Source: Candidatus Bipolaricaulis anaerobius
GTDB taxonomy: Bacteria > Bipolaricaulota > Bipolaricaulia > Bipolaricaulales > Bipolaricaulaceae
NCBI RefSeq assembly: GCF_900465355.1
Contig: NZ_LS483254.1
Span: 744,001-808,000, forward strand
Direction of reading: 5' to 3'
Length of the DNA: 64,000 nucleotides
A program made the translations under genes and the position numbers. This document shows positions 1 to 64,000 of the stretch, piece after piece. How positions within the stretch are numbered: position 1 is the first letter of the stretch; the number at the start of each line of letters is the position of its first letter. Under the pieces are notes generated by a model that was not told where the DNA came from, ran no database searches, and saw only the letters and a program-made list of their open reading frames with translations.

Positions 1-2
1 TC

Positions 3-335
3 GTCTGGGCATCGCGGCCCTGTGGGGTGCACCAGGTAGGGGCCGCGAATTTCGGGATGAGGCGGGCGGCCTACCTCGCAGCGGGGGGGTATCCCCCATT
101 CGCTGACCTCGTCGCCCCCGACTTGCGCCTCGCTCGCCGGCTAGCCCAGCTCGGAAAGGTGAGGTATGTCCCTGATCTTGTATGCTATACCTCCAACCGG
201 CGGTTCGCGGGGAGGAACGTGGTCCCCGCAAGCTGGAAGGCATTTCGGACATGGCTCGAGGTCGCCACGGGTCAGGAGAAGCTTCGCTGGCAGAGCTTTT
301 GGGCGCGCGGTCCGTCGGCGAAGCCTCCGCGATGA
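3..335 (+). CDS. Glycosyltransferase family 2, C-terminal end (truncated by window edge)
   Basis: The frame is open through the left edge of the window, so only the last 110 residues are seen. The segment contains a GAANFGMRR stretch followed by GGYPPF and an acidic DLRLARRL helix. This is how the acceptor-binding half of GT-A fold family 2 glycosyltransferases usually looks. The stop codon lies 16 bases before the next glycosyltransferase (352), and an acyltransferase follows, so it probably belongs to a glycolipid or envelope glycan operon. The nucleotide-sugar DxD motif would lie upstream and cannot be seen, so donor and acceptor are unknown. Confidence 0.6.
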   Translation, partial: VWASRPCGVHQVGAANFGMRRAAYLAAGGYPPFADLVAPDLRLARRLAQLGKVRYVPDLVCYTSNRRFAGRNVVPASWKAFRTWLEVATGQEKLRWQSFWARGPSAKPPR

Positions 336-351
336 GGCGGGGGGCGATGGG

Positions 352-1530
352 ATGAAGATCGGGATCTTCACGGATACCTACACGCCGGACTCGAATGGGG
401 TGGTCACCGTGGTCCGGCTCATGGAGCGCGAACTGAGGAAAGGGGGCCACGAGGTCCGCATATTCGCCCCCGCCCATCCCGAAGTGCGGGAGAAGAGGGA
501 GGATGTGTACCGCTTTCGCTCGGTGCGGTTCATCCTCTACAAGGGGTTGCGGGTCGCCCTCCCCTACAACCGCCGGGCCTTCGCGGCCCTGAAGGACCTG
601 GACATCGTGCATAGCCACGACCCCTTCTCCGTGGGACTGGTTGGGTTCTGGGCTTCTCTCCGCTATGGGATACCCCATGTGCACACCTACCACACCCAAT
701 ACGTGGAGTACCGCAAGTACTTGCCCTATCCCTTTCGCCCGTCGCGCCAGGTGGTGGAACGGCTCAGCCGCATGCTCTGCAATCGCTGTGATGCCGTGAT
801 CGCTCCCTCCAGTCACATTGAGCGCGAGCTGCGCCGGTACGGGGTCAAGGTCCCTGTCCATGTCCTTCCGTTTGGAGTGGATGAGGAGGCGTACACCCGT
901 CCCCCGACGTGGGACGTTCGCCAAGCCCTCGGGCTCCCCCCAAGCTCGGAGATCCTCCTCTATGTGGGGAGGCTAGGGTGGGAGAAGAACATCGAGTTCC
1001 TGATCCGGTCCTTCCGCCGGATCGCCAGGGAGCGTTCCGGGGCGTGGCTGGTGCTTGTCGGGGATGGCCCCCACCGCCCGAAGCTGGAGGGACTCGTACG
1101 TGAGCTGGGGTTGAGCGAGCGGGTGGTGTTCGTCGGTTACCTCCCGTGGGAGCGCTTGATCGATCCCTACCGTCAGGCCACGCTGTTCGTGTTCGCCTCG
1201 AAGACGGAGACCCAGGGGCTGGTGGTGATGGAGGCGATGATGGGCGGGACCCCTCCGGTCGCGGTGGAGGCGATGGGGGTGGCGGATCTGATCGTCTCGG
1301 AGGAGACAGGGCTGCTCGTTCGGGAGGATGAAGCCGCGTTCGCTGACGCGTGTCTGTCCCTCCTCGCGGACGAGGAGCGGCGGAAGGAGATGGGGGAGAG
1401 GGCGCGGAGATGGGCGGCAGCGCACAGCGCCCGGGCGTCGGTGGCCCGGTTGATGGAGATCTACGAGGGCCTCCGGAGGGAGTGGGCCAGAAGGCACACC
1501 TGCGCTCAGATCGCTGGCCCCATGGCCTGA
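352..1530 (+). CDS. GT4 family glycosyltransferase, probable diacylglycerol glucosyltransferase type
   Basis: A 392-residue GT-B glycosyltransferase. It starts MKIGIFTDTYTPDSNGVV, the N-terminal Rossmann strand and glycine-rich loop of GT4 enzymes that act on diacylglycerol. HTYHTQYVEYRKYLP follows in the acceptor domain. The C-terminal donor domain has GRLGWEKN and an E-x7-E motif (ETQGLVVME, about residues 284-292). An in-frame frame extends further upstream, but ATG 352 is chosen because homology begins there. The acyltransferase at 1545 and the MGDG-synthase-type gene at 4689 suggest glycolipid synthesis at the inner face of the membrane. Sugar donor and acceptor are inferred from family resemblance only. 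Confidence 0.8.
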   Translation: MKIGIFTDTYTPDSNGVVTVVRLMERELRKGGHEVRIFAPAHPEVREKREDVYRFRSVRFILYKGLRVALPYNRRAFAALKDLDIVHSHDPFSVGLVGFWASLRYGIPHVHTYHTQYVEYRKYLPYPFRPSRQVVERLSRMLCNRCDAVIAPSSHIERELRRYGVKVPVHVLPFGVDEEAYTRPPTWDVRQALGLPPSSEILLYVGRLGWEKNIEFLIRSFRRIARERSGAWLVLVGDGPHRPKLEGLVRELGLSERVVFVGYLPWERLIDPYRQATLFVFASKTETQGLVVMEAMMGGTPPVAVEAMGVADLIVSEETGLLVREDEAAFADACLSLLADEERRKEMGERARRWAAAHSARASVARLMEIYEGLRREWARRHTCAQIAGPMA

Positions 1531-1544
1531 GCAGAGGTCGCGCT

Positions 1545-2255
1545 ATGATCGGCCGCGCGCTCGCGGTGGGGAAACGCGCGATCCTCTCCCTGCCCTGCGG
1601 CCTGGGGGTGTTGGCCCTCCCGCTCTTGGTCGAGGTTCGGGTCGAGGGGCCTCGCCCCCATGGGCCATGTGTGCTCGCCGTGACGCACAGCGGGGGGCCC
1701 GATCCCCTCTACGTGGCGAGGGCTGTAGGTTCATGGCGCACCCCGGCCCTGTTCTCGATCGACCCGCGCTATCCCTTCCTGCGCCCGTTCTACAGGGCAC
1801 TCTGGCGGTTCGAGATCCGCGAAGGAGAGAAGGAGTTCAACCGGCGGACCCTCCGCGCGGCCGTGGAGCACCTCCAGAAGGGGGGGCAGATCATGGTCTT
1901 CGCCGATGGCCCGGACTTCCGGCGCGGGACACTCAAGCCGGGGGCGGCCGTCCTGGCGCGCCGGGCGGGGGTCCCCGTTGTCCCGATCGGCCTCGAGAAC
2001 GCGCACATCCTCCCCCCTCAAGGAGAGGAGCTCGCCCTGGGGCCGCTCTTTTTCCATGTCGTTCGATCGTTGCGCCGCAAGGGCTGGATTTGCGTGCACT
2101 TCGGTGCGGCCGTGTTTCCGGATCCTTCCCTCCCCGAGCGGGCGGACGTGGATCGGATGATGCGCCTGTTGGAGAGGAGCTTCGACCGCTACCACCGGCG
2201 CTTCGTGGGGCTCCCCGGACCCGTCTGGCCTAGCACGCAGCGAGAAGGTGGGTGA
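1545..2255 (+). CDS. 1-acyl-glycerol-phosphate acyltransferase (PlsC-like) family protein
   Basis: A 236-residue protein with the acyltransferase signature H-x4-D (H48 to D53, HSGGPD) and the second block FADGPDFRRG (about 119-128), which corresponds to the glycerol-phosphate binding motif. An N-terminal hydrophobic stretch (about 12-30) would anchor it to the membrane. The family transfers acyl chains from acyl-ACP or acyl-CoA to lysophospholipids. The gene starts 14 bases after the GT4 gene and is probably co-transcribed with it, which fits a shared lipid pathway. The end overlaps the convergent THEP1 gene by 26 bases. The acyl acceptor cannot be told from sequence. Confidence 0.75.
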   Translation: MIGRALAVGKRAILSLPCGLGVLALPLLVEVRVEGPRPHGPCVLAVTHSGGPDPLYVARAVGSWRTPALFSIDPRYPFLRPFYRALWRFEIREGEKEFNRRTLRAAVEHLQKGGQIMVFADGPDFRRGTLKPGAAVLARRAGVPVVPIGLENAHILPPQGEELALGPLFFHVVRSLRRKGWICVHFGAAVFPDPSLPERADVDRMMRLLERSFDRYHRRFVGLPGPVWPSTQREGG

Positions 2256-2745
2256 CCTCCTCGGCCGTTTGGTCACGGTTCCCTCGGGTGAGGTGGACCA
2301 CGCGGTCGGCCCCGTGGCGGATCCGGTAGGCGAGGGGATGGTTTGAGGCGCGGTGGACGGTGACGAGGAGGTTCTGGGCCTCCTCAAGAGCCCGGTCCAC
2401 GGCGCGAACGAACCGTGGGGAATGGAGCTCCATCGGCCCAACCTCGTCCACCACCACGAGCCTCGCGCCTTCGATCGCCCGTTCGATGGCCTGGGCGCCG
2501 ATCTCATCGAGATCGCGGAGGTTGAGGCGGTACCGCCCACACGACGGTCCAGCGGCGAGATGAAGGTGGGCGAGGATCCCTTCCGCTCCCGTGGCGAGGT
2601 CGCGCACGGAGAACCCCACCCGCCGGCCGCACTTCCTGATCTCGGCCGTGACCATGCCGCCATACGAGAGCGGCACGTCCTCCACGACCTGTCGGACGAG
2701 GGTGGACTTCCCGACGCCTGGATTCCCCGTCACCGCGATCTTCAT
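2230..2745 (-). CDS. THEP1-type nucleoside-triphosphatase
   Basis: A 171-residue P-loop protein. MKIAVTGNPGVGKST gives Walker A at residues 7-15, and LVVVDEVGPMEL in the middle is the Walker B region typical of the THEP1/MJ1559 family of small NTPases. Length matches the family (about 170-190). The frame extends 51 codons further upstream, but the extension is low-complexity and the P-loop must lie near the N terminus, so ATG 2745 is chosen. The family hydrolyses ATP/GTP in vitro and its cellular role is not established. It stands alone between two plus-strand genes. Confidence 0.8.
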   Translation of the reverse strand: MKIAVTGNPGVGKSTLVRQVVEDVPLSYGGMVTAEIRKCGRRVGFSVRDLATGAEGILAHLHLAAGPSCGRYRLNLRDLDEIGAQAIERAIEGARLVVVDEVGPMELHSPRFVRAVDRALEEAQNLLVTVHRASNHPLAYRIRHGADRVVHLTRGNRDQTAEEVTHLLAAC

Positions 2746-2782
2746 CCCCGCTGCCCCGGACCGGATTCTACTGCCGAGGGCG

Positions 2783-2788
2783 TATAAT
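2783..2788 (+). promoter_or_regulatory. Consensus -10 element upstream of MFS gene
   Basis: A perfect TATAAT lies in the 86-base gap between the divergent THEP1 and MFS genes. No good -35 is visible 16-18 bases upstream. Transcription would begin near 2795. Confidence 0.45.
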
Positions 2789-2831
2789 GCCCGCTCCAGG
2801 TTCGATGCTCCACAACGAGGTGATCGAGGTG

Positions 2832-4046
2832 ATGAAGATGAGCAGGCGCTCGCTGGGGCTGCGGCACCTGCCGCGGAACATCTGGGCGGTGGGCGCAACG
2901 AGCTTCCTGATGGACGTGTCGAGCGAGATGGTCCTCAACTTGCTCCCCCTGTTCCTGGCCAATGTGCTCGGCGTGGGGACAACCCTCATCGGCGTGATCG
3001 AAGGGGTGGCCGAGGCCACTGCCTCGCTCGTCAAGGTGTTCTCGGGCTGGCTCTCGGACCGGCTGGGGCAACGGAAGTGGCTCGCCGTGGCGGGCTACGC
3101 CCTCTCGGCCGCGGCGAAGCCGTTCTTGTACATCGCTTCGTCTTGGGAGGCGGTGGCCGGGGTGCGGTGGGCCGATCGGGTGGGCAAGGGGATCCGTACC
3201 GCGCCCCGCGATGCCCTTGTCGCGGATTCGATCGACGAGAAGCGGCGGGGGTTGGCGTTCGGCTTCCATCGGGCGGCGGACACGGGCGGGGCGATGGTCG
3301 GCATCCTCGGGGCCCTGGCGGCGGTGTGGATGACGCAGGGTGGGGTGGGGCAGCTCACCGCGACCACGTTCCGCACCGTCGTCCTGGTGAGCCTCGTCCC
3401 GGCAGGGTTGGCCGTGGTCGTCCTCGCCCTGGGGGCGCGCGAGGTGGGGGCGGCGAGGAGCGCACGCCCCCCCATCCGGTTCCGCGCCTTGGGGCGGCCG
3501 TTCCTCGTGTTCCTCGGGATCGTGGGCCTGTTCGAGCTCGGCAACTCCGCCGATGCCTTCCTCGTCCTGCGCGCCCAGACCCTGGGCACGAACGTGCTCG
3601 GCATCCTCGGCATGCTTGCCGCGTTCAACCTCGTCTACACCCTCGTCTCCACCCCCGCCGGCGCCCTCTCCGATCGCATCCCCCGGCGGACGGTGATCGT
3701 GGCCGGGTGGGTCGTCTACGCCGGGATCTACCTGGGCCTCGGCCTCGCCGGCGCGGTGTGGAACATGTGGGTCCTGTACACCGTGTACGGGGCGTACTAC
3801 GGCGCTGCCTACGGGACAGCGAAGGCGCTGGTCGCAGACCTCGTGCCCGTCGAGCTACGCGGCACAGCGTACGGGACCTACAGCCTGGTGGTGGGGGCGA
3901 TGGACCTCCCGGCATCCGTGATCGCGGGCGCGCTCTGGCAGAGCATGGGCCCGGGGGCGCCGTTCTTCTTCGGCGCCGCCGTCGCCCTCCTCGCTGCGGG
4001 CGCGCTCTGGATCTGGGGGAGGTCCCGCGTGGACCAGGCGGGGTGA
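2832..4046 (+). CDS. Major facilitator superfamily transporter
   Basis: A protein of about 404 residues with roughly 11-12 hydrophobic segments. RVGKGIRTAPRDALVADS lies in the loop after the fourth segment; this is characteristic of a widespread family of uncharacterised MFS proteins in bacteria and archaea. GALSDRIPRR in the second half is the repeated MFS loop 2-3 motif. Two further in-frame starts exist at 2787 and 2805. ATG 2832 is preferred because GAGGTGATCGAGGTG just upstream offers a ribosome site. The substrate is unknown; an exporter is the default guess. No obvious operon partner follows. Confidence 0.75.
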   Translation: MKMSRRSLGLRHLPRNIWAVGATSFLMDVSSEMVLNLLPLFLANVLGVGTTLIGVIEGVAEATASLVKVFSGWLSDRLGQRKWLAVAGYALSAAAKPFLYIASSWEAVAGVRWADRVGKGIRTAPRDALVADSIDEKRRGLAFGFHRAADTGGAMVGILGALAAVWMTQGGVGQLTATTFRTVVLVSLVPAGLAVVVLALGAREVGAARSARPPIRFRALGRPFLVFLGIVGLFELGNSADAFLVLRAQTLGTNVLGILGMLAAFNLVYTLVSTPAGALSDRIPRRTVIVAGWVVYAGIYLGLGLAGAVWNMWVLYTVYGAYYGAAYGTAKALVADLVPVELRGTAYGTYSLVVGAMDLPASVIAGALWQSMGPGAPFFFGAAVALLAAGALWIWGRSRVDQAG

Positions 4047-4251
4047 GGGCTGCCCCGGTCCTCCCGTGGGCCGGATCTACCCTGGAGAGGCGGGCGGGCC
4101 CCGCGCATACTCACGCGGTACGCTCGTTTCTCTCAGGAGGACGGGGTGCGCAGGTGAGCCGAACGCAAGAGAGCCTGGAGCTGGACAAGGTTCCAGCTAA
4201 ACGTTTCGCAACGTTTCGTTCGGGTACAAACCGGGAGCCGATCCCCTCTTC

Positions 4252-4490
4252 GTGGAGGTGAGCTTCGGCCCCCCCCGGGGTGGACGGGGGTGATCGGCGC
4301 CAATGGGGCGGGGACGACCACGCTCCTCCGTTTGGCATGCCGAGAGCTCTTCCCCCAACGGGGGACGATCCGCGCGCCGGATCATGTTTTCTACTGCGCC
4401 CGACGGACGGATGACCCGCCCCTCGAGCGCGGCGCGTTCCTTGCCTCATGGGACGGCGCGGCCGGGGCGGGGAGGACATTCCGGTTGCGC
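4252..4490 (+). pseudogene. Decayed N-terminal fragment of an ABC-F type ATPase
   Basis: Reading across a frame change gives VEVSFGPPRG then WTGVIGANGAGTTTLLRL, RGTIRAPDHVFYC and RTDDPP, the order seen at the N terminus of ABC-F style ATPases. The frame change falls at a run of eight C (4269-4276). The Walker A lysine is replaced by threonine (GANGAGTTT). The fragment stops before the signature motif and nothing recognisable follows, so it is a remnant. The 205 bases before it (4047-4251) hold no recognised gene; a 35-codon GTG frame at 4154 and a short direct repeat ACGTTTCG near 4200 are the only structure seen. Confidence 0.6.
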
Positions 4491-4500
4491 CAAGGCGGGG

Positions 4501-4529
4501 TTGGCGAAGGGAGGAGGGGGCGATAGTAT
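4501..4529 (+). promoter_or_regulatory. Promoter of tRNA-Pro
   Basis: TTGGCG (4501-4506), a 17-base spacer and TAGTAT (4524-4529) put the transcription start at about 4536, three bases before the mature tRNA. Confidence 0.6.
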
Positions 4530-4538
4530 CAAGGTCAG

Positions 4539-4615
4539 CGGAGCGTGGCGCAGCATGGTAGCGCACTGGCATGGGGGGCCAGGGGTCAGCGGTTCAAATC
4601 CGCTCGCTCCGACCA
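4539..4615 (+). tRNA. tRNA-Pro (anticodon GGG)
   Basis: A complete cloverleaf. The acceptor stem CGGAGCG pairs with CGCTCCG, starting with C1 as in bacterial tRNA-Pro. The D arm is GCGC/GCGC, the anticodon arm CTGGC/GCCAG has the loop ATGGGGG (anticodon GGG), and the T arm AGCGG/CCGCT has the loop TTCAAAT. The discriminator is A and CCA is encoded. It reads the proline codons CCC and CCT. Confidence 0.95.
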
Positions 4616-4688
4616 GGGTCGCCGGGTAGGGGGCCTGACGCGAGGGCGGGATGCCCGAGCGTTGCCACGTGTGCGGTGTCGATAGCCG

Positions 4689-5819
4689 ATGATTCGAATT
4701 GGATTCCTCATGTCGGACACGGGCGGCGGCCATCGCGCGGCCGGGAAGGCGATCGAGGCCGCGCTCCACCACCTCTATCCGAACGCGTTCCAGTGCGAGT
4801 ACTTCGACGTCTTCCGCCGCTGCGGGCTGCCCCCGTTCTGCTGGGCGCCGGAGATCTACCCGTGGTGGGTGGCCCACCACCAGCCGTCCTACGATTTCTT
4901 CGTCTCCCAGACGGATCGGCTCCTCGCGACGCGGCTCGGCCGTCGGGGCCTTCCCTCCTGGGTCCTCCGCAAGGGGCCCTGCCTCAAGGCCCTCGCGAAC
5001 TGGCAGGCGATGGTCGTCCTCCACGCTGGGTTCAGCGGGTACGCCGTGGCCGTCCGCCGCGCGGCCCAGAGGGAGATCCCCCTCCTCACCGTGATCACGG
5101 ACATGGCCTCCCCCCACAGCGGGTGGTTCCACCCCGACGTGGAGCGGTGCCTCGTCCCCACCCCGAGCGCGATCGAGAGGGGGCTGAAGCTGGGCTTGGC
5201 TCCGGACAAGCTGCGGCTCGTCGGCCACCCGGCGCACCCCAAGTTCGCCCTCCTCACCCAGACGAAGGCCGAGGCCCGGGATGAGCTCGGGTGGGACCAC
5301 GACCTCCCCACGGCCCTCGTCGTGAGCGGGGCAGAGGGGATGGGGGCGATGGAGGCGCTCGCCCGGTCCCTCGACGGCCTGGGGGTGCAGCTCGCGATCG
5401 TCGCCGGGAGGAACGAGGCCCTCGCCGCCCGGTTGCGGGCTGTCCCGTGGCAGAACCCGGCCCACGTATACGGGTTCGTGACGAACATGGAGATCCTCAT
5501 GCGAGCGGCGGACGTCCTCATCGGGAAGCCTGGGCCGGGGGTGATCGCCGAGGCGGCGATCATGGGCCTCCCGATGATTCTCACCGGGGGGATGGTGAAC
5601 GAGCTCGCCAACGTCCGGTTCGTGACGGAGGCCGGGGCGGGCGTGTACGCGAAGAGGCCGGAGGAGGTGCGGGCCGCCCTCGCAGGTTGGATCTCCTCCC
5701 CCGACGAGCTCGCCCGCCGGAGGGAGGCTACCCAGAAGATCGCGTACCCCAACGCTTCGCTCGAGGTCGCCCACGAGATCGCTGCCCTCGCCCGTGCGGC
5801 GGGAGCGGGTCCGGCCTGA
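4689..5819 (+). CDS. MGDG synthase family glycosyltransferase (GT28)
   Basis: A 376-residue GT-B protein. The N terminus IGFLMSDTGGGHRAAGKAI is the glycine-rich acceptor loop of the MGDG-synthase/UgtP family. The C-terminal donor half carries GKPGPGVIAEAAIMGLPMIL, the conserved nucleotide-sugar region of GT28 enzymes. Known members add galactose or glucose to diacylglycerol at the cytoplasmic face of the membrane. No signal peptide is present, as expected for a peripheral enzyme. With the GT4 gene at 352 and the acyltransferase at 1545, it supports a glycolipid pathway spread over this end of the window. Sugar and linkage are not determined. Confidence 0.8.
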   Translation: MIRIGFLMSDTGGGHRAAGKAIEAALHHLYPNAFQCEYFDVFRRCGLPPFCWAPEIYPWWVAHHQPSYDFFVSQTDRLLATRLGRRGLPSWVLRKGPCLKALANWQAMVVLHAGFSGYAVAVRRAAQREIPLLTVITDMASPHSGWFHPDVERCLVPTPSAIERGLKLGLAPDKLRLVGHPAHPKFALLTQTKAEARDELGWDHDLPTALVVSGAEGMGAMEALARSLDGLGVQLAIVAGRNEALAARLRAVPWQNPAHVYGFVTNMEILMRAADVLIGKPGPGVIAEAAIMGLPMILTGGMVNELANVRFVTEAGAGVYAKRPEEVRAALAGWISSPDELARRREATQKIAYPNASLEVAHEIAALARAAGAGPA

Positions 5820-5823
5820 TCGC

Positions 5824-6204
5824 GTGGCCTCCCCCAAGGATCAGCGGCTCGTCCTCATCGCGGGCGGCCTCCTCTGTGTTGGGTTGGCGGTTCTCGGCTG
5901 GATCCTCCCCATCGTCCCCGCGACCCCGTTTCTCATCCTCGCCGCGTGGTGTTTCGCCCACAGCTCCCCCCGCCTCCACCGATGGCTCATCGGGAATCGC
6001 CTGTTCGGACGCTACCTCCGCGACTACGAGGAAGGGCGTGGGCTCCCCTGGACGTGGAAGGTTGGCTCGCTCCTTCTCGTGTGGGGCTCGGTCGCGGTCT
6101 CCGCGGTGTTCATCGCCCGCACGGCGTGGCTCCGCCTCCTCCTCGTGGCGATGGCCCTCGGCACGACGTGGTACACCCTCCGCCTCCCCACCCGTCGGGG
6201 GTAG
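5824..6204 (+). CDS. DUF454/YbaN family inner membrane protein
   Basis: A small membrane protein of about 126 residues. It has GWILPIVPATPFLILAAWCF, the conserved core of the YbaN/DUF454 family, and HRWLIGNRLFGRYLRDYEEG after it. Hydrophobic segments are near residues 10-48 and 80-115. GTG 5824 is chosen because it gives the family's usual length and avoids overlap; another GTG at 5794 would overlap the preceding gene by 26 bases. The close spacing suggests co-transcription with the GT28 gene. Function is unknown. Confidence 0.75.
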   Translation: MASPKDQRLVLIAGGLLCVGLAVLGWILPIVPATPFLILAAWCFAHSSPRLHRWLIGNRLFGRYLRDYEEGRGLPWTWKVGSLLLVWGSVAVSAVFIARTAWLRLLLVAMALGTTWYTLRLPTRRG

Positions 6205-6379
6205 CTCCACCTCGTCGGTTGGCAGCCCGCTCTCTTGCCTGGGCGGCGGTCCGAACGTACCAAGGTGTTCTGGGATCCCGCTCAACCTGCCACGCTGGGG
6301 CAGGGTGAACCGACCCCCCGGGGCGCTTTCGGCGAGCGCTCGTACCGGGTAAGCTCATTTCGGTTGAAGGAGGCATGAC

Positions 6380-8770
6380 ATGCGGATGCGCGCGGTTGTG
6401 GCAGTTCTCGTTGTCCTCGGGATGGGGGCCTTTCTCGCTGGCTGCGACAAGGGAACTCCCCCCACGATTTCCACTCCGCCCACGGCCCAGACGGCCTGCG
6501 TGGGGGGGAAGGTCACGTTCAGCGTGACGGCGGCTGGCAAGGCGCCCCTCTCCTACCAGTGGAAGAAGGACGGGACAGCGATCTCAGGGGCGACCAACGC
6601 CACCTATACGATCGGCTCCGTCGCGGCGGGAGATGCGGGGAGCTACACGGTGGTCGTGACCAACGCTGCGGGCAGCATCACCTCGGCGGCGGCCGTGCTC
6701 ACCGTGAACGTTCCTCCCACCATCACCGCCCAGCCCGCTGCCCAATCGGCCTGTCTGGGGAAGTCTGTCTTGTTCAGCGTTACCGCCACGGGAACCCCGC
6801 CCTTCTCCTACCAGTGGAAGAAGGACGGGACCACCATCGCTGGCGCTACGACCGCGATCTATACGATCCCCGCTGTGACCAACGCTGATGAGGGGACCTA
6901 CACCGTGGTGGTCACGAACGGCTGTGGCAGCGTGACCTCGACCCCCGCCGCCCTCTCCCTGGGCGCCGCCCCCACGATCACCTCCGAGCCCACGGCCCAG
7001 ACCGTGTGCGCCGGCCAGCCTGTTGAGTTCACCGTGGCCGCCACGGGAACCCCTCCCCTCACCTACCAGTGGCTGAAGGATGGGGGGGAGATCGGCGGCG
7101 CCACGGCTGCGACCTACACCATCTCCGCCGCTGCCTCCACGGACGCCGGGGCCTACTCCGCCACGGTGGCCAATAGCTGTGGGACGGTGACCTCGCGCGC
7201 CGCTGCGCTCACCGTGGGCACCGCTCCCACCATCACGGCCCAGCCCGCATCCCAGGCCGCCGTCGCCGGGAGCTCTGCCACGTTCAGCGTCACCGCCACG
7301 GGAACTCCGCCCTTCTCCTACCAGTGGCAGCGGGACAACGCCGACATCGCGGGCGCAACGGAGCCGAGCTACACGATCCCTGCCGTCGCCAGCGCGGATG
7401 CCGGTAGCTACACCGTGGTCGTCACGAACCCGTGCGGGAGCGCCACCTCGGACCCCGCCCTGCTCACCGTGACCCCCGCCGCCACGGAGCCGGTACCGCC
7501 TCCCGCCGTGACGGGCCCGTTCATCACCGTCAATGGCCATCCCCTCGACCGCGCGGCGTTCGACAGCATGCGGGAATCCATCCTCGATTACTACGCCCAG
7601 CTGTACGCTCAGTTCGGGATCGACATCGAGGTCTTCCGCGCTGGCGCGCGGGGCCGCCTGTTCGACCTCGACCTCGACCTGACCGCCCTCACCGCTGTCA
7701 TCACCCGCGGCCTCGTTGAAGCCGAGGCGGAGCGGCTGGGGGTCGTCATCACGGGGGAGGAGACCGAGGCCGAGTTCCAGAAGCAGTACCAGGCGATGCT
7801 CGACACGTACGGAATGGCTGAGCAGGACCTCGTTGACTACTTCGCGATCTACGGCGGGACCCTGGAGGAGTTCAAGGAAGAGGGGCGGGCGAGCGTGACT
7901 GAGCAGCTCCTCTACGCCGCGGTTCAACAAGCGGTGGTGGGCCCGATCGAGCTCTCCGAGGATGAGCTCCGCGCGTACTTTGAGGAACACAAGGCCGACT
8001 ACAGCACCGAGGAGCAGATCGAGGCCTCGCACATCCTCGTCGCTACCGCGGAGGAAGCGCAGGCGATCCTCGATGAGCTCGCTCGCGGCGCTGACTTCGC
8101 CGAGCTCGCCCGCACCCGGTCCACGGATACCGGCAGCGCCGCCCAGGGCGGGGCGCTCGGGTGGTTCGGGCGCGGGGTGATGGCCCCCGAGTTCGAGGAG
8201 GCGGCGTTCGCCCTTGAGGTCGGGGAGACGAGCGGCATCGTCCAGACCGATTTTGGGTTCCACATCATCCGCGTCACCGACCGTCGCGCCGCGAGCGAGC
8301 CCGAGTTCGAAGAAGTGGCGGACCGCGTGCGGGCCGACGCCGAGCGCGCGATCGCGCGGGAGAGGTTCGATGCCTGGCTGAAGGCAGCCCGCGAGGAGGC
8401 GACGGTCGTCATCTCTGACCCCATCCTCGAGGCGATGTACCTGAAGGACCTGGACCTCGACCGCGGGATCGCCGCGTTCGAGAGGATCCGGGACGAGGGG
8501 GTGGTCGAGGAGGAGTACATCTCGTTCATCATCGGCTCCCTGTACGAGGAGAAGATGGCGTCGCTCCAGTCCGAGATTGAGCTCCTCACGACGCAGCTCC
8601 CCGAGGGCCCCGAGCGCGAGGCCGAGATCGCCCGGGTGGAGGGGGAGGTCGAGAAAGCGCGTCAGGCCGCCCTCGCCGCCTATCAGGAGGCCCTGAAGGC
8701 TTTCCCCGACGACGAGGATGTCCAGGAGCGGATCAGCGTGCTGGAGGGGAAGGAGGCCCTCCCGCGCTAG
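6380..8770 (+). CDS. Lipoprotein with four Ig-like repeats fused to a parvulin (PpiC/SurA-like) isomerase
   Basis: A 796-residue exported lipoprotein. The signal peptide ends in the lipobox LAGC with Cys22. Four Ig-like repeats of about 83 residues follow (about 27-360), each with PxxYQWxxD, AxYTI and GxYxVxVTN blocks. Residues 376-540 are helical and resemble the SurA/PrsA chaperone arm. A parvulin domain at about 543-634 ([25 protein letters not shown]) should catalyse prolyl isomerisation of secreted proteins. The last 150 residues are acidic and helical. AAGGAGG at 6367-6373 with 6-base spacing fixes ATG 6380. It likely acts as a membrane-anchored periplasmic foldase; the Ig repeats may extend it from the membrane or bind clients. 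The repeat number and fusion are unusual. Confidence 0.85.
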
Positions 8771-8820
8771 AGGGGGAACGGGATCTCCTTCGCTAGGGCG
8801 CCCCGCCCTGGGCCGCGGGC

Positions 8821-9489
8821 TCAGGGCTGGGCGGTGAAGGCCTCCGTGCGGAGCTCGACCCAATCGAACTGCCACGGCCAGAGGTAGGTCGGGATCATGA
8901 AGGACCGCTCCTCACCTGGTCGGATGTCCCAGAGCTCCCGGTGCGCCTCGCCCACGAGCACGTGGCCCGGCTCGCGGTAGAAGCGGGCGTAGACTTCGGC
9001 ATGGGTCACGCGCTGGTCCGCGCTCGCGTTGCGCACGACCCCCTCGATGAGGGATCCGTAGTACTCGGGCCCAAGCTCCCACCGCACCACGTCCAGGGGG
9101 TAGCTTTTCCCGTAGCGCAGGACGCGCATCGCCGGGGAGGTGCGGCGGCACACGCCCCCCTCCGTCGCCGACTCCTGGGTTACGGTGAGGGTGACGGGGA
9201 ACTCCTGTTCCTCAAGCCCGTCGGGATCCCGGTCGAACACGTGCTGCACGACGGGACCGGTGCCTGTCACCCCGTCCCCGAACTCCCACTGGTACCCGAC
9301 GATCTGTCCCTCGCTCGCGAATGAGTCCCCGGCGTCGAACGTCACCAGAAGGGGGAGCTCCCCTTCCTCGGGGGAAACGCGGAACGTCGCCACGGGGGGA
9401 GCCACCCCCCGGCACGGATCGGGCGCCACGCGGGTGCAACCGGAAAGGAAAAGCGTCCCTCCCATCACCACGGCCCACCATCGCTTCAT
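8821..9489 (-). CDS. PKD-domain lipoprotein
   Basis: A 222-residue lipoprotein with the lipobox FLSGC (Cys18). Residues 34-110 form a PKD domain: PLLVTFDAGDS, YQWEFGDG and FPVTLTVT are the diagnostic strands. The remaining 110 residues look like a second beta-sandwich, with ELGPEYYGSLIEGVVRN resembling the FxLYD type. No catalytic motif is seen, so it is probably a structural or binding protein on the outer face of a membrane. It converges with the parvulin lipoprotein and has GGAGGAG just before the start. Specific role unknown. Confidence 0.75.
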   Translation of the reverse strand: MKRWWAVVMGGTLFLSGCTRVAPDPCRGVAPPVATFRVSPEEGELPLLVTFDAGDSFASEGQIVGYQWEFGDGVTGTGPVVQHVFDRDPDGLEEQEFPVTLTVTQESATEGGVCRRTSPAMRVLRYGKSYPLDVVRWELGPEYYGSLIEGVVRNASADQRVTHAEVYARFYREPGHVLVGEAHRELWDIRPGEERSFMIPTYLWPWQFDWVELRTEAFTAQP

Positions 9490-9521
9490 CTCCTCCTCCT
9501 TGTCGGGGCGGACAGATGGCC

Positions 9522-9550
9522 TTGTCCTCCCTCCCCGTTCGTGCTAAAGT
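9522..9550 (+). promoter_or_regulatory. Promoter of a short orphan transcript
   Basis: TTGTCC (9522-9527), 17 bases, then TAAAGT (9545-9550). It faces away from the PKD lipoprotein and toward a hairpin terminator at 9647, so it would give an RNA of roughly 125 bases. Confidence 0.4.
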
Positions 9551-9611
9551 GTGGTCGCCTAGGCACCCATCCTCCCGGCGTCGTGCTGGGATCGTACAAG
9601 GAGGTGGGAGT

Positions 9612-9638
9612 TTGGCCATAGAGAGGTGTACGACGTAG
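9612..9638 (+). CDS. Possible 8-codon leader peptide
   Basis: TTG 9612 opens a frame encoding MAIERCTT and a TAG stop. AAGGAGGT at 9598-9605 sits six bases upstream, which is close to ideal. The frame lies inside the short transcript bounded by the promoter at 9522 and the terminator at 9647. So short a frame can occur by chance and the product resembles nothing known to me. The RNA itself may be the functional product: CCCATCCTCC near 9568 can pair with GGAGGTGGG near 9600, which would hide the ribosome site. Confidence 0.25.
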   Translation: MAIERCTT

Positions 9639-9646
9639 TTGGTAAC

Positions 9647-9684
9647 GGAACGGCCCGTGCTCGGCGCGGGCCGTTCCTCTCTTT
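9647..9684 (+). terminator. Rho-independent terminator
   Basis: GGAACGGCCCG (9647-9657) pairs perfectly with CGGGCCGTTCC (9667-9677) and is followed by TCTCTTT. The hairpin also ends minus-strand reading of the LOG gene, which stops at 9689. Confidence 0.75.
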
Positions 9685-9688
9685 CCCG

Positions 9689-10387
9689 TCATGCCTCCTC
9701 GGGCACCGCGAACCCGCCATGATCGGCCCGGCGATGGTAGGCCTCGATGCCCGCCGGGATTCCCTGGACATCGTCCACCACCCGGACCAGGCGCGGGTCG
9801 TCGGCCCCGATCGTCCCCTGGGCAGCGAGCGGGCCCGTGATCCAGTCCATCAAGCCTTTCCAGAACTCGCTCCCCACCAAATAGATCGGGAACGGACGGA
9901 CCTTGAGGGTTTGGATGAGGGTCAGGGCTTCGAACAACTCGTCGAGCGTTCCGTAGCCGCCCGGGAACACCACGAACGCGGACGCGTACGTGACGAGCAT
10001 CACCTTGCGCACGAAGAAGTAGCGGAACGAGAGGGCACGGGTTTGGTATGGGTTGGGGGCCTGTTCGTGGGGCGTGTAGATGCTGAGGCCGATGCTCTCC
10101 CCCCCTGCCTCGAACGCGCCCTTGTTCGCCGCCTCCATGATCCCCGGTCCCCCGCCGGTGAGGACGGCGTACCCTGCCTTGGCGAGCGCGGCCCCGAGGG
10201 CCTCGGCGGCGCGGTAGTACGCGGGGCGGAGGCCATCGCGGGCGGACCCGAACACGGCCACCGCTCGTTCCACGCCTGCCAGGGCCTCGAACCCGGCGGC
10301 GAACTCCCCCAGGATCCGGAACATGTGCCAACCGTTCTCCGCCAGCGCGTCCGTCACGTACTCCCGCTCCCCGCGTCGTGCCGCCAT
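9689..10387 (-). CDS. LOG family protein (TIGR00730-like, cytokinin-riboside phosphoribohydrolase type)
   Basis: A 232-residue Rossmann-fold protein with the two LOG motifs: GGGPGIMEAANKG (about 78-90) and PGGYGTLDE (about 142-150). These form the nucleotide-binding site and carry the catalytic Arg/Glu of the family, which splits the N-glycosidic bond of nucleoside 5-monophosphates. These proteins were long mislabelled as lysine decarboxylases. Length is normal. It is transcribed away from malQ; a -10 element (TAGGAT) ends eight bases before the start codon, so the mRNA may lack a leader. The physiological substrate in bacteria like this one is uncertain. Confidence 0.85.
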   Translation of the reverse strand: MAARRGEREYVTDALAENGWHMFRILGEFAAGFEALAGVERAVAVFGSARDGLRPAYYRAAEALGAALAKAGYAVLTGGGPGIMEAANKGAFEAGGESIGLSIYTPHEQAPNPYQTRALSFRYFFVRKVMLVTYASAFVVFPGGYGTLDELFEALTLIQTLKVRPFPIYLVGSEFWKGLMDWITGPLAAQGTIGADDPRLVRVVDDVQGIPAGIEAYHRRADHGGFAVPEEA

Positions 10388-10395
10388 GACCCCCT

Positions 10396-10401
10396 ATCCT
10401 A
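10396..10401 (-). promoter_or_regulatory. -10 element for the LOG gene
   Basis: TAGGAT on the minus strand ends eight bases before ATG 10387, which suggests a leaderless or nearly leaderless transcript. No clear -35 is visible. Confidence 0.35.
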
Positions 10402-10447
10402 CACGCGGCGCCCCGGGGAGGCCCCTGAACGCGGGCTCGGGGTGCGC

Positions 10448-10453
10448 TAAGCT
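10448..10453 (+). promoter_or_regulatory. -10 element for malQ
   Basis: TAAGCT ends seven bases before ATG 10461. CTGAAC at 10425-10430 is a possible weak -35 with a 17-base spacer. The predicted transcription start nearly coincides with the start codon. Confidence 0.35.
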
Positions 10454-10460
10454 ACCCCCG

Positions 10461-11987
10461 ATGGAACTGCCACGGTCGTTCGGGATCGTGCTTCACCCCA
10501 CGAGCTTCCCCGGCCGGTGGGGGATCGGGTCCCTCGGCGCGGAGGCGCGGGGGTTCCTCGATTGGCTCAGCGCGGCGGGCGGCCGGTGGTGGCAAGTCCT
10601 CCCCCTCGGCCCGACCGGGTACGGAGATTCGCCCTACCAGTCCTTCTCCGCGTTCGCAGGGAACCCGTACCTCCTCGACCCGGAGGAGTTCCGCGCCCGC
10701 GGCTGGCTCCCCGCGGGCGAGCTTCCGTCGTTCCCGGAGGAGAGGGTGGACTTCGGCCGGATCTACGAGACCCGCTGGCCCCTCCTCCGCCGCGCCTACG
10801 CTGGCTTCCTCCGCCATGGGTCGTGGGGGGAGAAGAGGGACCTCGGCCGATTCAGCCGCTGCGAGGACGACTGGCTCCCCGATTACGCCCTGTTCATGGC
10901 CCTCAAGGCCCAGTTCCGGGGAGCTCCCTGGTCGTCGTGGCCGGCCGAGCTCGCCCATCGCGCCCCGCGCTCCCTGTCCGCTGCCCGGCGCGCCCTCGCC
11001 GAGGACGTCGGATTCCATGCCTGGACCCAGTGGCGGTTTCACCTGGCATGGGATGCCGTGCGGGCGCATGCCCGCGAGCGGGGGGTCGGGATCATCGGCG
11101 ACATGCCGATCTTCGTCTCCCACGACTCGGCCGATGTGTGGGCCCATCCAGAGTTCTACCACCTCGACCAGGGGGGGAACCCCACCGTCGTCGCCGGGGT
11201 CCCGCCGGACTACTTCAGCGCCACCGGGCAACGGTGGGGGAATCCCCTCTACCGGTGGGATGTGCTCGCGGCGGATGGGTTTCGGTGGTGGATCGCCCGC
11301 GTCCGCCACGCGCTCCGCACCTGTGACCTCGTGCGCATTGATCACTTTCGGGGATTCGAGGCGTACTGGGAGATCCCCGCCACCGAGCCGACCGCGATCC
11401 ACGGGCGGTGGGTCCCGGCCCCCGGGGAGGCCCTCCTCGCTGCAATCCGGGCCTCCCTCGGCGACGTGCCGATCGTCGCCGAGGACCTCGGGGTGATTAC
11501 CCCGGCGGTGGAGGCCCTCCGCGACCGGTTCGGGCTTCCCGGGATGCGGGTCCTCCAGTTCGCGTTCCAGGGCGGGGACGACAATCCCCACCTCCCCCAC
11601 AATTACCCCGAACACGGACGGGTCCTCGTCTACACGGGCACCCACGATAACGACACGGCCCGCGGCTGGTTCCGGACCGCCCCCGCGATGGAGCGGGAGC
11701 GGGCCCGGGCCTACCTCGCTGGGAACGGGATCCGCCTCGAGCGGGACGAGGACGCGCCAGGGGCGTTGATCCGCCTTGCCCTGGGATCCCGGGCTGCCCT
11801 GGCGCTGATCCCCCTCCAGGATGTGCTGGGTCTGGATAGTTCAGCTCGCATGAACCGCCCCGGCCGACCGGAGGGGAACTGGACCTGGCGGTACAGGAGC
11901 GGAGCGCTGACCCAGACTGCCGCACAGGAGCTGCGGACCCTCGGCACGGAAGCGGCGCGGGTTGCCCCGTTCGGTCCCGTTCGGTAG
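10461..11987 (+). CDS. malQ: 4-alpha-glucanotransferase (GH77)
   Basis: A 508-residue amylomaltase. Visible family blocks are FGIVLHPTSFPGRWGIGSLG at the N terminus, WQVLPLGPTGYGDSPYQSFS, GIIGDMPIFVSHDSADVW, a VRIDHFRGF block with the catalytic nucleophile aspartate, IVAEDLG with the acid/base glutamate, and YTGTHDNDT with the transition-state aspartate. It moves alpha-1,4-glucan segments between oligosaccharides in the cytoplasm, for glycogen or maltodextrin use. Length matches the bacterial family. The frame continues upstream across the promoter region, but ATG 10461 starts directly at the conserved region. No other glycogen gene is nearby. Confidence 0.95.
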   Translation: MELPRSFGIVLHPTSFPGRWGIGSLGAEARGFLDWLSAAGGRWWQVLPLGPTGYGDSPYQSFSAFAGNPYLLDPEEFRARGWLPAGELPSFPEERVDFGRIYETRWPLLRRAYAGFLRHGSWGEKRDLGRFSRCEDDWLPDYALFMALKAQFRGAPWSSWPAELAHRAPRSLSAARRALAEDVGFHAWTQWRFHLAWDAVRAHARERGVGIIGDMPIFVSHDSADVWAHPEFYHLDQGGNPTVVAGVPPDYFSATGQRWGNPLYRWDVLAADGFRWWIARVRHALRTCDLVRIDHFRGFEAYWEIPATEPTAIHGRWVPAPGEALLAAIRASLGDVPIVAEDLGVITPAVEALRDRFGLPGMRVLQFAFQGGDDNPHLPHNYPEHGRVLVYTGTHDNDTARGWFRTAPAMERERARAYLAGNGIRLERDEDAPGALIRLALGSRAALALIPLQDVLGLDSSARMNRPGRPEGNWTWRYRSGALTQTAAQELRTLGTEAARVAPFGPVR

Positions 11988-12032
11988 CCTAGCTCCCATC
12001 CGCACGGACAGATGCCGGGAGAGGAAACAGAC

Positions 12033-13502
12033 ATGCCGGAGAAGAACGAACTGATGGAGAAAGTTGTTTCGCTATCCAAACGACGGGGGTTCATCTTCCC
12101 GTCGAGCGAGATCTACGGCGGGATCGGTGGGTTCTGGGACTACGGCCCGCTGGGGGTCGAGCTGAAGCGCAACGTGCGTGAGGCGTGGTGGCAGGACATG
12201 GTCCGCGGCCACGACGACACGACCCCGCCCCCGGGCATGCCCTCCCCCTACGCCATGGTCGGGCTGGAGACCTCGATCGTCATGCACCCCCAGGTGTGGA
12301 AGGCGAGCGGCCACTACGATCTCTTCCACGACATGCTCGTCGATTGCCGCCAGTGCAAGGCCCGCTTCCGCGCGGACCAGCTCGCCACGAGCCAGTGCCC
12401 GGAGAAGCCGTCCAAGCGCCCCGGGGAACACACGACCTGTGACCTCACCGAGCCTCGCGAGTTCAACCTCATGTTCAAGACCTACGTCGGGGCCCTCGTG
12501 GACCCGGAGAGCGAGGCCTACCTCCGGCCGGAGACGGCCCAGGGGATGTTCACCAACTTCAAGAACGTGCTCGCCACGGCGCGGGTGAAGCTCCCGTTCG
12601 GGATCGCCCAGATCGGAAAGTCCTTCCGCAACGAGATCACCCCCCGCTACTTCACCTACCGGTCGCGGGAGTTCGAGCAGATGGAGATCGAGTTCTTCTG
12701 CCGCCCCGTGGAATCACGCCTCTGGTACGAGTACTGGCGCGACCGCCGCTTTCGATGGTACGTGTCGCTGGGGCTGTCCGGGGAGCGGCTCCGCCTCCGT
12801 GAGCACGGTCGGGAGGAGCTGAGCCACTATAGCTGCGGGACGGCGGACATCGAGTACGCGTTCCCGTTCCTTCCCGCGGGCGAGTTCGGCGAGCTGGAGG
12901 GGATCGCCCACCGCGGCGACTTTGACCTTCGCTCGCACATGGAGGGGAAGCTCGTCCGCCGTGGGGAGGAGCTGGTGGTGGAGACAGGTCCTGATGGCAA
13001 ACCGCGCTATCCCGGGAGCGGCAAGGACCTCTCCTACTTCGACGAGGAGACCAAGGAGCGCCTCATCCCCCACGTCATCGAGCCCTCGGCGGGGGTGGAC
13101 CGGTCGATGCTCGCCTTCCTCTGCGAAGCCTATGCTGAAGATGCGATCCCGGACGAGAACGGGATCCCCCAACCCCGGGTCGTGCTGAAGCTCCACCCCC
13201 GCCTCGCCCCGATCAAGGCGGCGGTGTTCCCCCTCATCCGCAAGGAGGGGATGCCGGAGATGGCCCTCGACCTCTACCGCGAACTGAGGAAGAACTGGAA
13301 CGTGGACTATGACGATAGGGGCTCCATCGGGCGCCGCTACCGGCGCCAGGATGAGTCCGGGACCCCGTTCTGCTTCACCGTGGATGGTCAGACGATTGCC
13401 GACGGGACCGTGACCGTGCGTGACCGCGATACGACAGTGCAGGAGAGGATCCCGATGACGCAAGTCGCCCCCTTCCTCCAGGAACGGCTTGTCACGGGCT
13501 AG
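12033..13502 (+). CDS. glyS: Glycyl-tRNA synthetase, alpha2 dimer type
   Basis: A 489-residue class II synthetase of the single-chain dimeric type found in Gram-positives, archaea and some deep lineages. The N-terminal SKRRGFIFPSSEIYGGIGGFWDYGPLG and the long block around LRPETAQGMF and FRNEITPRYF are diagnostic. Cysteines around residues 109-142 (CRQCKA, CPEKP, TTCDL) form the metal-binding insertion. It charges tRNA-Gly in the cytoplasm. ATG 12033 is chosen over 12012 because GAGAGG lies nine bases upstream of 12033 and nothing comparable precedes 12012. The chain ends soon after the anticodon-binding domain, as usual. Confidence 0.95.
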   Translation: MPEKNELMEKVVSLSKRRGFIFPSSEIYGGIGGFWDYGPLGVELKRNVREAWWQDMVRGHDDTTPPPGMPSPYAMVGLETSIVMHPQVWKASGHYDLFHDMLVDCRQCKARFRADQLATSQCPEKPSKRPGEHTTCDLTEPREFNLMFKTYVGALVDPESEAYLRPETAQGMFTNFKNVLATARVKLPFGIAQIGKSFRNEITPRYFTYRSREFEQMEIEFFCRPVESRLWYEYWRDRRFRWYVSLGLSGERLRLREHGREELSHYSCGTADIEYAFPFLPAGEFGELEGIAHRGDFDLRSHMEGKLVRRGEELVVETGPDGKPRYPGSGKDLSYFDEETKERLIPHVIEPSAGVDRSMLAFLCEAYAEDAIPDENGIPQPRVVLKLHPRLAPIKAAVFPLIRKEGMPEMALDLYRELRKNWNVDYDDRGSIGRRYRRQDESGTPFCFTVDGQTIADGTVTVRDRDTTVQERIPMTQVAPFLQERLVTG

Positions 13503-13524
13503 GGACGACCGCGCCCGGCCTCCA

Positions 13525-13552
13525 TTGACGGATGGGGGAACCGCACTATACT
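13525..13552 (+). promoter_or_regulatory. Strong sigma70-type promoter for the 13602 micro-ORF
   Basis: TTGACG (13525-13530), a 16-base spacer and TATACT (13547-13552). It is among the best promoter matches in the window and drives only an 18-codon frame before a terminator. Confidence 0.65.
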
Positions 13553-13601
13553 CGCGATCAGTTGTCCTCACGGATGGGGCGACGAAGGAGGCGAGGCCAC
13601 G

Positions 13602-13658
13602 ATGAAGGAGAAAAAGGCGGACAAGCCGAAGCAGCCGAAGAAGCCGTGCGGCGGCTAG
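13602..13658 (+). CDS. 18-residue basic peptide MKEKKADKPKQPKKPCGG
   Basis: ATG 13602 follows GAAGGAGGCGAGG (about 13583-13595), a strong ribosome site. The product has eight lysines, three prolines and a PCGG end; the single cysteine sits third from the C terminus. The unit has its own promoter at 13525 and a hairpin terminator at 13701, so it is not a tail of glyS. I do not recognise it. It could be a small metal- or nucleic-acid-binding peptide, the precursor of a modified peptide, or a leader peptide; no partner enzyme lies beside it. Lysine codons are mostly AAG, in keeping with the genome. Confidence 0.5.
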   Translation: MKEKKADKPKQPKKPCGG

Positions 13659-13700
13659 CACCATCGGTACGCGAAACGCTGGTCTGTGATCAGTATTCCG

Positions 13701-13728
13701 GATGGGGCGCGGAGTCGCCCCATCTTTT
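13701..13728 (+). terminator. Rho-independent terminator
   Basis: GATGGGGCG (13701-13709) and CGCCCCATC (13716-13724) form a perfect nine-pair stem with a six-base loop, followed by TTTT. Confidence 0.8.
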
Positions 13729-13773
13729 GGCGGAGGCAGCGGGCGCGGCCGGTTGCGCCCAGGCGATCGCGAT

Positions 13774-13802
13774 TTGACGTCCCCCAGGAAACAGCATATG
13801 CT
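13774..13802 (+). promoter_or_regulatory. Promoter of the 13987 lipoprotein gene
   Basis: TTGACG (13774-13779), 17 bases, TATGCT (13797-13802). The leader before the start codon would be about 175 bases, long enough to fold, with an isolated AAGGAGGAG at about 13864 that has no start codon after it. I match it to no known riboswitch class. Confidence 0.6.
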
Positions 13803-13986
13803 TAGCCCCAAGCTGAGCAGGACCGGGAGGCGTTATAGCAAGCGGGGGAAGCGGACCATACACAAGGAGGAGAATCCCCTTCGGGCAGCGCCGAGCAATG
13901 GCTCCCCCGATTCCGAAATGGAGTCGCCACACCGGTAGGCTACATTCACGTGGGCACGGGGCATGCTGCGGAGGGGAAGGAGGACC

Positions 13987-14973
13987 ATGACGAAGAAGCG
14001 TATCAAGCTGTGGGTAGTGCTGGTTGGAGCTCTCGCGGTGTTGGGCTTGCTGGCGGGGTGTTCGAGCGCTAGTTTCAATCTTCCGAAGACCCTGACTGCG
14101 ATGTCCATCCCGCAGGGCAGGTCGGCTACTCAGAAGATCACCATCACGCGGACCGGCGACTTCAAGGGTGAGGTCGAGTTCACCGTCACGGGCGCTCCCA
14201 CTGGGATGACCGCCAAGTTCGACCCTGTGAAGACCACCACCACCGGCACCGAGACCACCCTCACCCTCACGGTGGGGGATGCGGTGGCGGTTCAGAAGTA
14301 CACGCTCAAGGTCGTCGCCACCAGCGGCAAGACGAAGAAGGAAGTGCCGCTCGAGGTGAACGTCCTGGTGAAGCCAGACTTCACGCTCGCCACCAATCCG
14401 GCTTCCCTCACTGTAAAGGCGGGGGCAACTGGCACGGTGACGATCAACCTGACCCGCAACGCCACCATGACGGGGGCGATTGCGTTGACCCTTGAGGGCG
14501 CTCCGGCGGGGGTAACGGGGACGTTCAACCCGGCGTCGGTCACGGCAGCGACGAGCACCCTCACCCTCAACGTGGCCACCACGGCCGCCGGCGGGACCTA
14601 CAACCTCACCGTGCGCGGGAAGGGCGACGGGGTGGACAAGACGGCGGTTGTGAAGCTCACCGTTGAGGCTCTCCCCGACTTCAACCTCGTGCCGACCCCG
14701 AACGCAGTCCAGGTGAAACCGGGTGCGTCGGCGGATGTGGCGATCGCGGTGAACCGGGTGGGCGGGTTCGCGGAGCCTGTTCAGTTCGAGATCGAGGGCC
14801 TTCCCACCGGGGTGACGGCGGCGTTCGACCCCAACCCGGCTCCGGCAGGGACGACGACGCTCAAGCTCACCTGCGGGACCTCCGCCGCTCCCGGCGCGTA
14901 CACGGTTCGCGTGAAGGGAACAGCGGGGACCAACTCCAAGGTTGTCAACATCAACCTCACGATTGCCCCGTAG
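13987..14973 (+). CDS. Lipoprotein with three Ig-like (NEW3/COG1470-like) repeats
   Basis: A 328-residue exported lipoprotein. The signal peptide ends in LLAGC with Cys25. Three repeats of about 95 residues follow, each built on a TVxxxATxTVTINLTR strand, a GxPxGVTxxFxP block and a final YxLxVxxxG strand. This pattern resembles the NEW3/COG1470 beta-sandwich found in archaeal and bacterial surface proteins. No catalytic residues are seen, so a structural, adhesive or stalk role is likely. GGAAGGAGGACC directly before ATG 13987 fixes the start; an upstream in-frame ATG at 13963 lacks this. It has its own promoter and terminator. Confidence 0.75.
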   Translation: MTKKRIKLWVVLVGALAVLGLLAGCSSASFNLPKTLTAMSIPQGRSATQKITITRTGDFKGEVEFTVTGAPTGMTAKFDPVKTTTTGTETTLTLTVGDAVAVQKYTLKVVATSGKTKKEVPLEVNVLVKPDFTLATNPASLTVKAGATGTVTINLTRNATMTGAIALTLEGAPAGVTGTFNPASVTAATSTLTLNVATTAAGGTYNLTVRGKGDGVDKTAVVKLTVEALPDFNLVPTPNAVQVKPGASADVAIAVNRVGGFAEPVQFEIEGLPTGVTAAFDPNPAPAGTTTLKLTCGTSAAPGAYTVRVKGTAGTNSKVVNINLTIAP

Positions 14974-14996
14974 GGCACGCGCGAGGGGTACGATTT

Positions 14997-15030
14997 CGGG
15001 GGCGACAGCTCGTCGCCCCCGTCCTTTTTT
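14997..15030 (+). terminator. Rho-independent terminator after the Ig-like lipoprotein
   Basis: CGGGGGCGAC (14997-15006) pairs with GTCGCCCCCG (15012-15021) around a five-base loop, then TCCTTTTTT. The convergent yvcK gene ends one base later. Confidence 0.85.
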
Positions 15031-16344
15031 CTACCCGCTGAACCAGCGGGTCCACGAGTGGTGAAGGACCCGGGCCTCGCGGGCCACAACCCGCGCCAGC
15101 TTATGGGGGTCGTGCTTCACCGTGAGCTTCCCCTCCACCTCCACCAGATCGAGGAGCGGGGCGCGGATCACCCGCAGCCCCAGCGCCTTCGCCCCGCGCA
15201 GGTCATCCAGCACCGGCACGCTCCCCTCCGCGCGGTAGCGGGCGAGGATCTCCGGCGGCGGGAGCTCGCTGTTGACGACCACGGCGTGGAACCGCCGCAG
15301 GTTCACGTACTCGGCGAGGGCGTTCAGGTGATCGCTTGCCGAGAACCCGTCCGTCTCCCCCGGCTCGGTCATGAGGTTCATGATGACCATCTTCTCCGCC
15401 GGCGCGCGGGCGATCGCATCCGCGATCCCGTCTACGAGGAGGACGGAGATGATGCTCGTGTACAGGCTCCCCGGCCCAACGAGGATGAGGTCAGCGTGGG
15501 AGATCGCGTCCAGCGCCACCGGATAGGCCTGCGCTGGCCGGGCGAGGCGCAGGCGGCGGATCGGGGTGTGGGCTTGCGGGATCTCGGCCTCCCCCACGAC
15601 CTCCCGCCCATCGGCGAGTTCGGCGACGAGGTTGGTCCGGTCCAGGGTCGCGGGGACCACCTTCCCGCGCACGGACAGGAAATAGCTCGCCTCCTCGACG
15701 GCGCGGTCGAATCCCCCCACCGCCTGTTCCATCCCCGCCAGAAGGACGTTCCCCAGCGAGTGCCCGACCAGGCCTTCCCCAGACTGGAACCGATGGAGCA
15801 TGAACCGGGCCATCCGCTCCTCATCTTCCGCCAGGGCCAGGAGGCAGTTCCGGACATCGCCGGGGGGAAGGACATCGAGCTCGGCCCGCAGGCGGCCGGA
15901 GCTCCCCCCCGTGTCCATCACCGTGACCACCGCGGTGAGGTTGGCGGTGTAGGCCTTGATCCCCCGCAGGAGGGTGGAGAGGCCGGTCCCACCACCGATC
16001 GCGACGACGTGGGGCGCGGCGCGGAGGATCCGCCCTTGGTACAGGGCCTCCGCCACCGACCCGCCGCGGCGTGGGGAAACGGCGTGCAGGATTGCCCGCA
16101 CCGCACAGGCCATCCCCACCACCATGCCGATGAACCCCACCGCCACCACCACCGCCCCGAACACGGGCCGCCACAGGAACGGAACGTGGCGCAGCACCAG
16201 CGTATACAGGGTGCGCATTCCCTCGTCCCCAACCAAGCACACGACCCCGAACGCGACGAGGGCGATCCCGGCCAGGGCGAGGAGGAACCACCGCTTCACC
16301 CCGATCCCCGGGAGGAGGAGCTTCAGGACCGATGGGACCCTCAT
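15031..16344 (-). CDS. yvcK: YvcK/CofD-like protein with an N-terminal membrane region
   Basis: A 437-residue protein. Two hydrophobic segments (about 18-38 and 60-86) precede the YvcK core, which opens with HVVAIGGGTGLSTLLRGIK (about 112-130). TVMDTGGSSGRLR, PPGDVRNCLLALA and LVGPGSLYTSIISVLLVDG are further family motifs of the CofD fold. YvcK binds UDP-sugars and, in Firmicutes, is needed for growth on gluconeogenic carbon sources and for cell shape. The membrane segments are an extra domain seen in some phyla. ATG 16344 overlaps the dnaE stop (ATGA), so the two are translationally coupled as the last genes of the eno operon. Confidence 0.9.
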   Translation of the reverse strand: MRVPSVLKLLLPGIGVKRWFLLALAGIALVAFGVVCLVGDEGMRTLYTLVLRHVPFLWRPVFGAVVVAVGFIGMVVGMACAVRAILHAVSPRRGGSVAEALYQGRILRAAPHVVAIGGGTGLSTLLRGIKAYTANLTAVVTVMDTGGSSGRLRAELDVLPPGDVRNCLLALAEDEERMARFMLHRFQSGEGLVGHSLGNVLLAGMEQAVGGFDRAVEEASYFLSVRGKVVPATLDRTNLVAELADGREVVGEAEIPQAHTPIRRLRLARPAQAYPVALDAISHADLILVGPGSLYTSIISVLLVDGIADAIARAPAEKMVIMNLMTEPGETDGFSASDHLNALAEYVNLRRFHAVVVNSELPPPEILARYRAEGSVPVLDDLRGAKALGLRVIRAPLLDLVEVEGKLTVKHDPHKLARVVAREARVLHHSWTRWFSG

Positions 16345-19300
16345 CCCCACTCCACCCGCACCCCGGGGCCCAACTGGGCGAGCCTCTGTCTCAGTTCGGG
16401 GCTGGGCTGGACGGCGTACTGGGGGCCGGCCTCCACGACGAGGGCTCGCTCCCCCTCGCGCAGCCGGAGCCGCGCTGGTACCGGGCCGGGGTGGTCGGCA
16501 AGGATCCCGCTCAGGTGGGCCGCCGTCTCCGGGGTGGCGAGGTCGAGGGGGAGCTCGATTACGCAGTGGGTCGGGCTGGACGCCGGAGGGACGAGGGGAT
16601 CCACGTCGAGGGCCTGCAGCCGCCGCGATCCGTTCCGCTCCGACCACCGCACGCGTAGGACGAGGAGCGCCCGCTCACGGAGCAGCGCGGCCCGGGTGGC
16701 GTAGAGGCGTGCCCCCACCACTACCTCCGCTTCGCCGCTGGGATCCTCGAGCGTCAGGAACGCCATCGGCCCTTCCTGGGTGGGGACGACCTTGAGCGTT
16801 TTCACCTGGCCCGCGACCGTGAACGGGCGGCCCTCGGTCCCGGCATCGGCGAGGGGGATCGCCCCCCGCGCCCGCAGCTCCGCGGCGTAGGCATCCAGCG
16901 GGTGCCCGGAGAGGTAGAGGCCGAGGAGCTCCCGTTCGAACTCGAGGAGCGTCTCCCGCGGGAACTCCGTCTCCTCCACCGTGAGCTTCGGGGCAAGCTC
17001 CTCCGCCTCGAAGAACGACTGCTGGCCCGACGCTCGCTGGGACCGGGTGAGCTGCGCGAGGCGCATCCCCTCATAGACGAGGGCCATGAGGGCCTGACGG
17101 GGGAGCCCGAATCGGTCCATCGCCCCCGCCTTGATCAGGGACTCCACCGCCTCCCGGCTCACGCGCTCCGGGTCCATCCGCTGGCAGAAGTCGAAGAAGT
17201 TCCGGAACCCCGCACCGCGGCTGGCGAGGATCGCCTCCACGGCGCCCGTCCCGACGTGCTTGATCGCCCCCAGGCCGAACCGGATCACCCCCTCCCCGAC
17301 CGGGGTGAACCCCACCGCCGACTCGTTCACGTCCGGGGGCAACACTTCGATCCCCATCCCCCGGCACTCCTCGATGTAGGCCGCCACCTTGTCCAGGTTG
17401 TCCTGGACCGAGGTGAGGAGGGCGGCCATGAACTCCGTCGGGTAGTGGGCCTTGAAGTACGCGGTCCAGTAGGTGATGAACGCGTACGCGGTCGCGTGGG
17501 CCTTGACGAACCCGTACCGCGCGAACTTCTCGATATCGGAGAAGATCTTTTTTGCCTCCGTGATGGGGATCCCGTTCCGGACGCAGCCGTCCACGAACCG
17601 GGACTCCATCTCCGCCATCTCTTCTGGCTTCTTCTTCCCCATCGCCCTCCGCAGGAGATCGGCTTCCCCCAGGGTGAAGCCGGCCAGCCGTTGGGCGAGG
17701 AGGAGGATTTGGTCCTGGTAGATGGGGAGGCCATACGTTTCGGAGAGGACCTCCTCCGCGGCGGGGTGGGGGTAGGTGACCGGCTGGCGCCCGTGCTTCC
17801 GCTCGATGTAGTCGTCGGCCATCCCCGAATCGAGCGGGCCTGGGCGGAACAGGCCGAGGATGGCGATCAGGTCTCGGAACTCCGTCGGCTCGAGCCGGCG
17901 GATGAGGGCCTTCATCCCCGGGGACTCGATCTGGAACACCCCCGTGGTCTGCCCGGACTGGATGAGCTCGTACGTTGCCCCGTCGTCGAGCGGGATCCGC
18001 CCCAGGTCCACCTCGACCCCCGTCCGCTTCTCCACCAGCCGCGTCACGTCATCGAGGAGGGTCAGGTTGCGCAGGCCGAGGAAATCCATCTTGAGGAGGC
18101 CCACCGCCTCCACGTCGTGCATGTCGAACTGCGTCACGAACTCCCCGTCGGCGAGGCGGAGGAGGGGCACGAACTTCTCCAGCGGCTCGGGGGCGATCAC
18201 CACCCCTGCGGCGTGGGTTGAGCTGTTGCGGAGCTGCCCCTCCAGCCGGCGGGCGATGGCAAAGAGGCGCCGCATCTCCTCCTCCCCCTCGGCGAGCTCC
18301 TTGAGGGCCGGCACCTCCTCCAACGCCCGGCGCAGCGTCATTTTGAACGGGACGAGTTTTGCGATCCGGTCCGACTTTTCGTAGGGTAGCCCCAGCACGC
18401 GGGCCACGTCCCGCACCACCGACCGCGCCGCCATCCGGTCGAACGTGGCGATCTGGGCGAGGTGGTCGCGGCCGTACCGTTCGGCGACGTAGCGGATGAC
18501 CTCGTCCCGGCCCCGGACGCAGAAGTCGATGTCGAAGTCGGGGAGGGTCACCCGGTCCGGGTTCAGGAAGCGCTCGAACAGGAGGTTGAACCGCAGCGGG
18601 TCCACCTGCGTGATGCCGAGGGCGTACGCCACGAGGGATCCCGCGGCCGAGCCGCGCCCGGGACCGACGGGGATCCGCTTCCGCCGCGCGTAGCCGACGA
18701 AGTCAGCGACGATGAGGAAGTAGGGGGCGAGGTTCATCCGCGTGATTACGTCGAGCTCGTAGTTCAGCCGCTCCTCAACCGGGGGCGGGAGGGGGTCGCC
18801 GAACCGGGCCCGGGCCCCCGCCCGCGCCTGCTCGATCAGTTCCTCGTTCGGGGAGAGGACACTCGGGTAGCGGGGCAGGAGGCGCCTCCCCAGGTCGAGC
18901 TTGAGCTCGCACTGCTCCGCCACGGCGATGGTCGCCGCGAGCGCCTCCGGGACCTCCGCGAACCGTGCCCGCATCTCCTCCTCGGTCAGGAAGTGGTAGC
19001 CATCCCCATCGAACGACCGCGCATCGGGGTCGGACAGCTTCTTTGCGGCCTGGATGTTGATGAGGACGCGGTGCGGCTCACGGTCCTCGGGGGAAAGGTA
19101 GTGGACGTCGGCCGACGCCACCACGGGAAGGTTCAGGCGCCGGGCGAGCGCGATCTGGTCGCGCACGAGCGCCTTATTCCGCTCCAGACCGTGATTTTGA
19201 AGCTCGAGGTAGAACCGGCGGGGGAAGATCTCCGCATACCGCCCCGCCGCCGCCGCGGCCTCATCCCGCCGTCCGTGGAGGAGGTGGCGCTGCACCTCGC

Positions 19301-19718
19301 CCGACTCGCAGGCGGACAGGGCGACGAGCCCCGTCGCGTGCTCCGCGAGGAGTTCGAGGTCCACCCGCGGCTTGTAGTAAAAGCCTTCGGTGTGGGCGCG
19401 GTTCGCGAGGACGAGGAGGTTCTGCCACCCCGTTTCATCCGCGGCGAGGGCGACGAGGTGGTACGGGGAGCGGCCCGTCGCGGGATCGCGGGAATGGCGG
19501 GAGTCCGGGGCCACGTAGAGCTCCTCCCCGAGGAGGGGCTTCACCCCGGCCTCGGTCGCCATCCGGTAGAACTTGATCACGCCCGACAGGTTCCCGTGGT
19601 CGGTGAGGGCGAGGGCCGGCATCCCCAGCTCCGCCGCCCGGGCCACGAGGTCGCGCACGCGGCCCATCCCATCGAGAAGCGAGTACTCCGAGTGGACGTG
19701 GAGATGAACGAACGCCAC
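16341..19718 (-). CDS. dnaE: DNA polymerase III alpha subunit
   Basis: A 1125-residue C-family replicative polymerase. The PHP domain starts at once with FVHLHVHSEYSLLDG, and its metal ligands look intact. The palm carries GRGSAAGSLVAYALGI and PDFDIDF (about 390-397), two catalytic aspartates. A helix-hairpin-helix region and an OB fold (VAGQVKTLKVVPT, about 960-1000) follow. Length suits DnaE1. GTG 19718 is chosen: GGAGGTAGC stands directly before it and the conserved region begins at residue 3; the longer frame runs through ftsB. It lies one base after the ftsB stop in the same operon. Confidence 0.97.
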   Translation of the reverse strand: MAFVHLHVHSEYSLLDGMGRVRDLVARAAELGMPALALTDHGNLSGVIKFYRMATEAGVKPLLGEELYVAPDSRHSRDPATGRSPYHLVALAADETGWQNLLVLANRAHTEGFYYKPRVDLELLAEHATGLVALSACESGEVQRHLLHGRRDEAAAAAGRYAEIFPRRFYLELQNHGLERNKALVRDQIALARRLNLPVVASADVHYLSPEDREPHRVLINIQAAKKLSDPDARSFDGDGYHFLTEEEMRARFAEVPEALAATIAVAEQCELKLDLGRRLLPRYPSVLSPNEELIEQARAGARARFGDPLPPPVEERLNYELDVITRMNLAPYFLIVADFVGYARRKRIPVGPGRGSAAGSLVAYALGITQVDPLRFNLLFERFLNPDRVTLPDFDIDFCVRGRDEVIRYVAERYGRDHLAQIATFDRMAARSVVRDVARVLGLPYEKSDRIAKLVPFKMTLRRALEEVPALKELAEGEEEMRRLFAIARRLEGQLRNSSTHAAGVVIAPEPLEKFVPLLRLADGEFVTQFDMHDVEAVGLLKMDFLGLRNLTLLDDVTRLVEKRTGVEVDLGRIPLDDGATYELIQSGQTTGVFQIESPGMKALIRRLEPTEFRDLIAILGLFRPGPLDSGMADDYIERKHGRQPVTYPHPAAEEVLSETYGLPIYQDQILLLAQRLAGFTLGEADLLRRAMGKKKPEEMAEMESRFVDGCVRNGIPITEAKKIFSDIEKFARYGFVKAHATAYAFITYWTAYFKAHYPTEFMAALLTSVQDNLDKVAAYIEECRGMGIEVLPPDVNESAVGFTPVGEGVIRFGLGAIKHVGTGAVEAILASRGAGFRNFFDFCQRMDPERVSREAVESLIKAGAMDRFGLPRQALMALVYEGMRLAQLTRSQRASGQQSFFEAEELAPKLTVEETEFPRETLLEFERELLGLYLSGHPLDAYAAELRARGAIPLADAGTEGRPFTVAGQVKTLKVVPTQEGPMAFLTLEDPSGEAEVVVGARLYATRAALLRERALLVLRVRWSERNGSRRLQALDVDPLVPPASSPTHCVIELPLDLATPETAAHLSGILADHPGPVPARLRLREGERALVVEAGPQYAVQPSPELRQRLAQLGPGVRVEWG

Positions 19719-19719
19719 G

Positions 19720-21631
<1,912 letters not shown>

Positions 21632-24600
21632 ATGAAACGATTCCTGTTGGTTGTGGCGGCGGTTGCCCTCGCGGCACCGGCGGTGGTGGCGCAGACGTTC
21701 AGCAATGTCTCGTTGGCCGATGCCAACGTGGCGCCGGGTTCGTGGGTGCTGGCGCAGGTGATCACCCAGACCGCCTCGGGTACGTTCACCGTGACCCAGG
21801 TCAAGGTCGTCAACACGGCGACGGACCCGCTGTCGGGAACCGACGTCGAGCGGATCGAGGTTCGGCGGGCGAGCGACGGCAAGGTCATGGGGGCGGTGGC
21901 CACGGGGTTCGCCAACTTCACGACGGCGGGGATCGAGATCCCCACCACGGCCAATAACGCGTTCAACGATGCGTTCGACCTCGAGATCTGGGTCAAAGTG
22001 CAGGTGAGTGCCTCCCTAAGACAGAAACTCCAGCTCGGGACGACCAGCACCCCAACAGTCATTACAACCAACAACCCGATGGACCACAACGTGGCCTACC
22101 CCACCGCAGCGGCCACGTTCACTACGCAGCCTGTCTGGTTCATGGATGTCCCGACCGGCGAGCTGCCTGTGTACCGCGAACAGAAGTTCCTCGCCGCCCG
22201 GTTCGAGGTCAACAACCTGTCGGTGGGGGCCTCGCGCACGGTGAGCCGGGTGGACGTCTGGAACGATGGCGACCCGATCAAGCTGACCGGGGCGTACCTG
22301 GCGAAGATCGAGGTCATCCGCGCCCGGGACGGAAACCGCCTGGGGGAGAAGACAAGTGGGTTTGGAAACTTCACTGCTGCTGGTCCGCCGCAACCGTGGG
22401 TCGAGATATCCACCGGCTCCCATAACACGATCGCCGCGTACAGCCTTGAGGTCTACGAAATCTGGATCACGCTCCGAAATGACGCTCCGACCGGGCACCG
22501 CCTGCGGCTCAAGGCGCAGGTCCGGCTTACGGGCACGGGGTACGACGTCGTCCACTCGGTCTGGGGCACCGCGCCCCGGTTCATCGTCGGGGCTCCCGTT
22601 GGGTTTGAGGAACTGACGAACCAGGATCTCACCGGCGGGCGAATCTACTCCGGGCAACGGTTCCTCGCCCAACGGATCGAGGCCCGGGACAACGACCTTG
22701 ACCCGTACAACGTGACGATCGAGTCGTTCATGGTCCAGAACGTGGCCGACTCGGGGGCGCGGCTGGCGGAGACCCAGGTCGCCAAGGTCGAGGTGCGCCG
22801 GGGCAGTGATGGGGCCCTCCTCGGCGAGGTGACGGACGCTTCTGGATTGAACGCGGGCGGGGTTCGGATCCCGCCTGCAGAAACCGCGATCGGCAACAAC
22901 ACGGTCGCCGACGACACGTCGGAAACGTTCGAGATCTGGGTCACGCTCAAGACGGGAGTTCCCCACGGCCGAACCCTCAAGCTCCAAACGACTGTCTGGC
23001 ACACCGAGAGCGGGTACCTGTCGGGTCCGGTGGTACCCGGGAACGCGGCTTTCGAGACCGGCCCGGACGCGGGTGAGGGGTTCGAAACGGCGACCCCGGT
23101 GACGATGTCCAATCGCACGGTATTCCAGGGGGTGCTGTTCCTCGCTCAGCGGCTCGACCTCCGGGACAACGATCCGGACCCGTACGACGTGACGATCACC
23201 TCGCTCATGATCCGCAACTACGTTCCGGACAACCCGCTCGCCGACCAGCATGTGGCGAAGATCGAGGTGCGCCGGAAGTCCGACGGGGCGCTCCTCGGCG
23301 AGGTTACGGACCCGGTGGGGCTGAGCCTGGCCGGTGTGCGCGTGACAACGGGTGCCAACAACCTCGTGCCGGACGATACGAGCGTGGAGCTTGAGATCTG
23401 GGTCACCCTCAAGAGCACGGCCCCATCTGGGCGGAAGCTGCAACTGGAATCGGTGGTGTGGCACACCGAGGGCACGGCGACGAAGGCAACCACGGAACTG
23501 GTGGGCCCGGCGACGTTCACCACCGCGACTGGTCAGGCGCCAACGGGGGTGGACTTCAGTTGGACGCCGGCGGCGCCGGAAGCGGGGATCGAGGTTACGT
23601 TCACGCCCGCCACGGGCATCGCCGATCCGTCGGGGGACATCACCAAGGCCACGTTCCACTGGGACTTCGGTGACGGGAAGACGGCCCAGACCACGGGCTC
23701 GGCCTCTGTCAAGCACACGTATGCGATCGGCGGGACCTACCAGGTGACCCTCACCGTGACCGGGGAGGGCGGCTTGGCGAGCTCGAAGACGAAGCCGGTC
23801 GAGGTGACCGGCAAGCAGCCTGTGGTGGACTTTACGTTCACGCCTGCGGAACCGGCTGCCGGTCAAGCGGTCACCTTCACCTCTCAGGTGACGGATCCGG
23901 CGACTCCGCCGCTCACGCCGTACACCTACGCCTGGGCGTTCGGCGATGGCGGAACTTCCACGGCCGCCAACCCGCAGCACACGTACACGGCAGCTGGCAC
24001 GTACACCGTGATCCTCTCCGTCACCAACAGCCGCGGGGAGGTCGGGAGGAAGGAGAAGACGATCACGGTCGTCGCTTCCCCGGTGAACCGGCGGCCGGTG
24101 GTCACCGCGATCGCCGTCAGTCCGGCGGCGCCCGTGGTCGGTCAGACGATCACGTTCACAGCCACGGCCAACGACGCTGATGATGACGCGATCACAGGCT
24201 ACGAATGGAAGCTTGGGGATGAGACCGTGGTGGCGACGACCGCGAACAGCACCACCCATACGTTCACCACGGCCAATGTTTTTCGGATCCAGGTGCGGGC
24301 TCGCGACGCGGGAGGGTTCGGGGAGTGGTTCTCGTTGGACGTGTACGTCCGCCCTCAGGGTGGGGCGGCGGTCGGGACGAAGGCTCTCGATAACCCCGCT
24401 CGGACGCAGTGTCGGATCCAGATCCTCCTCCCTCCCGGAGCGACCGACGTCTCGATCCAGATCTTCGATATGCTGGGCCGGGAGGTCCGGCGGAGCGAAG
24501 TGGCGGGCACGCAGTTCACATGGGATCTCAAGGACGGGAACGGTCGCTCGATCGCCGATGGGTTGTACTTCTACCTGATCACGGCCACCGTCGGAGAGAA

Positions 24601-24643
24601 GACGGAGCGGTCGGAGATCGGGAGGATCCTTGTGGTGCGCTGA
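21632..24643 (+). CDS. Secreted repeat protein with PKD domains and a FlgD/T9SS-like C-terminal tail domain
   Basis: A 1003-residue exported protein with a signal peptide cut near residue 20. Residues 22-630 contain four related beta-rich repeats of about 150 residues, each with AKIEVRR, DGALLGEVT or similar, and EIWVTLK-like strands; repeats 3 and 4 are the closest. PKD domains follow at about 637-725 (FHWDFGDGKT) and 728-815 (YAWAFGDGGT), then a third Ig-like domain to 908. Residues 914-1003 match the FlgD Ig-like/type A sorting-domain pattern: DNPARTQ, VSIQIFDMLGREV, WDLKDGNG, GLYFYLI, ending in an RILVVR strand. The same tail occurs in the subtilase at 30156. A PorV-like gene follows after 10 bases. 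It is probably a large surface or secreted protein. Confidence 0.75.
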   Translation: MKRFLLVVAAVALAAPAVVAQTFSNVSLADANVAPGSWVLAQVITQTASGTFTVTQVKVVNTATDPLSGTDVERIEVRRASDGKVMGAVATGFANFTTAGIEIPTTANNAFNDAFDLEIWVKVQVSASLRQKLQLGTTSTPTVITTNNPMDHNVAYPTAAATFTTQPVWFMDVPTGELPVYREQKFLAARFEVNNLSVGASRTVSRVDVWNDGDPIKLTGAYLAKIEVIRARDGNRLGEKTSGFGNFTAAGPPQPWVEISTGSHNTIAAYSLEVYEIWITLRNDAPTGHRLRLKAQVRLTGTGYDVVHSVWGTAPRFIVGAPVGFEELTNQDLTGGRIYSGQRFLAQRIEARDNDLDPYNVTIESFMVQNVADSGARLAETQVAKVEVRRGSDGALLGEVTDASGLNAGGVRIPPAETAIGNNTVADDTSETFEIWVTLKTGVPHGRTLKLQTTVWHTESGYLSGPVVPGNAAFETGPDAGEGFETATPVTMSNRTVFQGVLFLAQRLDLRDNDPDPYDVTITSLMIRNYVPDNPLADQHVAKIEVRRKSDGALLGEVTDPVGLSLAGVRVTTGANNLVPDDTSVELEIWVTLKSTAPSGRKLQLESVVWHTEGTATKATTELVGPATFTTATGQAPTGVDFSWTPAAPEAGIEVTFTPATGIADPSGDITKATFHWDFGDGKTAQTTGSASVKHTYAIGGTYQVTLTVTGEGGLASSKTKPVEVTGKQPVVDFTFTPAEPAAGQAVTFTSQVTDPATPPLTPYTYAWAFGDGGTSTAANPQHTYTAAGTYTVILSVTNSRGEVGRKEKTITVVASPVNRRPVVTAIAVSPAAPVVGQTITFTATANDADDDAITGYEWKLGDETVVATTANSTTHTFTTANVFRIQVRARDAGGFGEWFSLDVYVRPQGGAAVGTKALDNPARTQCRIQILLPPGATDVSIQIFDMLGREVRRSEVAGTQFTWDLKDGNGRSIADGLYFYLITATVGEKTERSEIGRILVVR

Positions 24644-24653
24644 GGAGGGGATG

Positions 24654-25505
24654 ATGCGACGAGCGTTCGCGCTGTTGGGTGTGGTCCTCGTCGGGGGGGG
24701 TATAGCCCTCGGCCAGGGCTTGCCGAACCCGTTCGATGTGGGCCTCGGGGTGCGGGCGATGGGGTTCGGCGGGGCCTCTATCGCCATCGCCGAGGGGACG
24801 GAGGCCCTCCTCACCAACCCCGCCGGCCTCGGGTGGTCGAAGGGGATCCGCGCCGACTCGAGCCTGTCGAGCGTGCTTGGGCTGTACTCGGTGACGTGGC
24901 TCGCCGGCTCGGTCCCCAACTACGGGGCAGGGCTGGGGTACCTCGGGGTCGGTGGGATCACGGACCCGGAGGGCGATCCTCTCCCGTTCTCCCACTTTGC
25001 GGCGGTGGTGGGGGCAGGGTTCGACCTATCGGGGATGCGGATCTTCCCGTTCCCCGCTGCCGGCGGCGCTGCCGTCAAGTACCACCGCGCCCAGATCGCG
25101 GACGAGACGGGGAGCGGGTTCGCCCTGGACGTGGGGTTCCTCGGGCGGATGAGCACACCGTTCGGGCGGCTCCAGTTCGGCCTCGCGCTGCGGGAGTTCG
25201 GGTTCGGGGCCACGGTGGGGGAGACGGGCGATGGGTGGTCCACCGACCTCGCGGCGGGGGTGGCGCTCGTGAACCCGATGGGGTTCCTCCTCACGGCGGA
25301 CCTCACCGCGGAGTACACCGCGCTCGGCGTGGGGTGGTCGGCGATGGGGCTGTTCGAGGTCCGCGCCGGCCTGCGCCTCCAGGCGGGCGTGCAGTGGGCG
25401 CTCGGCCTCGGGGTGAACTGGGGGATGTTCGTGATCGACTACGCCCTTCTCACCCACCCAACCTTGTCGGCCTCCCACCGGTTCGGGTTCGGGGCCAAGT
25501 TCTAG
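24654..25505 (+). CDS. PorV/PorQ-like outer membrane beta-barrel protein
   Basis: A 283-residue exported protein. After the signal peptide (residues 1-20), NPFDVGLGVRAMGFGGASIA and EALLTNPAGLGW form the N-terminal hatch motif shared by PorV, PorQ and related FadL-fold proteins. Alternating amphipathic strands follow, and the chain ends GFGAKF with a terminal phenylalanine, the usual barrel-assembly signal. ATG 24651 is also possible, but 24654 has better spacing from GAGGAGG. It is probably co-transcribed with the tail-domain protein at 21632. In type IX secretion PorV carries cargo from the translocon to the surface; that role here is inferred. Confidence 0.65.
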   Translation: MRRAFALLGVVLVGGGIALGQGLPNPFDVGLGVRAMGFGGASIAIAEGTEALLTNPAGLGWSKGIRADSSLSSVLGLYSVTWLAGSVPNYGAGLGYLGVGGITDPEGDPLPFSHFAAVVGAGFDLSGMRIFPFPAAGGAAVKYHRAQIADETGSGFALDVGFLGRMSTPFGRLQFGLALREFGFGATVGETGDGWSTDLAAGVALVNPMGFLLTADLTAEYTALGVGWSAMGLFEVRAGLRLQAGVQWALGLGVNWGMFVIDYALLTHPTLSASHRFGFGAKF

Positions 25506-28500
25506 AACCGAACGGCGAGGGTCACGCCGAGGAACAGGGCGTGGGTTGCGTCGCTTTCGGGCGTAAGCCCGAGGATGTGTCCGAGCTCGGCGCTGAGCCC
25601 CCACATCTCTCCCACTGGCTCCGCTCCCAGCGCCACGAGCAGGGTATCGAGCGGGAGCCCGAGGTCGGCACGGGTCGTCACGTCGAGGGCCTGATCCTTT
25701 AGCTGAACGGACGTCTCCGCGGTGAGGGCCCCCGACGCGAACGGCCACGTAACGCGGTTCGTGACCGAGATCTGCTGGTCGCGGGGCTTCCAGGAGAGGG
25801 TGAGGACATCGCGCCATCCCTCAGGCTCCCATGTCAACCGAAGGACGGCCTCCTCCTTCTCCGTGACCTCGGTCGGGTAGCGGGGGTGGGAGAGGAGGGT
25901 CCACGACCTGTCCCATTGGAGGGAGGTTCGCACTCCGCGCCAACCCGCGTGCTCCCACGCGAAGGAAAGGGCCAGGGTTTGATCCGTTCGCTCGGTTACC
26001 ACCTGGAGGCCCTGCCCGACCGTGACCTTGAGGCGGAGGACGACCGGGGACTGCACGAGGTCGGCCTCGAGGCGGGCCGTCCACCGCTCCTCGGTCGGGG
26101 TCTCGCTGAGGGTCGCGAAGAGCCGCGGGGTGAGGTCCCCCCCAGGGACGGGCCACGCTGGCCACCGCGCGTCGGCCTGGATCGTGCGCTCACTGCGCCA
26201 CGCGTCGGTGGTGAGGTGGTGGCGTAGGGATTCCTGCCAGCTCGCGTTCAGCGAGATCCGATCGAGGGCAGAGGCCCACTTCACCGTTGCGCGGAGCGTC
26301 TCCTCGCCCAAGGTGCCCGTGGTGCGGACGGGGCGGGTCCAGCTGAGGTCCGTGGTCCATCCCGGGGCCGGCTGAAGGGAGGCGGTGGCCCCCAGCTGGC
26401 CGGCGGCGTGGAAGGTTGGATAGCGCAGGGTGCCGCTCGTCGAGAGCCCCCACGACCACGCCTGGGTCGTGTTGGAGAGCCCGGCCCGCCAGCCCATCTC
26501 CAGCCGCTCGAACGCCGCCACGCCGCTTCCGGTGACGGTGGGCGTCACGGAGAGGGACGCGGTGGGCCCGTCGGACCAGCGCCAGTCGAGGCTCGCCGTG
26601 AGCCGGCTCTGGGGGCGGGTGGTGAGGTTCACCACGTCCCACCCCCCGCGCAGTTCGAGGGTGGTGGGCCCGGCTCCCGTGTAGCGAGCGGTGAAGCTGA
26701 TCCCGTGGCCATCGGACCTCCCGGACCGGCCGATCTCCTCGTATCCGGGGAGGCGGCTCGCCAGGCGCACGTCCCACTGCCAGTCGCCGAAGGTCCGGCT
26801 GAGGTAAAGCCCCCCGGAGATCCCGTACCGGGTGTGCTCGGCGGCGGGGATGTCGCGGAATCGGGAGAGGTCGCGCCCATCGAGCTTCGTCTGGGACTGG
26901 GTGAACCGTTCGGCGCGCTCGCCCACGCGCCACAGGTCGAGCCGGAAGTCCTCCCCGGCGATCGAGGCCGCCCAGACCGCTCCCTGACCCACCCCAACCG
27001 CGGTCACGGGGCCCCCTACGGCCGGGGCGGACCCGCCCTCCTGCCACAGCCCATCCGCGGCCGCGTACCAGAGCGCCCCCTCGTAGAGGGTGAGGTCGTA
27101 CACGGCCTTCCCGAGAACGACCCAGCCTGCTCCCATTCCCCCGCGCAGGATGCGGATCCCGTGGTCGGAGGCCACGTACACGTCGTCCCCCCGGGCGAGG
27201 AGGTCGTGGATCGGCCCCGGGGCCTCGGGGACGTGGGTCCAGCCCTGTTCGCTTTGGACGTACAGCCCATCGGCGGCGCCGAGGTAGAGGACGCCCGCGG
27301 CCCACAGGAGGGAGGTGGGCCTGGTGTCGTCCGCGGGAAGGGTCAGCGGTTGCCAGCGCTTGGGGCTCTCCGCATCGGCAGGGGCAAACGAGGCCAGGCC
27401 GTTGTCGGTCGCAACGTAGACGAGCCCGCCCCCGCTCGCGAGGGCGAGGACCTCCGTCCCGGGCAGACCATCGTCCTTGGTGATCCTGACCCAGCTTCGC
27501 ACGCGATCGAACGGGGTCGGCTCGGTGAGCCGGACCACGGTCAGCCCCCCATCCGTGCCCACGAGGAGCTGGCCGGGGAGGGCGAGCAGGGCGGATACGG
27601 CCCGCCCGGCAAGGCCGTGGGCGGCTCCGTATCCGGTGAACGCCCCGTCCTTGTACACGGTGAGCCCGTTCTGGTGGCCGAAGATGACGTACGCGCCGTC
27701 GGGCGCTTGGGCGGCTGAGATGGCATGGACCCGGTTCGGGGAAGGGATCCGTGCGTTGTCATCGGATGGAAACACGTTCTCCGCTGCCGCGACGCTGAGG
27801 CTGTACGCCCACCCAGCGACCTCGCCGGCCAGGGCGAGGGCGGCCACGGTGTGGGTGTTGGGCATGGTGCGGGTGGTAGGAAGGGGCGTGCCGAAGTCCA
27901 TCGCCCGGTACACGGCGAAGTGGAGCGCGTCCCACCCCGGCACGTTCACCGTCAGCCCGAACAGGATCCGCTCGTAGTCGGTGACCACGCCCAGCCCACC
28001 GCGCTGGCGCTCGAAGTCCACCCGGAGCTCGTCCTCCGGCCCGAGGGGGGCGAAGAGGAGGAGGATCCCCGCCTCGTAGTCGAGCGTGTAGTCCGTGTTC
28101 CGCACCAGGAGGTTCCCGTTCAGGTAAACCCGTTCCGAACCGGGGACAAGGGATAGGCCAAGCGCGAACGAGCCTCCCTCCCGCTGAAAGGCGAACGTCA
28201 CGCGCAGCGCCCCGTCGGTGAAGAACCCGTCGGGGAACGAGATCCGCAGGACGCCGTCCGCGGGAAGGAGGGTCCAGGCGAACTCCGCAAGGTCGGGATC
28301 GGTGGAGGGGCGGAACTCCTCCTCCCCGGGGAGGAGGATCCAGACCTCGACCGTGTCCTCGATCACGTCCCGTTCGCCCAACGAGAGGTAGCGGCGGTAC
28401 TGGGCTTCGGGGAAGGGGTAGGCGTCCTCGTCCACGAGGACGGCGAGGAACGCGCTCCATTCGTCGAGGAAGCGGGCTTCGAGTTCGCTCCCCTCGATGA

Positions 28501-29359
28501 GGGGATAGGTCCTCCGGTCGTTTCCGGTGAGCCCGAGCCGGGTGTTGTGGGCCTCGATCGCCTCCTGGATCCGCCGCCGGGCCAGGGCAGCCGGGGCGAG
28601 GCGGAGGGCGAGGTCGTCACCGCCGTCGCGGAGGACGAGGAATTCCCCCCCCGCAAGCGGGGTCACGAGCTCGGCCGCGAGGTCCTCCTCGAGGTAGCCG
28701 AGGCCCCAGTCGGCCAGGAACGCCCACAGGGCGGCCGAACCATCCACGCGGAGCGCGACCTCGGACAGGCCCTCCACGAACTGGATCCGGAGCGGCCAGT
28801 AGGCGAGGCCCTCCACGGAACGGAGGTACGGGGCGGGACGCCACGGCTCGTCGGGGTCGTTCACCGTGAACGTCGCCTCCCCCGTGCCGCGCTCACCATA
28901 GAACGTGCGGGACTCGGAGATCCCCTCCAGCCGGGTCACGAGCGCTCCCACCGTGACCTCGTCCCCGGCGTAGGTGCCCCGCGCCCCGAGGACGCGCTTG
29001 TTGTACACCCCGAGGCCCTCTCCCTCCGCCCCCACCACGAACCGCCCCAGTTCCCCCGTCCACGGCGTGTGGTCCACGGTGAGGAGGAAGTCCTGGAACT
29101 CCGGGCCCAACTGGTCATTGAAGCTCGCGGTGAGGGTGATGAGATCGAGGGCCGTGCCCGTGATCTCGGCGCGGAGGGACTGGGTCAGTGCCGGCTGCCC
29201 CGGGGACAGGCTTTCGTCGGCCAGGAGGCCCGCGGAACCCAGCCCGAACCGGATGGTCCACGTCTTCTCCCCGGTTACGGTCAGGTTGAAGCTCGGGGTC
29301 TGTTGGGCGATGGCGGTGCAACCGACGACGAGGAGAAGGAAGATGGCTTTTCTCATCAT
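25502..29359 (-). CDS. Large exported beta-propeller and outer membrane barrel protein
   Basis: A 1285-residue exported protein that I do not recognise as a whole. The N terminus FLLLVVGCTAIAQ could be a type I signal or a lipobox with Cys14. Residues 20-540 are beta-rich. Residues about 543-815 hold repeats such as GHQNGLTVYKDG, VGTDGGLTVVR, VATDNGLASF and LGAADGLYVQS, which look like two-component-regulator propeller blades. From about 850 the chain becomes long alternating strands (TASLDWRWSDGPTASLSVTP) and ends VTLAVRF with a terminal phenylalanine, as in outer membrane barrels. ATG 29359 overlaps the upstream PorV-like stop (ATGA). Its stop shares CTAG with the convergent barrel gene. 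Confidence 0.6.
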   Translation of the reverse strand: MMRKAIFLLLVVGCTAIAQQTPSFNLTVTGEKTWTIRFGLGSAGLLADESLSPGQPALTQSLRAEITGTALDLITLTASFNDQLGPEFQDFLLTVDHTPWTGELGRFVVGAEGEGLGVYNKRVLGARGTYAGDEVTVGALVTRLEGISESRTFYGERGTGEATFTVNDPDEPWRPAPYLRSVEGLAYWPLRIQFVEGLSEVALRVDGSAALWAFLADWGLGYLEEDLAAELVTPLAGGEFLVLRDGGDDLALRLAPAALARRRIQEAIEAHNTRLGLTGNDRRTYPLIEGSELEARFLDEWSAFLAVLVDEDAYPFPEAQYRRYLSLGERDVIEDTVEVWILLPGEEEFRPSTDPDLAEFAWTLLPADGVLRISFPDGFFTDGALRVTFAFQREGGSFALGLSLVPGSERVYLNGNLLVRNTDYTLDYEAGILLLFAPLGPEDELRVDFERQRGGLGVVTDYERILFGLTVNVPGWDALHFAVYRAMDFGTPLPTTRTMPNTHTVAALALAGEVAGWAYSLSVAAAENVFPSDDNARIPSPNRVHAISAAQAPDGAYVIFGHQNGLTVYKDGAFTGYGAAHGLAGRAVSALLALPGQLLVGTDGGLTVVRLTEPTPFDRVRSWVRITKDDGLPGTEVLALASGGGLVYVATDNGLASFAPADAESPKRWQPLTLPADDTRPTSLLWAAGVLYLGAADGLYVQSEQGWTHVPEAPGPIHDLLARGDDVYVASDHGIRILRGGMGAGWVVLGKAVYDLTLYEGALWYAAADGLWQEGGSAPAVGGPVTAVGVGQGAVWAASIAGEDFRLDLWRVGERAERFTQSQTKLDGRDLSRFRDIPAAEHTRYGISGGLYLSRTFGDWQWDVRLASRLPGYEEIGRSGRSDGHGISFTARYTGAGPTTLELRGGWDVVNLTTRPQSRLTASLDWRWSDGPTASLSVTPTVTGSGVAAFERLEMGWRAGLSNTTQAWSWGLSTSGTLRYPTFHAAGQLGATASLQPAPGWTTDLSWTRPVRTTGTLGEETLRATVKWASALDRISLNASWQESLRHHLTTDAWRSERTIQADARWPAWPVPGGDLTPRLFATLSETPTEERWTARLEADLVQSPVVLRLKVTVGQGLQVVTERTDQTLALSFAWEHAGWRGVRTSLQWDRSWTLLSHPRYPTEVTEKEEAVLRLTWEPEGWRDVLTLSWKPRDQQISVTNRVTWPFASGALTAETSVQLKDQALDVTTRADLGLPLDTLLVALGAEPVGEMWGLSAELGHILGLTPESDATHALFLGVTLAVRF

Positions 29360-30159
29360 AACCTCACTGTGAAGGATACGCGGAACGTAAGGGGCAGGAC
29401 GGGAGGGAGGACGAGCGCCCAGTCCAGGGCGAACGGCCCCCAGCCGACCGTCCCCCCCATCGCGATCCCCGCCGGGCCGTACCCAGCCCGGACGAGGAGC
29501 CAACCCACCCCGAGCTCGCCCCCGACCGCGAACGACGGGCTCCCGCCCACGTCGGACACGTCGCCGGCGAGGGTAAGGGTCATCCCCCCCACGTCCACGG
29601 GGAGGGCCATCCCCACCGCCCACTCCGCGGGCCAGGCTTCGCCGGGCACGGGGGCGTGGGACAGGACGGACCTCCCCACGGCCCCGATGTGGATTGGACC
29701 GCGCCAGAGGAGGGCGAGATCGAGCGCGCCGCCGATCCCGGCGGTGGGGGCGATCGGTCGCAGGAGGCGCGCCCGCACTCCGGCGCCGACGGGCCCCAGG
29801 CGCACGCCGGCCCCGAGGACGGCGCCCGCCGCGCGGAACGCGAGGCCAGGGCCGATCGTCCCCGCATCGAGGCCGATCCCCGCCCCCCCGAGCCCGGCTC
29901 CCGTCACGGACACGGCCCCCAGATGGGCAGCTCCGAACAGGTCTGCGTAGGTGGACAGGATCTGCACGCCCTCGACCCACGGAAGGCCCGCGGGGTTCGC
30001 AAACAGAGCATCGGGGGAGGCGAGGGCGACCCCGACCCCGGCCATGCCCGCGCGGCGGGCGCCCGCGGCGAGATCGAACAGGATGTCCCCCCCGACGAAG
30101 CCCTGGCCAACCCCGACCGATCCCAGTGCCACGAGGAGCGCGAGCAGCCAGCCCCTCAT
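29356..30159 (-). CDS. Second PorV/PorQ-like outer membrane protein
   Basis: A 267-residue exported protein with a signal peptide ending near GVGQG. RRAGMAGVGVALASPDALFANPAGLPW is the same hatch motif as in the protein at 24654. The rest is glycine-rich alternating strands compatible with a small barrel; the end RVSFTVRL lacks a terminal aromatic. It is the middle gene of three coupled by ATGA overlaps: subtilase, this protein, then the 1285-residue barrel. This order suggests they act on one export path. Family assignment rests on motif shape, not on a search. Confidence 0.6.
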   Translation of the reverse strand: MRGWLLALLVALGSVGVGQGFVGGDILFDLAAGARRAGMAGVGVALASPDALFANPAGLPWVEGVQILSTYADLFGAAHLGAVSVTGAGLGGAGIGLDAGTIGPGLAFRAAGAVLGAGVRLGPVGAGVRARLLRPIAPTAGIGGALDLALLWRGPIHIGAVGRSVLSHAPVPGEAWPAEWAVGMALPVDVGGMTLTLAGDVSDVGGSPSFAVGGELGVGWLLVRAGYGPAGIAMGGTVGWGPFALDWALVLPPVLPLTFRVSFTVRL

Positions 30160-32306
30160 CGCTGGACCACCACCCGCACGATCTCCGACTGACTCTTATC
30201 CGTGACGAGGACGGCGAGGTAGAGACCGCTCGCCACCCGTCGGCCGTCGTGGGTGGTCAAGGGCCACCGCGCCTCCCCCGCGAGGGGGCCGACGAGCTGG
30301 GTATAGAGGAGCTTCCCCGCGAGGTCGTAGATGTGGAGGCTCGCCCAGCCCGTCCCGGTCGGACAACGGTAGCTGAAGCGTGCCTCGGAGGACACGGGGT
30401 TGGCCAGGGCGATGAGGACCGGTCTCTCCACCGGCGCGGCCCCGCCGATGAGCTGTGCGGTCCGGGCGATGTCGAGCTTTCCCGCTCCCCATGCCTGGCT
30501 CGGCGCTACGCCGACCTCGGCATCGGCCCGCGCCCCGGAGGTGAGCGCATCCTTGACCTCCGCCGCGGTGAGGTTTGGCCGCCGGGAGAAGAGGAGGGCA
30601 ACCGCTCCCGCCACGTGGGGGGCGGCCATGCTCGTCCCGAGGAGCATCGTGTACTCCCCGCCCGCCAGGGTGAGCCACGGCGCCGCGGTTGCGTTCTGGG
30701 ACCGGGCGGAGGCGATCCAGGCCCCCGGGGCGGTCAGGTCCGGCTTGAGGCGGCCGTCGCGGGTCGGCCCGCGCGACGAGAATGAGGCGAGCGCCCCGAC
30801 CTCCCCGTCGGCCGTCTCCTCTCCCGCCACCGAGGTCCAGTGGGTCTTCGTGATGTAGGCACCCACCGTGATCACGCGCGCGGCGTTCCCCGGCTCGCAG
30901 ATCGTGGAGCTCGTGTCCCCCTCCCGGAACTGGGCGGCAGCGGCGTCCTCTACCCACCCGTCCACGTGCCCGCCCCCGAGGATCGGGGTCAAGGTGACCG
31001 CCCACGTCGTCCCGGGGGTGATGTCGGTGAGGGCGACGAAGATGTAGCGCGCCAGGTTGCGCGGATCGGGGAGCGAGGTGTTGTCGAGCCAGATCCCACC
31101 GGAGGAGGTGGACACCCAACGCTGGCTCCCGGGGAGGACGGTCGCGGTCTCTCCACTCGGGGACCGGACCTCGATCGAGTAGGTTGCGGTCCCGTTGTAC
31201 CAGAACTGGGCCGAGACCGTACCCTTCTCCGCCTCGAGGTGCCATGTCGTCGTGGCCCACACGTCCCCCGCGACGTGGATCCTCCGATCCCCTTCGTTCC
31301 CAGCGGCGACGACGATCGCCCGGCCGGGGCGGTCGGCGAGCTCGTCGAGCATCCGCTCAAACAGCGAGCTCCCATCGTGGGGGCCGCTGTGGCCGCCCAG
31401 GGACAGGTTGACCACCGCCGGCATCCCCAGCGCCTCCGCCGCCTCGAACACGAACCGCGCCCCGTCCACCACCGTGTCGTGGTAGAACGTCGTCTTCACG
31501 ACCACGAGGTCCGCGTCGGGGGCGACCCCGCGCCGCATCGCGGCGGAGGCGGAGCCGTCCCCCGCGGCGATCCCGGCGACGTGGGTCCCGTGCCCGTGCG
31601 AATCCAAGGTGGGCGAACTGCCCCTCGCAATCGCCACCTCCAGTTCCGCGCGGGAGAACGCCCGCCCGTAGTAGGTCTCCGCGCCGGCGCCGTCGTCCCC
31701 CCACCACGAGGGGAACCCCGTGGCGCCGACACCGGTCTGGTCCCACAGCCACAGGATCCGCGACCCCTCCTCGGTCCCGTTCCCGTCGCGGTCTACGCGG
31801 AAATCGCGGTGGAGGATGTCGAGCCCCGTGTCCACGACCCCCAGGATCACGCCCCGGCCGGCCGTCGCGGGGGTGCCGTACCATAAAGCGGGGGCTCCGA
31901 CCTCGGGGACGGAGAGGTCGAGCGCTGGGGAAAGGGGCCGGCTCGCCTCGATGTAGACGACTTGAGGGTGGTCAGCCAGGGCGGCGAGGTCAGCGACGGC
32001 CACCTCCCCCGTGGCGAGGGTGTTCACGACCCCGTGAGGGCGAAAGAGGGGGATCGTCCAGGCTGCGCCAGGATCCTCGGTGAGGAGGAGGACGCGCACC
32101 GCCGTCCGTTCCGCGGGCCCGGGGGCCACGGGATCCCCCCCGAGGGCGACGAGGGCGGAGAGCGTCTCCGGGGAGAGGAGGGCCGCGGGCCCGTCCCCTT
32201 GCTCGGCGTGGACGAGGAGGCGGAGGAACGGATCGAGCTTCTCCGGGCCAGCGAACGCAGCGGCGGAGAACAGGATAACGGCGAGGAGACGCAGGAGGCC
32301 GGCCAC
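30156..32306 (-). CDS. Secreted subtilisin-like serine protease (S8) with C-terminal tail domain
   Basis: A 716-residue exported protease. The triad is visible: Asp in GVVDTGLDILH (about 161), His in SHGHGTHVAG (about 235) and Ser in GTSMAAPHVAG (about 554). The catalytic domain carries an insertion of about 130 residues between His and Ser blocks (around ATYSIEVRSPSGETA), a beta-sandwich common in large S8 enzymes. Residues 640-716 repeat the tail of the 21632 protein: ANPVSSEARF, LHIYDLAGKLL, HDGRRVASGLY, ending VRVVVQR. GTG 32306 is preferred: it starts a clean signal peptide and lies nine bases after a TACAAT -10 on this strand. An upstream ATG at 32330 lies before that element. It heads the three-gene operon. 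Confidence 0.85.
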   Translation of the reverse strand: MAGLLRLLAVILFSAAAFAGPEKLDPFLRLLVHAEQGDGPAALLSPETLSALVALGGDPVAPGPAERTAVRVLLLTEDPGAAWTIPLFRPHGVVNTLATGEVAVADLAALADHPQVVYIEASRPLSPALDLSVPEVGAPALWYGTPATAGRGVILGVVDTGLDILHRDFRVDRDGNGTEEGSRILWLWDQTGVGATGFPSWWGDDGAGAETYYGRAFSRAELEVAIARGSSPTLDSHGHGTHVAGIAAGDGSASAAMRRGVAPDADLVVVKTTFYHDTVVDGARFVFEAAEALGMPAVVNLSLGGHSGPHDGSSLFERMLDELADRPGRAIVVAAGNEGDRRIHVAGDVWATTTWHLEAEKGTVSAQFWYNGTATYSIEVRSPSGETATVLPGSQRWVSTSSGGIWLDNTSLPDPRNLARYIFVALTDITPGTTWAVTLTPILGGGHVDGWVEDAAAAQFREGDTSSTICEPGNAARVITVGAYITKTHWTSVAGEETADGEVGALASFSSRGPTRDGRLKPDLTAPGAWIASARSQNATAAPWLTLAGGEYTMLLGTSMAAPHVAGAVALLFSRRPNLTAAEVKDALTSGARADAEVGVAPSQAWGAGKLDIARTAQLIGGAAPVERPVLIALANPVSSEARFSYRCPTGTGWASLHIYDLAGKLLYTQLVGPLAGEARWPLTTHDGRRVASGLYLAVLVTDKSQSEIVRVVVQR

Positions 32307-32314
32307 AGCTTGGC

Positions 32315-32343
32315 ATTGTAGCCATAGCATCTGGATCGAGCCA
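32315..32343 (-). promoter_or_regulatory. Promoter of the subtilase operon
   Basis: On the minus strand TGGCTC (32343-32338), 17 bases, TACAAT (32320-32315). The expected transcription start is about 32308, two bases before GTG 32306, so the mRNA would be leaderless. Confidence 0.45.
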
Positions 32344-32349
32344 GATTCG

Positions 32350-32377
32350 TTGATCCGTGGGGGGGGTGGGCTACAAT
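32350..32377 (+). promoter_or_regulatory. Promoter of ftsH
   Basis: TTGATC (32350-32355), 16 bases, TACAAT (32372-32377). Transcription would start about three bases before ATG 32387 and no ribosome site is present, so ftsH mRNA is probably leaderless. Confidence 0.5.
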
Positions 32378-32386
32378 GGTCATTGT

Positions 32387-34224
<1,838 letters not shown>

Positions 34225-34228
<4 letters not shown>

Positions 34229-35403
34229 GCCCTGTTCCGCTCCGGGTCGCCATCCTTGGGGCGACGGGCTCGATCGGGACCCAAGCCCTGGACGTGATCC
34301 GCGCTCTGCGGCGGGAGGGACGTCCGCTCGAAGTCGTCGCGGTCGCGGCCGGGCGGAGCGTGGAAGCCCTGGCCTCGACCGTCCGCGAGTTCGCGGTGCG
34401 ACGGGTGGGGATCGCCGGCCCCGCCGAGGCGGACCGGTTGCGGCCGCTCGTCCCTCCGGAGACGGAGATCGTCCACGGACCTGACGGGCTGGCCCATCTC
34501 GCTTCCCTTCCCGAGGTGGACCTCGTCCTGAACGCGGTCGTGGGCGCACGGGGGCTCGGCCCGACCCTCGCCGCGCTCGCCGCCGGGAAGATCCTCGCCC
34601 TCGCCAACAAGGAATCGCTCGTGATCGGCGGCGAGCTCGTCCGGCGGGCACGGCCCAGGCGCGACGCGATCATCCCCGTGGACTCCGAGCACGCTGCCTT
34701 GTTCCAGCTCCTTAGGGGGATCGATCCTCACGAGGTGGACCGCGTCTGGATCACCGCCTCCGGCGGCCCATTCCGGGACCGGTCCCCGGCCGAGCTAGCT
34801 AGCGTGACCCCGCTGCAAGCCCTTGCCCATCCGGTGTGGCCGATGGGGAAGCGGATCAGCGTGGATTCAGCGACGCTCGCCAACAAGGCGTTCGAGGTGA
34901 TCGAGGCCCACCACCTGTTCGCCCTCCCCTGGGAGAGGATCGGCGTCCTTGTCCATCCCCAGGCCCGCGTGCACGCCCTGGTCGAGGTCGTCGACGGCAC
35001 GGTCCTTGCCCAGCTCGCCCCTCCCGACATGCGGATCCCCATCCGCGCCGCCCTCACCCACCCTGAGCGCTGCCCCCCTCCCCCGGCCCGGCTCTCGTTC
35101 GCGGAGCTCGACCTCTCGCTTGCGGCGCTCCCGGCGGGGCGGTATCCGACTTTCGATACTGTCCTCGCGGCGGGGAGGATGGGGGGGACGGCCCCCGCCG
35201 TGGCGAACGCGGCCGACGAGGTGTTCGTGGAGGCATTCCTGCGGGGTGAGATCCCGTTCCCAGCGATTGGGGAGGGCATTGCGATCGTGCTCGACGATCA
35301 TCGCGTGAGCCCTGTCCAGGACGTGGCTGACGTCATCGCCGCTGACAACTGGGCGCGGGAGAGGGCGCGAGCGGTTGTGGCACAGCGCCGCTGCAGCGTA
35401 TAA
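34225..35403 (+). CDS. dxr: 1-deoxy-D-xylulose 5-phosphate reductoisomerase
   Basis: A 392-residue enzyme of the MEP isoprenoid pathway, making 2-C-methyl-D-erythritol 4-phosphate with NADPH. The NADPH loop LGATGSIGTQALDVIR is near the start. Metal and substrate motifs are ANKESLVIGG, PVDSEHAALFQ, TASGGPFRD and the flexible loop region WPMGKRISVDSATLANKAFE. Length is typical. ATG 34225 overlaps the ftsH stop, so the genes are translationally coupled. The neighbouring rseP-type protease often found after dxr is absent; an Rrf2 regulator follows instead. Confidence 0.97.
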
Positions 35404-35404
35404 A
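35375..35404 (+). promoter_or_regulatory. Promoter of the Rrf2 regulator at 35415
   Basis: TTGTGG (35375-35380), 18 bases, TATAAA (35399-35404), lying over the end of dxr. The start codon is only ten bases after the -10, which suggests a leaderless transcript. Confidence 0.45.
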
Positions 35405-35414
35405 CTAGGTCACT

Positions 35415-35891
35415 ATGATTACCAGCAAGCGTTTGGGGTACGGAGTGTGCGTGCTGTACGAGCTTGCGACCCGCAAGGAGGGCTACCACTCGGCGCGTGA
35501 AATTGCGGAAGGATACAGCGTCCCTGAGGCATTCGTTCGCAAGATCCTCCTCGATCTGCGCCGGGCGGGGTTGGTTACCGCGCAGAAAGGGCGCACGGGT
35601 GGGTACCAGCTGGCCCATGCTCCGCACGAGATCGTGCTGGGGCAGGTCATCGCCGCCCTCGAGCCGGAGCCCCCGGCCCTCGTCTACGGCCGGCAGCGCG
35701 GCGGCGGGTTCGTGACCGGGCAGGACTGTCCGGTGGACCCGTTCTGGAAGGGGATCGAGGAGGCGTTCACCCAGGCGCTCGCGGCGAGCACGCTCGCCGA
35801 TGTGGTGGAGAGGTCGCGCCCCCCAGCCAAGAAGCGAACGCCTGCCGCGAAGAAGACGCCGGCCCGGGGCCGGAAGAAATCCCGTCGGTAG
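35415..35891 (+). CDS. Rrf2 family regulator with a lysine/arginine-rich C-terminal tail
   Basis: A 158-residue protein. Residues 1-85 are the Rrf2 winged helix: YHSAREIAEGYSVPEAFVRKILLDLRRAGLVTAQKGRTGGYQLA. Only two cysteines are present (Cys12 and one in GQDCPVDPFW), so the three-cysteine Fe-S ligand set of IscR/NsrR is missing and the sensing mode is unclear. The last 25 residues (PPAKKRTPAAKKTPARGRKK) look like a histone H1-type or AlgP-type DNA-binding tail, which is not part of the family. It sits two bases before a DUF59 Fe-S assembly gene and may regulate it. Confidence 0.8.
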   Translation: MITSKRLGYGVCVLYELATRKEGYHSAREIAEGYSVPEAFVRKILLDLRRAGLVTAQKGRTGGYQLAHAPHEIVLGQVIAALEPEPPALVYGRQRGGGFVTGQDCPVDPFWKGIEEAFTQALAASTLADVVERSRPPAKKRTPAAKKTPARGRKKSRR

Positions 35892-35893
35892 TC

Positions 35894-36193
35894 GTGCCTA
35901 CGGAAGAGCAGGTTCGCGCCGTCCTCCGCGGGATAACGGATCCTGAACTCGGGCTCAACGTGGTTGATCTCGGGCTTGTGTACGGGATCGAAGTCGCGGG
36001 GAAGCGGATCCGCGTGCGGATGACCCTCACCACCTCGACCTGCCCGTTCGCTGCCACGCTCCCCGCGCAGGTGGAGGAGGCACTCCGGGCCGCGTTTGCG
36101 GGGCACGAGGTGGAGGTCGTCCTCGTGTGGGAGCCCCGCTGGACCCCGGAGAGGATGTCCGAGGACGCACGCCGCCAGTTCGGCACCCCGTGA
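35894..36193 (+). CDS. DUF59/MIP18 family iron-sulfur assembly factor
   Basis: A 99-residue protein. GITDPELGLNVVDLGLVYGI is the N-terminal DUF59 signature and LTTSTCPFAATLPAQVEEAL carries the conserved cysteine in the TxxxCP block. Family members (SufT, the Mrp N-terminal domain, PaaD) help mature Fe-S proteins. The Mrp protein at 54612 lacks this domain, so this stand-alone copy may serve it. The GTG start lies two bases after the Rrf2 stop and the stop overlaps the next gene by GTGA. Confidence 0.85.
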   Translation: MPTEEQVRAVLRGITDPELGLNVVDLGLVYGIEVAGKRIRVRMTLTTSTCPFAATLPAQVEEALRAAFAGHEVEVVLVWEPRWTPERMSEDARRQFGTP

Positions 36194-36798
36194 CCCGCGA
36201 CCTGTGCGCCATCTGCGGGGAGAGGGTCGGGGACCGGCGCTGTCCCGGCCTCGATCGGAGCTTGTGCAGCACCTGCTGCGGGGCGCACCGCGGGAGATCG
36301 GTGCGCTGCCCGCCCGACTGTGCCTACGGCCGGGTCGCCGAGGAGCGGCTGCGGGAGCGGCGCGCGCGGGAACTCGAACGGGCGTGGGTCCTGTGGTACC
36401 GCGAGCTCGCCTCATCCGGGGAGGAGGGGATCTGGCCCCACGTGGAGCTCCTCGCGGAGGCGTTGGCGGCGCTCGTTCGCGACGGAGGGGGCACCGATGC
36501 CGAGGTCGAGGGCGCGCTGCGGCATCTCGACCGTGCCCTGTCCCCCGTGGTCCTCGTCCCCACACCGCCGCCGCCGCTGGGACGGGCCCTGGCGGAGGAG
36601 GGGCTCCTCCCCCTCGTGCAGGAGGGGAAACTCGATGGGGAGGGGCTGAGGAAGGCTGTCCAGGCCTTCGTGGCGTGGCTGGCGGCCTATCAGGCCCCGG
36701 ACGAGCCCCTCAAGTTCGTGCGCGGGTTGCTCGGCCTGTTCCCGCCCCTCCCCCCGGAACCCGCGGGGCTCATCGTCCGCCCGCCAGGGACCGCGTGA
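36190..36798 (+). CDS. Cys-rich uncharacterised protein
   Basis: A 202-residue protein of unknown function. The N-terminal 45 residues carry a dense cysteine set: CAIC, CPGLD, CSTCCG and CPPDC, likely a zinc-binding treble-clef or ribbon. The rest is helical and leucine-rich with no motif I know. GTG 36190 overlaps the DUF59 stop and begins just before the first cysteine; a longer frame from 36127 lies inside the DUF59 gene. The Rrf2-DUF59-Cys order suggests a metal or Fe-S theme. Its end overlaps convergent murJ by 29 bases. Confidence 0.6.
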   Translation: MTRDLCAICGERVGDRRCPGLDRSLCSTCCGAHRGRSVRCPPDCAYGRVAEERLRERRARELERAWVLWYRELASSGEEGIWPHVELLAEALAALVRDGGGTDAEVEGALRHLDRALSPVVLVPTPPPPLGRALAEEGLLPLVQEGKLDGEGLRKAVQAFVAWLAAYQAPDEPLKFVRGLLGLFPPLPPEPAGLIVRPPGTA

Positions 36799-38329
36799 TC
36801 CCGAGGATCCAGGCCAGGGCAGCGTAGAGGGCGACTCCCCCGGGGACCCCCACCCCCACCGCGACCCACGGTCCATACGCGGAGAGGAACGGCCGGAGGA
36901 GGAGGAGCGCCCCGGTCATTCCCCCCACGGCGAGGGCCAGCCGCCCGATCTTCCGAATGGGGACCCATCCTGGGCAGCGTCGCCACAGGAGGAGTCCGAG
37001 GAGGAGCGCATCCACCCACCCCGCCACGCCGGTGGCGAGCGCGAGCCCGAACGTGCCCCACACCCGCACCCACCACAGGTTGAGCCCGACGTTCACGACG
37101 AGGGCGATCGCCCCCGCCAGGACGGGGAGATGGGGCCGTCCGAGGGCGAACCACGCCCGTGAGAACAGGTACACGAGGGCGTAGGCCCAGAGGCCGCTCA
37201 GGTAGCCGGCGAGGGCGGCATAGGTGCGGGCCGTATCGGCAGCGGTGAACGAGCCCCGCTCGAACAGGACGGTGAGGATCGGGCTCCCGAGGACGAGGAG
37301 GCCGGCCAGGGCGGGGAGGATGAGGGCGGCGGTGGTGAGGAACCCCCGCTCGACGGCCTGCCGGAACCCTTCGGTGTCCGACCGCGCCGCGAGGCGGGAC
37401 AGCCGCGGCAGGGCGGCGGTGGTGACGGATACAGCGAGGATCCCGAGCGGGAGCTGGAAGAGGCGCATCGCGTATTGGAGGGTGGCGATCGAGCCTGGGG
37501 CGAGGTACGAGGCGAGCCGGTTGTCCACGAGCGTGTTCAGTTCCGCCACCATGAGGGCCCCGATCGCGGGGAGGAGCCGCCATGCCACCCCCCCCAACGC
37601 GGGATGGGGGGGCCAGAGCTTCCAGGGGCCGCGCCACAGGGGCCGGAGCGGGGGGAGGAGGAGGAGGAACATCCCTGCTCCCCCGATGAGCGAGCCCAGG
37701 GCGAGGCCGAGGACCGGCGGGTCCATCACCCGGGATAGGACGACCGCGCCGAGGAGCATCCCCCCGTTGAGCATGGCCGGGGCGAGCGCCGGAAGGAAGA
37801 ACCGGCCGTGGGCGTTCAAGATCCCCCCCGCGAGCGCGGCAAGCGAGATGAACCCGATCAGCGGGAACATCCACCGCGCGAGCGCCACGCTCTGGGCCAT
37901 CGTCTCCGGCGCGAACCCCGCCGCAAGCACGGGCACGTAGGACGGGGCGAACAGGACGCCGAGGGCGCACAGGATGGGGAGGAGGAGGAAGAGGTAGACG
38001 AACGCCGAGCGGGCGAGGGCATCGCCTTCCCCCCTCTCCCTCGCCTGGGCGTAGACGGGGAGGAATGCCGTGGCGATTCCCCCTTCCCCGAGGACCTGGC
38101 GCAGCGCCTGGGGGATGAACAGGGCGACGAGGAACGCATCGTACCCGGCGGAGGCGCCGAAGGCGTAGGCGATCGCGGCATCGCGGACCAGGCCAGCGAG
38201 CCGCGACACGATCGTCCCGCTCGCCCCGCGGAGGACGTCCCCCAGAAACGACCCCCCGCCAACGTCGGCGGGGCTCAGGGGAGGTGTTCCCTCGTCCGCG
38301 GGCGCAGCGTCCGTCCCACGAGAGTCCAT
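36770..38329 (-). CDS. murJ: Lipid II flippase MurJ
   Basis: A 519-residue MOP-superfamily membrane protein with about 14 hydrophobic segments. GTIVSRLAGLVRDAAIAYAFGASAGYDAF at the N terminus, ALRQVLGEGGIATAFLPVYAQ, and the central arginine-bearing segment PLGILAVSVTTAALPRLSRLAA are the MurJ/MviN signatures. It moves lipid-linked peptidoglycan precursors to the outer face of the inner membrane. A 40-residue soluble N-terminal extension precedes the first helix, so the true start could be a little later. It is transcribed alone, downstream of rplI on the same strand. Confidence 0.95.
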   Translation of the reverse strand: MDSRGTDAAPADEGTPPLSPADVGGGSFLGDVLRGASGTIVSRLAGLVRDAAIAYAFGASAGYDAFLVALFIPQALRQVLGEGGIATAFLPVYAQARERGEGDALARSAFVYLFLLLPILCALGVLFAPSYVPVLAAGFAPETMAQSVALARWMFPLIGFISLAALAGGILNAHGRFFLPALAPAMLNGGMLLGAVVLSRVMDPPVLGLALGSLIGGAGMFLLLLPPLRPLWRGPWKLWPPHPALGGVAWRLLPAIGALMVAELNTLVDNRLASYLAPGSIATLQYAMRLFQLPLGILAVSVTTAALPRLSRLAARSDTEGFRQAVERGFLTTAALILPALAGLLVLGSPILTVLFERGSFTAADTARTYAALAGYLSGLWAYALVYLFSRAWFALGRPHLPVLAGAIALVVNVGLNLWWVRVWGTFGLALATGVAGWVDALLLGLLLWRRCPGWVPIRKIGRLALAVGGMTGALLLLRPFLSAYGPWVAVGVGVPGGVALYAALAWILGITRSLAGGR

Positions 38330-38486
38330 GATGGTCGGAAGTTCGCCCGCGCCGGTCCCGCGGTCAAGACCTGCTGGGACTCCGGGGGGTGCCCTCGGTG
38401 GCCCGATCGGCCCGGTGACCTGCTCGTTTCCCCGGCGGGAACGGGGATCGCCGGTGCGGCGACCCCGTGCGGACCCAGGCGAGCGG

Positions 38487-38933
38487 CTAGGCAGCTGGCG
38501 TTACGATCAGCTTGACCGTGGCCGTGATGTCCTCGTAGAGCTGGATCTCCGCCTGGTGCTCGCCGAGCGTGTCCACGGTCTCCATCCGGATCCGCTCCGG
38601 GTCGATCTTCACCCCGAACCGGTCCGCGATCTCCGTCGCCACGTCCTGCGGGCGCACCGACGCGTACAGCTTGTCCGCATCGTGAACGCGGCGGGTGAAG
38701 AGGAGCTCCACCCCGGCGAGCTTTTCGGCCAGGGCATGGGCCTGGGTATGGCGATCGGCGAGCTCCGCTTCGTACTGGGAGCGAAGTTGCCCGAACCGGG
38801 CCAGTTCGTGAGGCGTGGGGACCACGCCGAGCTTTCGGGGCAAGAGGTAGTTGCGGGCGTAGCCGTCCTTGACCTCGACGACGTCCCCGGGGATCCCCAA
38901 TCCTGCTACCTCACGGGTCAACAGCACCTTCAC
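38487..38933 (-). CDS. rplI: 50S ribosomal protein L9
   Basis: A 148-residue protein. The start VKVLLTREVAGLGIPGDVVEVKDGYARNYLLPR is the N-terminal rRNA-binding domain of L9; a connecting helix and C-terminal domain follow. Length is exactly typical. GTG 38933 is chosen: AAGGAGGG lies six bases upstream and conserved sequence starts at residue 1, while the frame's upstream ATG at 38957 lies beyond the ribosome site. The usual rpsF-ssb-rpsR neighbours are absent. The 157 bases between rplI and murJ hold nothing recognised. Confidence 0.97.
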   Translation of the reverse strand: MKVLLTREVAGLGIPGDVVEVKDGYARNYLLPRKLGVVPTPHELARFGQLRSQYEAELADRHTQAHALAEKLAGVELLFTRRVHDADKLYASVRPQDVATEIADRFGVKIDPERIRMETVDTLGEHQAEIQLYEDITATVKLIVTPAA

Positions 38934-38992
38934 CTGTATCCCTCCTTGACCGGCCAATGGTAGAGGCGCAGTACCGGAAGTTCAAACGGCGC

Positions 38993-38998
38993 TATACT
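38993..38998 (+). promoter_or_regulatory. -10 element of the DUF177-ruvC-polA operon
   Basis: TATACT, with no convincing -35. It gives a short leader with GGAGCGAGGAGACG before ATG 39021. Confidence 0.4.
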
Positions 38999-39020
38999 TC
39001 TTCACAGGAGCGAGGAGACG

Positions 39021-39518
39021 ATGAGGTTCGATCTTAGCGCGCTGCGGGGGGACCCGGGACGCCCGTTCAACCTGAGCCAGGATGTGGACCTTCCAGTTGT
39101 GGAATGGCAGGGGGAAGCCCTGCGCGTCCTGGGGCCAGTGCATGTTGAGGCGACCGCGGTCTACCAGGAAGAGGGGGTCCTCCTTCGGGTGTCGGTGCGG
39201 GCCCGGGTGCGTCGCACGTGCTCCCGGTGCCTGGCGGAGCTCGTAGAGAATGTGGCGGAGGACGGGACCCTGGAGGTCAACCCGGACGAGATCGCGGGAG
39301 CCTACCTTGAACTGGGTCCGTTCATCGAGGCCGGGTTGCGGCTCGGTCTCTCCCCCAAGCCCCTCTGCACACTGGGCTGCCTGGGGATCTGTCCCGAGTG
39401 CGGAGCCGATCTCAACCGCGAGCGGCACCGCGAGGGCTGCCACGGGCAGACGAAGCGGCTCGACCCGCGGCTGGCGAAGCTGCGCGAGCTCCTCGACGAG
39501 CCCCCCTCGGAACGATGA
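39021..39518 (+). CDS. yceD: DUF177/YceD family protein
   Basis: A 165-residue protein with the DUF177 pattern: LRVLGPVHVEATAVYQEEGVLL, then RTCSRCLAEL, and GICPECGADLN near the end, giving two CxxC pairs. YceD is linked to 23S rRNA maturation and is almost always followed by rpmF (ribosomal L32). Here ruvC follows instead with an ATGA overlap, and no rpmF frame is seen. The C-terminal DPRLAKLRELL block is usual for the family. Confidence 0.85.
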   Translation: MRFDLSALRGDPGRPFNLSQDVDLPVVEWQGEALRVLGPVHVEATAVYQEEGVLLRVSVRARVRRTCSRCLAELVENVAEDGTLEVNPDEIAGAYLELGPFIEAGLRLGLSPKPLCTLGCLGICPECGADLNRERHREGCHGQTKRLDPRLAKLRELLDEPPSER

Positions 39519-40033
39519 CCGGTGGCGTGACGGGACTGGGCAGCGGCGCGGCGGGAGTGCGGGTCCTCGGCGTGGATCCCGGTCTCTCGGCGACCGGGTA
39601 CGCGGTGGTTGAGAGGCGTGGCCGCGCGTTCGCGGTGCTCGATGCGGGCACGATCCGCACCCAGCCGGGGACCCTCCACCCGGAGCGGCTCGGACGGATC
39701 CACGATGCGCTGGCCGCGGCCTTGGTCGCCTATGGGCCCCAGGCGGTAGCGGTGGAGGACGTGTTCCTGGCACGGAACGCACCGTCGGCGATGGCCACCG
39801 CGGAGGTGATCGGGGTGGTGAAGCTCCTCGCCCGCGGACGGGAGCTCCATTCGTTCCCTCCCCGGCAGGTCAAGAAGTGGATCTGCGGGAACGGCGCGGC
39901 GCCCAAGGAACAGATGCTGGCGATGGTGAAGGCCCTCGTGTCGAGCGACGAGACAGCGATGGAGGAGTGGTCCGACCATGCCGGGGACGCGGTGGCGATC
40001 GCCCTCTGTGCGTTCTTCGCCGGAGGCCGATGA
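39515..40033 (+). CDS. ruvC: Crossover junction endodeoxyribonuclease RuvC
   Basis: A 172-residue Holliday junction resolvase. The catalytic acids appear in order: Asp in VLGVDPGLSATGYAV, Glu in VAVEDVFLARN, and the paired Asp/His block WSDHAGDAVAIAL. It cuts four-way junctions symmetrically as a dimer with RuvAB. Length is normal (about 160-190). ATG 39515 overlaps the DUF177 stop, and the ruvC stop overlaps polA, so the three genes are translated in sequence. ruvA and ruvB are not in the window. Confidence 0.95.
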   Translation: MTGGVTGLGSGAAGVRVLGVDPGLSATGYAVVERRGRAFAVLDAGTIRTQPGTLHPERLGRIHDALAAALVAYGPQAVAVEDVFLARNAPSAMATAEVIGVVKLLARGRELHSFPPRQVKKWICGNGAAPKEQMLAMVKALVSSDETAMEEWSDHAGDAVAIALCAFFAGGR

Positions 40034-42744
40034 CCATCTACGAGGCGCTGGGGATCGCGGAGGTCCCGGAGCGCCTCCTCGTGGTGGACGGCCATTCTGC
40101 TCTCTACCGCTCGTTCTACGCCGTCCCCGGCCTCACGACGACGCGTGGCGAGCCGGTGGGCGCCCTGTACGGCTTCTTACGCACCCTGCTCATGGTGCTG
40201 CGGGAGTATCCATCCCGCTACGTCGCCGTCGCCCTCGACGCGGGCGGGGTCACGGTGCGCCACGAGGCGTACGCGGGCTACAAGGCGACGCGGAAGCCGA
40301 CCCCGGAGCCGCTTGCCCAGCAGCTCCCCCGCGTGCCGGAGGTCCTGAAGGCCTTTGGGATCCCGTGCCTCCTCGTCCCTGGCTACGAGGCCGACGATGT
40401 GATGGCCACCCTCTCCTGGGAGGCGGAGCGAACGGGGATCCCCGTCCTCCACCTCACGGGCGACAAGGACATCGCCCAGCTCGTGTCGGACACGGTGAAG
40501 CTCCTCCGCCCCGGCCGGCGGCCCGGGGACCCGTTCACCATGCTTGACCGGGCGGAGGTTGAGGAGAAGTTCGGCGTCCCACCGGAGCGGATCCCCGACC
40601 TCCTCGCCCTGGAGGGCGACGCGTCGGACAACGTGCCGGGCGTGACGGGGATCGGGGAGAAGACGGCCCGCGAGCTCCTCCGCGAGCACGGCTCGCTCGA
40701 CGCCGTGCTCGCGGGGGCGGACCGGGTACCCAACCGGCGGGTCGCCCGCGCCCTCGCCGCCGGCCGCGACGACGCGCTCCTGTCGCGGGAGCTCGTGACC
40801 CTGCGCGAGGTGCCGCTCCCCCTCGCTGTTGCCGACTGCGTGCCCCAGCCGCTCGACCCGGAGGTGCTGCGCGCCGTGCTCGAGGGCCTCGAATTCCGCA
40901 CGATCCTCGCCGAGCTCGCCCTCGACCGGCCGGCGACCTCCGACGGGACGTACGAGGTCGTCACGGACGAAGGTGTGTTCGCTTCAGTCCTTGAGGCCTT
41001 GGGGGAGGCGGAGGAGTTCGCCCTCGATCTCGAGACGACGAGCACGGACCCCCTCACAGCGGAGATCGTGGGGATCTCGCTTGCCATCGGACCGGAACGG
41101 GCGTGGTATATCCCGGTCGGGCACACGTACCCTGGCGCCCCACGCCAGCTCCCTCTCGCCCACGTCCTCGCCGGGCTGCGGCCGCTTCTTAAGGGGGAGC
41201 GGCCGCGGATCATCGGGCAGAACCTGAAGTACGACCTCCAGGTCCTCGCCACCCACGGGATCGAGGCCCGTGGGGTCGCGTTCGACGCGATGATCGCCCA
41301 CTGGCTCCTTCACCCCGATGCCCCGGCCCACGGCCTGGACATCATCGCCCGCTCCGAGCTTGGGATCCGGGTCCAGACCTACAAGGAGCTCCTCGCGGCC
41401 GGTGGGGAGAGGGGCATTCATGAGGTTCCCCTCGACCGCGCCGCCCGCTACGCGGGCGAGGATGCCGCGGTCGTGTGCCGGCTCCGGCCCGGGCTCACCG
41501 CCAAGCTGCGCGAGGCGGGGCTGGGGGGGCTGTTCGACGAGGTCGAGATCCCACTGATCGAGGTCCTGCGCGTGATGGAGCGGCGGGGGGTTCTCCTCGA
41601 CGTGGACGCCCTCTTCGCGCAGGGGAAGGAGCTTTCCCTCCTCATCGAGCGGCTGCGGGACGAGCTCTACGCGCTTGCGGGTGGGCCGTTCAACCCCAAC
41701 TCCACGCCCCAGGTGCGGGAGGTCCTCTACCGGAAGCTCAAGCTCCCCATCCTCGGGCAGCGGAAGACGGGCCCCGCGACCGATGCGTTCGTCCTCCGCG
41801 AGCTCGCCTCCTACCACGAGTTCCCGGGCAAGCTCGCCGCGTACCGGGAACTGGAGAAGCTCAGGAACACGTACATCGAGAAGCTCCCGACCTGCGTCCA
41901 TCCCCGCACCGGGCGGGTCCACACCTCGTGGAACCAGACCGGGACCGCCACCGGCCGCCTCTCCTCCTCTGATCCTAACCTCCAGAGCATCCCCGCTGGG
42001 CACGAGGCGGGGGTGGATATCCGGCGCGCGTTCGTCGCCCCGCCGGGGCGGGTCTTCCTCGGCGCCGACTACTCCCAGATCGAGCTCAGGATCCTCGCCC
42101 ACCTCTCCGGCGACGAGAACCTGCTTGCCGCGTTCGAGCGTGGGGAGGACCTCCACCGCCGCACCGCGGCGACCCTGTTCGACGTCCCGCCGGAGGCGGT
42201 GGACGGCCGCATGCGCGCGGTGGCAAAGAGGGTCAACTTCGGGATCATTTACGGGATCAGCCCGTACGGCCTGGCGCGCGACCTCGGGATCCCCCAGGCC
42301 GAGGCGAAGGGCCACATCGCTCGGTTCTTCCAGGCCTACCCCAAGGTTGGCCCGTTTCTGGAGGGCCTCGTCGCCGAGGCCCGCCGCACCGGGTACGCGC
42401 GGACCCTCCTTGGCCGCCGGCGGCCGCTGGGGCCGGCGGGGAACGGGTTGGCGATGGCGGGTTCGGCTGGGTCCGCAGAGCGGAACGCGATCAACACCCC
42501 GATCCAGGGTTCGGCGGCCGACCTCATCAAGCTCGCCATGCTCCGGCTCCACGCGGCGTGGCAGGTGGGGGATCTTCCCGCGGAGATGATCATCCAGATC
42601 CACGATGAGCTCGTGTTCGAAGTCGACGAGCGCGACGCCGATCGCGCCGCGGGCGTGGTGAGGGAGATCATGGAGGGCGTGGGGGACCTCCGTGTCCCGT
42701 TGCGGGTTGACGTCACAGCTGGCCGCAACTGGGGCGAGATCTAG
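40030..42744 (+). CDS. polA: DNA polymerase I
   Basis: A 904-residue A-family polymerase with all three domains. The 5-3 flap exonuclease (1-300) has VVDGHSALYRSFYA and DNVPGVTGIGEKTA. The 3-5 exonuclease (about 310-500) begins FALDLETTSTDPL (about 330), so its DxE catalytic motif is intact. The polymerase has motif A LGADYSQIELRIL (about 676), motif B around RAVAKRVNFGIIYG, and motif C IHDELVFEV (about 856). It serves DNA repair and Okazaki fragment maturation. ATG 40030 overlaps the ruvC stop. Confidence 0.97.
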   Translation: MTIYEALGIAEVPERLLVVDGHSALYRSFYAVPGLTTTRGEPVGALYGFLRTLLMVLREYPSRYVAVALDAGGVTVRHEAYAGYKATRKPTPEPLAQQLPRVPEVLKAFGIPCLLVPGYEADDVMATLSWEAERTGIPVLHLTGDKDIAQLVSDTVKLLRPGRRPGDPFTMLDRAEVEEKFGVPPERIPDLLALEGDASDNVPGVTGIGEKTARELLREHGSLDAVLAGADRVPNRRVARALAAGRDDALLSRELVTLREVPLPLAVADCVPQPLDPEVLRAVLEGLEFRTILAELALDRPATSDGTYEVVTDEGVFASVLEALGEAEEFALDLETTSTDPLTAEIVGISLAIGPERAWYIPVGHTYPGAPRQLPLAHVLAGLRPLLKGERPRIIGQNLKYDLQVLATHGIEARGVAFDAMIAHWLLHPDAPAHGLDIIARSELGIRVQTYKELLAAGGERGIHEVPLDRAARYAGEDAAVVCRLRPGLTAKLREAGLGGLFDEVEIPLIEVLRVMERRGVLLDVDALFAQGKELSLLIERLRDELYALAGGPFNPNSTPQVREVLYRKLKLPILGQRKTGPATDAFVLRELASYHEFPGKLAAYRELEKLRNTYIEKLPTCVHPRTGRVHTSWNQTGTATGRLSSSDPNLQSIPAGHEAGVDIRRAFVAPPGRVFLGADYSQIELRILAHLSGDENLLAAFERGEDLHRRTAATLFDVPPEAVDGRMRAVAKRVNFGIIYGISPYGLARDLGIPQAEAKGHIARFFQAYPKVGPFLEGLVAEARRTGYARTLLGRRRPLGPAGNGLAMAGSAGSAERNAINTPIQGSAADLIKLAMLRLHAAWQVGDLPAEMIIQIHDELVFEVDERDADRAAGVVREIMEGVGDLRVPLRVDVTAGRNWGEI

Positions 42745-42758
42745 CAGGGAGTCCTTCC

Positions 42759-44195
42759 TTACTGCCCGATCGGGGGCTCGGGGGGGACTTCACCGGGCCC
42801 CGCCTCGCGGGCCAGTCTGCCCCTATGTTTCACGAACACGTCCTTCCAGCGCCCAGTGCGGAAGACAAGGGCCATCCCAATGCCCTGCACAATGTCGGAG
42901 GCATTGATGCCGAGCCAGATGCCCGTGGGGCCCAATCCAACCCCCCGGGCGAAGAGATAGGCGACCGGTATCCGGAAACCGAGTTGGCCGATGGCATTGA
43001 TGATGGTGGGCGTTCGGGTGTCGCCCGCGCCGTTCATGGCCTGGGAAAGCACGAGCGAGAAGGTAAGAAACGGGAACGTCACAGCAAGATAGCGCAGGAA
43101 CGAGCTGCCAATCGCGATGACCTCGGGGTGGTCGTTGAAGGCCCCCACGATCGTTGGCGCAAAGATCAGGAAGGACAAGGCTACTGGGACCGCGATGTAT
43201 TCGTAGTACAGCACAGCGCGCCAGGCAGATTGTGTGGCTCGTTCCGGGTTTTCTGCCCCCAGGTTCTGCCCGACCAGCACCGCCGCCGCACTGGCAAATC
43301 CCGAACCGGGCACCATGATGGCTGTTCTGATACGTGATCCGATTCCATATGCTGCCAGGGTGACATCCCCAAACGAGGTGACCAGACGCATCAGAAAGAG
43401 GAACGAGATCTCCCGGACGAGGACCTGAAGCGACGCAAAGGAGCCGATGCTCACGATTCTTTTGAGCAACGGGAAGTTGGGTTTGAGACATCTGAGCCGC
43501 AACCGAAGCGTGGAGTGTCCGAAGAGGAGATGGGCGAAGAGCACCACGACGCCAATCCCTCGGGTGAGAACCGTTGCTAAGGCCGAGCCTGCTACGCCCA
43601 TTGCCGGGAAGGGGCCATATCCCATGATGAACATTGGGTCAAGGATGATGTTGAGGATGTTTGCGATGATCAGCGCATACAAAGGAGTCCTGGCATCTCC
43701 GGAGCCGCGTAGAGCGTATTCCATTCCCACCGCAAGGAAGATCGCAATGGAAAAGGCGAAGTTGATGCGGAGGTACTCCGCGGCGTAGAGCAAGACGTCG
43801 CCCGTGGCACCGAAGAGCTGGAGGAGCGGTTCGACCAAGAAGAGCGCCGTGAGCAGCATGATGCCGGCCCCGATGACACTGAGGATGAACGTTTGCCCGA
43901 GGACATCGTCCGACATCTCGTAGTTCTTTTCCCCAGTGTAGTGGGAAATGACGGCCATTGTCCCCACGGCAATCCCCTGCACCAACATCATCAGTATGGC
44001 GACAACCGTCCCGGCAATCGAAAGGGCAGCTACTTCAACATGTCCCAATCCCCCCACGAAAAACAAATCTACCATTGAAAAGAGGTCCTGTAGAGCCCCG
44101 GTCACGATCATCGGGGCGGCCAGTTTCCAAATGGACCGAGAAAGCCGGCCGTCTACGAGGCCCTGTTCGATCTTTCGCTCTCGTTGCTTCGCCAT
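42759..44195 (-). CDS. MATE family efflux transporter
   Basis: A 478-residue membrane protein with twelve hydrophobic segments in two repeated halves. IWKLAAPMIVTGALQDLFSMVDLFFVGGLG starts the first half, and SIGSFASLQVLVREISFLFLMRLV the second. ALRGSGDARTPLYALIIANILNIILDP is a typical MATE loop. It likely exports cationic compounds using Na+ or H+. The gene uses more A and T at third positions than polA or fhs beside it, which suggests a different origin. It follows the ABC exporter after 54 bases on the same strand. Confidence 0.85.
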   Translation of the reverse strand: MAKQRERKIEQGLVDGRLSRSIWKLAAPMIVTGALQDLFSMVDLFFVGGLGHVEVAALSIAGTVVAILMMLVQGIAVGTMAVISHYTGEKNYEMSDDVLGQTFILSVIGAGIMLLTALFLVEPLLQLFGATGDVLLYAAEYLRINFAFSIAIFLAVGMEYALRGSGDARTPLYALIIANILNIILDPMFIMGYGPFPAMGVAGSALATVLTRGIGVVVLFAHLLFGHSTLRLRLRCLKPNFPLLKRIVSIGSFASLQVLVREISFLFLMRLVTSFGDVTLAAYGIGSRIRTAIMVPGSGFASAAAVLVGQNLGAENPERATQSAWRAVLYYEYIAVPVALSFLIFAPTIVGAFNDHPEVIAIGSSFLRYLAVTFPFLTFSLVLSQAMNGAGDTRTPTIINAIGQLGFRIPVAYLFARGVGLGPTGIWLGINASDIVQGIGMALVFRTGRWKDVFVKHRGRLAREAGPGEVPPEPPIGQ

Positions 44196-44249
44196 GTTCG
44201 TCTTCGTAGTGACCGCGGGGTGCGGGCCGACGCCCAGTGTCCCGCGGTT

Positions 44250-45493
44250 CTAGGGGGTACGGCACCTGGCTCGCGCCGCCCTCCGGCTTTTCTCGCCCCC
44301 GGTCAAGAGCCGGTCGCTCTTGAAGATGCGGACCGCCACGGCGATGACCACCGCCGAGAAGACGGCCGAGTAGGCGATCCCCCCGAGCACCAATGGGTAT
44401 TCGTCGAACATGAGGGCGCGGATGGCCATCATGGGGTGGGAGAAGGGGATCACAAACAGGACAGCTTGTAGTCCAAGCGACACGGTAGCGAAGTCCTTGA
44501 ACATGATGAGGAACATCGGGATCATGGCCATGGCGGTGATGGGGAAGAGCAGGGTCTGTGCGCTGCGGTAGTCTCGGGCGAAGGTTCCGAGCACGATGCA
44601 CAGAGCAAGGCCTGCCAGAAGCGCCAAGAATAGGGACCCCCCCACCAGAACGTAATCCAAAAGTCCAAGGGCCAACCCGTACTGGCCGAGGTCGATCGCC
44701 CCCATCTGGAACGACCGCATGTAGAAGCTGAAGCCGAGCATGTAGATGAGGGCCATGACCAGGCCCACCAGGGCGCTCCCCACGATCTTCCCGGTGACGA
44801 TCGAGCTCCGGCTCACCGGCATGGTGAGCAGGGTCTCCAGGGTTTTGCTCTCCTTCTCCAGCCCCATCGAGGAGATCACCGTGCTCCCGGCCATCATCAT
44901 GAGCATCATCACCAGGAGGGGGATCATGATGGATTGGGACATGAGCGTGTTCGAGATGGCAGTCGGGGAAACCCCGGCGATCGTCTTCCCCTTGACCAAT
45001 GTGGTGTCAGTCCGCGTTGTGGGGTTCAGGATCACCTCGGGGTTTAGGGGGATGCTCCCTTCGAGGAGCGCGGCTGTGATCGCTTGATTCACCGCCGAAA
45101 TTGCGCCCTCGACCGGGGCCGAGGAGATGAAATCCATCATGCCCAAGCCCCTCATGATCCAGTGGATCTCGATGGTGCCGGGCTCGCCCCCGAGGATCTT
45201 CTCACTGAAATCCTGAGGGAACACGAGCAGAGCCACGCCGCCGCCCTCTTCGGTGCGCCCCAGCCCCTCTCCCACGTCGGTGCCGCTATGGACGACCCGG
45301 GCGGTGGCCCCGAGGACTGTCGTAGCGATCTGGGAGAGAGGTCCCTCGTCCTGGTCCACAACCCCGATCACTGGCCTCTGAGTGACCTCTTCCCCGATGT
45401 CCCCGACCACGCCCCCCATCATGGCGAAGATGACGGCTACGACCACGATCGGGATCAGGGTCTGGGGGGTGAGGAGTTCCCGGACCTCCTTAG

Positions 45494-45515
<22 letters not shown>
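44250..45515 (-). CDS. ABC-2 type exporter permease (NatB-like)
   Basis: A 421-residue permease. One transmembrane helix (about 20-40) is followed by a large extracytoplasmic region to about 190 and then six helices. LEKESKTLETLLTMPVSRSSIVTGKI is the cytoplasmic coupling block of NatB/ABC-2 permeases. Its start overlaps the ATPase gene by 22 bases, so the pair forms one transporter. NatAB exports Na+ in Bacillus, but relatives carry other substrates, so I do not assign one. Confidence 0.85.
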
Positions 45516-46228
<713 letters not shown>

Positions 46229-46264
46229 TCAATCCTCCTTATGGTGCGTGCCCGGGCGCGCTCC

Positions 46265-48025
46265 CTAGAACAGCCCGCGGACCTCACCCGTCTCCGCGTC
46301 CACGTCGATCCGACGGAACGCGGGGTCGGACCCGGTGCCGGGCATGAGGGCGATCGTCCCCGCCACCGGACACAGGAACCGCGCCCCGGAGAAGAGGAGC
46401 ACATCCCGGATGGGAAGAACCCATCCCGTGGGCACCCCCTTCCGGTCGGGATCGTGGGAGAGCGAGAGGTGAGTCTTCACCATCATCGTTGCGTAGTCGC
46501 GGAACCTCGGATCGGACTCGAACGCCTTGGCCTTCTCCTCCGCCGCGGGGGCCCAGGAGACCCCGTCCGCCCCGTACACTTCGCGGGCGATCCGGTCCAC
46601 CCGCTGCCGGAGCGGCATCTCCGGGGGGTACAGGAACCGGAACTCCGCGGGCTCCTCGCCCGCCTCGATCACAGCATCGGCCAGTTCGAGCGCCCCTTCC
46701 CCCCCCCTCCGCCAGTGCTCGCCCACGGCGCACCGCGCGCCGGCGGCCTCCACGTGCCGCCGCACGAGGCCCACCTCCGCATCCGTATCCGTGGGGAAGC
46801 GGTTGATGCACACCACCGGGTTCACGCCTGACTTGCGCACGATCGCGATGTGGTGGAGGAGGTTCGCCACGCCACGCTCCACGAGAGCGAGGCCCTCCTC
46901 TTGATACGCCTTGGGGAGCGGTTTCCCCGGCACGACCCGTGGTCCGCCGCCGTGCATCTTCAGGGCCCGGATCGTGGCCGTGATCACCGACACCTGCGGG
47001 GCAAGGCCGCTCAGGCGGCACTTGACGTTCCAGAACTTCTCGAACCCAATGTCGGCCCCGAACCCGCTCTCGGTCACGTGGTAGTCCCACAGCGCGAGGC
47101 CCACCCGGTCGGCGAGGATCGAGGACTGGCCAACGGCGATGTTCGCAAACGGTCCGGCGTGAACGAGGACAGGTTGGTATTCGACCGTCGCGCAGAGGGT
47201 GGGATGAAGGGCGTTCCGCATCCAGGCTGCCATCGCTCCCCCCACCTCGAGGTCGTCGCAGGTGATGGGATTCCCCCGTTTATCGTAGGCCACGGTCATC
47301 TCCCCGACCCGCGCCCGTAGGTCCCCGAGGTCGTGGGCGATGGCTAAGATCGCCATCAGTTCAGAGGAAACAGAGATTTGGAACCCTGATTCCATCGGGA
47401 CCCCGTTCTCCTTCCCCCCCAGGCCGATCACGATCTGGCGGAGGGCCTGGGCGCAAAAATCCAGCGCCCATTTCATTTCCACCCGCCGCGGATCGATGTC
47501 GAGCCGCTTGAGGCCGCGCTTCGCCAGCCCCTCATCGGTGTAGTTCGCCTCGTGGTGCAGGCGCGCGGTGAGGGCGACCAGCGCCAAGTTGTGGGCGTTC
47601 GTGAGCGCGTCGATGTCCCCCGTGAGGCCCATCGTGAACTCGGTCATCGGGATGAGGAGTGCGTTTCCTCCCCCCGCGGCCGTGCCCTTGATGTTCATCG
47701 AGGGGCCGCCTGATGGCTGACGGATCGCCCCTCCTGCGTCCATCCCGCGCCGGGCGAGGCCCTCGATGAGGCCGAGGGTGGTCGTCGTCTTCCCCTCGCC
47801 AAGCGGGGTCGGGGTGATGGCGGTGATCTCGATGTACTTCCCGGCCGGCCGGGCATGCCGCCGGTTGAGGATCCGGCGGGAATCGAGTTTGGCGACCCGG
47901 CCGTAGGGGAGGACTTCGTCTTCCTTAAGGCCGAGCCTCCTCCGCCACTCGGCAGGGGACGGCATCCCCTTCTCCGCCTCGGCCGCGATCTGCCAATCTG
48001 CCAGCACCGTCGGATCGTACGCCAT
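46265..48025 (-). CDS. fhs: Formate-tetrahydrofolate ligase
   Basis: A 586-residue ligase that makes 10-formyl-tetrahydrofolate from formate and [22 protein letters not shown] holds the P-loop; [31 protein letters not shown] and [11 protein letters not shown] are family blocks. Length is about 30 residues above the usual 556. ATG 48025 is chosen because GAGGTGAG lies just before it; GTG 48034 would overlap the folD stop but lacks a ribosome site. With folD directly upstream it forms the methyl-branch entry of the Wood-Ljungdahl pathway, or formate assimilation or release for one-carbon supply. Confidence 0.97.
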
Positions 48026-48030
48026 TGCGC

Positions 48031-48918
48031 TCACCTCGCCGGTTGGGCCTGCGCTTCACAGGCGGCCACGGTGTTGCCAAGGAGCATCGCCACCGTCACC
48101 GGTCCTACCCCTCCCGGGACAGGGGTGATGGCGGCCGCCACCTTGCCAACGGCCTCGTACTCCGTGTCCCCCACCAGTCGGTACCCCTTCGGTGCCGTGG
48201 GGTCATCCACCCGGTTCACCCCAACGTCGATCACCACCGCCCCCGCGCGGACCATGTCCGCCGTGACCAGCCGCGGCCGCCCCACCGCCACCACGAGGAT
48301 GTCCGCCTGGTGGGTGAATGCCCCCAAGTCAGGCGTCGCTGAATGGCACAGGGTCACCGTTGCATCCCCCGCCGGCCCCTTCTGGGAGAGGAGGATCGAC
48401 AGCGGCCGCCCGACGAGGGCGCTCCGCCCCACGATCACCACGTGTTTCCCCGCCGGAGGGTAGCCGCTGCGGTGAAGGATCTGCTGAACCGCGTGCGGGG
48501 TACAGGGGAGGAGGTACGGATCCCCGCGGACGAGCCGGCCGATGTTCTCGGGATGGAGGCAGTCCACATCCTTTGCCGGAGCCACCGTCCCGCACACGCG
48601 CTCCGGGGATAGATCGGGGGGCAGCGGGAGCTGGACGAGGACCCCGTGGAAGCGAGGGTCTTCGTTCAGGGAGGAGACCACGGCCAAGAGCTCGTCCTCC
48701 GACGTCCTCGTGGGGAGGACCGTCGTGGTGGAGAGGAGGCCCAACCCTTGTGCCGCCCTCTCCTTCTGGCGGACGTACGAGGCCGAACTCGGGTCCTCCC
48801 CCACCCGGACGATGGCCAGCCCGGGGACGATCCCCTTCCGCGCTAGATCCGCGACCCGCGTCCGGAGCTCAGCCTTGATCTGGGCCGCGATCTCCTCCCC
48901 GGAGAGAATCCGTCCCAC
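48031..48918 (-). CDS. folD: Bifunctional methylenetetrahydrofolate dehydrogenase/cyclohydrolase
   Basis: A 295-residue enzyme interconverting 10-formyl-, methenyl- and methylene-tetrahydrofolate. [17 protein letters not shown] carries the catalytic lysine in the YVxxK block; VQLPLPP and [14 protein letters not shown] follow; [14 protein letters not shown] is the NADP-binding loop, and [11 protein letters not shown] the C-terminal signature. It sits between fhs and an OFA transporter with spacings of a few bases, so all are probably one transcript. Confidence 0.97.
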
Positions 48919-48920
48919 CG

Positions 48921-50147
48921 CTAGGACCCCTTCTTCATGGGAGGGCGAAGCCCCACGAGCGCGACGACGATCCCCACTGCGGCGAGGGCCATCACGGGCG
49001 GGAACACGGCGACGTACGAGCTCAGGTCATGGAGGAGGCCCGACATCACGTTCCCCACGATCGCCCCCACCCCGTACGAGGTGAACACGAGCCCGTAGTT
49101 CTCGGCGTAGTGGGCGGTGCCGAACAGGGTCGCCGTCGCGGCCGGGGCGATGGCGAGCCACCCCCCGAGGTTGAGCCACAGCAGGCTGAACCCCACGAAG
49201 TACGCGACCTGGCTCCCCCCAGCCCGCCACAGGAGGAGGGCGGCGAGGAAGATGAGCACGAACGAGAGCGTGCTCGCGTAGCGCGGGGTGAGGCGGTCCG
49301 TCAGCCAGCCGAACAGAGGTCGTCCCACCCCGTTGAACACGGCGAACACCGACACGGCGGCCGCGGACAGCCCTGCTGAGAGGTTGGCCACCTCCTGACC
49401 GAATGGCGCAGCGATGCCGATCGCCATCAGGCCCGCGAGGCACCCGATGGTGTACGTGCCCCACAGGGCCCAGAACGTGGGCCTCCGCACCATCTCGCGG
49501 CGGTCGAGGTCGAGCGCAGAGGGCGCGGCCTTCCCCTGCGGGGAGGCCACCCTCCACCCGGCGGGAGGGAACACCATCGGTAGGGAAGTGAGGACCATGA
49601 CCACGAGGAACGCCACCCCGAGGACGAGGAACGTGCGGAGCGGGCCGTGGGCGGAGATGAGGGCGTTCATGATCGGGGCGACGACGAGGGCCGAGGCACC
49701 GAACCCGGCAAGGGTGAGCCCCACCGCCAGGCCTCGCCGGTCAGGGAACCATCTCCCGGCCACGGCGATCGGGCAACCGTACGCCACACCGACCCCCGCT
49801 CCCGCGATCACCCCGTAGAAGACCGTCAGAACCCCGATGTTGGGAGAGAAACCCGCGAGGATCCAGCCCAGCCCGACGAGGATGCCCCCGAGGATCCCCG
49901 TCTTCCGCGGCCCCCACCGCTCGACGAGCCCCCCTGCGAGCGCCATCCCGAGGGCGAACACGGCGAGGAAGACCATGAACGGGAGGCCACTTGAGGTCGC
50001 GCTGATCCCCCACAGCTCCTCCAGCGGCTTCCGGAATACGCTGAACGCGTAGACCGCTCCCATGCACACGTTGGCCACGAACCCCAGCGCCACGTACCCC
50101 CACCGGCCCTTCTCCGCCGGCAGTCCCAGCACCCGCATCTCCTCCAT
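48921..50147 (-). CDS. OFA family MFS transporter
   Basis: A 408-residue MFS protein with twelve hydrophobic segments. CMGAVYAFSVFRKPLEELWGIS is the first-helix motif of the oxalate/formate antiporter (OFA) family, and GAGVGVAYGCPIAVAGRWFPDRRGLAVGLTLAGFG is the conserved middle block. Characterised members exchange oxalate and formate; many carry other monocarboxylates. Between folD and acs, formate or acetate is an attractive substrate, but this is context only. GAGGAGGGGGAGT precedes ATG 50147. Confidence 0.85.
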   Translation of the reverse strand: MEEMRVLGLPAEKGRWGYVALGFVANVCMGAVYAFSVFRKPLEELWGISATSSGLPFMVFLAVFALGMALAGGLVERWGPRKTGILGGILVGLGWILAGFSPNIGVLTVFYGVIAGAGVGVAYGCPIAVAGRWFPDRRGLAVGLTLAGFGASALVVAPIMNALISAHGPLRTFLVLGVAFLVVMVLTSLPMVFPPAGWRVASPQGKAAPSALDLDRREMVRRPTFWALWGTYTIGCLAGLMAIGIAAPFGQEVANLSAGLSAAAVSVFAVFNGVGRPLFGWLTDRLTPRYASTLSFVLIFLAALLLWRAGGSQVAYFVGFSLLWLNLGGWLAIAPAATATLFGTAHYAENYGLVFTSYGVGAIVGNVMSGLLHDLSSYVAVFPPVMALAAVGIVVALVGLRPPMKKGS

Positions 50148-50171
50148 ACTCCCCCTCCTCGCGCGAACTCA

Positions 50172-50196
50172 AGGGGCGGACCCCTGGTCCGCCCCT
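50172..50196 (-). repeat. Inverted repeat between acs and the OFA gene
   Basis: AGGGGCGGACC and GGTCCGCCCCT form a perfect eleven-pair stem with a three-base loop. No T run follows on the minus strand, so it may stabilise or partly end the acs mRNA rather than act as a full terminator. Confidence 0.5.
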
Positions 50197-50226
50197 GATC
50201 GTGCCTCCATCCCCGTGATCGCCTAC

Positions 50227-52200
50227 CTACGCCTTGTACCCCACGGCTTTCTGGAGGTCCTCGACGCACTCCGGGTTCCGCAACGTGGTCAGGTCACCGA
50301 TCGGCTCGTTGCGGACGAGCGCCTTCAGGATCCGGCGCATGATCTTCCCGGAGCGGGTCTTCGGCACGTCTTCCGTGAAGTAGATCGCCGCTGGCCGTGC
50401 CGTGGGCCCGATGTGCTGATCCACCGTTTTGATGAGATCCTTCTTCAGGTCCTCCGATGGATGGACACCCTTCTTGAGGAGGACGAACGCCACCGGGACC
50501 TCGCCCTTCACCTCGTCGGGCTTGGAGACCACGGCGACCTCGGTCACGAGCGGGTGTTGGGCGAGCGCGTCCTCGACCTCGGCCGTCGCCAGCCGGTGGC
50601 CAGCGACGTTCATCACGTCGTCCACCCGGCCCGTGATGCGGATGTTCCCCATCTCGTCCATCCGCGCTCCGTCCTTGGTGAAGTAGAGCCGGGGGCCGAA
50701 CTCGCCGAAGTACGTGGCGCGGAACTTCTCGCTGTCCCCGTACAGTCCCCGCAGCAGGGCCGGCGGAAACGGCGGCTCCATCACAAGATAGCCGCCATCG
50801 CCCGTCTTCACGGGGACCCCGCCCGCGTCCACGATCTTCGCCCGGATCCCCGGGAAGGGGCGGCCGGCCACAGTGGGGATGAAGGGGCCGATGCCGGGCA
50901 GGGCCTGGACACAGGTCGCCCCGGTCTCGGTCTGCCACCACGTGTCGATGATCGGGCACCGCTTGCCCCCGATGTGCTCGAAGTACCAGTGCCATGCCTC
51001 CTCGTTGATCGGCTCCCCGACCGTCCCCAGGACCCGCAGGGAGGAGAGGTCGTGCTTGGCTGGCCACTCCTCGCCCCACTTGACGTGCATCCGGATCGCG
51101 GTCGGCGCGGTGTAGTACACCGTCACCTTGTGCTTGGCGATGATCTGCCACATCCGGCCGAAGTCCGGGGCATCGGGCGTCCCCTCGTAGACGAGCGTCG
51201 CTACCCCGTTCATGAGCGGGCCGTAGTTGATGTAGGAGTGCCCGGTGATCCACCCCACGTCAGCGGTGCAGAAGTGGATGTCGTCCTCGTGCAGGTTGAA
51301 ATCCAACTTGGACGTTGCATAGACCTGGACCGCGTACCCACCGGTGGTGTGCATTACCCCTTTAGGTTTCCCCGTCGTGCCCGACGTGTAGAGGATGAAG
51401 GACAGGTCCTCGGCGTCCATCTCCTCCGGCGGGAAGTGCGTGGACTGCCCGGCGACGGATTCGTGGTACCACACGTCGCGCCCCTTCTGCATCGGGATCT
51501 CGTTCCCTGCCCGGCGGACGACGACCACCTTCTCCACTGAGGTGCCGGTCAGAGCTTGGTCCGCCTGCTGCTTGAGCGGGATCTTCTTGCCACGGCGGTA
51601 GTAGCCATCCGCGGTGATGAGGACCTTCGCCCCGCAGTCGAGGAGCCGGTCCCGGAGCGACTCCGGCGAGAACGCCGAGAACACGACCGTGTGCACGGCG
51701 CCGATCCTCACCACGGCCTGCATCGCGATCACGGCCTCCGGGATCATCGGGAGGTAGATCCCCACCCGATCCCCCTTCCGGACCCCGAGCGCCTTGAGGG
51801 CGTTGGCGAACCGGGACACCTCGGCGAGGAGCTCCTGGTAGGTGAAAATTCGGCTGGGCTCGTCCACTGGCTCTGGCTCCCAGATGAGGGCGGTCTTCCC
51901 CCCCTTCCCCGCTGCGACGTGGCGGTCGAGCGAGTTGTAGGACAGGTTAAGCTTTCCGCCCACGAACCACCGATAGGCGAAGGGCTCATCCTCGTAGGCC
52001 TTCGTCCACTGTTTGGACCACGTGAGCTGGTCGGCTTGCTGGGACCAGAACGCAATCGGATCCGCTGCCGCCTGGGCGTAGATCTTCGCATCCGATGCCC
52101 AGGCATGCACCTTCAGGGCCTCACTCGGCCAGTACCAGTTCTCGCGCTTGGGGTCGGGGACGACCCACTGCACTCCGTTCAACGTCGCTTCCTTCACCAC
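50227..52200 (-). CDS. acs: Acetyl-CoA synthetase (AMP-forming)
   Basis: A 657-residue adenylate-forming enzyme. YTSGTTGKPKGVMHTTGGYA is the phosphate-binding loop, TWWQTETG and GRVDDVMNVAGHRLATAEVE are core motifs, and KTRSGKIMRRIL holds the conserved acetylation-site lysine. It activates acetate to acetyl-CoA with ATP. No ATG fits the start: GTG 52200 is nine bases after AAGGAGG and is preferred over GTG 52197. It leads the minus-strand run acs, OFA, folD, fhs. Confidence 0.95.
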   Translation of the reverse strand: MVKEATLNGVQWVVPDPKRENWYWPSEALKVHAWASDAKIYAQAAADPIAFWSQQADQLTWSKQWTKAYEDEPFAYRWFVGGKLNLSYNSLDRHVAAGKGGKTALIWEPEPVDEPSRIFTYQELLAEVSRFANALKALGVRKGDRVGIYLPMIPEAVIAMQAVVRIGAVHTVVFSAFSPESLRDRLLDCGAKVLITADGYYRRGKKIPLKQQADQALTGTSVEKVVVVRRAGNEIPMQKGRDVWYHESVAGQSTHFPPEEMDAEDLSFILYTSGTTGKPKGVMHTTGGYAVQVYATSKLDFNLHEDDIHFCTADVGWITGHSYINYGPLMNGVATLVYEGTPDAPDFGRMWQIIAKHKVTVYYTAPTAIRMHVKWGEEWPAKHDLSSLRVLGTVGEPINEEAWHWYFEHIGGKRCPIIDTWWQTETGATCVQALPGIGPFIPTVAGRPFPGIRAKIVDAGGVPVKTGDGGYLVMEPPFPPALLRGLYGDSEKFRATYFGEFGPRLYFTKDGARMDEMGNIRITGRVDDVMNVAGHRLATAEVEDALAQHPLVTEVAVVSKPDEVKGEVPVAFVLLKKGVHPSEDLKKDLIKTVDQHIGPTARPAAIYFTEDVPKTRSGKIMRRILKALVRNEPIGDLTTLRNPECVEDLQKAVGYKA

Positions 52201-52241
52201 TGTGGTATGCCTCCTTCGTCGGGTCAGGCTGGACCCGCGGC

Positions 52242-52247
52242 ATGATA
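52242..52247 (-). promoter_or_regulatory. -10 element upstream of acs
   Basis: TATCAT on the minus strand, with a weak TGTGAA 17 bases upstream. It gives a leader of about 36 bases that contains the ribosome site. Confidence 0.35.
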
Positions 52248-52289
52248 CCCAAGGCCTAACCCCGTTCACAGGCGAGGCTCCACGATGGA

Positions 52290-52682
52290 TCATTCCTCGC
52301 CGACGGTGACGAGGTCGCGGAACCCGTCGAGGGTTTTGGGACCGATCCCCGGTACGCGGGTCAGGTCATCCACCTGTGCGAACGGGCCGTGCTCCTCCCG
52401 GTAGGCGACGATGCGCGCCGCGAGGGCGGGGCCGATCCCGGGGAGCTTCTCGAGGTCCGCGGCGGAGGCCGTGTTGATGTTGATCTTCCCCGGGAGCTTG
52501 AACTCGATCGGGATGACGACTGCTGGGATGTCCACCGGTTCAAGGCGGGGCGGAACGGGAGAGGGGGGAGGGATGAGGCGCAGGCCCGCCCACACGAGGA
52601 GGGCGAACACGAGGGCGGCCGCCGCCCAGAACCGCGGCTCCGCGGGAGGCCTACGGGAGGAGCTCCTTGATCCGCTGGACAC
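52290..52682 (-). CDS. ComEA-like helix-hairpin-helix protein
   Basis: A 130-residue protein with one transmembrane helix (about 18-37), a proline-rich linker and a C-terminal ComEA-type double helix-hairpin-helix: ININTASAADLEKLPGIGPALAARIVAYREEHGPF and VPGIGPKTLDGFRDLV. ComEA binds double-stranded DNA at the cell surface during uptake, but many short homologues have no shown role in competence. GTG 52682 has AGGAGGAG just upstream and overlaps the preceding gene by 32 bases. Confidence 0.8.
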   Translation of the reverse strand: MSSGSRSSSRRPPAEPRFWAAAALVFALLVWAGLRLIPPPSPVPPRLEPVDIPAVVIPIEFKLPGKININTASAADLEKLPGIGPALAARIVAYREEHGPFAQVDDLTRVPGIGPKTLDGFRDLVTVGEE

Positions 52683-53190
52683 CCCACTCCTCCTGTTGGG
52701 TACGGGCGAGTTCGGGTTGGCGCTCGTACCGGTCCCGGGCGAACTTGGACTTCCAGTGGCGGAGGAGGATCTCCCGCAGCTGGGCCCGAAGGTTGGGGTC
52801 GGCGAGGGCCGGATCGCGGGCCAAGCTCTCGACCTCGGGGAGGTACACGTTCACGGACGCAGCTCGATCGAACAGGCTCAGGCTCCGCTCGGGATCGGTG
52901 GGGAGAAGGGCCAGCGCTTGGCGGAGGAGCTCGCGGCGGTGGAGCTCCTCCCGGGCCCGCTCCGCCATCCGCTGCCCGTGGGCGCGGTAGGCCGCTAGCC
53001 TCCACACGGGGAAACGACGCACCTCATGGGGACAACCGTTGTGCGAGGGGAACGCTTGAGGGTCGGCCACGATCCGGCCGTGCCACGCCAGGCAGCCCGC
53101 GCAGGTGCGCCACGATACGGCTGTGTAGCACTGCCAGAGCGAGGTTCGGCCGCGGAGTAGGTATCCCAGAATCCGCACGGAATCGGTCAT
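52651..53190 (-). CDS. Small protein with a phage SPP1 gp7/MuF-like cysteine motif
   Basis: About 179 residues, function unknown. Residues near 22-55 read RTCAGCLAWHG, then FPSHNGCPHEVRRFPV, which has the spacing of the CxxC-LxHG and PxHxxC blocks of phage head-morphogenesis (SPP1 gp7/Mu F) proteins. The rest is helical and charged. In phage proteins this motif is C-terminal; here it is near the start. The frame runs back through tRNA-Leu. ATG 53199 uses the last base of the tRNA CCA; ATG 53190 is the first start clear of the tRNA and is used here. There is no obvious ribosome site. Confidence 0.45.
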   Translation of the reverse strand: MTDSVRILGYLLRGRTSLWQCYTAVSWRTCAGCLAWHGRIVADPQAFPSHNGCPHEVRRFPVWRLAAYRAHGQRMAERAREELHRRELLRQALALLPTDPERSLSLFDRAASVNVYLPEVESLARDPALADPNLRAQLREILLRHWKSKFARDRYERQPELARTQQEEWGVQRIKELLP

Positions 53191-53198
53191 CGTCGTCA

Positions 53199-53287
53199 TG
53201 GTGCCGAGGGTGGGAGTCGAACCCACACGCCCGTCTCCGGGCACGGGATTTTGAGTCCCGCGCGTCTGCCCATTCCGCCACCCCGGC
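53199..53287 (-). tRNA. tRNA-Leu (anticodon CAA)
   Basis: A full class II tRNA. The acceptor stem GCCGGGG pairs with CCTCGGC through one G-T pair. The anticodon arm CGGGA/TCCCG holds loop CTCAAAA, giving anticodon CAA for TTG codons. The long variable arm TGCCCGGAGACGGGC is typical of leucine tRNA. The T loop TTCGACT is standard, the discriminator is A, and CCA is encoded. Confidence 0.95.
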
Positions 53288-53296
53288 ACTCAGGGG

Positions 53297-53302
53297 ATTA
53301 TA
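53297..53302 (-). promoter_or_regulatory. -10 of tRNA-Leu overlapping the fur stop
   Basis: A perfect TATAAT on the minus strand, nine bases before the mature tRNA. The fur TAA stop lies inside it. No -35 is evident. Confidence 0.5.
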
Positions 53303-53729
53303 GCTCCGCGGCCCGGCATGCTGGGCACACCCCGTACCCCTGCACGACGACCTCCGCGAGCGTGAACTCGTGGCGCGCCGCGGCCTCGGTCACCACCTTC
53401 TTCAGCGCCGGGTCGGAGAACTCCACCACCCGCCCGCACCGGCGGCACACGAGGTGGCCGTGGTCCTCCCGCCCCAGCACGTGCTCGTAGTGGGCGTGGG
53501 CCTCGCCGAACGACACGCGGCGCACGAGCCCCGCCTCCTCGAGGAGTTCCAGGGTGCGGTACACCGTGGCCGCCGACGAGACCACGCCCCGCAGGGCGGC
53601 CCACAGGTCCGCCGCCTCGAAGTGGGCGGGGAGGGCGAACACAGCCTCGACCACGGCCCGCCGCGACCGGGTGACGTGGAGGCCCCGCCGCCTGAGGAAG
53701 GTCTCGAACATGTCCACCGCACGGGTCAT
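53298..53729 (-). CDS. Fur family transcriptional regulator
   Basis: A 143-residue metalloregulator. The winged helix (about 10-80) has VTRSRRAVVEAVFALPAHFEAADLWAAL and SAATVYRTLELLEEAGLVRRV. The dimer domain has EHVLGREDHGHLVCRRCGRVVEF and a closing CPAC, giving the two CxxC pairs of a structural zinc site. The histidine ligands look like those of PerR/Fur; which metal or peroxide it senses is not clear. The promoter puts its start next to the transcription start. The 53711 ATG is an alternative start. Confidence 0.9.
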   Translation of the reverse strand: MTRAVDMFETFLRRRGLHVTRSRRAVVEAVFALPAHFEAADLWAALRGVVSSAATVYRTLELLEEAGLVRRVSFGEAHAHYEHVLGREDHGHLVCRRCGRVVEFSDPALKKVVTEAAARHEFTLAEVVVQGYGVCPACRAAEL

Positions 53730-53738
53730 GTCCGCACC

Positions 53739-53767
53739 ACTGTGCCGCAGCGCTGGGCGACCGTCAA
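53739..53767 (-). promoter_or_regulatory. Promoter of the fur-like gene
   Basis: TTGACG (53767-53762), 17 bases, CACAGT (53744-53739) on the minus strand. The start codon is nine bases further, so a leaderless or nearly leaderless mRNA is likely. The -35 lies over the end of the DUF89 gene. Confidence 0.4.
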
Positions 53768-54615
53768 CCCGGCCCGCGGAGGAAGATGAGGCGGCCCACC
53801 TCGACCCCGGTCTCCTGCGCCACCGGCGGACACTTCGCCTGGAGGAGGAAGAAGAGCGGCGCTCGCTCCGCCGATAGGCCCTCGAAGTTCCCCATCCCCT
53901 TGCTCAGGATGAGCTCTGCGCTTCGGAACCAGGTTCGGAACTGGGGCGAAGCGGAGGGAAGGCTCACCCCGGGGATGTCGGACCCGGTGGTGATGACCTC
54001 CGCGACCTCATCCAACCCGACCACGTGGGCATCGTCGGTCGTGGCGTCGTTGAGCGTGGGCCCGCCGCGCACGGCGACAGTCACCGTCAGGCCACGGGCC
54101 CGCAGTTCCTCGATGAGGATCCGATCGAGGACGATCTCCCCCGCGTTGTCGGCGAGGTAGAGGACCCCCCGCACGGCCGCAAGCGCCTCACGGAAGCGAT
54201 CGTAGTCGCTCCGCGCGAACGGGAGGGCGGCCGCCGCATCCACTCCCGTCCAGTCGAGGCGGGGGTGGAGCCCGAGGTCGAGGCTGTTCCCCGCCGCGGC
54301 CAGCCGCAGCGCGTGGAGCAACGGATCGGGAGCCCGGGCGACCTCATCCTTCCACTGTGCGTACTGGGCAAGGGCCGCGGCGTTGGCCGCCTGCTTCTCC
54401 GCGTGGTACGGATCGGCGACCCCGAGGGTCCTCCGCAACGACCGGCCGGCTTCCGCCCCGACGAGGATCGGGGGCTGTGATCGGTCCCAGTACGCCGCGA
54501 GCCGGGCGACCTCCGTCGCGATCCCCCACGCCGCCGCCTCTCCAGCCCGAGCGAGGCGTGCTCCGGCCACGGTCGCCCGCAGGATGCACGGGATGCACTC
54601 CGGGTAGGTCCTCAC
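53764..54615 (-). CDS. DUF89/ARMT1 family metal-dependent phosphatase-like protein
   Basis: A 283-residue protein. MRTYPECIPCILR opens it with the CxxC of the bacterial/archaeal DUF89 subfamily; LYLADNAGEIVLD carries the metal-binding Asp-Asn pair, and ILSKGMGNFEGL the second conserved block. Relatives act as damage-control phosphatases on phosphometabolites. It overlaps the Mrp stop by ATGA, a pairing common in anaerobes, and so may serve Fe-S or cofactor metabolism. The substrate is unknown. Confidence 0.85.
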   Translation of the reverse strand: MRTYPECIPCILRATVAGARLARAGEAAAWGIATEVARLAAYWDRSQPPILVGAEAGRSLRRTLGVADPYHAEKQAANAAALAQYAQWKDEVARAPDPLLHALRLAAAGNSLDLGLHPRLDWTGVDAAAALPFARSDYDRFREALAAVRGVLYLADNAGEIVLDRILIEELRARGLTVTVAVRGGPTLNDATTDDAHVVGLDEVAEVITTGSDIPGVSLPSASPQFRTWFRSAELILSKGMGNFEGLSAERAPLFFLLQAKCPPVAQETGVEVGRLIFLRGPG

Positions 54616-55457
54616 TGGGGGCTCTCCTGCTCGCCACGGTTCTTTCGCCGGGCCCGGCCCGTGGAGGGCCCCTGCCTAGTGCCGATTGCCCCCGTTTGTG
54701 GGGCACCGATCACGAGCGACCAGATCGCGTCAGCGACCGCGAGGAACGGTTCGCGAATGCTCGGCACCAGCACCGCAGGCTGGCCTGTGTCCCCCCCGCG
54801 GACCACCTCCGGGATGAGTGGGATGCGACCTAGGAAGGGAACGTCCATCTCTCGAGCGAGCCTCTCCCCGCCGCCCGTTCCGTAGAGGTCGATCTCCCCC
54901 CCGCAGTGAGGGCAGACGAGGGACGCCATGTTCTCCACTACGCCGATCCTGTCCACGCCCACCTTGCGGGCGAACGTCACCGCCTTGCCCGCATCGAGGA
55001 GGGCCACGTCCTGGGGCGTCGTGACCACGACCGCGGTCGCTGCCTTCCCCACGAGCTGGGCCACGGACAGGGCTTCGTCCCCTGTCCCCGGGGGGAGGTC
55101 GGCGACGAGGAGGTCGAGGGGTCCCCACTCCACCTCCTCGAGCAACTGCTGGATGGCCTTCATCTTGAGTGGCCCCCGCCAGATGACGGGGGCGTCTCGA
55201 GTGGGGAGAGCGAACGCGATCGAGGCCACCGCCAGGTTGTGGGGGGTAACCACGGGATAGAGTTTCCCATCGCGGATCGGCATCGGTCGATCCTCGATGG
55301 CGAGCATCTTCGGCACATTCGGACCGTGGAGGTCGGCATCGAGCAGCCCGACCTGCATGCGGTGGGCAAGCGCGACCGCAACGTTCACGGCCACCGTTGA
55401 CTTCCCCACACCGCCCTTCCCCGACAGGACCATGAGCACATGCTGTGGCTTGTTCAT
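54612..55457 (-). CDS. mrp: Mrp/NBP35 family Fe-S carrier ATPase
   Basis: A 281-residue P-loop protein. The deviant Walker A is LSGKGGVGKSTVAVN, DADLHGPNVPKML follows, and LVADLPPGTGDEALS is Walker B. CPHC in MASLVCPHCGGEIDLYG is the dimer-interface Fe-S site. It transfers Fe-S clusters to target proteins. It lacks an N-terminal DUF59 domain; a separate copy lies at 35894. The tail after 255 is basic and variable. It heads the Mrp-DUF89-fur run. Confidence 0.9.
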   Translation of the reverse strand: MNKPQHVLMVLSGKGGVGKSTVAVNVAVALAHRMQVGLLDADLHGPNVPKMLAIEDRPMPIRDGKLYPVVTPHNLAVASIAFALPTRDAPVIWRGPLKMKAIQQLLEEVEWGPLDLLVADLPPGTGDEALSVAQLVGKAATAVVVTTPQDVALLDAGKAVTFARKVGVDRIGVVENMASLVCPHCGGEIDLYGTGGGERLAREMDVPFLGRIPLIPEVVRGGDTGQPAVLVPSIREPFLAVADAIWSLVIGAPQTGAIGTRQGPSTGRARRKNRGEQESPQ

Positions 55458-55518
55458 CTCCTCCCCCTTCGAAACCCTCTACACGCCTTCTCCCCCGCCC
55501 TGAGGGCCTCTGAACCCC

Positions 55519-56103
55519 TCAACCGTACGACGAGGTCGTCGTCGACTCCTTCCCCGTGCAGTGCCCGGGAGCCCCAGAGTCCTCAGCGTTGGCCAGGCGC
55601 GCTGCCGCCTCGCGGGTCCTCGGCGACGGGATCCCACCGAGGGGGAACCCACCTCGAACGAGGCGGAGCTTGGCTCCGCTGATCTCGGCGGCATGGCTCG
55701 CCGTTCGTTCCACGCCGGGGTAGGCGCACCCTAAGATGAGCACACCGCCCTGCGGCGTGGCTATCACCAGTTCGTGTTCCCGTACCGTACGGCCCATCGT
55801 CCCCATCGACAAGAGCGTTCCTCCAAGGTCGCAGGGCTCGTCCACGAGGTAAACCCCGCGCCTCGTGCCCGCTGTCGGAGGTGGGAGGCCATCCCCTCCG
55901 GGGCCCACGCGCGTACCCCTGTGGCCTTCTCTAGCACGTAGGGGAGCCTGCCGACGTGGTTGCAAGCGGCATGGTGAAGATGTCAGTGATGGGGGCCAGG
56001 TCCACGTCCATGGCCTGTGAGTTGTGCGCGAGCACCAGCCGATCTGACCCGGTATCGAATAGGAGTCTGCATTCCCTCATTTCGACGAGGGCGCAGACTC
56101 CCC
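55519..56103 (-). pseudogene. Decayed MBL-fold metallo-hydrolase
   Basis: Minus-strand pieces in different frames line up with the MBL family found next to Mrp/NifX genes: GVCALVE with CRLLFDTGSD (N terminus), then GRLPYVLEKATGVRAWAPEGM, then HELVIATPQGGVLILGCAYPGV and LRLVRGGFPLGG, and GHCTG near the end. At least two frame changes and a stop interrupt it. The metal motif HxHxDH is lost, GCAHPG has become GCAYPG and GGFH has become GGFP, so it could not bind metal even if translated. This fills most of the gap between Mrp and the ferredoxin. Confidence 0.7.
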
Positions 56104-56162
56104 CATCCCCCGCGGAGAGGGGGATAGGCTACGCTGTCGTACGGGACGAGAACGTGCATCAG

Positions 56163-56486
56163 CTAGCTCAACGCTCCGGTCGGACACCCGGGCAGGCACA
56201 TCCCGCATCGCCGGCAGAGGGCCGAACTCACCCACGCTTTCCCATCGCCCATCTCGATTGCCCGGTGTGGGCAGGCATTGGCGCATTGTCCGCACCCGAT
56301 GCACTTCGCCATATCCACGATGGGAACGCCGGTCTCCGACGTTGCGGCGGCTCTGAAGCGCGCTCCCGGGGCAGCCATTCCCTGCGCGCCGCCCCCGCCG
56401 AGCCTTCTTCCCCAGCCGCGGCCTCCGCTGCGACCCAGCCCCCTGCCTCAGCCGGCAAAAGGTCCAGTTCCGTCACCCTGCGGCAT
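56163..56486 (-). CDS. Two-cluster ferredoxin with an in-frame TGA near its N terminus
   Basis: From ATG 56486, which has AAGGAGG six bases upstream, the frame reads MPQGDGTGPFAG, TGA (56448-56450), then GRGLGRSGGRGWGRRLGG and on into a ferredoxin. MPxGDGTGP followed by a Gly/Arg-rich stretch is the usual N terminus of small proteins in NifX/Mrp clusters (DUF5320-like). The ferredoxin part has CIGCGQCANACP and CRRCGMCLPGCP, so two 4Fe-4S clusters. Counting the TGA as one residue gives 107. Translation could instead start at ATG 56378, making an intact 71-residue ferredoxin, but that start has no ribosome site. Options are a nonsense mutation, TGA readthrough or selenocysteine. Confidence 0.65.
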
Positions 56487-56558
56487 CGCTTTCCTCCTTC
56501 GCCGTACGCAATTCGCGTCCAGGGAGGGCCCGTTTTCTAGCTTCACCGCTAGCCTCGC

Positions 56559-56960
56559 TCATCGCTTCCTCCTTTTGGCCACTTGGGCCAGGCTCGTCGC
56601 CTCCAGGAACGCCACGATCTTTTGCCGCACCGGGTCCCACAGGGGCGCCAGGGGGCAATCCTCCTGCCCTCCACAGGGGGTGAGGGAGAAGGGGCAATCC
56701 AGCATGAGCCGGTCCCCTTCCACTGCCCTGATCGTCTCGGCCAGGGAGATCTCCTCCGGGGGGTGGGCGAAGGCGAGGCCGCCCCGTTTGCCCCGGGTGG
56801 AGGTGATGATCCCGGCCTGCACCAGGGGGGGGATGAGCTTGGCCAAGAACGGCTGGGGGATCCCGGCAGCCTGGGCCAACTCCCGGATCTTGAGCGAGCG
56901 ATCCCCGGCAGCCAGCTCCGTCAGGGCCATGATCGCGTACTTTGCGGTACGGGAGAACAT
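56559..56960 (-). CDS. Rrf2 family regulator with a three-cysteine Fe-S motif
   Basis: A 133-residue regulator. TAKYAIMALTELA begins the winged helix; LKIRELAQAAGIPQPFLAKLIPPLVQAGIITSTRGKRGGLAFA is the recognition and wing region. DCPFSLTPCGGQEDCPL gives three cysteines (Cx6Cx5C), as in IscR/NsrR-type cluster sensors. ATG 56960 is chosen; a TTG two codons earlier is possible. It has a strong promoter with a palindrome between the -10 and the start, so autoregulation is likely, and the neighbouring ferredoxin and Mrp genes are natural targets. Confidence 0.88.
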   Translation of the reverse strand: MFSRTAKYAIMALTELAAGDRSLKIRELAQAAGIPQPFLAKLIPPLVQAGIITSTRGKRGGLAFAHPPEEISLAETIRAVEGDRLMLDCPFSLTPCGGQEDCPLAPLWDPVRQKIVAFLEATSLAQVAKRRKR

Positions 56961-56966
56961 GTTCAA

Positions 56967-56986
56967 GATAAATCGACCTCTTTATC
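56967..56986 (-). promoter_or_regulatory. Candidate operator of the Rrf2 gene
   Basis: A perfect dyad GATAAA-N8-TTTATC lies between the promoter -10 and the start codon, a natural repressor site. Confidence 0.45.
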
Positions 56987-56991
56987 CCTTT

Positions 56992-57019
56992 ATTATGGCC
57001 AAGTTCCCCCCCCTGTCAA
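56992..57019 (-). promoter_or_regulatory. Promoter of the Rrf2 gene
   Basis: On the minus strand TTGACA (57019-57014), a 16-base spacer containing eight G, then CATAAT (56997-56992). The -35 is perfect. The rest of the gap to 57187 is less GC-rich and holds nothing recognised. Confidence 0.65.
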
Positions 57020-57186
57020 GCCTGGGAGTTGCCACAGAGAACGCACAGAGCCTACCGCCAAACCACCGGGAATTGGAGGTTCCAATTCTAAAATGATCCT
57101 TTGAATCTCGGCGTCCTAGTGGTGGCTTTTTTCTCTGTAACTACGTGCAAAACCTCTGGGTTTGAGACATCACAGGGGGAAGCCGC

Positions 57187-57912
57187 TTACTCGAACCGGC
57201 GGGCGAGGAGCCGCATCCCCGGAACCACGAACGCCAGAGCAAAGCCCAGGAGGACGAGCGCGTCCACGTAAGCCGCCGCACCCGGACCCCAAAAGGCGCC
57301 CCGGAGCCCGTCCACGGCGTAGGTGAGCGGAAGGACGCGGGCCAGGACCTGAAGCGCCCGGGGCATGGCCGCAACCGGGTACACCACCCCGCTCAGGAAG
57401 ATCATGAGGAACCGGGGGAGGTTGAGCAGCGTCTGGGCCTCGAACACCTCCCGCACTAAGACGCACAGAAGTGCCCCGAGCGAGGAGAACGCGAGGAGCG
57501 CCGGGATCGTCACCGAGATGAGGTAGACCACGTTCACAGAAAGGCCCAGGGCGAGGATCGACCCCAGGGCGACGGCGGCCGTCATTATCAAGCCGAACAA
57601 GACGCCCCCAAGCACCTTGCCCAGGAACACCGCCGGCACGCCGATGGGCGCGAGGAGCAACCGCTCGAGCGACCCCAGACGGAGCTCGAAATTGATCACC
57701 ACCGCCTCGGCCGCCGTGGTGCTGAACAGTGCCGTCATAGCGATGAGACCAGGAACAAGCTCAGCGAAGTCCCGTGGGCTCCGCAGGTAAAAGGCGAGGA
57801 TCCAAGTGATGGGGAACACGGTCCCCCAGCTCACCGCTGGGGGCTTGAGGTAATAGGTGCGCATGTCCTTTTGGACGATGGCCCAAACGCCGCGCAGCTC
57901 ATCCCGCCACAT
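57187..57912 (-). CDS. ABC-2 type exporter permease
   Basis: A permease of about 241 residues with six hydrophobic segments. The coupling block ELRLGSLERLLLAPIGVPAVFLGKVLGG and LSGVVYPVAAMPRALQVLARVLPLTYAVDGLRG are typical of ABC-2 exporters such as NodJ/DrrB. ATG 57912 overlaps the ATPase stop; GTG 57915 just before it is an alternative. Together with the ATPase gene upstream it makes one exporter. The substrate is unknown; drug, lipid or polysaccharide are the usual options. Confidence 0.88.
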   Translation of the reverse strand: MWRDELRGVWAIVQKDMRTYYLKPPAVSWGTVFPITWILAFYLRSPRDFAELVPGLIAMTALFSTTAAEAVVINFELRLGSLERLLLAPIGVPAVFLGKVLGGVLFGLIMTAAVALGSILALGLSVNVVYLISVTIPALLAFSSLGALLCVLVREVFEAQTLLNLPRFLMIFLSGVVYPVAAMPRALQVLARVLPLTYAVDGLRGAFWGPGAAAYVDALVLLGFALAFVVPGMRLLARRFE

Positions 57913-58880
57913 CACTTCCCCTTCTCCTGAGTCATCGCCACTGGGCTCAGGTCGGTGATCTTGAGGAATGCGTCCTCCAAGCTAGGTTTTACGGTGTTCA
58001 CGGCTTCGATCGCCACCTCCTTCTCCTCGGAGAAGGCGAACACAACCCTATACGCTTGAGCGGGATCCCCGCCCAGGATACGAAGTTCATGGCCGCTCAT
58101 CGCCACCACCTGCGCGCCGGGGAGGCGGCTGGTAAACACATCCCGCGCCTCGGGCACGGGTTTTCCGAACCGGACCTCGATCACCGAATTCCCCCCCACT
58201 GCTCGCTTGAGCTCCGCCGGGGTCCCAGTCCGCACTACTTTCCCCGAAACCAAAATGGCGATCCGGTCGCAGAGGAGGTCGGCTTCCTCCAGGTAGTGGG
58301 TGGTGAGGAACACCGTCACCCCTTGGTCGTGGAGCCCAGCGATCAAGGTCCGCAGTGATCGGGCTGCGGCCACGTCGAGGCCTAATGTGGGCTCGTCCAA
58401 GAAGAGGAGTTTAGGGTGGTGAACCATGGCCGCGGCGATGGTGAGGGCCCGCTTCATCCCCCGCGAAAGCGCAGCAAAATGGCTATTCTTGCGATCCTCC
58501 AGCCGGAACATGCGCAGGAGTTCCTCTGCCCGGCGCCTTCGCTCCCCACGCGGGACCCCGAAGAGCTCCCCCATGAACAGGAGGTTATCCCTGGCCGAAA
58601 GCTCGTCGTAGAGGTTGGATTGCTCGGGGACAACCCCGATGTGTCGTTTCGCTTGGGCCGCCTGCGTGCGGATGTCAAAGCCAAGCACGCGGGCCGTGCC
58701 GGCGGTGGGCTGAGAGAGGCCGGTGAGCATGCGGATGGTGGTGGTCTTCCCAGCCCCGTTTGGGCCGAGGAACCCAAAGATTTCCCCTTCTTGGACCGCG
58801 AAGCTGATTTGGTCCACGGCGAGCAGGTCCCCGTAGGCCTTGGTGAGCCCCTCAACCTGGATCACCCGGTCCACGTTCAT
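57912..58880 (-). CDS. ABC exporter ATP-binding protein
   Basis: A 322-residue ATPase of the DrrA/CcmA exporter group. Walker A is GPNGAGKTT, the Q loop region is VVPEQSNLYDELSA, the signature is LSRGMKRALTIAAAM and Walker B is LLFLDEPTLGLD. After residue 215 comes the extra C-terminal domain usual for this group (VIEVRFGKPVPEARDV). It energises the permease at 57187. No ribosome site is obvious at ATG 58880. Confidence 0.9.
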   Translation of the reverse strand: MNVDRVIQVEGLTKAYGDLLAVDQISFAVQEGEIFGFLGPNGAGKTTTIRMLTGLSQPTAGTARVLGFDIRTQAAQAKRHIGVVPEQSNLYDELSARDNLLFMGELFGVPRGERRRRAEELLRMFRLEDRKNSHFAALSRGMKRALTIAAAMVHHPKLLFLDEPTLGLDVAAARSLRTLIAGLHDQGVTVFLTTHYLEEADLLCDRIAILVSGKVVRTGTPAELKRAVGGNSVIEVRFGKPVPEARDVFTSRLPGAQVVAMSGHELRILGGDPAQAYRVVFAFSEEKEVAIEAVNTVKPSLEDAFLKITDLSPVAMTQEKGK

Positions 58881-58970
58881 TCACTCTCCGCTCGCCAAGC
58901 CCGGCACCGTCTTCCAGAACTTCGGGGGCCTTCCCCCGTACCAGTAATGTGCGTATACACGCCTCACCAG

Positions 58971-58976
58971 TATACT
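58971..58976 (+). promoter_or_regulatory. -10 element of the DUF364 gene
   Basis: TATACT, 48 bases before ATG 59024. The leader holds GGAGGT at the right distance. A divergent TATACG-like element near 58955 may serve the ABC operon. Confidence 0.4.
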
Positions 58977-59023
58977 CAGCCCTGCCTATTCCGCCAAAAC
59001 CTTGGACGCCTTGGAGGTAGTGA

Positions 59024-59791
59024 ATGGAGCTTGGTGAGCTCGCGGAAAAGAAACTTGGCGAGGCCCTGGACCTCAACGTGGTGGACTACTGCATCGCCCT
59101 GAGCGACGTCTATGTGGAACTCGCTGGGGGGTATCTCGGCCTCTACCACACCCCGCTCGAGGATTTTGCCCGATTCCCGTTCTGGCCCCTCTTGGGAAGC
59201 TCCGCACGGGATCTGTTCGCGCTACGAGAGGAGGGGAACATGGCCCTCCGGGCGCTCGCCTGGGCGGCGGCCAATGCCGCCTCGGTCCCGGCGCTCCGGA
59301 GGCGCACGGATCTCCTGTTCGATGCCTCCCCAATCGAGCTTCTCGGGGCGAAGGAAGGGGACAGGGTCCTCGTGGTGGGCAACATGGGCCCGTTCGCGCA
59401 CGAGCTTTTGGGGTTGGGGGCGGAGGTGACGGTGCTCGAGCGCAATCCCCGCTTGCGGCATGGGGCCCTGCCCGACACGTTCATCGAGGCCCTTCCCATG
59501 GATTTTGCCGCCGCAGTGGTGACCGGCGCCGCCATCGCCGTCCCCACCTTTCCCAGGCTCCTTGAGCTCATCAAGGCCATTCCCAACCGGGCCATCGTCG
59601 GCCCTTCGGCGGGCCTTCTCCCCGCGGCCCTGCACGAAATCGGCTTTCGGCTCGTGTGCGGGGTGCTCGTCGAGGATGTCCCAAAGGTGAAGGAGTGGCT
59701 TAACCAGGGGAACTTCGTCCAAGGCGGCCCAGGAACCCAAACGGTGAAGGAGCTCGGCGGCGCTGTCAGGACTTGGTGCTCGGTGCAATAG
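59024..59791 (+). CDS. DUF364 family protein
   Basis: A 255-residue cytoplasmic protein of the DUF364 (putative heavy-metal chelation) family. DYCIALSDVYVEL lies in the N-terminal part; NMALRALAWAAANAASVP, DRVLVVGNMGPFAHEL, and the late block VGPSAGLLPAALHEIGFRLVCGVLVED match the family's Rossmann-like C domain. Relatives bind metals or act in molybdenum and cofactor metabolism of anaerobes; activity is unproven. GGAGGT before ATG 59024 fixes the start. It is the only plus-strand gene in this 11-kb region. Confidence 0.75.
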   Translation: MELGELAEKKLGEALDLNVVDYCIALSDVYVELAGGYLGLYHTPLEDFARFPFWPLLGSSARDLFALREEGNMALRALAWAAANAASVPALRRRTDLLFDASPIELLGAKEGDRVLVVGNMGPFAHELLGLGAEVTVLERNPRLRHGALPDTFIEALPMDFAAAVVTGAAIAVPTFPRLLELIKAIPNRAIVGPSAGLLPAALHEIGFRLVCGVLVEDVPKVKEWLNQGNFVQGGPGTQTVKELGGAVRTWCSVQ

Positions 59792-59794
59792 AAC

Positions 59795-60255
59795 CGTCTT
59801 TCGGGCCACAAGCACCGTAAAGCCCGCGGAGGCATCGTAACCCTCCCGGGGAAGTTCAAGTTCGGTAACTTGGCCTGGCGGCTGAAACAGGGTGGAGACG
59901 CAGTATTCAAGTCGAAAGCTTGTCTCTGTAAGCAATGCTTCGAGCTCGTCCAGAGTGTAGAACAGGGCATGGGAGTAGAACGGATGCCCCCTCTTCCCCT
60001 CCTCGACATAGAGCCTACCCCAGGGGCCATCTCCAATAGCTTTCTGGACGGGGCAATGCTCACGCCGATCCCCAAGCTTTCGGCGAACCGGCCGCTCCCT
60101 ACCCCGACCTCGAGCCAGGGCCGGGGAGTGCCGAAAGGACTGCGCGAAACGCCTCAAGTTCGATCTGAAACGGAAGGTTTCCCTCCTCATCAAACCAGGC
60201 GTCGTACCGTTCGGCCAGCCGATCGAACAGTTCTTCGGTCCCTTTATCCTCCAGG
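59795..60255 (-). pseudogene. Decayed SAM-dependent methyltransferase
   Basis: Pieces of a class I methyltransferase lie in three frames: ELFDRLAERYDAWFDEEGNL near 60240, PWLEVGVGSGRFAESLGIG (motif I) near 60110, then YVEEGKRGHPFYSHALFYTL and ELEALLTETSFRLEYCVS further on. At least two frame changes separate them, and no single frame spans the gene. The gene lies directly after the radical SAM gene on the same strand. Composition is less GC-rich than in the housekeeping genes. Confidence 0.7.
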
Positions 60256-60258
60256 GAA

Positions 60259-61221
60259 TCACCCCGCACTACGGCCGGAGAGCTTGCGCAGGTAGAACCG
60301 CTCTCCACGATAGGTGAGCTCGACGAGCTTTCCCTCTGCAAGAAGTCTTCGCACCACTTCCCAGGCGGCGCGGTCTCTTGCCAGGAGTTCCTGTACGGCT
60401 TGCTTGCGCATGGGGTGAACGGCGGTGATGGAGAGGAGATCTTGGACAGCGTCCCCAATAGTGGAGAAGGCATTTCCCTCGTAGCCGATGAGGAGCTCCA
60501 CTCGGGGAAGGCGTTCGCTGAATAAGGCATAGGCACGGGCCACTGCACCTTCGTCCGCGGGCTTAACCCACGCCTCTGCCGGCGGCCGCATGGGGATCGC
60601 GATGTAGGCGATAGCCGGTTCCAACTCTGCGAGGAGCTTGGCTGTCTTTTCGAGCTCCGCGGTGTCCTCATTCAAACCCTGGATTAGCATCGTCTCGCTG
60701 GCGAGCGTTCCTCGGAAAGTGCGGGCGAATTCCAGCAGACCCTGTTTGATTTCAGCCAGGTCGAGTTCCTTGTGCGGCCGATTGATCCGCCGCCAAACCG
60801 GTTCACTTGCTGCATCCACCTTGAGGGATACCCAATCCGCCTGGGAAAGCTCCTCCCGGACGGCTTCGCGGAAGATGAGCGAGCTGTTGGTGATCACGGC
60901 GACGGGGATGCTTAATTGCTTCAGCAACTCGATCTCTTGGCCCAGGTTTAGGTCCAGGGTGGGCTCCCCGTCCGGGACGAATGTCAAGTAGTCCACCGGC
61001 TCATCCTTCCTCCGCAGCTCGCTCAGCCTCGCTTCCACCGCCCGGATGATCTCCTCCGGATCGTAGAACGCATCCCGGTCCACCTGCATCCGGAACGTGC
61101 GGCCAAGTTGACAATAGACGCAGGAATAGGTGCAAATCTTTGGGGGGATGTTGTTGATCCCCAAAGACCTCCCCAGCCGCCGCGACGGCACGGGTCCAAA
61201 TGCGACCTCCACCGTGTTCAT
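60259..61221 (-). CDS. Radical SAM protein
   Basis: A 320-residue enzyme. FGPVPSRRLGRSLGINNIPP leads into the cluster motif CTYSCVYC (Cx3Cx2C), and FVPDGEPTLDLNL is the SAM-binding GEP-like region. The C-terminal 70 residues (MRKQAVQELLARDRAAWEVVRRLLAEGKL) resemble a winged helix. This group (COG0731-like) is common beside MinD/NifX genes in anaerobes; its reaction is unknown. ATG 61221 overlaps the stop of the MinD-like gene, so they are coupled. Confidence 0.85.
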   Translation of the reverse strand: MNTVEVAFGPVPSRRLGRSLGINNIPPKICTYSCVYCQLGRTFRMQVDRDAFYDPEEIIRAVEARLSELRRKDEPVDYLTFVPDGEPTLDLNLGQEIELLKQLSIPVAVITNSSLIFREAVREELSQADWVSLKVDAASEPVWRRINRPHKELDLAEIKQGLLEFARTFRGTLASETMLIQGLNEDTAELEKTAKLLAELEPAIAYIAIPMRPPAEAWVKPADEGAVARAYALFSERLPRVELLIGYEGNAFSTIGDAVQDLLSITAVHPMRKQAVQELLARDRAAWEVVRRLLAEGKLVELTYRGERFYLRKLSGRSAG

Positions 61222-62183
61222 CCTTTGCCAGCCATGGTGTCCGCATCCGTACTCGGTAAGAACCCACCACAGGTAGGCTCCGTGGATAACCGCTCGGTGG
61301 CCGGCCCCGCTCTTAGTCCCACCGTATCCGATAGTCTTCCCCACAGGGCGCGCATCGCTTTCGCTGCCGGGCCGCTGCCGTACTCGACGACGGGGTGCTG
61401 GGCGACGAGGGCCGCCACCACCTGCTCGTCGTAAGGGATCTTCGCCAGAACGGGGATGCCCTCTCCTTGGGCGTAGGCGTCGATCTCGTCCGCGAGATCG
61501 GGGGCAAGGTCGGCTTTGTTGATCGCGACCAGGGGCTGGGCTCGGAAGTGGCGCGCCACCGCCACCACCCGTTCTAGGTCGTGGAACGCTGACAGGCTCG
61601 GCTCGGTTACGATCAACACCGCGTGGGCCCCGGATAGGGAGGCAATCACTGGGCAGCCGATCCCCGGCGCCCCATCTACCAAAAGCAACTTCTGCCCCTC
61701 CAGCCGGGCGAGCTCCCGCGCCCGCCACTTCACCTGGGCTACGAGCTTCCCTGACGCCTCCTCACCGGGTTTGAGCTCCCCATGTACCAAAGTGCCATAC
61801 GGGGACTTGGAAATGTAGATCCAGCCAGAAAACCTAGGCTGGAGGCGAACTGCGCCCGCCGGGCATACGTAGGCGCAGGCCCCGCAACCCTCACAGGACA
61901 GGGGATCCACGGCATAGGCTCCGTCGCGGCAGGAGATGGCCCCAAATCGGCAGGCCGCCTGACACGCCCCACATGCTGTACACGCCTTGACGTCGATCAT
62001 GGCGACCTCCGAGCCCTCGTAGCCGATTGTTTTCTGCACCTGGGGTTGGAGGAGGAGGTGGAGGTCGGCCGCATCCACGTCGCAGTCAGCAAGCACCGCG
62101 TCGTGGGCCAACGCGGCGAGGGAGGCGACAACGGTCGTCTTCCCAGTACCTCCTTTGCCGGAGATCACAACGAGTTCGGTCAT
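61218..62183 (-). CDS. MinD/ParA-type ATPase with two inserted ferredoxin clusters (first copy)
   Basis: A 321-residue P-loop protein. VISGKGGTGKTTVVASL is the deviant Walker A. Between the first strands and the rest of the ATPase lies a ferredoxin insert (about 62-115) with CTACGACQAACR and CEGCGACAYVCPAG. LLVDGAPGIGCPVIASL is Walker B. Such proteins occur as pairs in anaerobes, beside NifX-like genes, and probably use ATP to load or reduce metal clusters. It overlaps both neighbours by ATGA. The last 25 residues beyond the domain are variable. Confidence 0.9.
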   Translation of the reverse strand: MTELVVISGKGGTGKTTVVASLAALAHDAVLADCDVDAADLHLLLQPQVQKTIGYEGSEVAMIDVKACTACGACQAACRFGAISCRDGAYAVDPLSCEGCGACAYVCPAGAVRLQPRFSGWIYISKSPYGTLVHGELKPGEEASGKLVAQVKWRARELARLEGQKLLLVDGAPGIGCPVIASLSGAHAVLIVTEPSLSAFHDLERVVAVARHFRAQPLVAINKADLAPDLADEIDAYAQGEGIPVLAKIPYDEQVVAALVAQHPVVEYGSGPAAKAMRALWGRLSDTVGLRAGPATERLSTEPTCGGFLPSTDADTMAGKG

Positions 62184-63052
62184 GGGGCTCGTGGTGCGGC
62201 CTGGAGAATACCGTCGTAGAGCCCTCGGAAGGCCTCGTTCCACTCCGGGAATGCTGCGACGAGCGGGATGCCATGGGCGTAGGCGGCGGCGATGCGCCGG
62301 TCCATGGGGATCCGCAGGAGCACGGTGATGCCCGCCTCGATACAGTACCGTTCGAGCGTGTCGGTGCCGATCCCATCCTTGCTGATCACAACCCCGGTCG
62401 GGATGCCGAGGATCCGCGTCACCTCGGCTGCGAGCCGGAGATCGTGAAGGCCGAATGGGGTCGGTTCCGTCACGAGAACGGCGAAGTCCGCGCCCCGGAG
62501 GGTTTCGATCACCGGGCACCCTGTACCAGGCGGGGCGTCAAGGATGGTCACTCGCTCATGGTCGATCCGTTCTTTCAGGCGGCGGACGATCGGGGTCGCC
62601 ATCGGCTCCCCCACGTTGAGGACGCCGCGACGGAATCGGATGCCTTGGGCGTCTCCTTCCTCGATCCACCCGATGGTTCGCGGTACCTCCCGGATCGCAC
62701 GCTCCGGACAGGCGAGGGCGCACAGCCCACACCCGTGGCAGAGCTCGGGGTGGAAGAGAACCTTCCTCGCGACCATGGCAAGGGCCCCAAACCGACATGC
62801 CGCCGCGCAGAGGCCGCAGAACGTGCACCGGCCGAGGTCTACCTCGGGGACCAGGATCTCCACCGGCTCGTGGGCGGTGATCTGCGGGGCGAGAAAAAGG
62901 TGGGCGTTCGGCTCCTCCACATCGCAGTCCACGAGCTCTACGGGAGTCCGATCGCCCAACGCTAACGCGAGGGACACGGCGACGGTCGTCTTGCCGGTGC
63001 CCCCTTTCCCTGAAGCCACGGCGATCCGCAGGGGCTCAGCCGCCGTGATCAT
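62180..63052 (-). CDS. MinD/ParA-type ATPase with two inserted ferredoxin clusters (second copy)
   Basis: A 290-residue paralogue of the protein at 61218. VASGKGGTGKTTVAVSL, then the insert CTFCGLCAAACR and CHGCGLCALACP, then ILDAPPGTGCPVIETL. The two copies share order and length but differ clearly in sequence, so they probably form a heteromeric pair rather than a recent duplication. The start overlaps the NifX-like gene by 17 bases. Same proposed role in metal-cluster handling. Confidence 0.9.
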   Translation of the reverse strand: MITAAEPLRIAVASGKGGTGKTTVAVSLALALGDRTPVELVDCDVEEPNAHLFLAPQITAHEPVEILVPEVDLGRCTFCGLCAAACRFGALAMVARKVLFHPELCHGCGLCALACPERAIREVPRTIGWIEEGDAQGIRFRRGVLNVGEPMATPIVRRLKERIDHERVTILDAPPGTGCPVIETLRGADFAVLVTEPTPFGLHDLRLAAEVTRILGIPTGVVISKDGIGTDTLERYCIEAGITVLLRIPMDRRIAAAYAHGIPLVAAFPEWNEAFRGLYDGILQAAPRAP

Positions 63053-63401
63053 GGAATAGGTGCCTAGCGCAGGCCTCAGCCCCGGGGAGTTTTCCTGATT
63101 GCCACGCCTGAATTGCCTCCCTCACCGTTCCTGAGGCCCCGGTACACACCTCGATGCCGCTTTCATTGAGGAGGGCGAGGGCCCTCCGGCCGAGGCCGGA
63201 ACACAGGACCACATCCACCCTGCTTTGGGCGAGGAGCTCGGCGGGGAGCCCTGCGCCGCCCATGTGCTCGGAGACGTTTTCGAACACTTCTACTTCACCG
63301 GTGTCGGTGTCGTAGATCGTGTAGGTGGGAACGCGGCCAAAATGCTCACCCACCCGATCGTCAAGGCCGCCTCCCCCTGCGGTGGGTACGCATACCCTCA
63401 T
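63036..63401 (-). CDS. NifX/NifB-like (dinitrogenase iron-molybdenum cofactor family) protein
   Basis: A 121-residue single-domain protein. DRVGEHFGRVPTYTIYD and VDVVLCSGLGRRALALLNESGIEVCTGASGTVREAIQAWQSGKL are the family's core. Members bind Fe-S or Fe-Mo precursor clusters; most occur in organisms without nitrogenase, and no nif gene is seen here. It precedes the MinD pair and follows two Gly-rich proteins in one minus-strand operon. Confidence 0.9.
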   Translation of the reverse strand: MRVCVPTAGGGGLDDRVGEHFGRVPTYTIYDTDTGEVEVFENVSEHMGGAGLPAELLAQSRVDVVLCSGLGRRALALLNESGIEVCTGASGTVREAIQAWQSGKLPGAEACARHLFHDHGG

Positions 63402-63411
63402 TTCCGTCTCC

Positions 63412-63636
63412 TCACCACGTCGGTGGATACGGGTAGGCCGGCGACTGCGGGCAATATGGCTGCCCCCTCATCTGGGGAACCGGTCTATACCCTCCGTAGC
63501 CCCAGTAGGGGGCGTAGCCGTACCGCCACCAACCCCTGGGGAGCCAGGGATAGAAGCGGCAGAATGGGTACGGATTGCCCATCCCGCGTCCCATCCCCCC
63601 GAAGCCGCGCCCGCGACCGTAGAACCCTCTAGGCAT
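63412..63636 (-). CDS. Gly/Tyr/Pro-rich small protein (DUF5320-like)
   Basis: A 74-residue protein starting MPRGFYGRGRGFGGMGRGMG and continuing with many Tyr, Trp and Pro residues and two cysteines. Such low-complexity proteins accompany NifX-like genes in anaerobes and are often labelled DUF5320 or left unnamed. It overlaps the upstream gene by eight bases and lies ten bases before NifX, so it belongs to the operon. Function unknown; composition alone makes the family call weak. Confidence 0.55.
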   Translation of the reverse strand: MPRGFYGRGRGFGGMGRGMGNPYPFCRFYPWLPRGWWRYGYAPYWGYGGYRPVPQMRGQPYCPQSPAYPYPPTW

Positions 63637-64000
63637 CTCGATCTCCCTCCTGCATCTCGCTCAGTCTCCGACGGACTTGGTCCAGCTGTTTCTCCAGATC
63701 CGCGATCCTCTGCTTCAGAGCCTGCGGATCCGCGTTCGGTCCGGGGCCCTCCTGTCCAGAAACGGCCCCTCGTCCTGCGGTGTACATGCCCCCGCCGAGC
63801 CCGCCGCCCATGCCTTGTCCCATGCCACGACCCATCCCTGCCCGACGCCCCATCCCCCTTCCGGGGCTTCCCCCCATGCCGGGGCCCGGCGCGGCCGCCC
63901 TAGGGCTCGGGGCAAGCCTCCCGGAGGTGTAGGCGAGCACGGCCTCCTGCACCGTCATCCCGCTGACGGGGATCATCTGGATCCCCGCGGCGGAGAAGAC
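63629..64000 (-). CDS. NifX-like protein with Gly/Met-rich linker and coiled coil (truncated by window edge)
   Basis: The frame is open to the right edge, so the start lies outside the window; 123 residues are seen. VFSAAGIQMIPVSGMTVQEAVLAYTSGRL is the C-terminal strand-helix of a NifX-like domain, compare SGIEVCTGASGTVREAIQAW in the gene at 63036. A Gly/Met/Arg-rich segment follows, then the heptad-like helix LKQRIADLEKQLDQVRRRL that ends the protein. The layout fits fused NifX-DUF5320 proteins of anaerobes. Confidence 0.65.
   Translation of the reverse strand, partial: VFSAAGIQMIPVSGMTVQEAVLAYTSGRLAPSPRAAAPGPGMGGSPGRGMGRRAGMGRGMGQGMGGGLGGGMYTAGRGAVSGQEGPGPNADPQALKQRIADLEKQLDQVRRRLSEMQEGDRDA

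Follow-up and report, generated by a model that had tools for sequence, protein, structure and literature searches.

A ferredoxin gene probably interrupted by a nonsense mutation at codon 13, in a decaying module of a Bipolaricaulota bacterium

A ferredoxin gene of the two-[4Fe-4S] type in a Bipolaricaulota bacterium carries an in-frame TGA as its 13th codon, very probably a nonsense mutation that arose by a C-to-T change of CGA to TGA; the gene belongs to a decaying module. We favour this explanation because the same-genus orthologue in genome G005 has CGA (Arg) at this codon, because neither selenocysteine machinery nor a UGA-reading tRNA was found in the genome, and because the flanking module is damaged. 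The gene lies in a stretch of 64,000 nucleotides (referred to here as the window), which is part of a single-contig genome of 1.32 Mb that is 97% complete. An earlier sequence-only reading of the window had picked out the TGA and considered three possible explanations, namely selenocysteine, readthrough and a nonsense mutation of recent origin.

The ferredoxin gene and its in-frame TGA

The gene occupies positions 56163-56486 of the window, as had been reported; it is encoded on the minus strand, which had not been stated. From the ATG at 56486 to the final TAG stop ending at 56163, the frame translates as MPQGDGTGPFAG, the TGA (56448-56450, minus strand), GRGLGRSGGRGWGRRLGGGGAQGMAAPGARFRAAATSETGVPIVDMAKCIGCGQCANACPHRAIEMGDGKAWVSSALCRRCGMCLPGCPTGALS and the terminal stop. 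The original ATG is preceded by a ribosome-binding site, AAGGAGGAAAGCG (56487-56499, minus strand), and the MPxGDGTGP start of the protein is that of its orthologues in other genomes, confirming both the ribosome site ahead of the TGA and the fit of the preceding residues to the family. The claim that the frame stays open past the TGA was equally sound: translation continues without interruption through a Gly/Arg-rich linker into a two-cluster ferredoxin, in which none of the eight cysteines is missing. This domain contains two CxxCxxCxxxCP motifs and matches Fer4 in Pfam (2.3e-15), and is a real two-[4Fe-4S] ferredoxin.

Codon 13 in orthologous ferredoxins

A search for the leader pattern MPxGDGTGP in 100 genomes of the phylum identified 17 places. 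Alignment of close relatives at the TGA codon, which the sequence-only reading had recommended, finds a sense codon there. Six orthologous ferredoxins are intact (L069, L071-L075). Their codon 13 reads CGT, CGA, CGT, CGT, GGA and AGG, encoding Arg in five and Gly in one, and neither Cys nor a stop is found in any of the six. TGA is likewise absent from codon 13 in all other leader-pattern matches in the 100 genomes. Glycine occupies the corresponding position in another leader-bearing ferredoxin (L079) and in zinc-ribbon-like proteins sharing the leader, none of which has Cys or a stop there.

In the DNA alignment, the same-genus orthologue of G005 reads GGT CCT TCT GCG GGA CGA GGC AGG at the site where the window reads GGA CCT TTT GCC GGC TGA GGC AGG, and the stop is therefore explained by one C-to-T change relative to the CGA of G005. 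A sense codon in a close relative thus faces a stop here, as in a nonsense pseudogene. A close orthologue is kept in three of 12 same-genus genomes, and the length of the leader differs greatly between orthologues. The Gly/Arg-rich leader itself, MPxGDGTGPxGxG, is common to ferredoxins and to the zinc-ribbon-like proteins, which are of about 75 residues (L076-L078, L080-L085) and belong to another family of the class.

A decaying gene neighbourhood

In G005, the end of a radical-SAM gene overlaps the start of the ferredoxin gene, which is followed by genes for an MBL-fold hydrolase and an Mrp-type ATPase. A block of ~3.7 kb lies between the radical-SAM gene and the ferredoxin both in the window and in G007, the window's nearest relative (ferredoxin domain 94% identical). 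This block comprises a damaged methyltransferase, a DUF364 gene, an ABC transporter and an Rrf2-family regulator (56559-56966, minus strand; Pfam PF02082 and synteny). From the G005 alignment and the ORF lists, the stretch just before the window ferredoxin (56473-56550, minus strand, far limit approximate) resembles a remnant of the radical-SAM 3′ end that would once have overlapped the ferredoxin start. On the other side, the MBL-fold hydrolase gene following the ferredoxin is a pseudogene (55519-56160, minus strand; tblastn with an intact homologue from L022). It is frameshifted and without its metal-binding motif in both the window and G007, which share this damage, and it carries an internal deletion in G005. 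An apparent frameshifted SAM-methyltransferase remnant, assigned by eye, is present beside the DUF364 gene (59800-60262, minus strand), and G007 is without 69 bases at this site.

The 5′ end of the ferredoxin gene has also been lost in G007, independently of the window. A deletion of ~290 bases joins Rrf2 to the linker, removing the ferredoxin leader together with the TGA site, and the join reads CTGGCCGAG followed directly by GCAGG. At the ends of this deletion, the window has GGCCGAG on the Rrf2 side and GGCTGAG on the ferredoxin side. Since the junction sequence, GGCCGAG, gives a seven-base microhomology only if the ferredoxin codon was CGA, the deletion suggests that CGA was the ancestral codon 13. 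The Rrf2 gene of G007 (L064 9187-9420, G007:C41) is frameshifted as well as cut by the deletion joining it to the ferredoxin. We rejected the possibility that Rrf2 and the ferredoxin are fused in G007, as the two frames differ.

The proposal of a nonsense mutation in a decaying region, one of the three put forward originally, is thus supported by the CGA of G005 and by the independent damage to the MBL neighbour and to the ferredoxin of G007. A plausible course of events is that the ~3.7-kb block came between the ferredoxin and its radical-SAM partner, that the ferredoxin and the following MBL hydrolase lost their role after this separation, and that both would now be decaying. The UGA ends translation here, leaving at most a truncated ferredoxin of 71 residues initiated from an internal ATG at 56378. 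On this reading, the nonsense mutation is young and the case is one of ordinary gene decay.

The meaning of UGA in this genome

The sequence-only reading had also proposed looking for selA, selB, selC and selD. A search of the whole 97% complete genome found no SelA, SelB, SelD or tRNA-Sec above curated cut-offs. Matches below the cut-offs comprise ordinary tRNAs and one weak SelA match of 35 residues; from length and context, we infer that the others are translation GTPases and PurM/HypE-type proteins. SelB over the cut-off is absent from 59 of the 60 genomes searched (the window's own and relatives). The one genome that has it, G051 (G051:C64:8967-10832, L068), is from another family of the class, and this family seems to use selenocysteine.

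Among the genome's 46 tRNA genes, each of which was located and read with ARAGORN, the anticodon TCA does not occur, and tRNA-Trp has CCA only. The prfB gene, encoding release factor 2, is present, and of the 42 long ORFs in the window that do not overlap, 19 end in TGA; several of these 19 have clear Pfam domains. UGA therefore terminates translation in this genome, and we found no mark of an alternative code, be it a UGA-reading tRNA, loss of release factor 2 or loss of TGA stops.

The sequence following the TGA

An inverted repeat described as beginning nine bases past the TGA, GCTG-GGTCG-CAGC, is indeed present (56427-56439, minus strand), but the SECIS role considered for it did not stand up. 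The bacterial SECIS model places the apical loop 16-37 nt after the UGA (PMC13188914), whereas the loop of this repeat is only 12 nt away, and the repeat is absent from the computed fold. Compared with shuffled sequences, the 50 nt from the TGA have no clear extra stability (z = -1.27), and the 50 nt after the codon fold more stably in the CGA orthologue (-23.0 kcal/mol) than in the window (-18.1 kcal/mol). Around the TGA, a fold of 96 nt shows some stability (z = -2.62). This was set aside as a signal, as the leader is GC-rich and, over the 50 nt after the codon, the orthologue with the sense codon folds no less well. The hairpin is a by-product of the GC-rich Gly/Arg leader.

Selection on the remaining frame

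Between the window and G007, the ferredoxin has three synonymous and six nonsynonymous changes (dN/dS 0.68), while dN/dS is 0.14-0.44 for six nearby genes. The ferredoxin value is the highest of those compared, although the difference is not significant (nonsynonymous to synonymous changes 6:3 vs 88:125 in the neighbours, p = 0.17). The eight cysteines and the open frame after the TGA are kept in both genomes and, given that the difference in dN/dS is not significant, it is not proven that function has been lost altogether. The frame remaining from the internal ATG (56163-56378, minus strand; ORF list, Pfam and sequence) encodes 71 residues with both 4Fe-4S motifs, and AGGGA directly adjoins the ATG as a weak ribosome site.

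Alternative explanations

Insertion of selenocysteine at the UGA, directed by a SECIS just downstream, can draw on the small inverted repeat with its GGUC-type loop, but we reject it as having almost no chance of being correct: the 97% complete genome has neither sel genes nor tRNA-Sec above cut-off, the orthologues have Arg or Gly and never Cys at this position, the loop is too close to the UGA for a bSECIS, and the fold after the TGA is ordinary and less stable than that of the CGA orthologue. Programmed readthrough of the UGA, or its reassignment to an amino acid, would account for the open frame beyond the TGA. However, prfB, the ordinary use of TGA stops and the lack of a suppressor-type anticodon among the 46 tRNAs all argue against it, no relative has TGA at codon 13, and the site is deleted altogether in the nearest relative; we consider this explanation highly improbable. 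Reassignment of UGA is rejected, and the readthrough initially envisaged is without support.

A sequencing or assembly error, with a sense codon as the true codon and the gene intact, would require only that the window be one C-to-T change away from the orthologous codon, as it is. Yet the gene that follows is clearly a pseudogene, with damage that G007 shares, so that the local decay does not depend on the base at the TGA, and we regard an error as improbable. It is somewhat less unlikely that the gene is alive, the nonsense mutation having removed only a dispensable Gly/Arg-rich leader from a 71-residue ferredoxin that is now made from the ATG at 56378. This would fit the intact eight-cysteine frame in two genomes whose leaders were lost by different routes, and the great variation in leader length among orthologues; set against it are the poor ribosome site, with AGGGA abutting the ATG, a dN/dS exceeding that of every other gene in the comparison, albeit not significantly, and the death of the partner MBL gene. 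Such an internal start is compatible with a nonsense mutation and differs from plain decay only with regard to the loss of function. Parallel shedding of the leader, by nonsense mutation here and by deletion in G007, with the shorter ferredoxin kept via an internal start, is a slightly more doubtful proposition still.

Significance and comparison with known systems

The case matters little alone, beyond clearing a false selenoprotein candidate. It illustrates that a conserved frame past a TGA can simply reflect a young nonsense mutation, and it provides a small example of an operon arm decaying stepwise after other genes have separated it from its partner genes.

The selenoprotein that invites comparison is HgcB, a ferredoxin listed as such, with its UGA in a GVGU motif (PMC13188914). 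Both HgcB and the window gene are ferredoxins with an in-frame UGA; HgcB, however, needs the Sec machinery, whereas in the window the UGA replaces Arg and the machinery is absent. The gene also resembles the small two-[4Fe-4S] ferredoxins of Bipolaricaulota (for example those of G005, G026, G019 and G013), which have the same Gly/Arg-rich MPxGDGTGP leader and Fer4 domain and, in G005, similar radical-SAM, MBL and Mrp-type ATPase neighbours. These leader-bearing ferredoxins have Arg at codon 13 (Gly in G029), in contrast to the TGA of the window copy. With bacterial nonsense-mutated pseudogenes, finally, the gene shares a single CGA-to-TGA change, decaying neighbours and patchy retention within the genus; it differs from them in that its ferredoxin domain is still open, and residual function from an internal start is possible.
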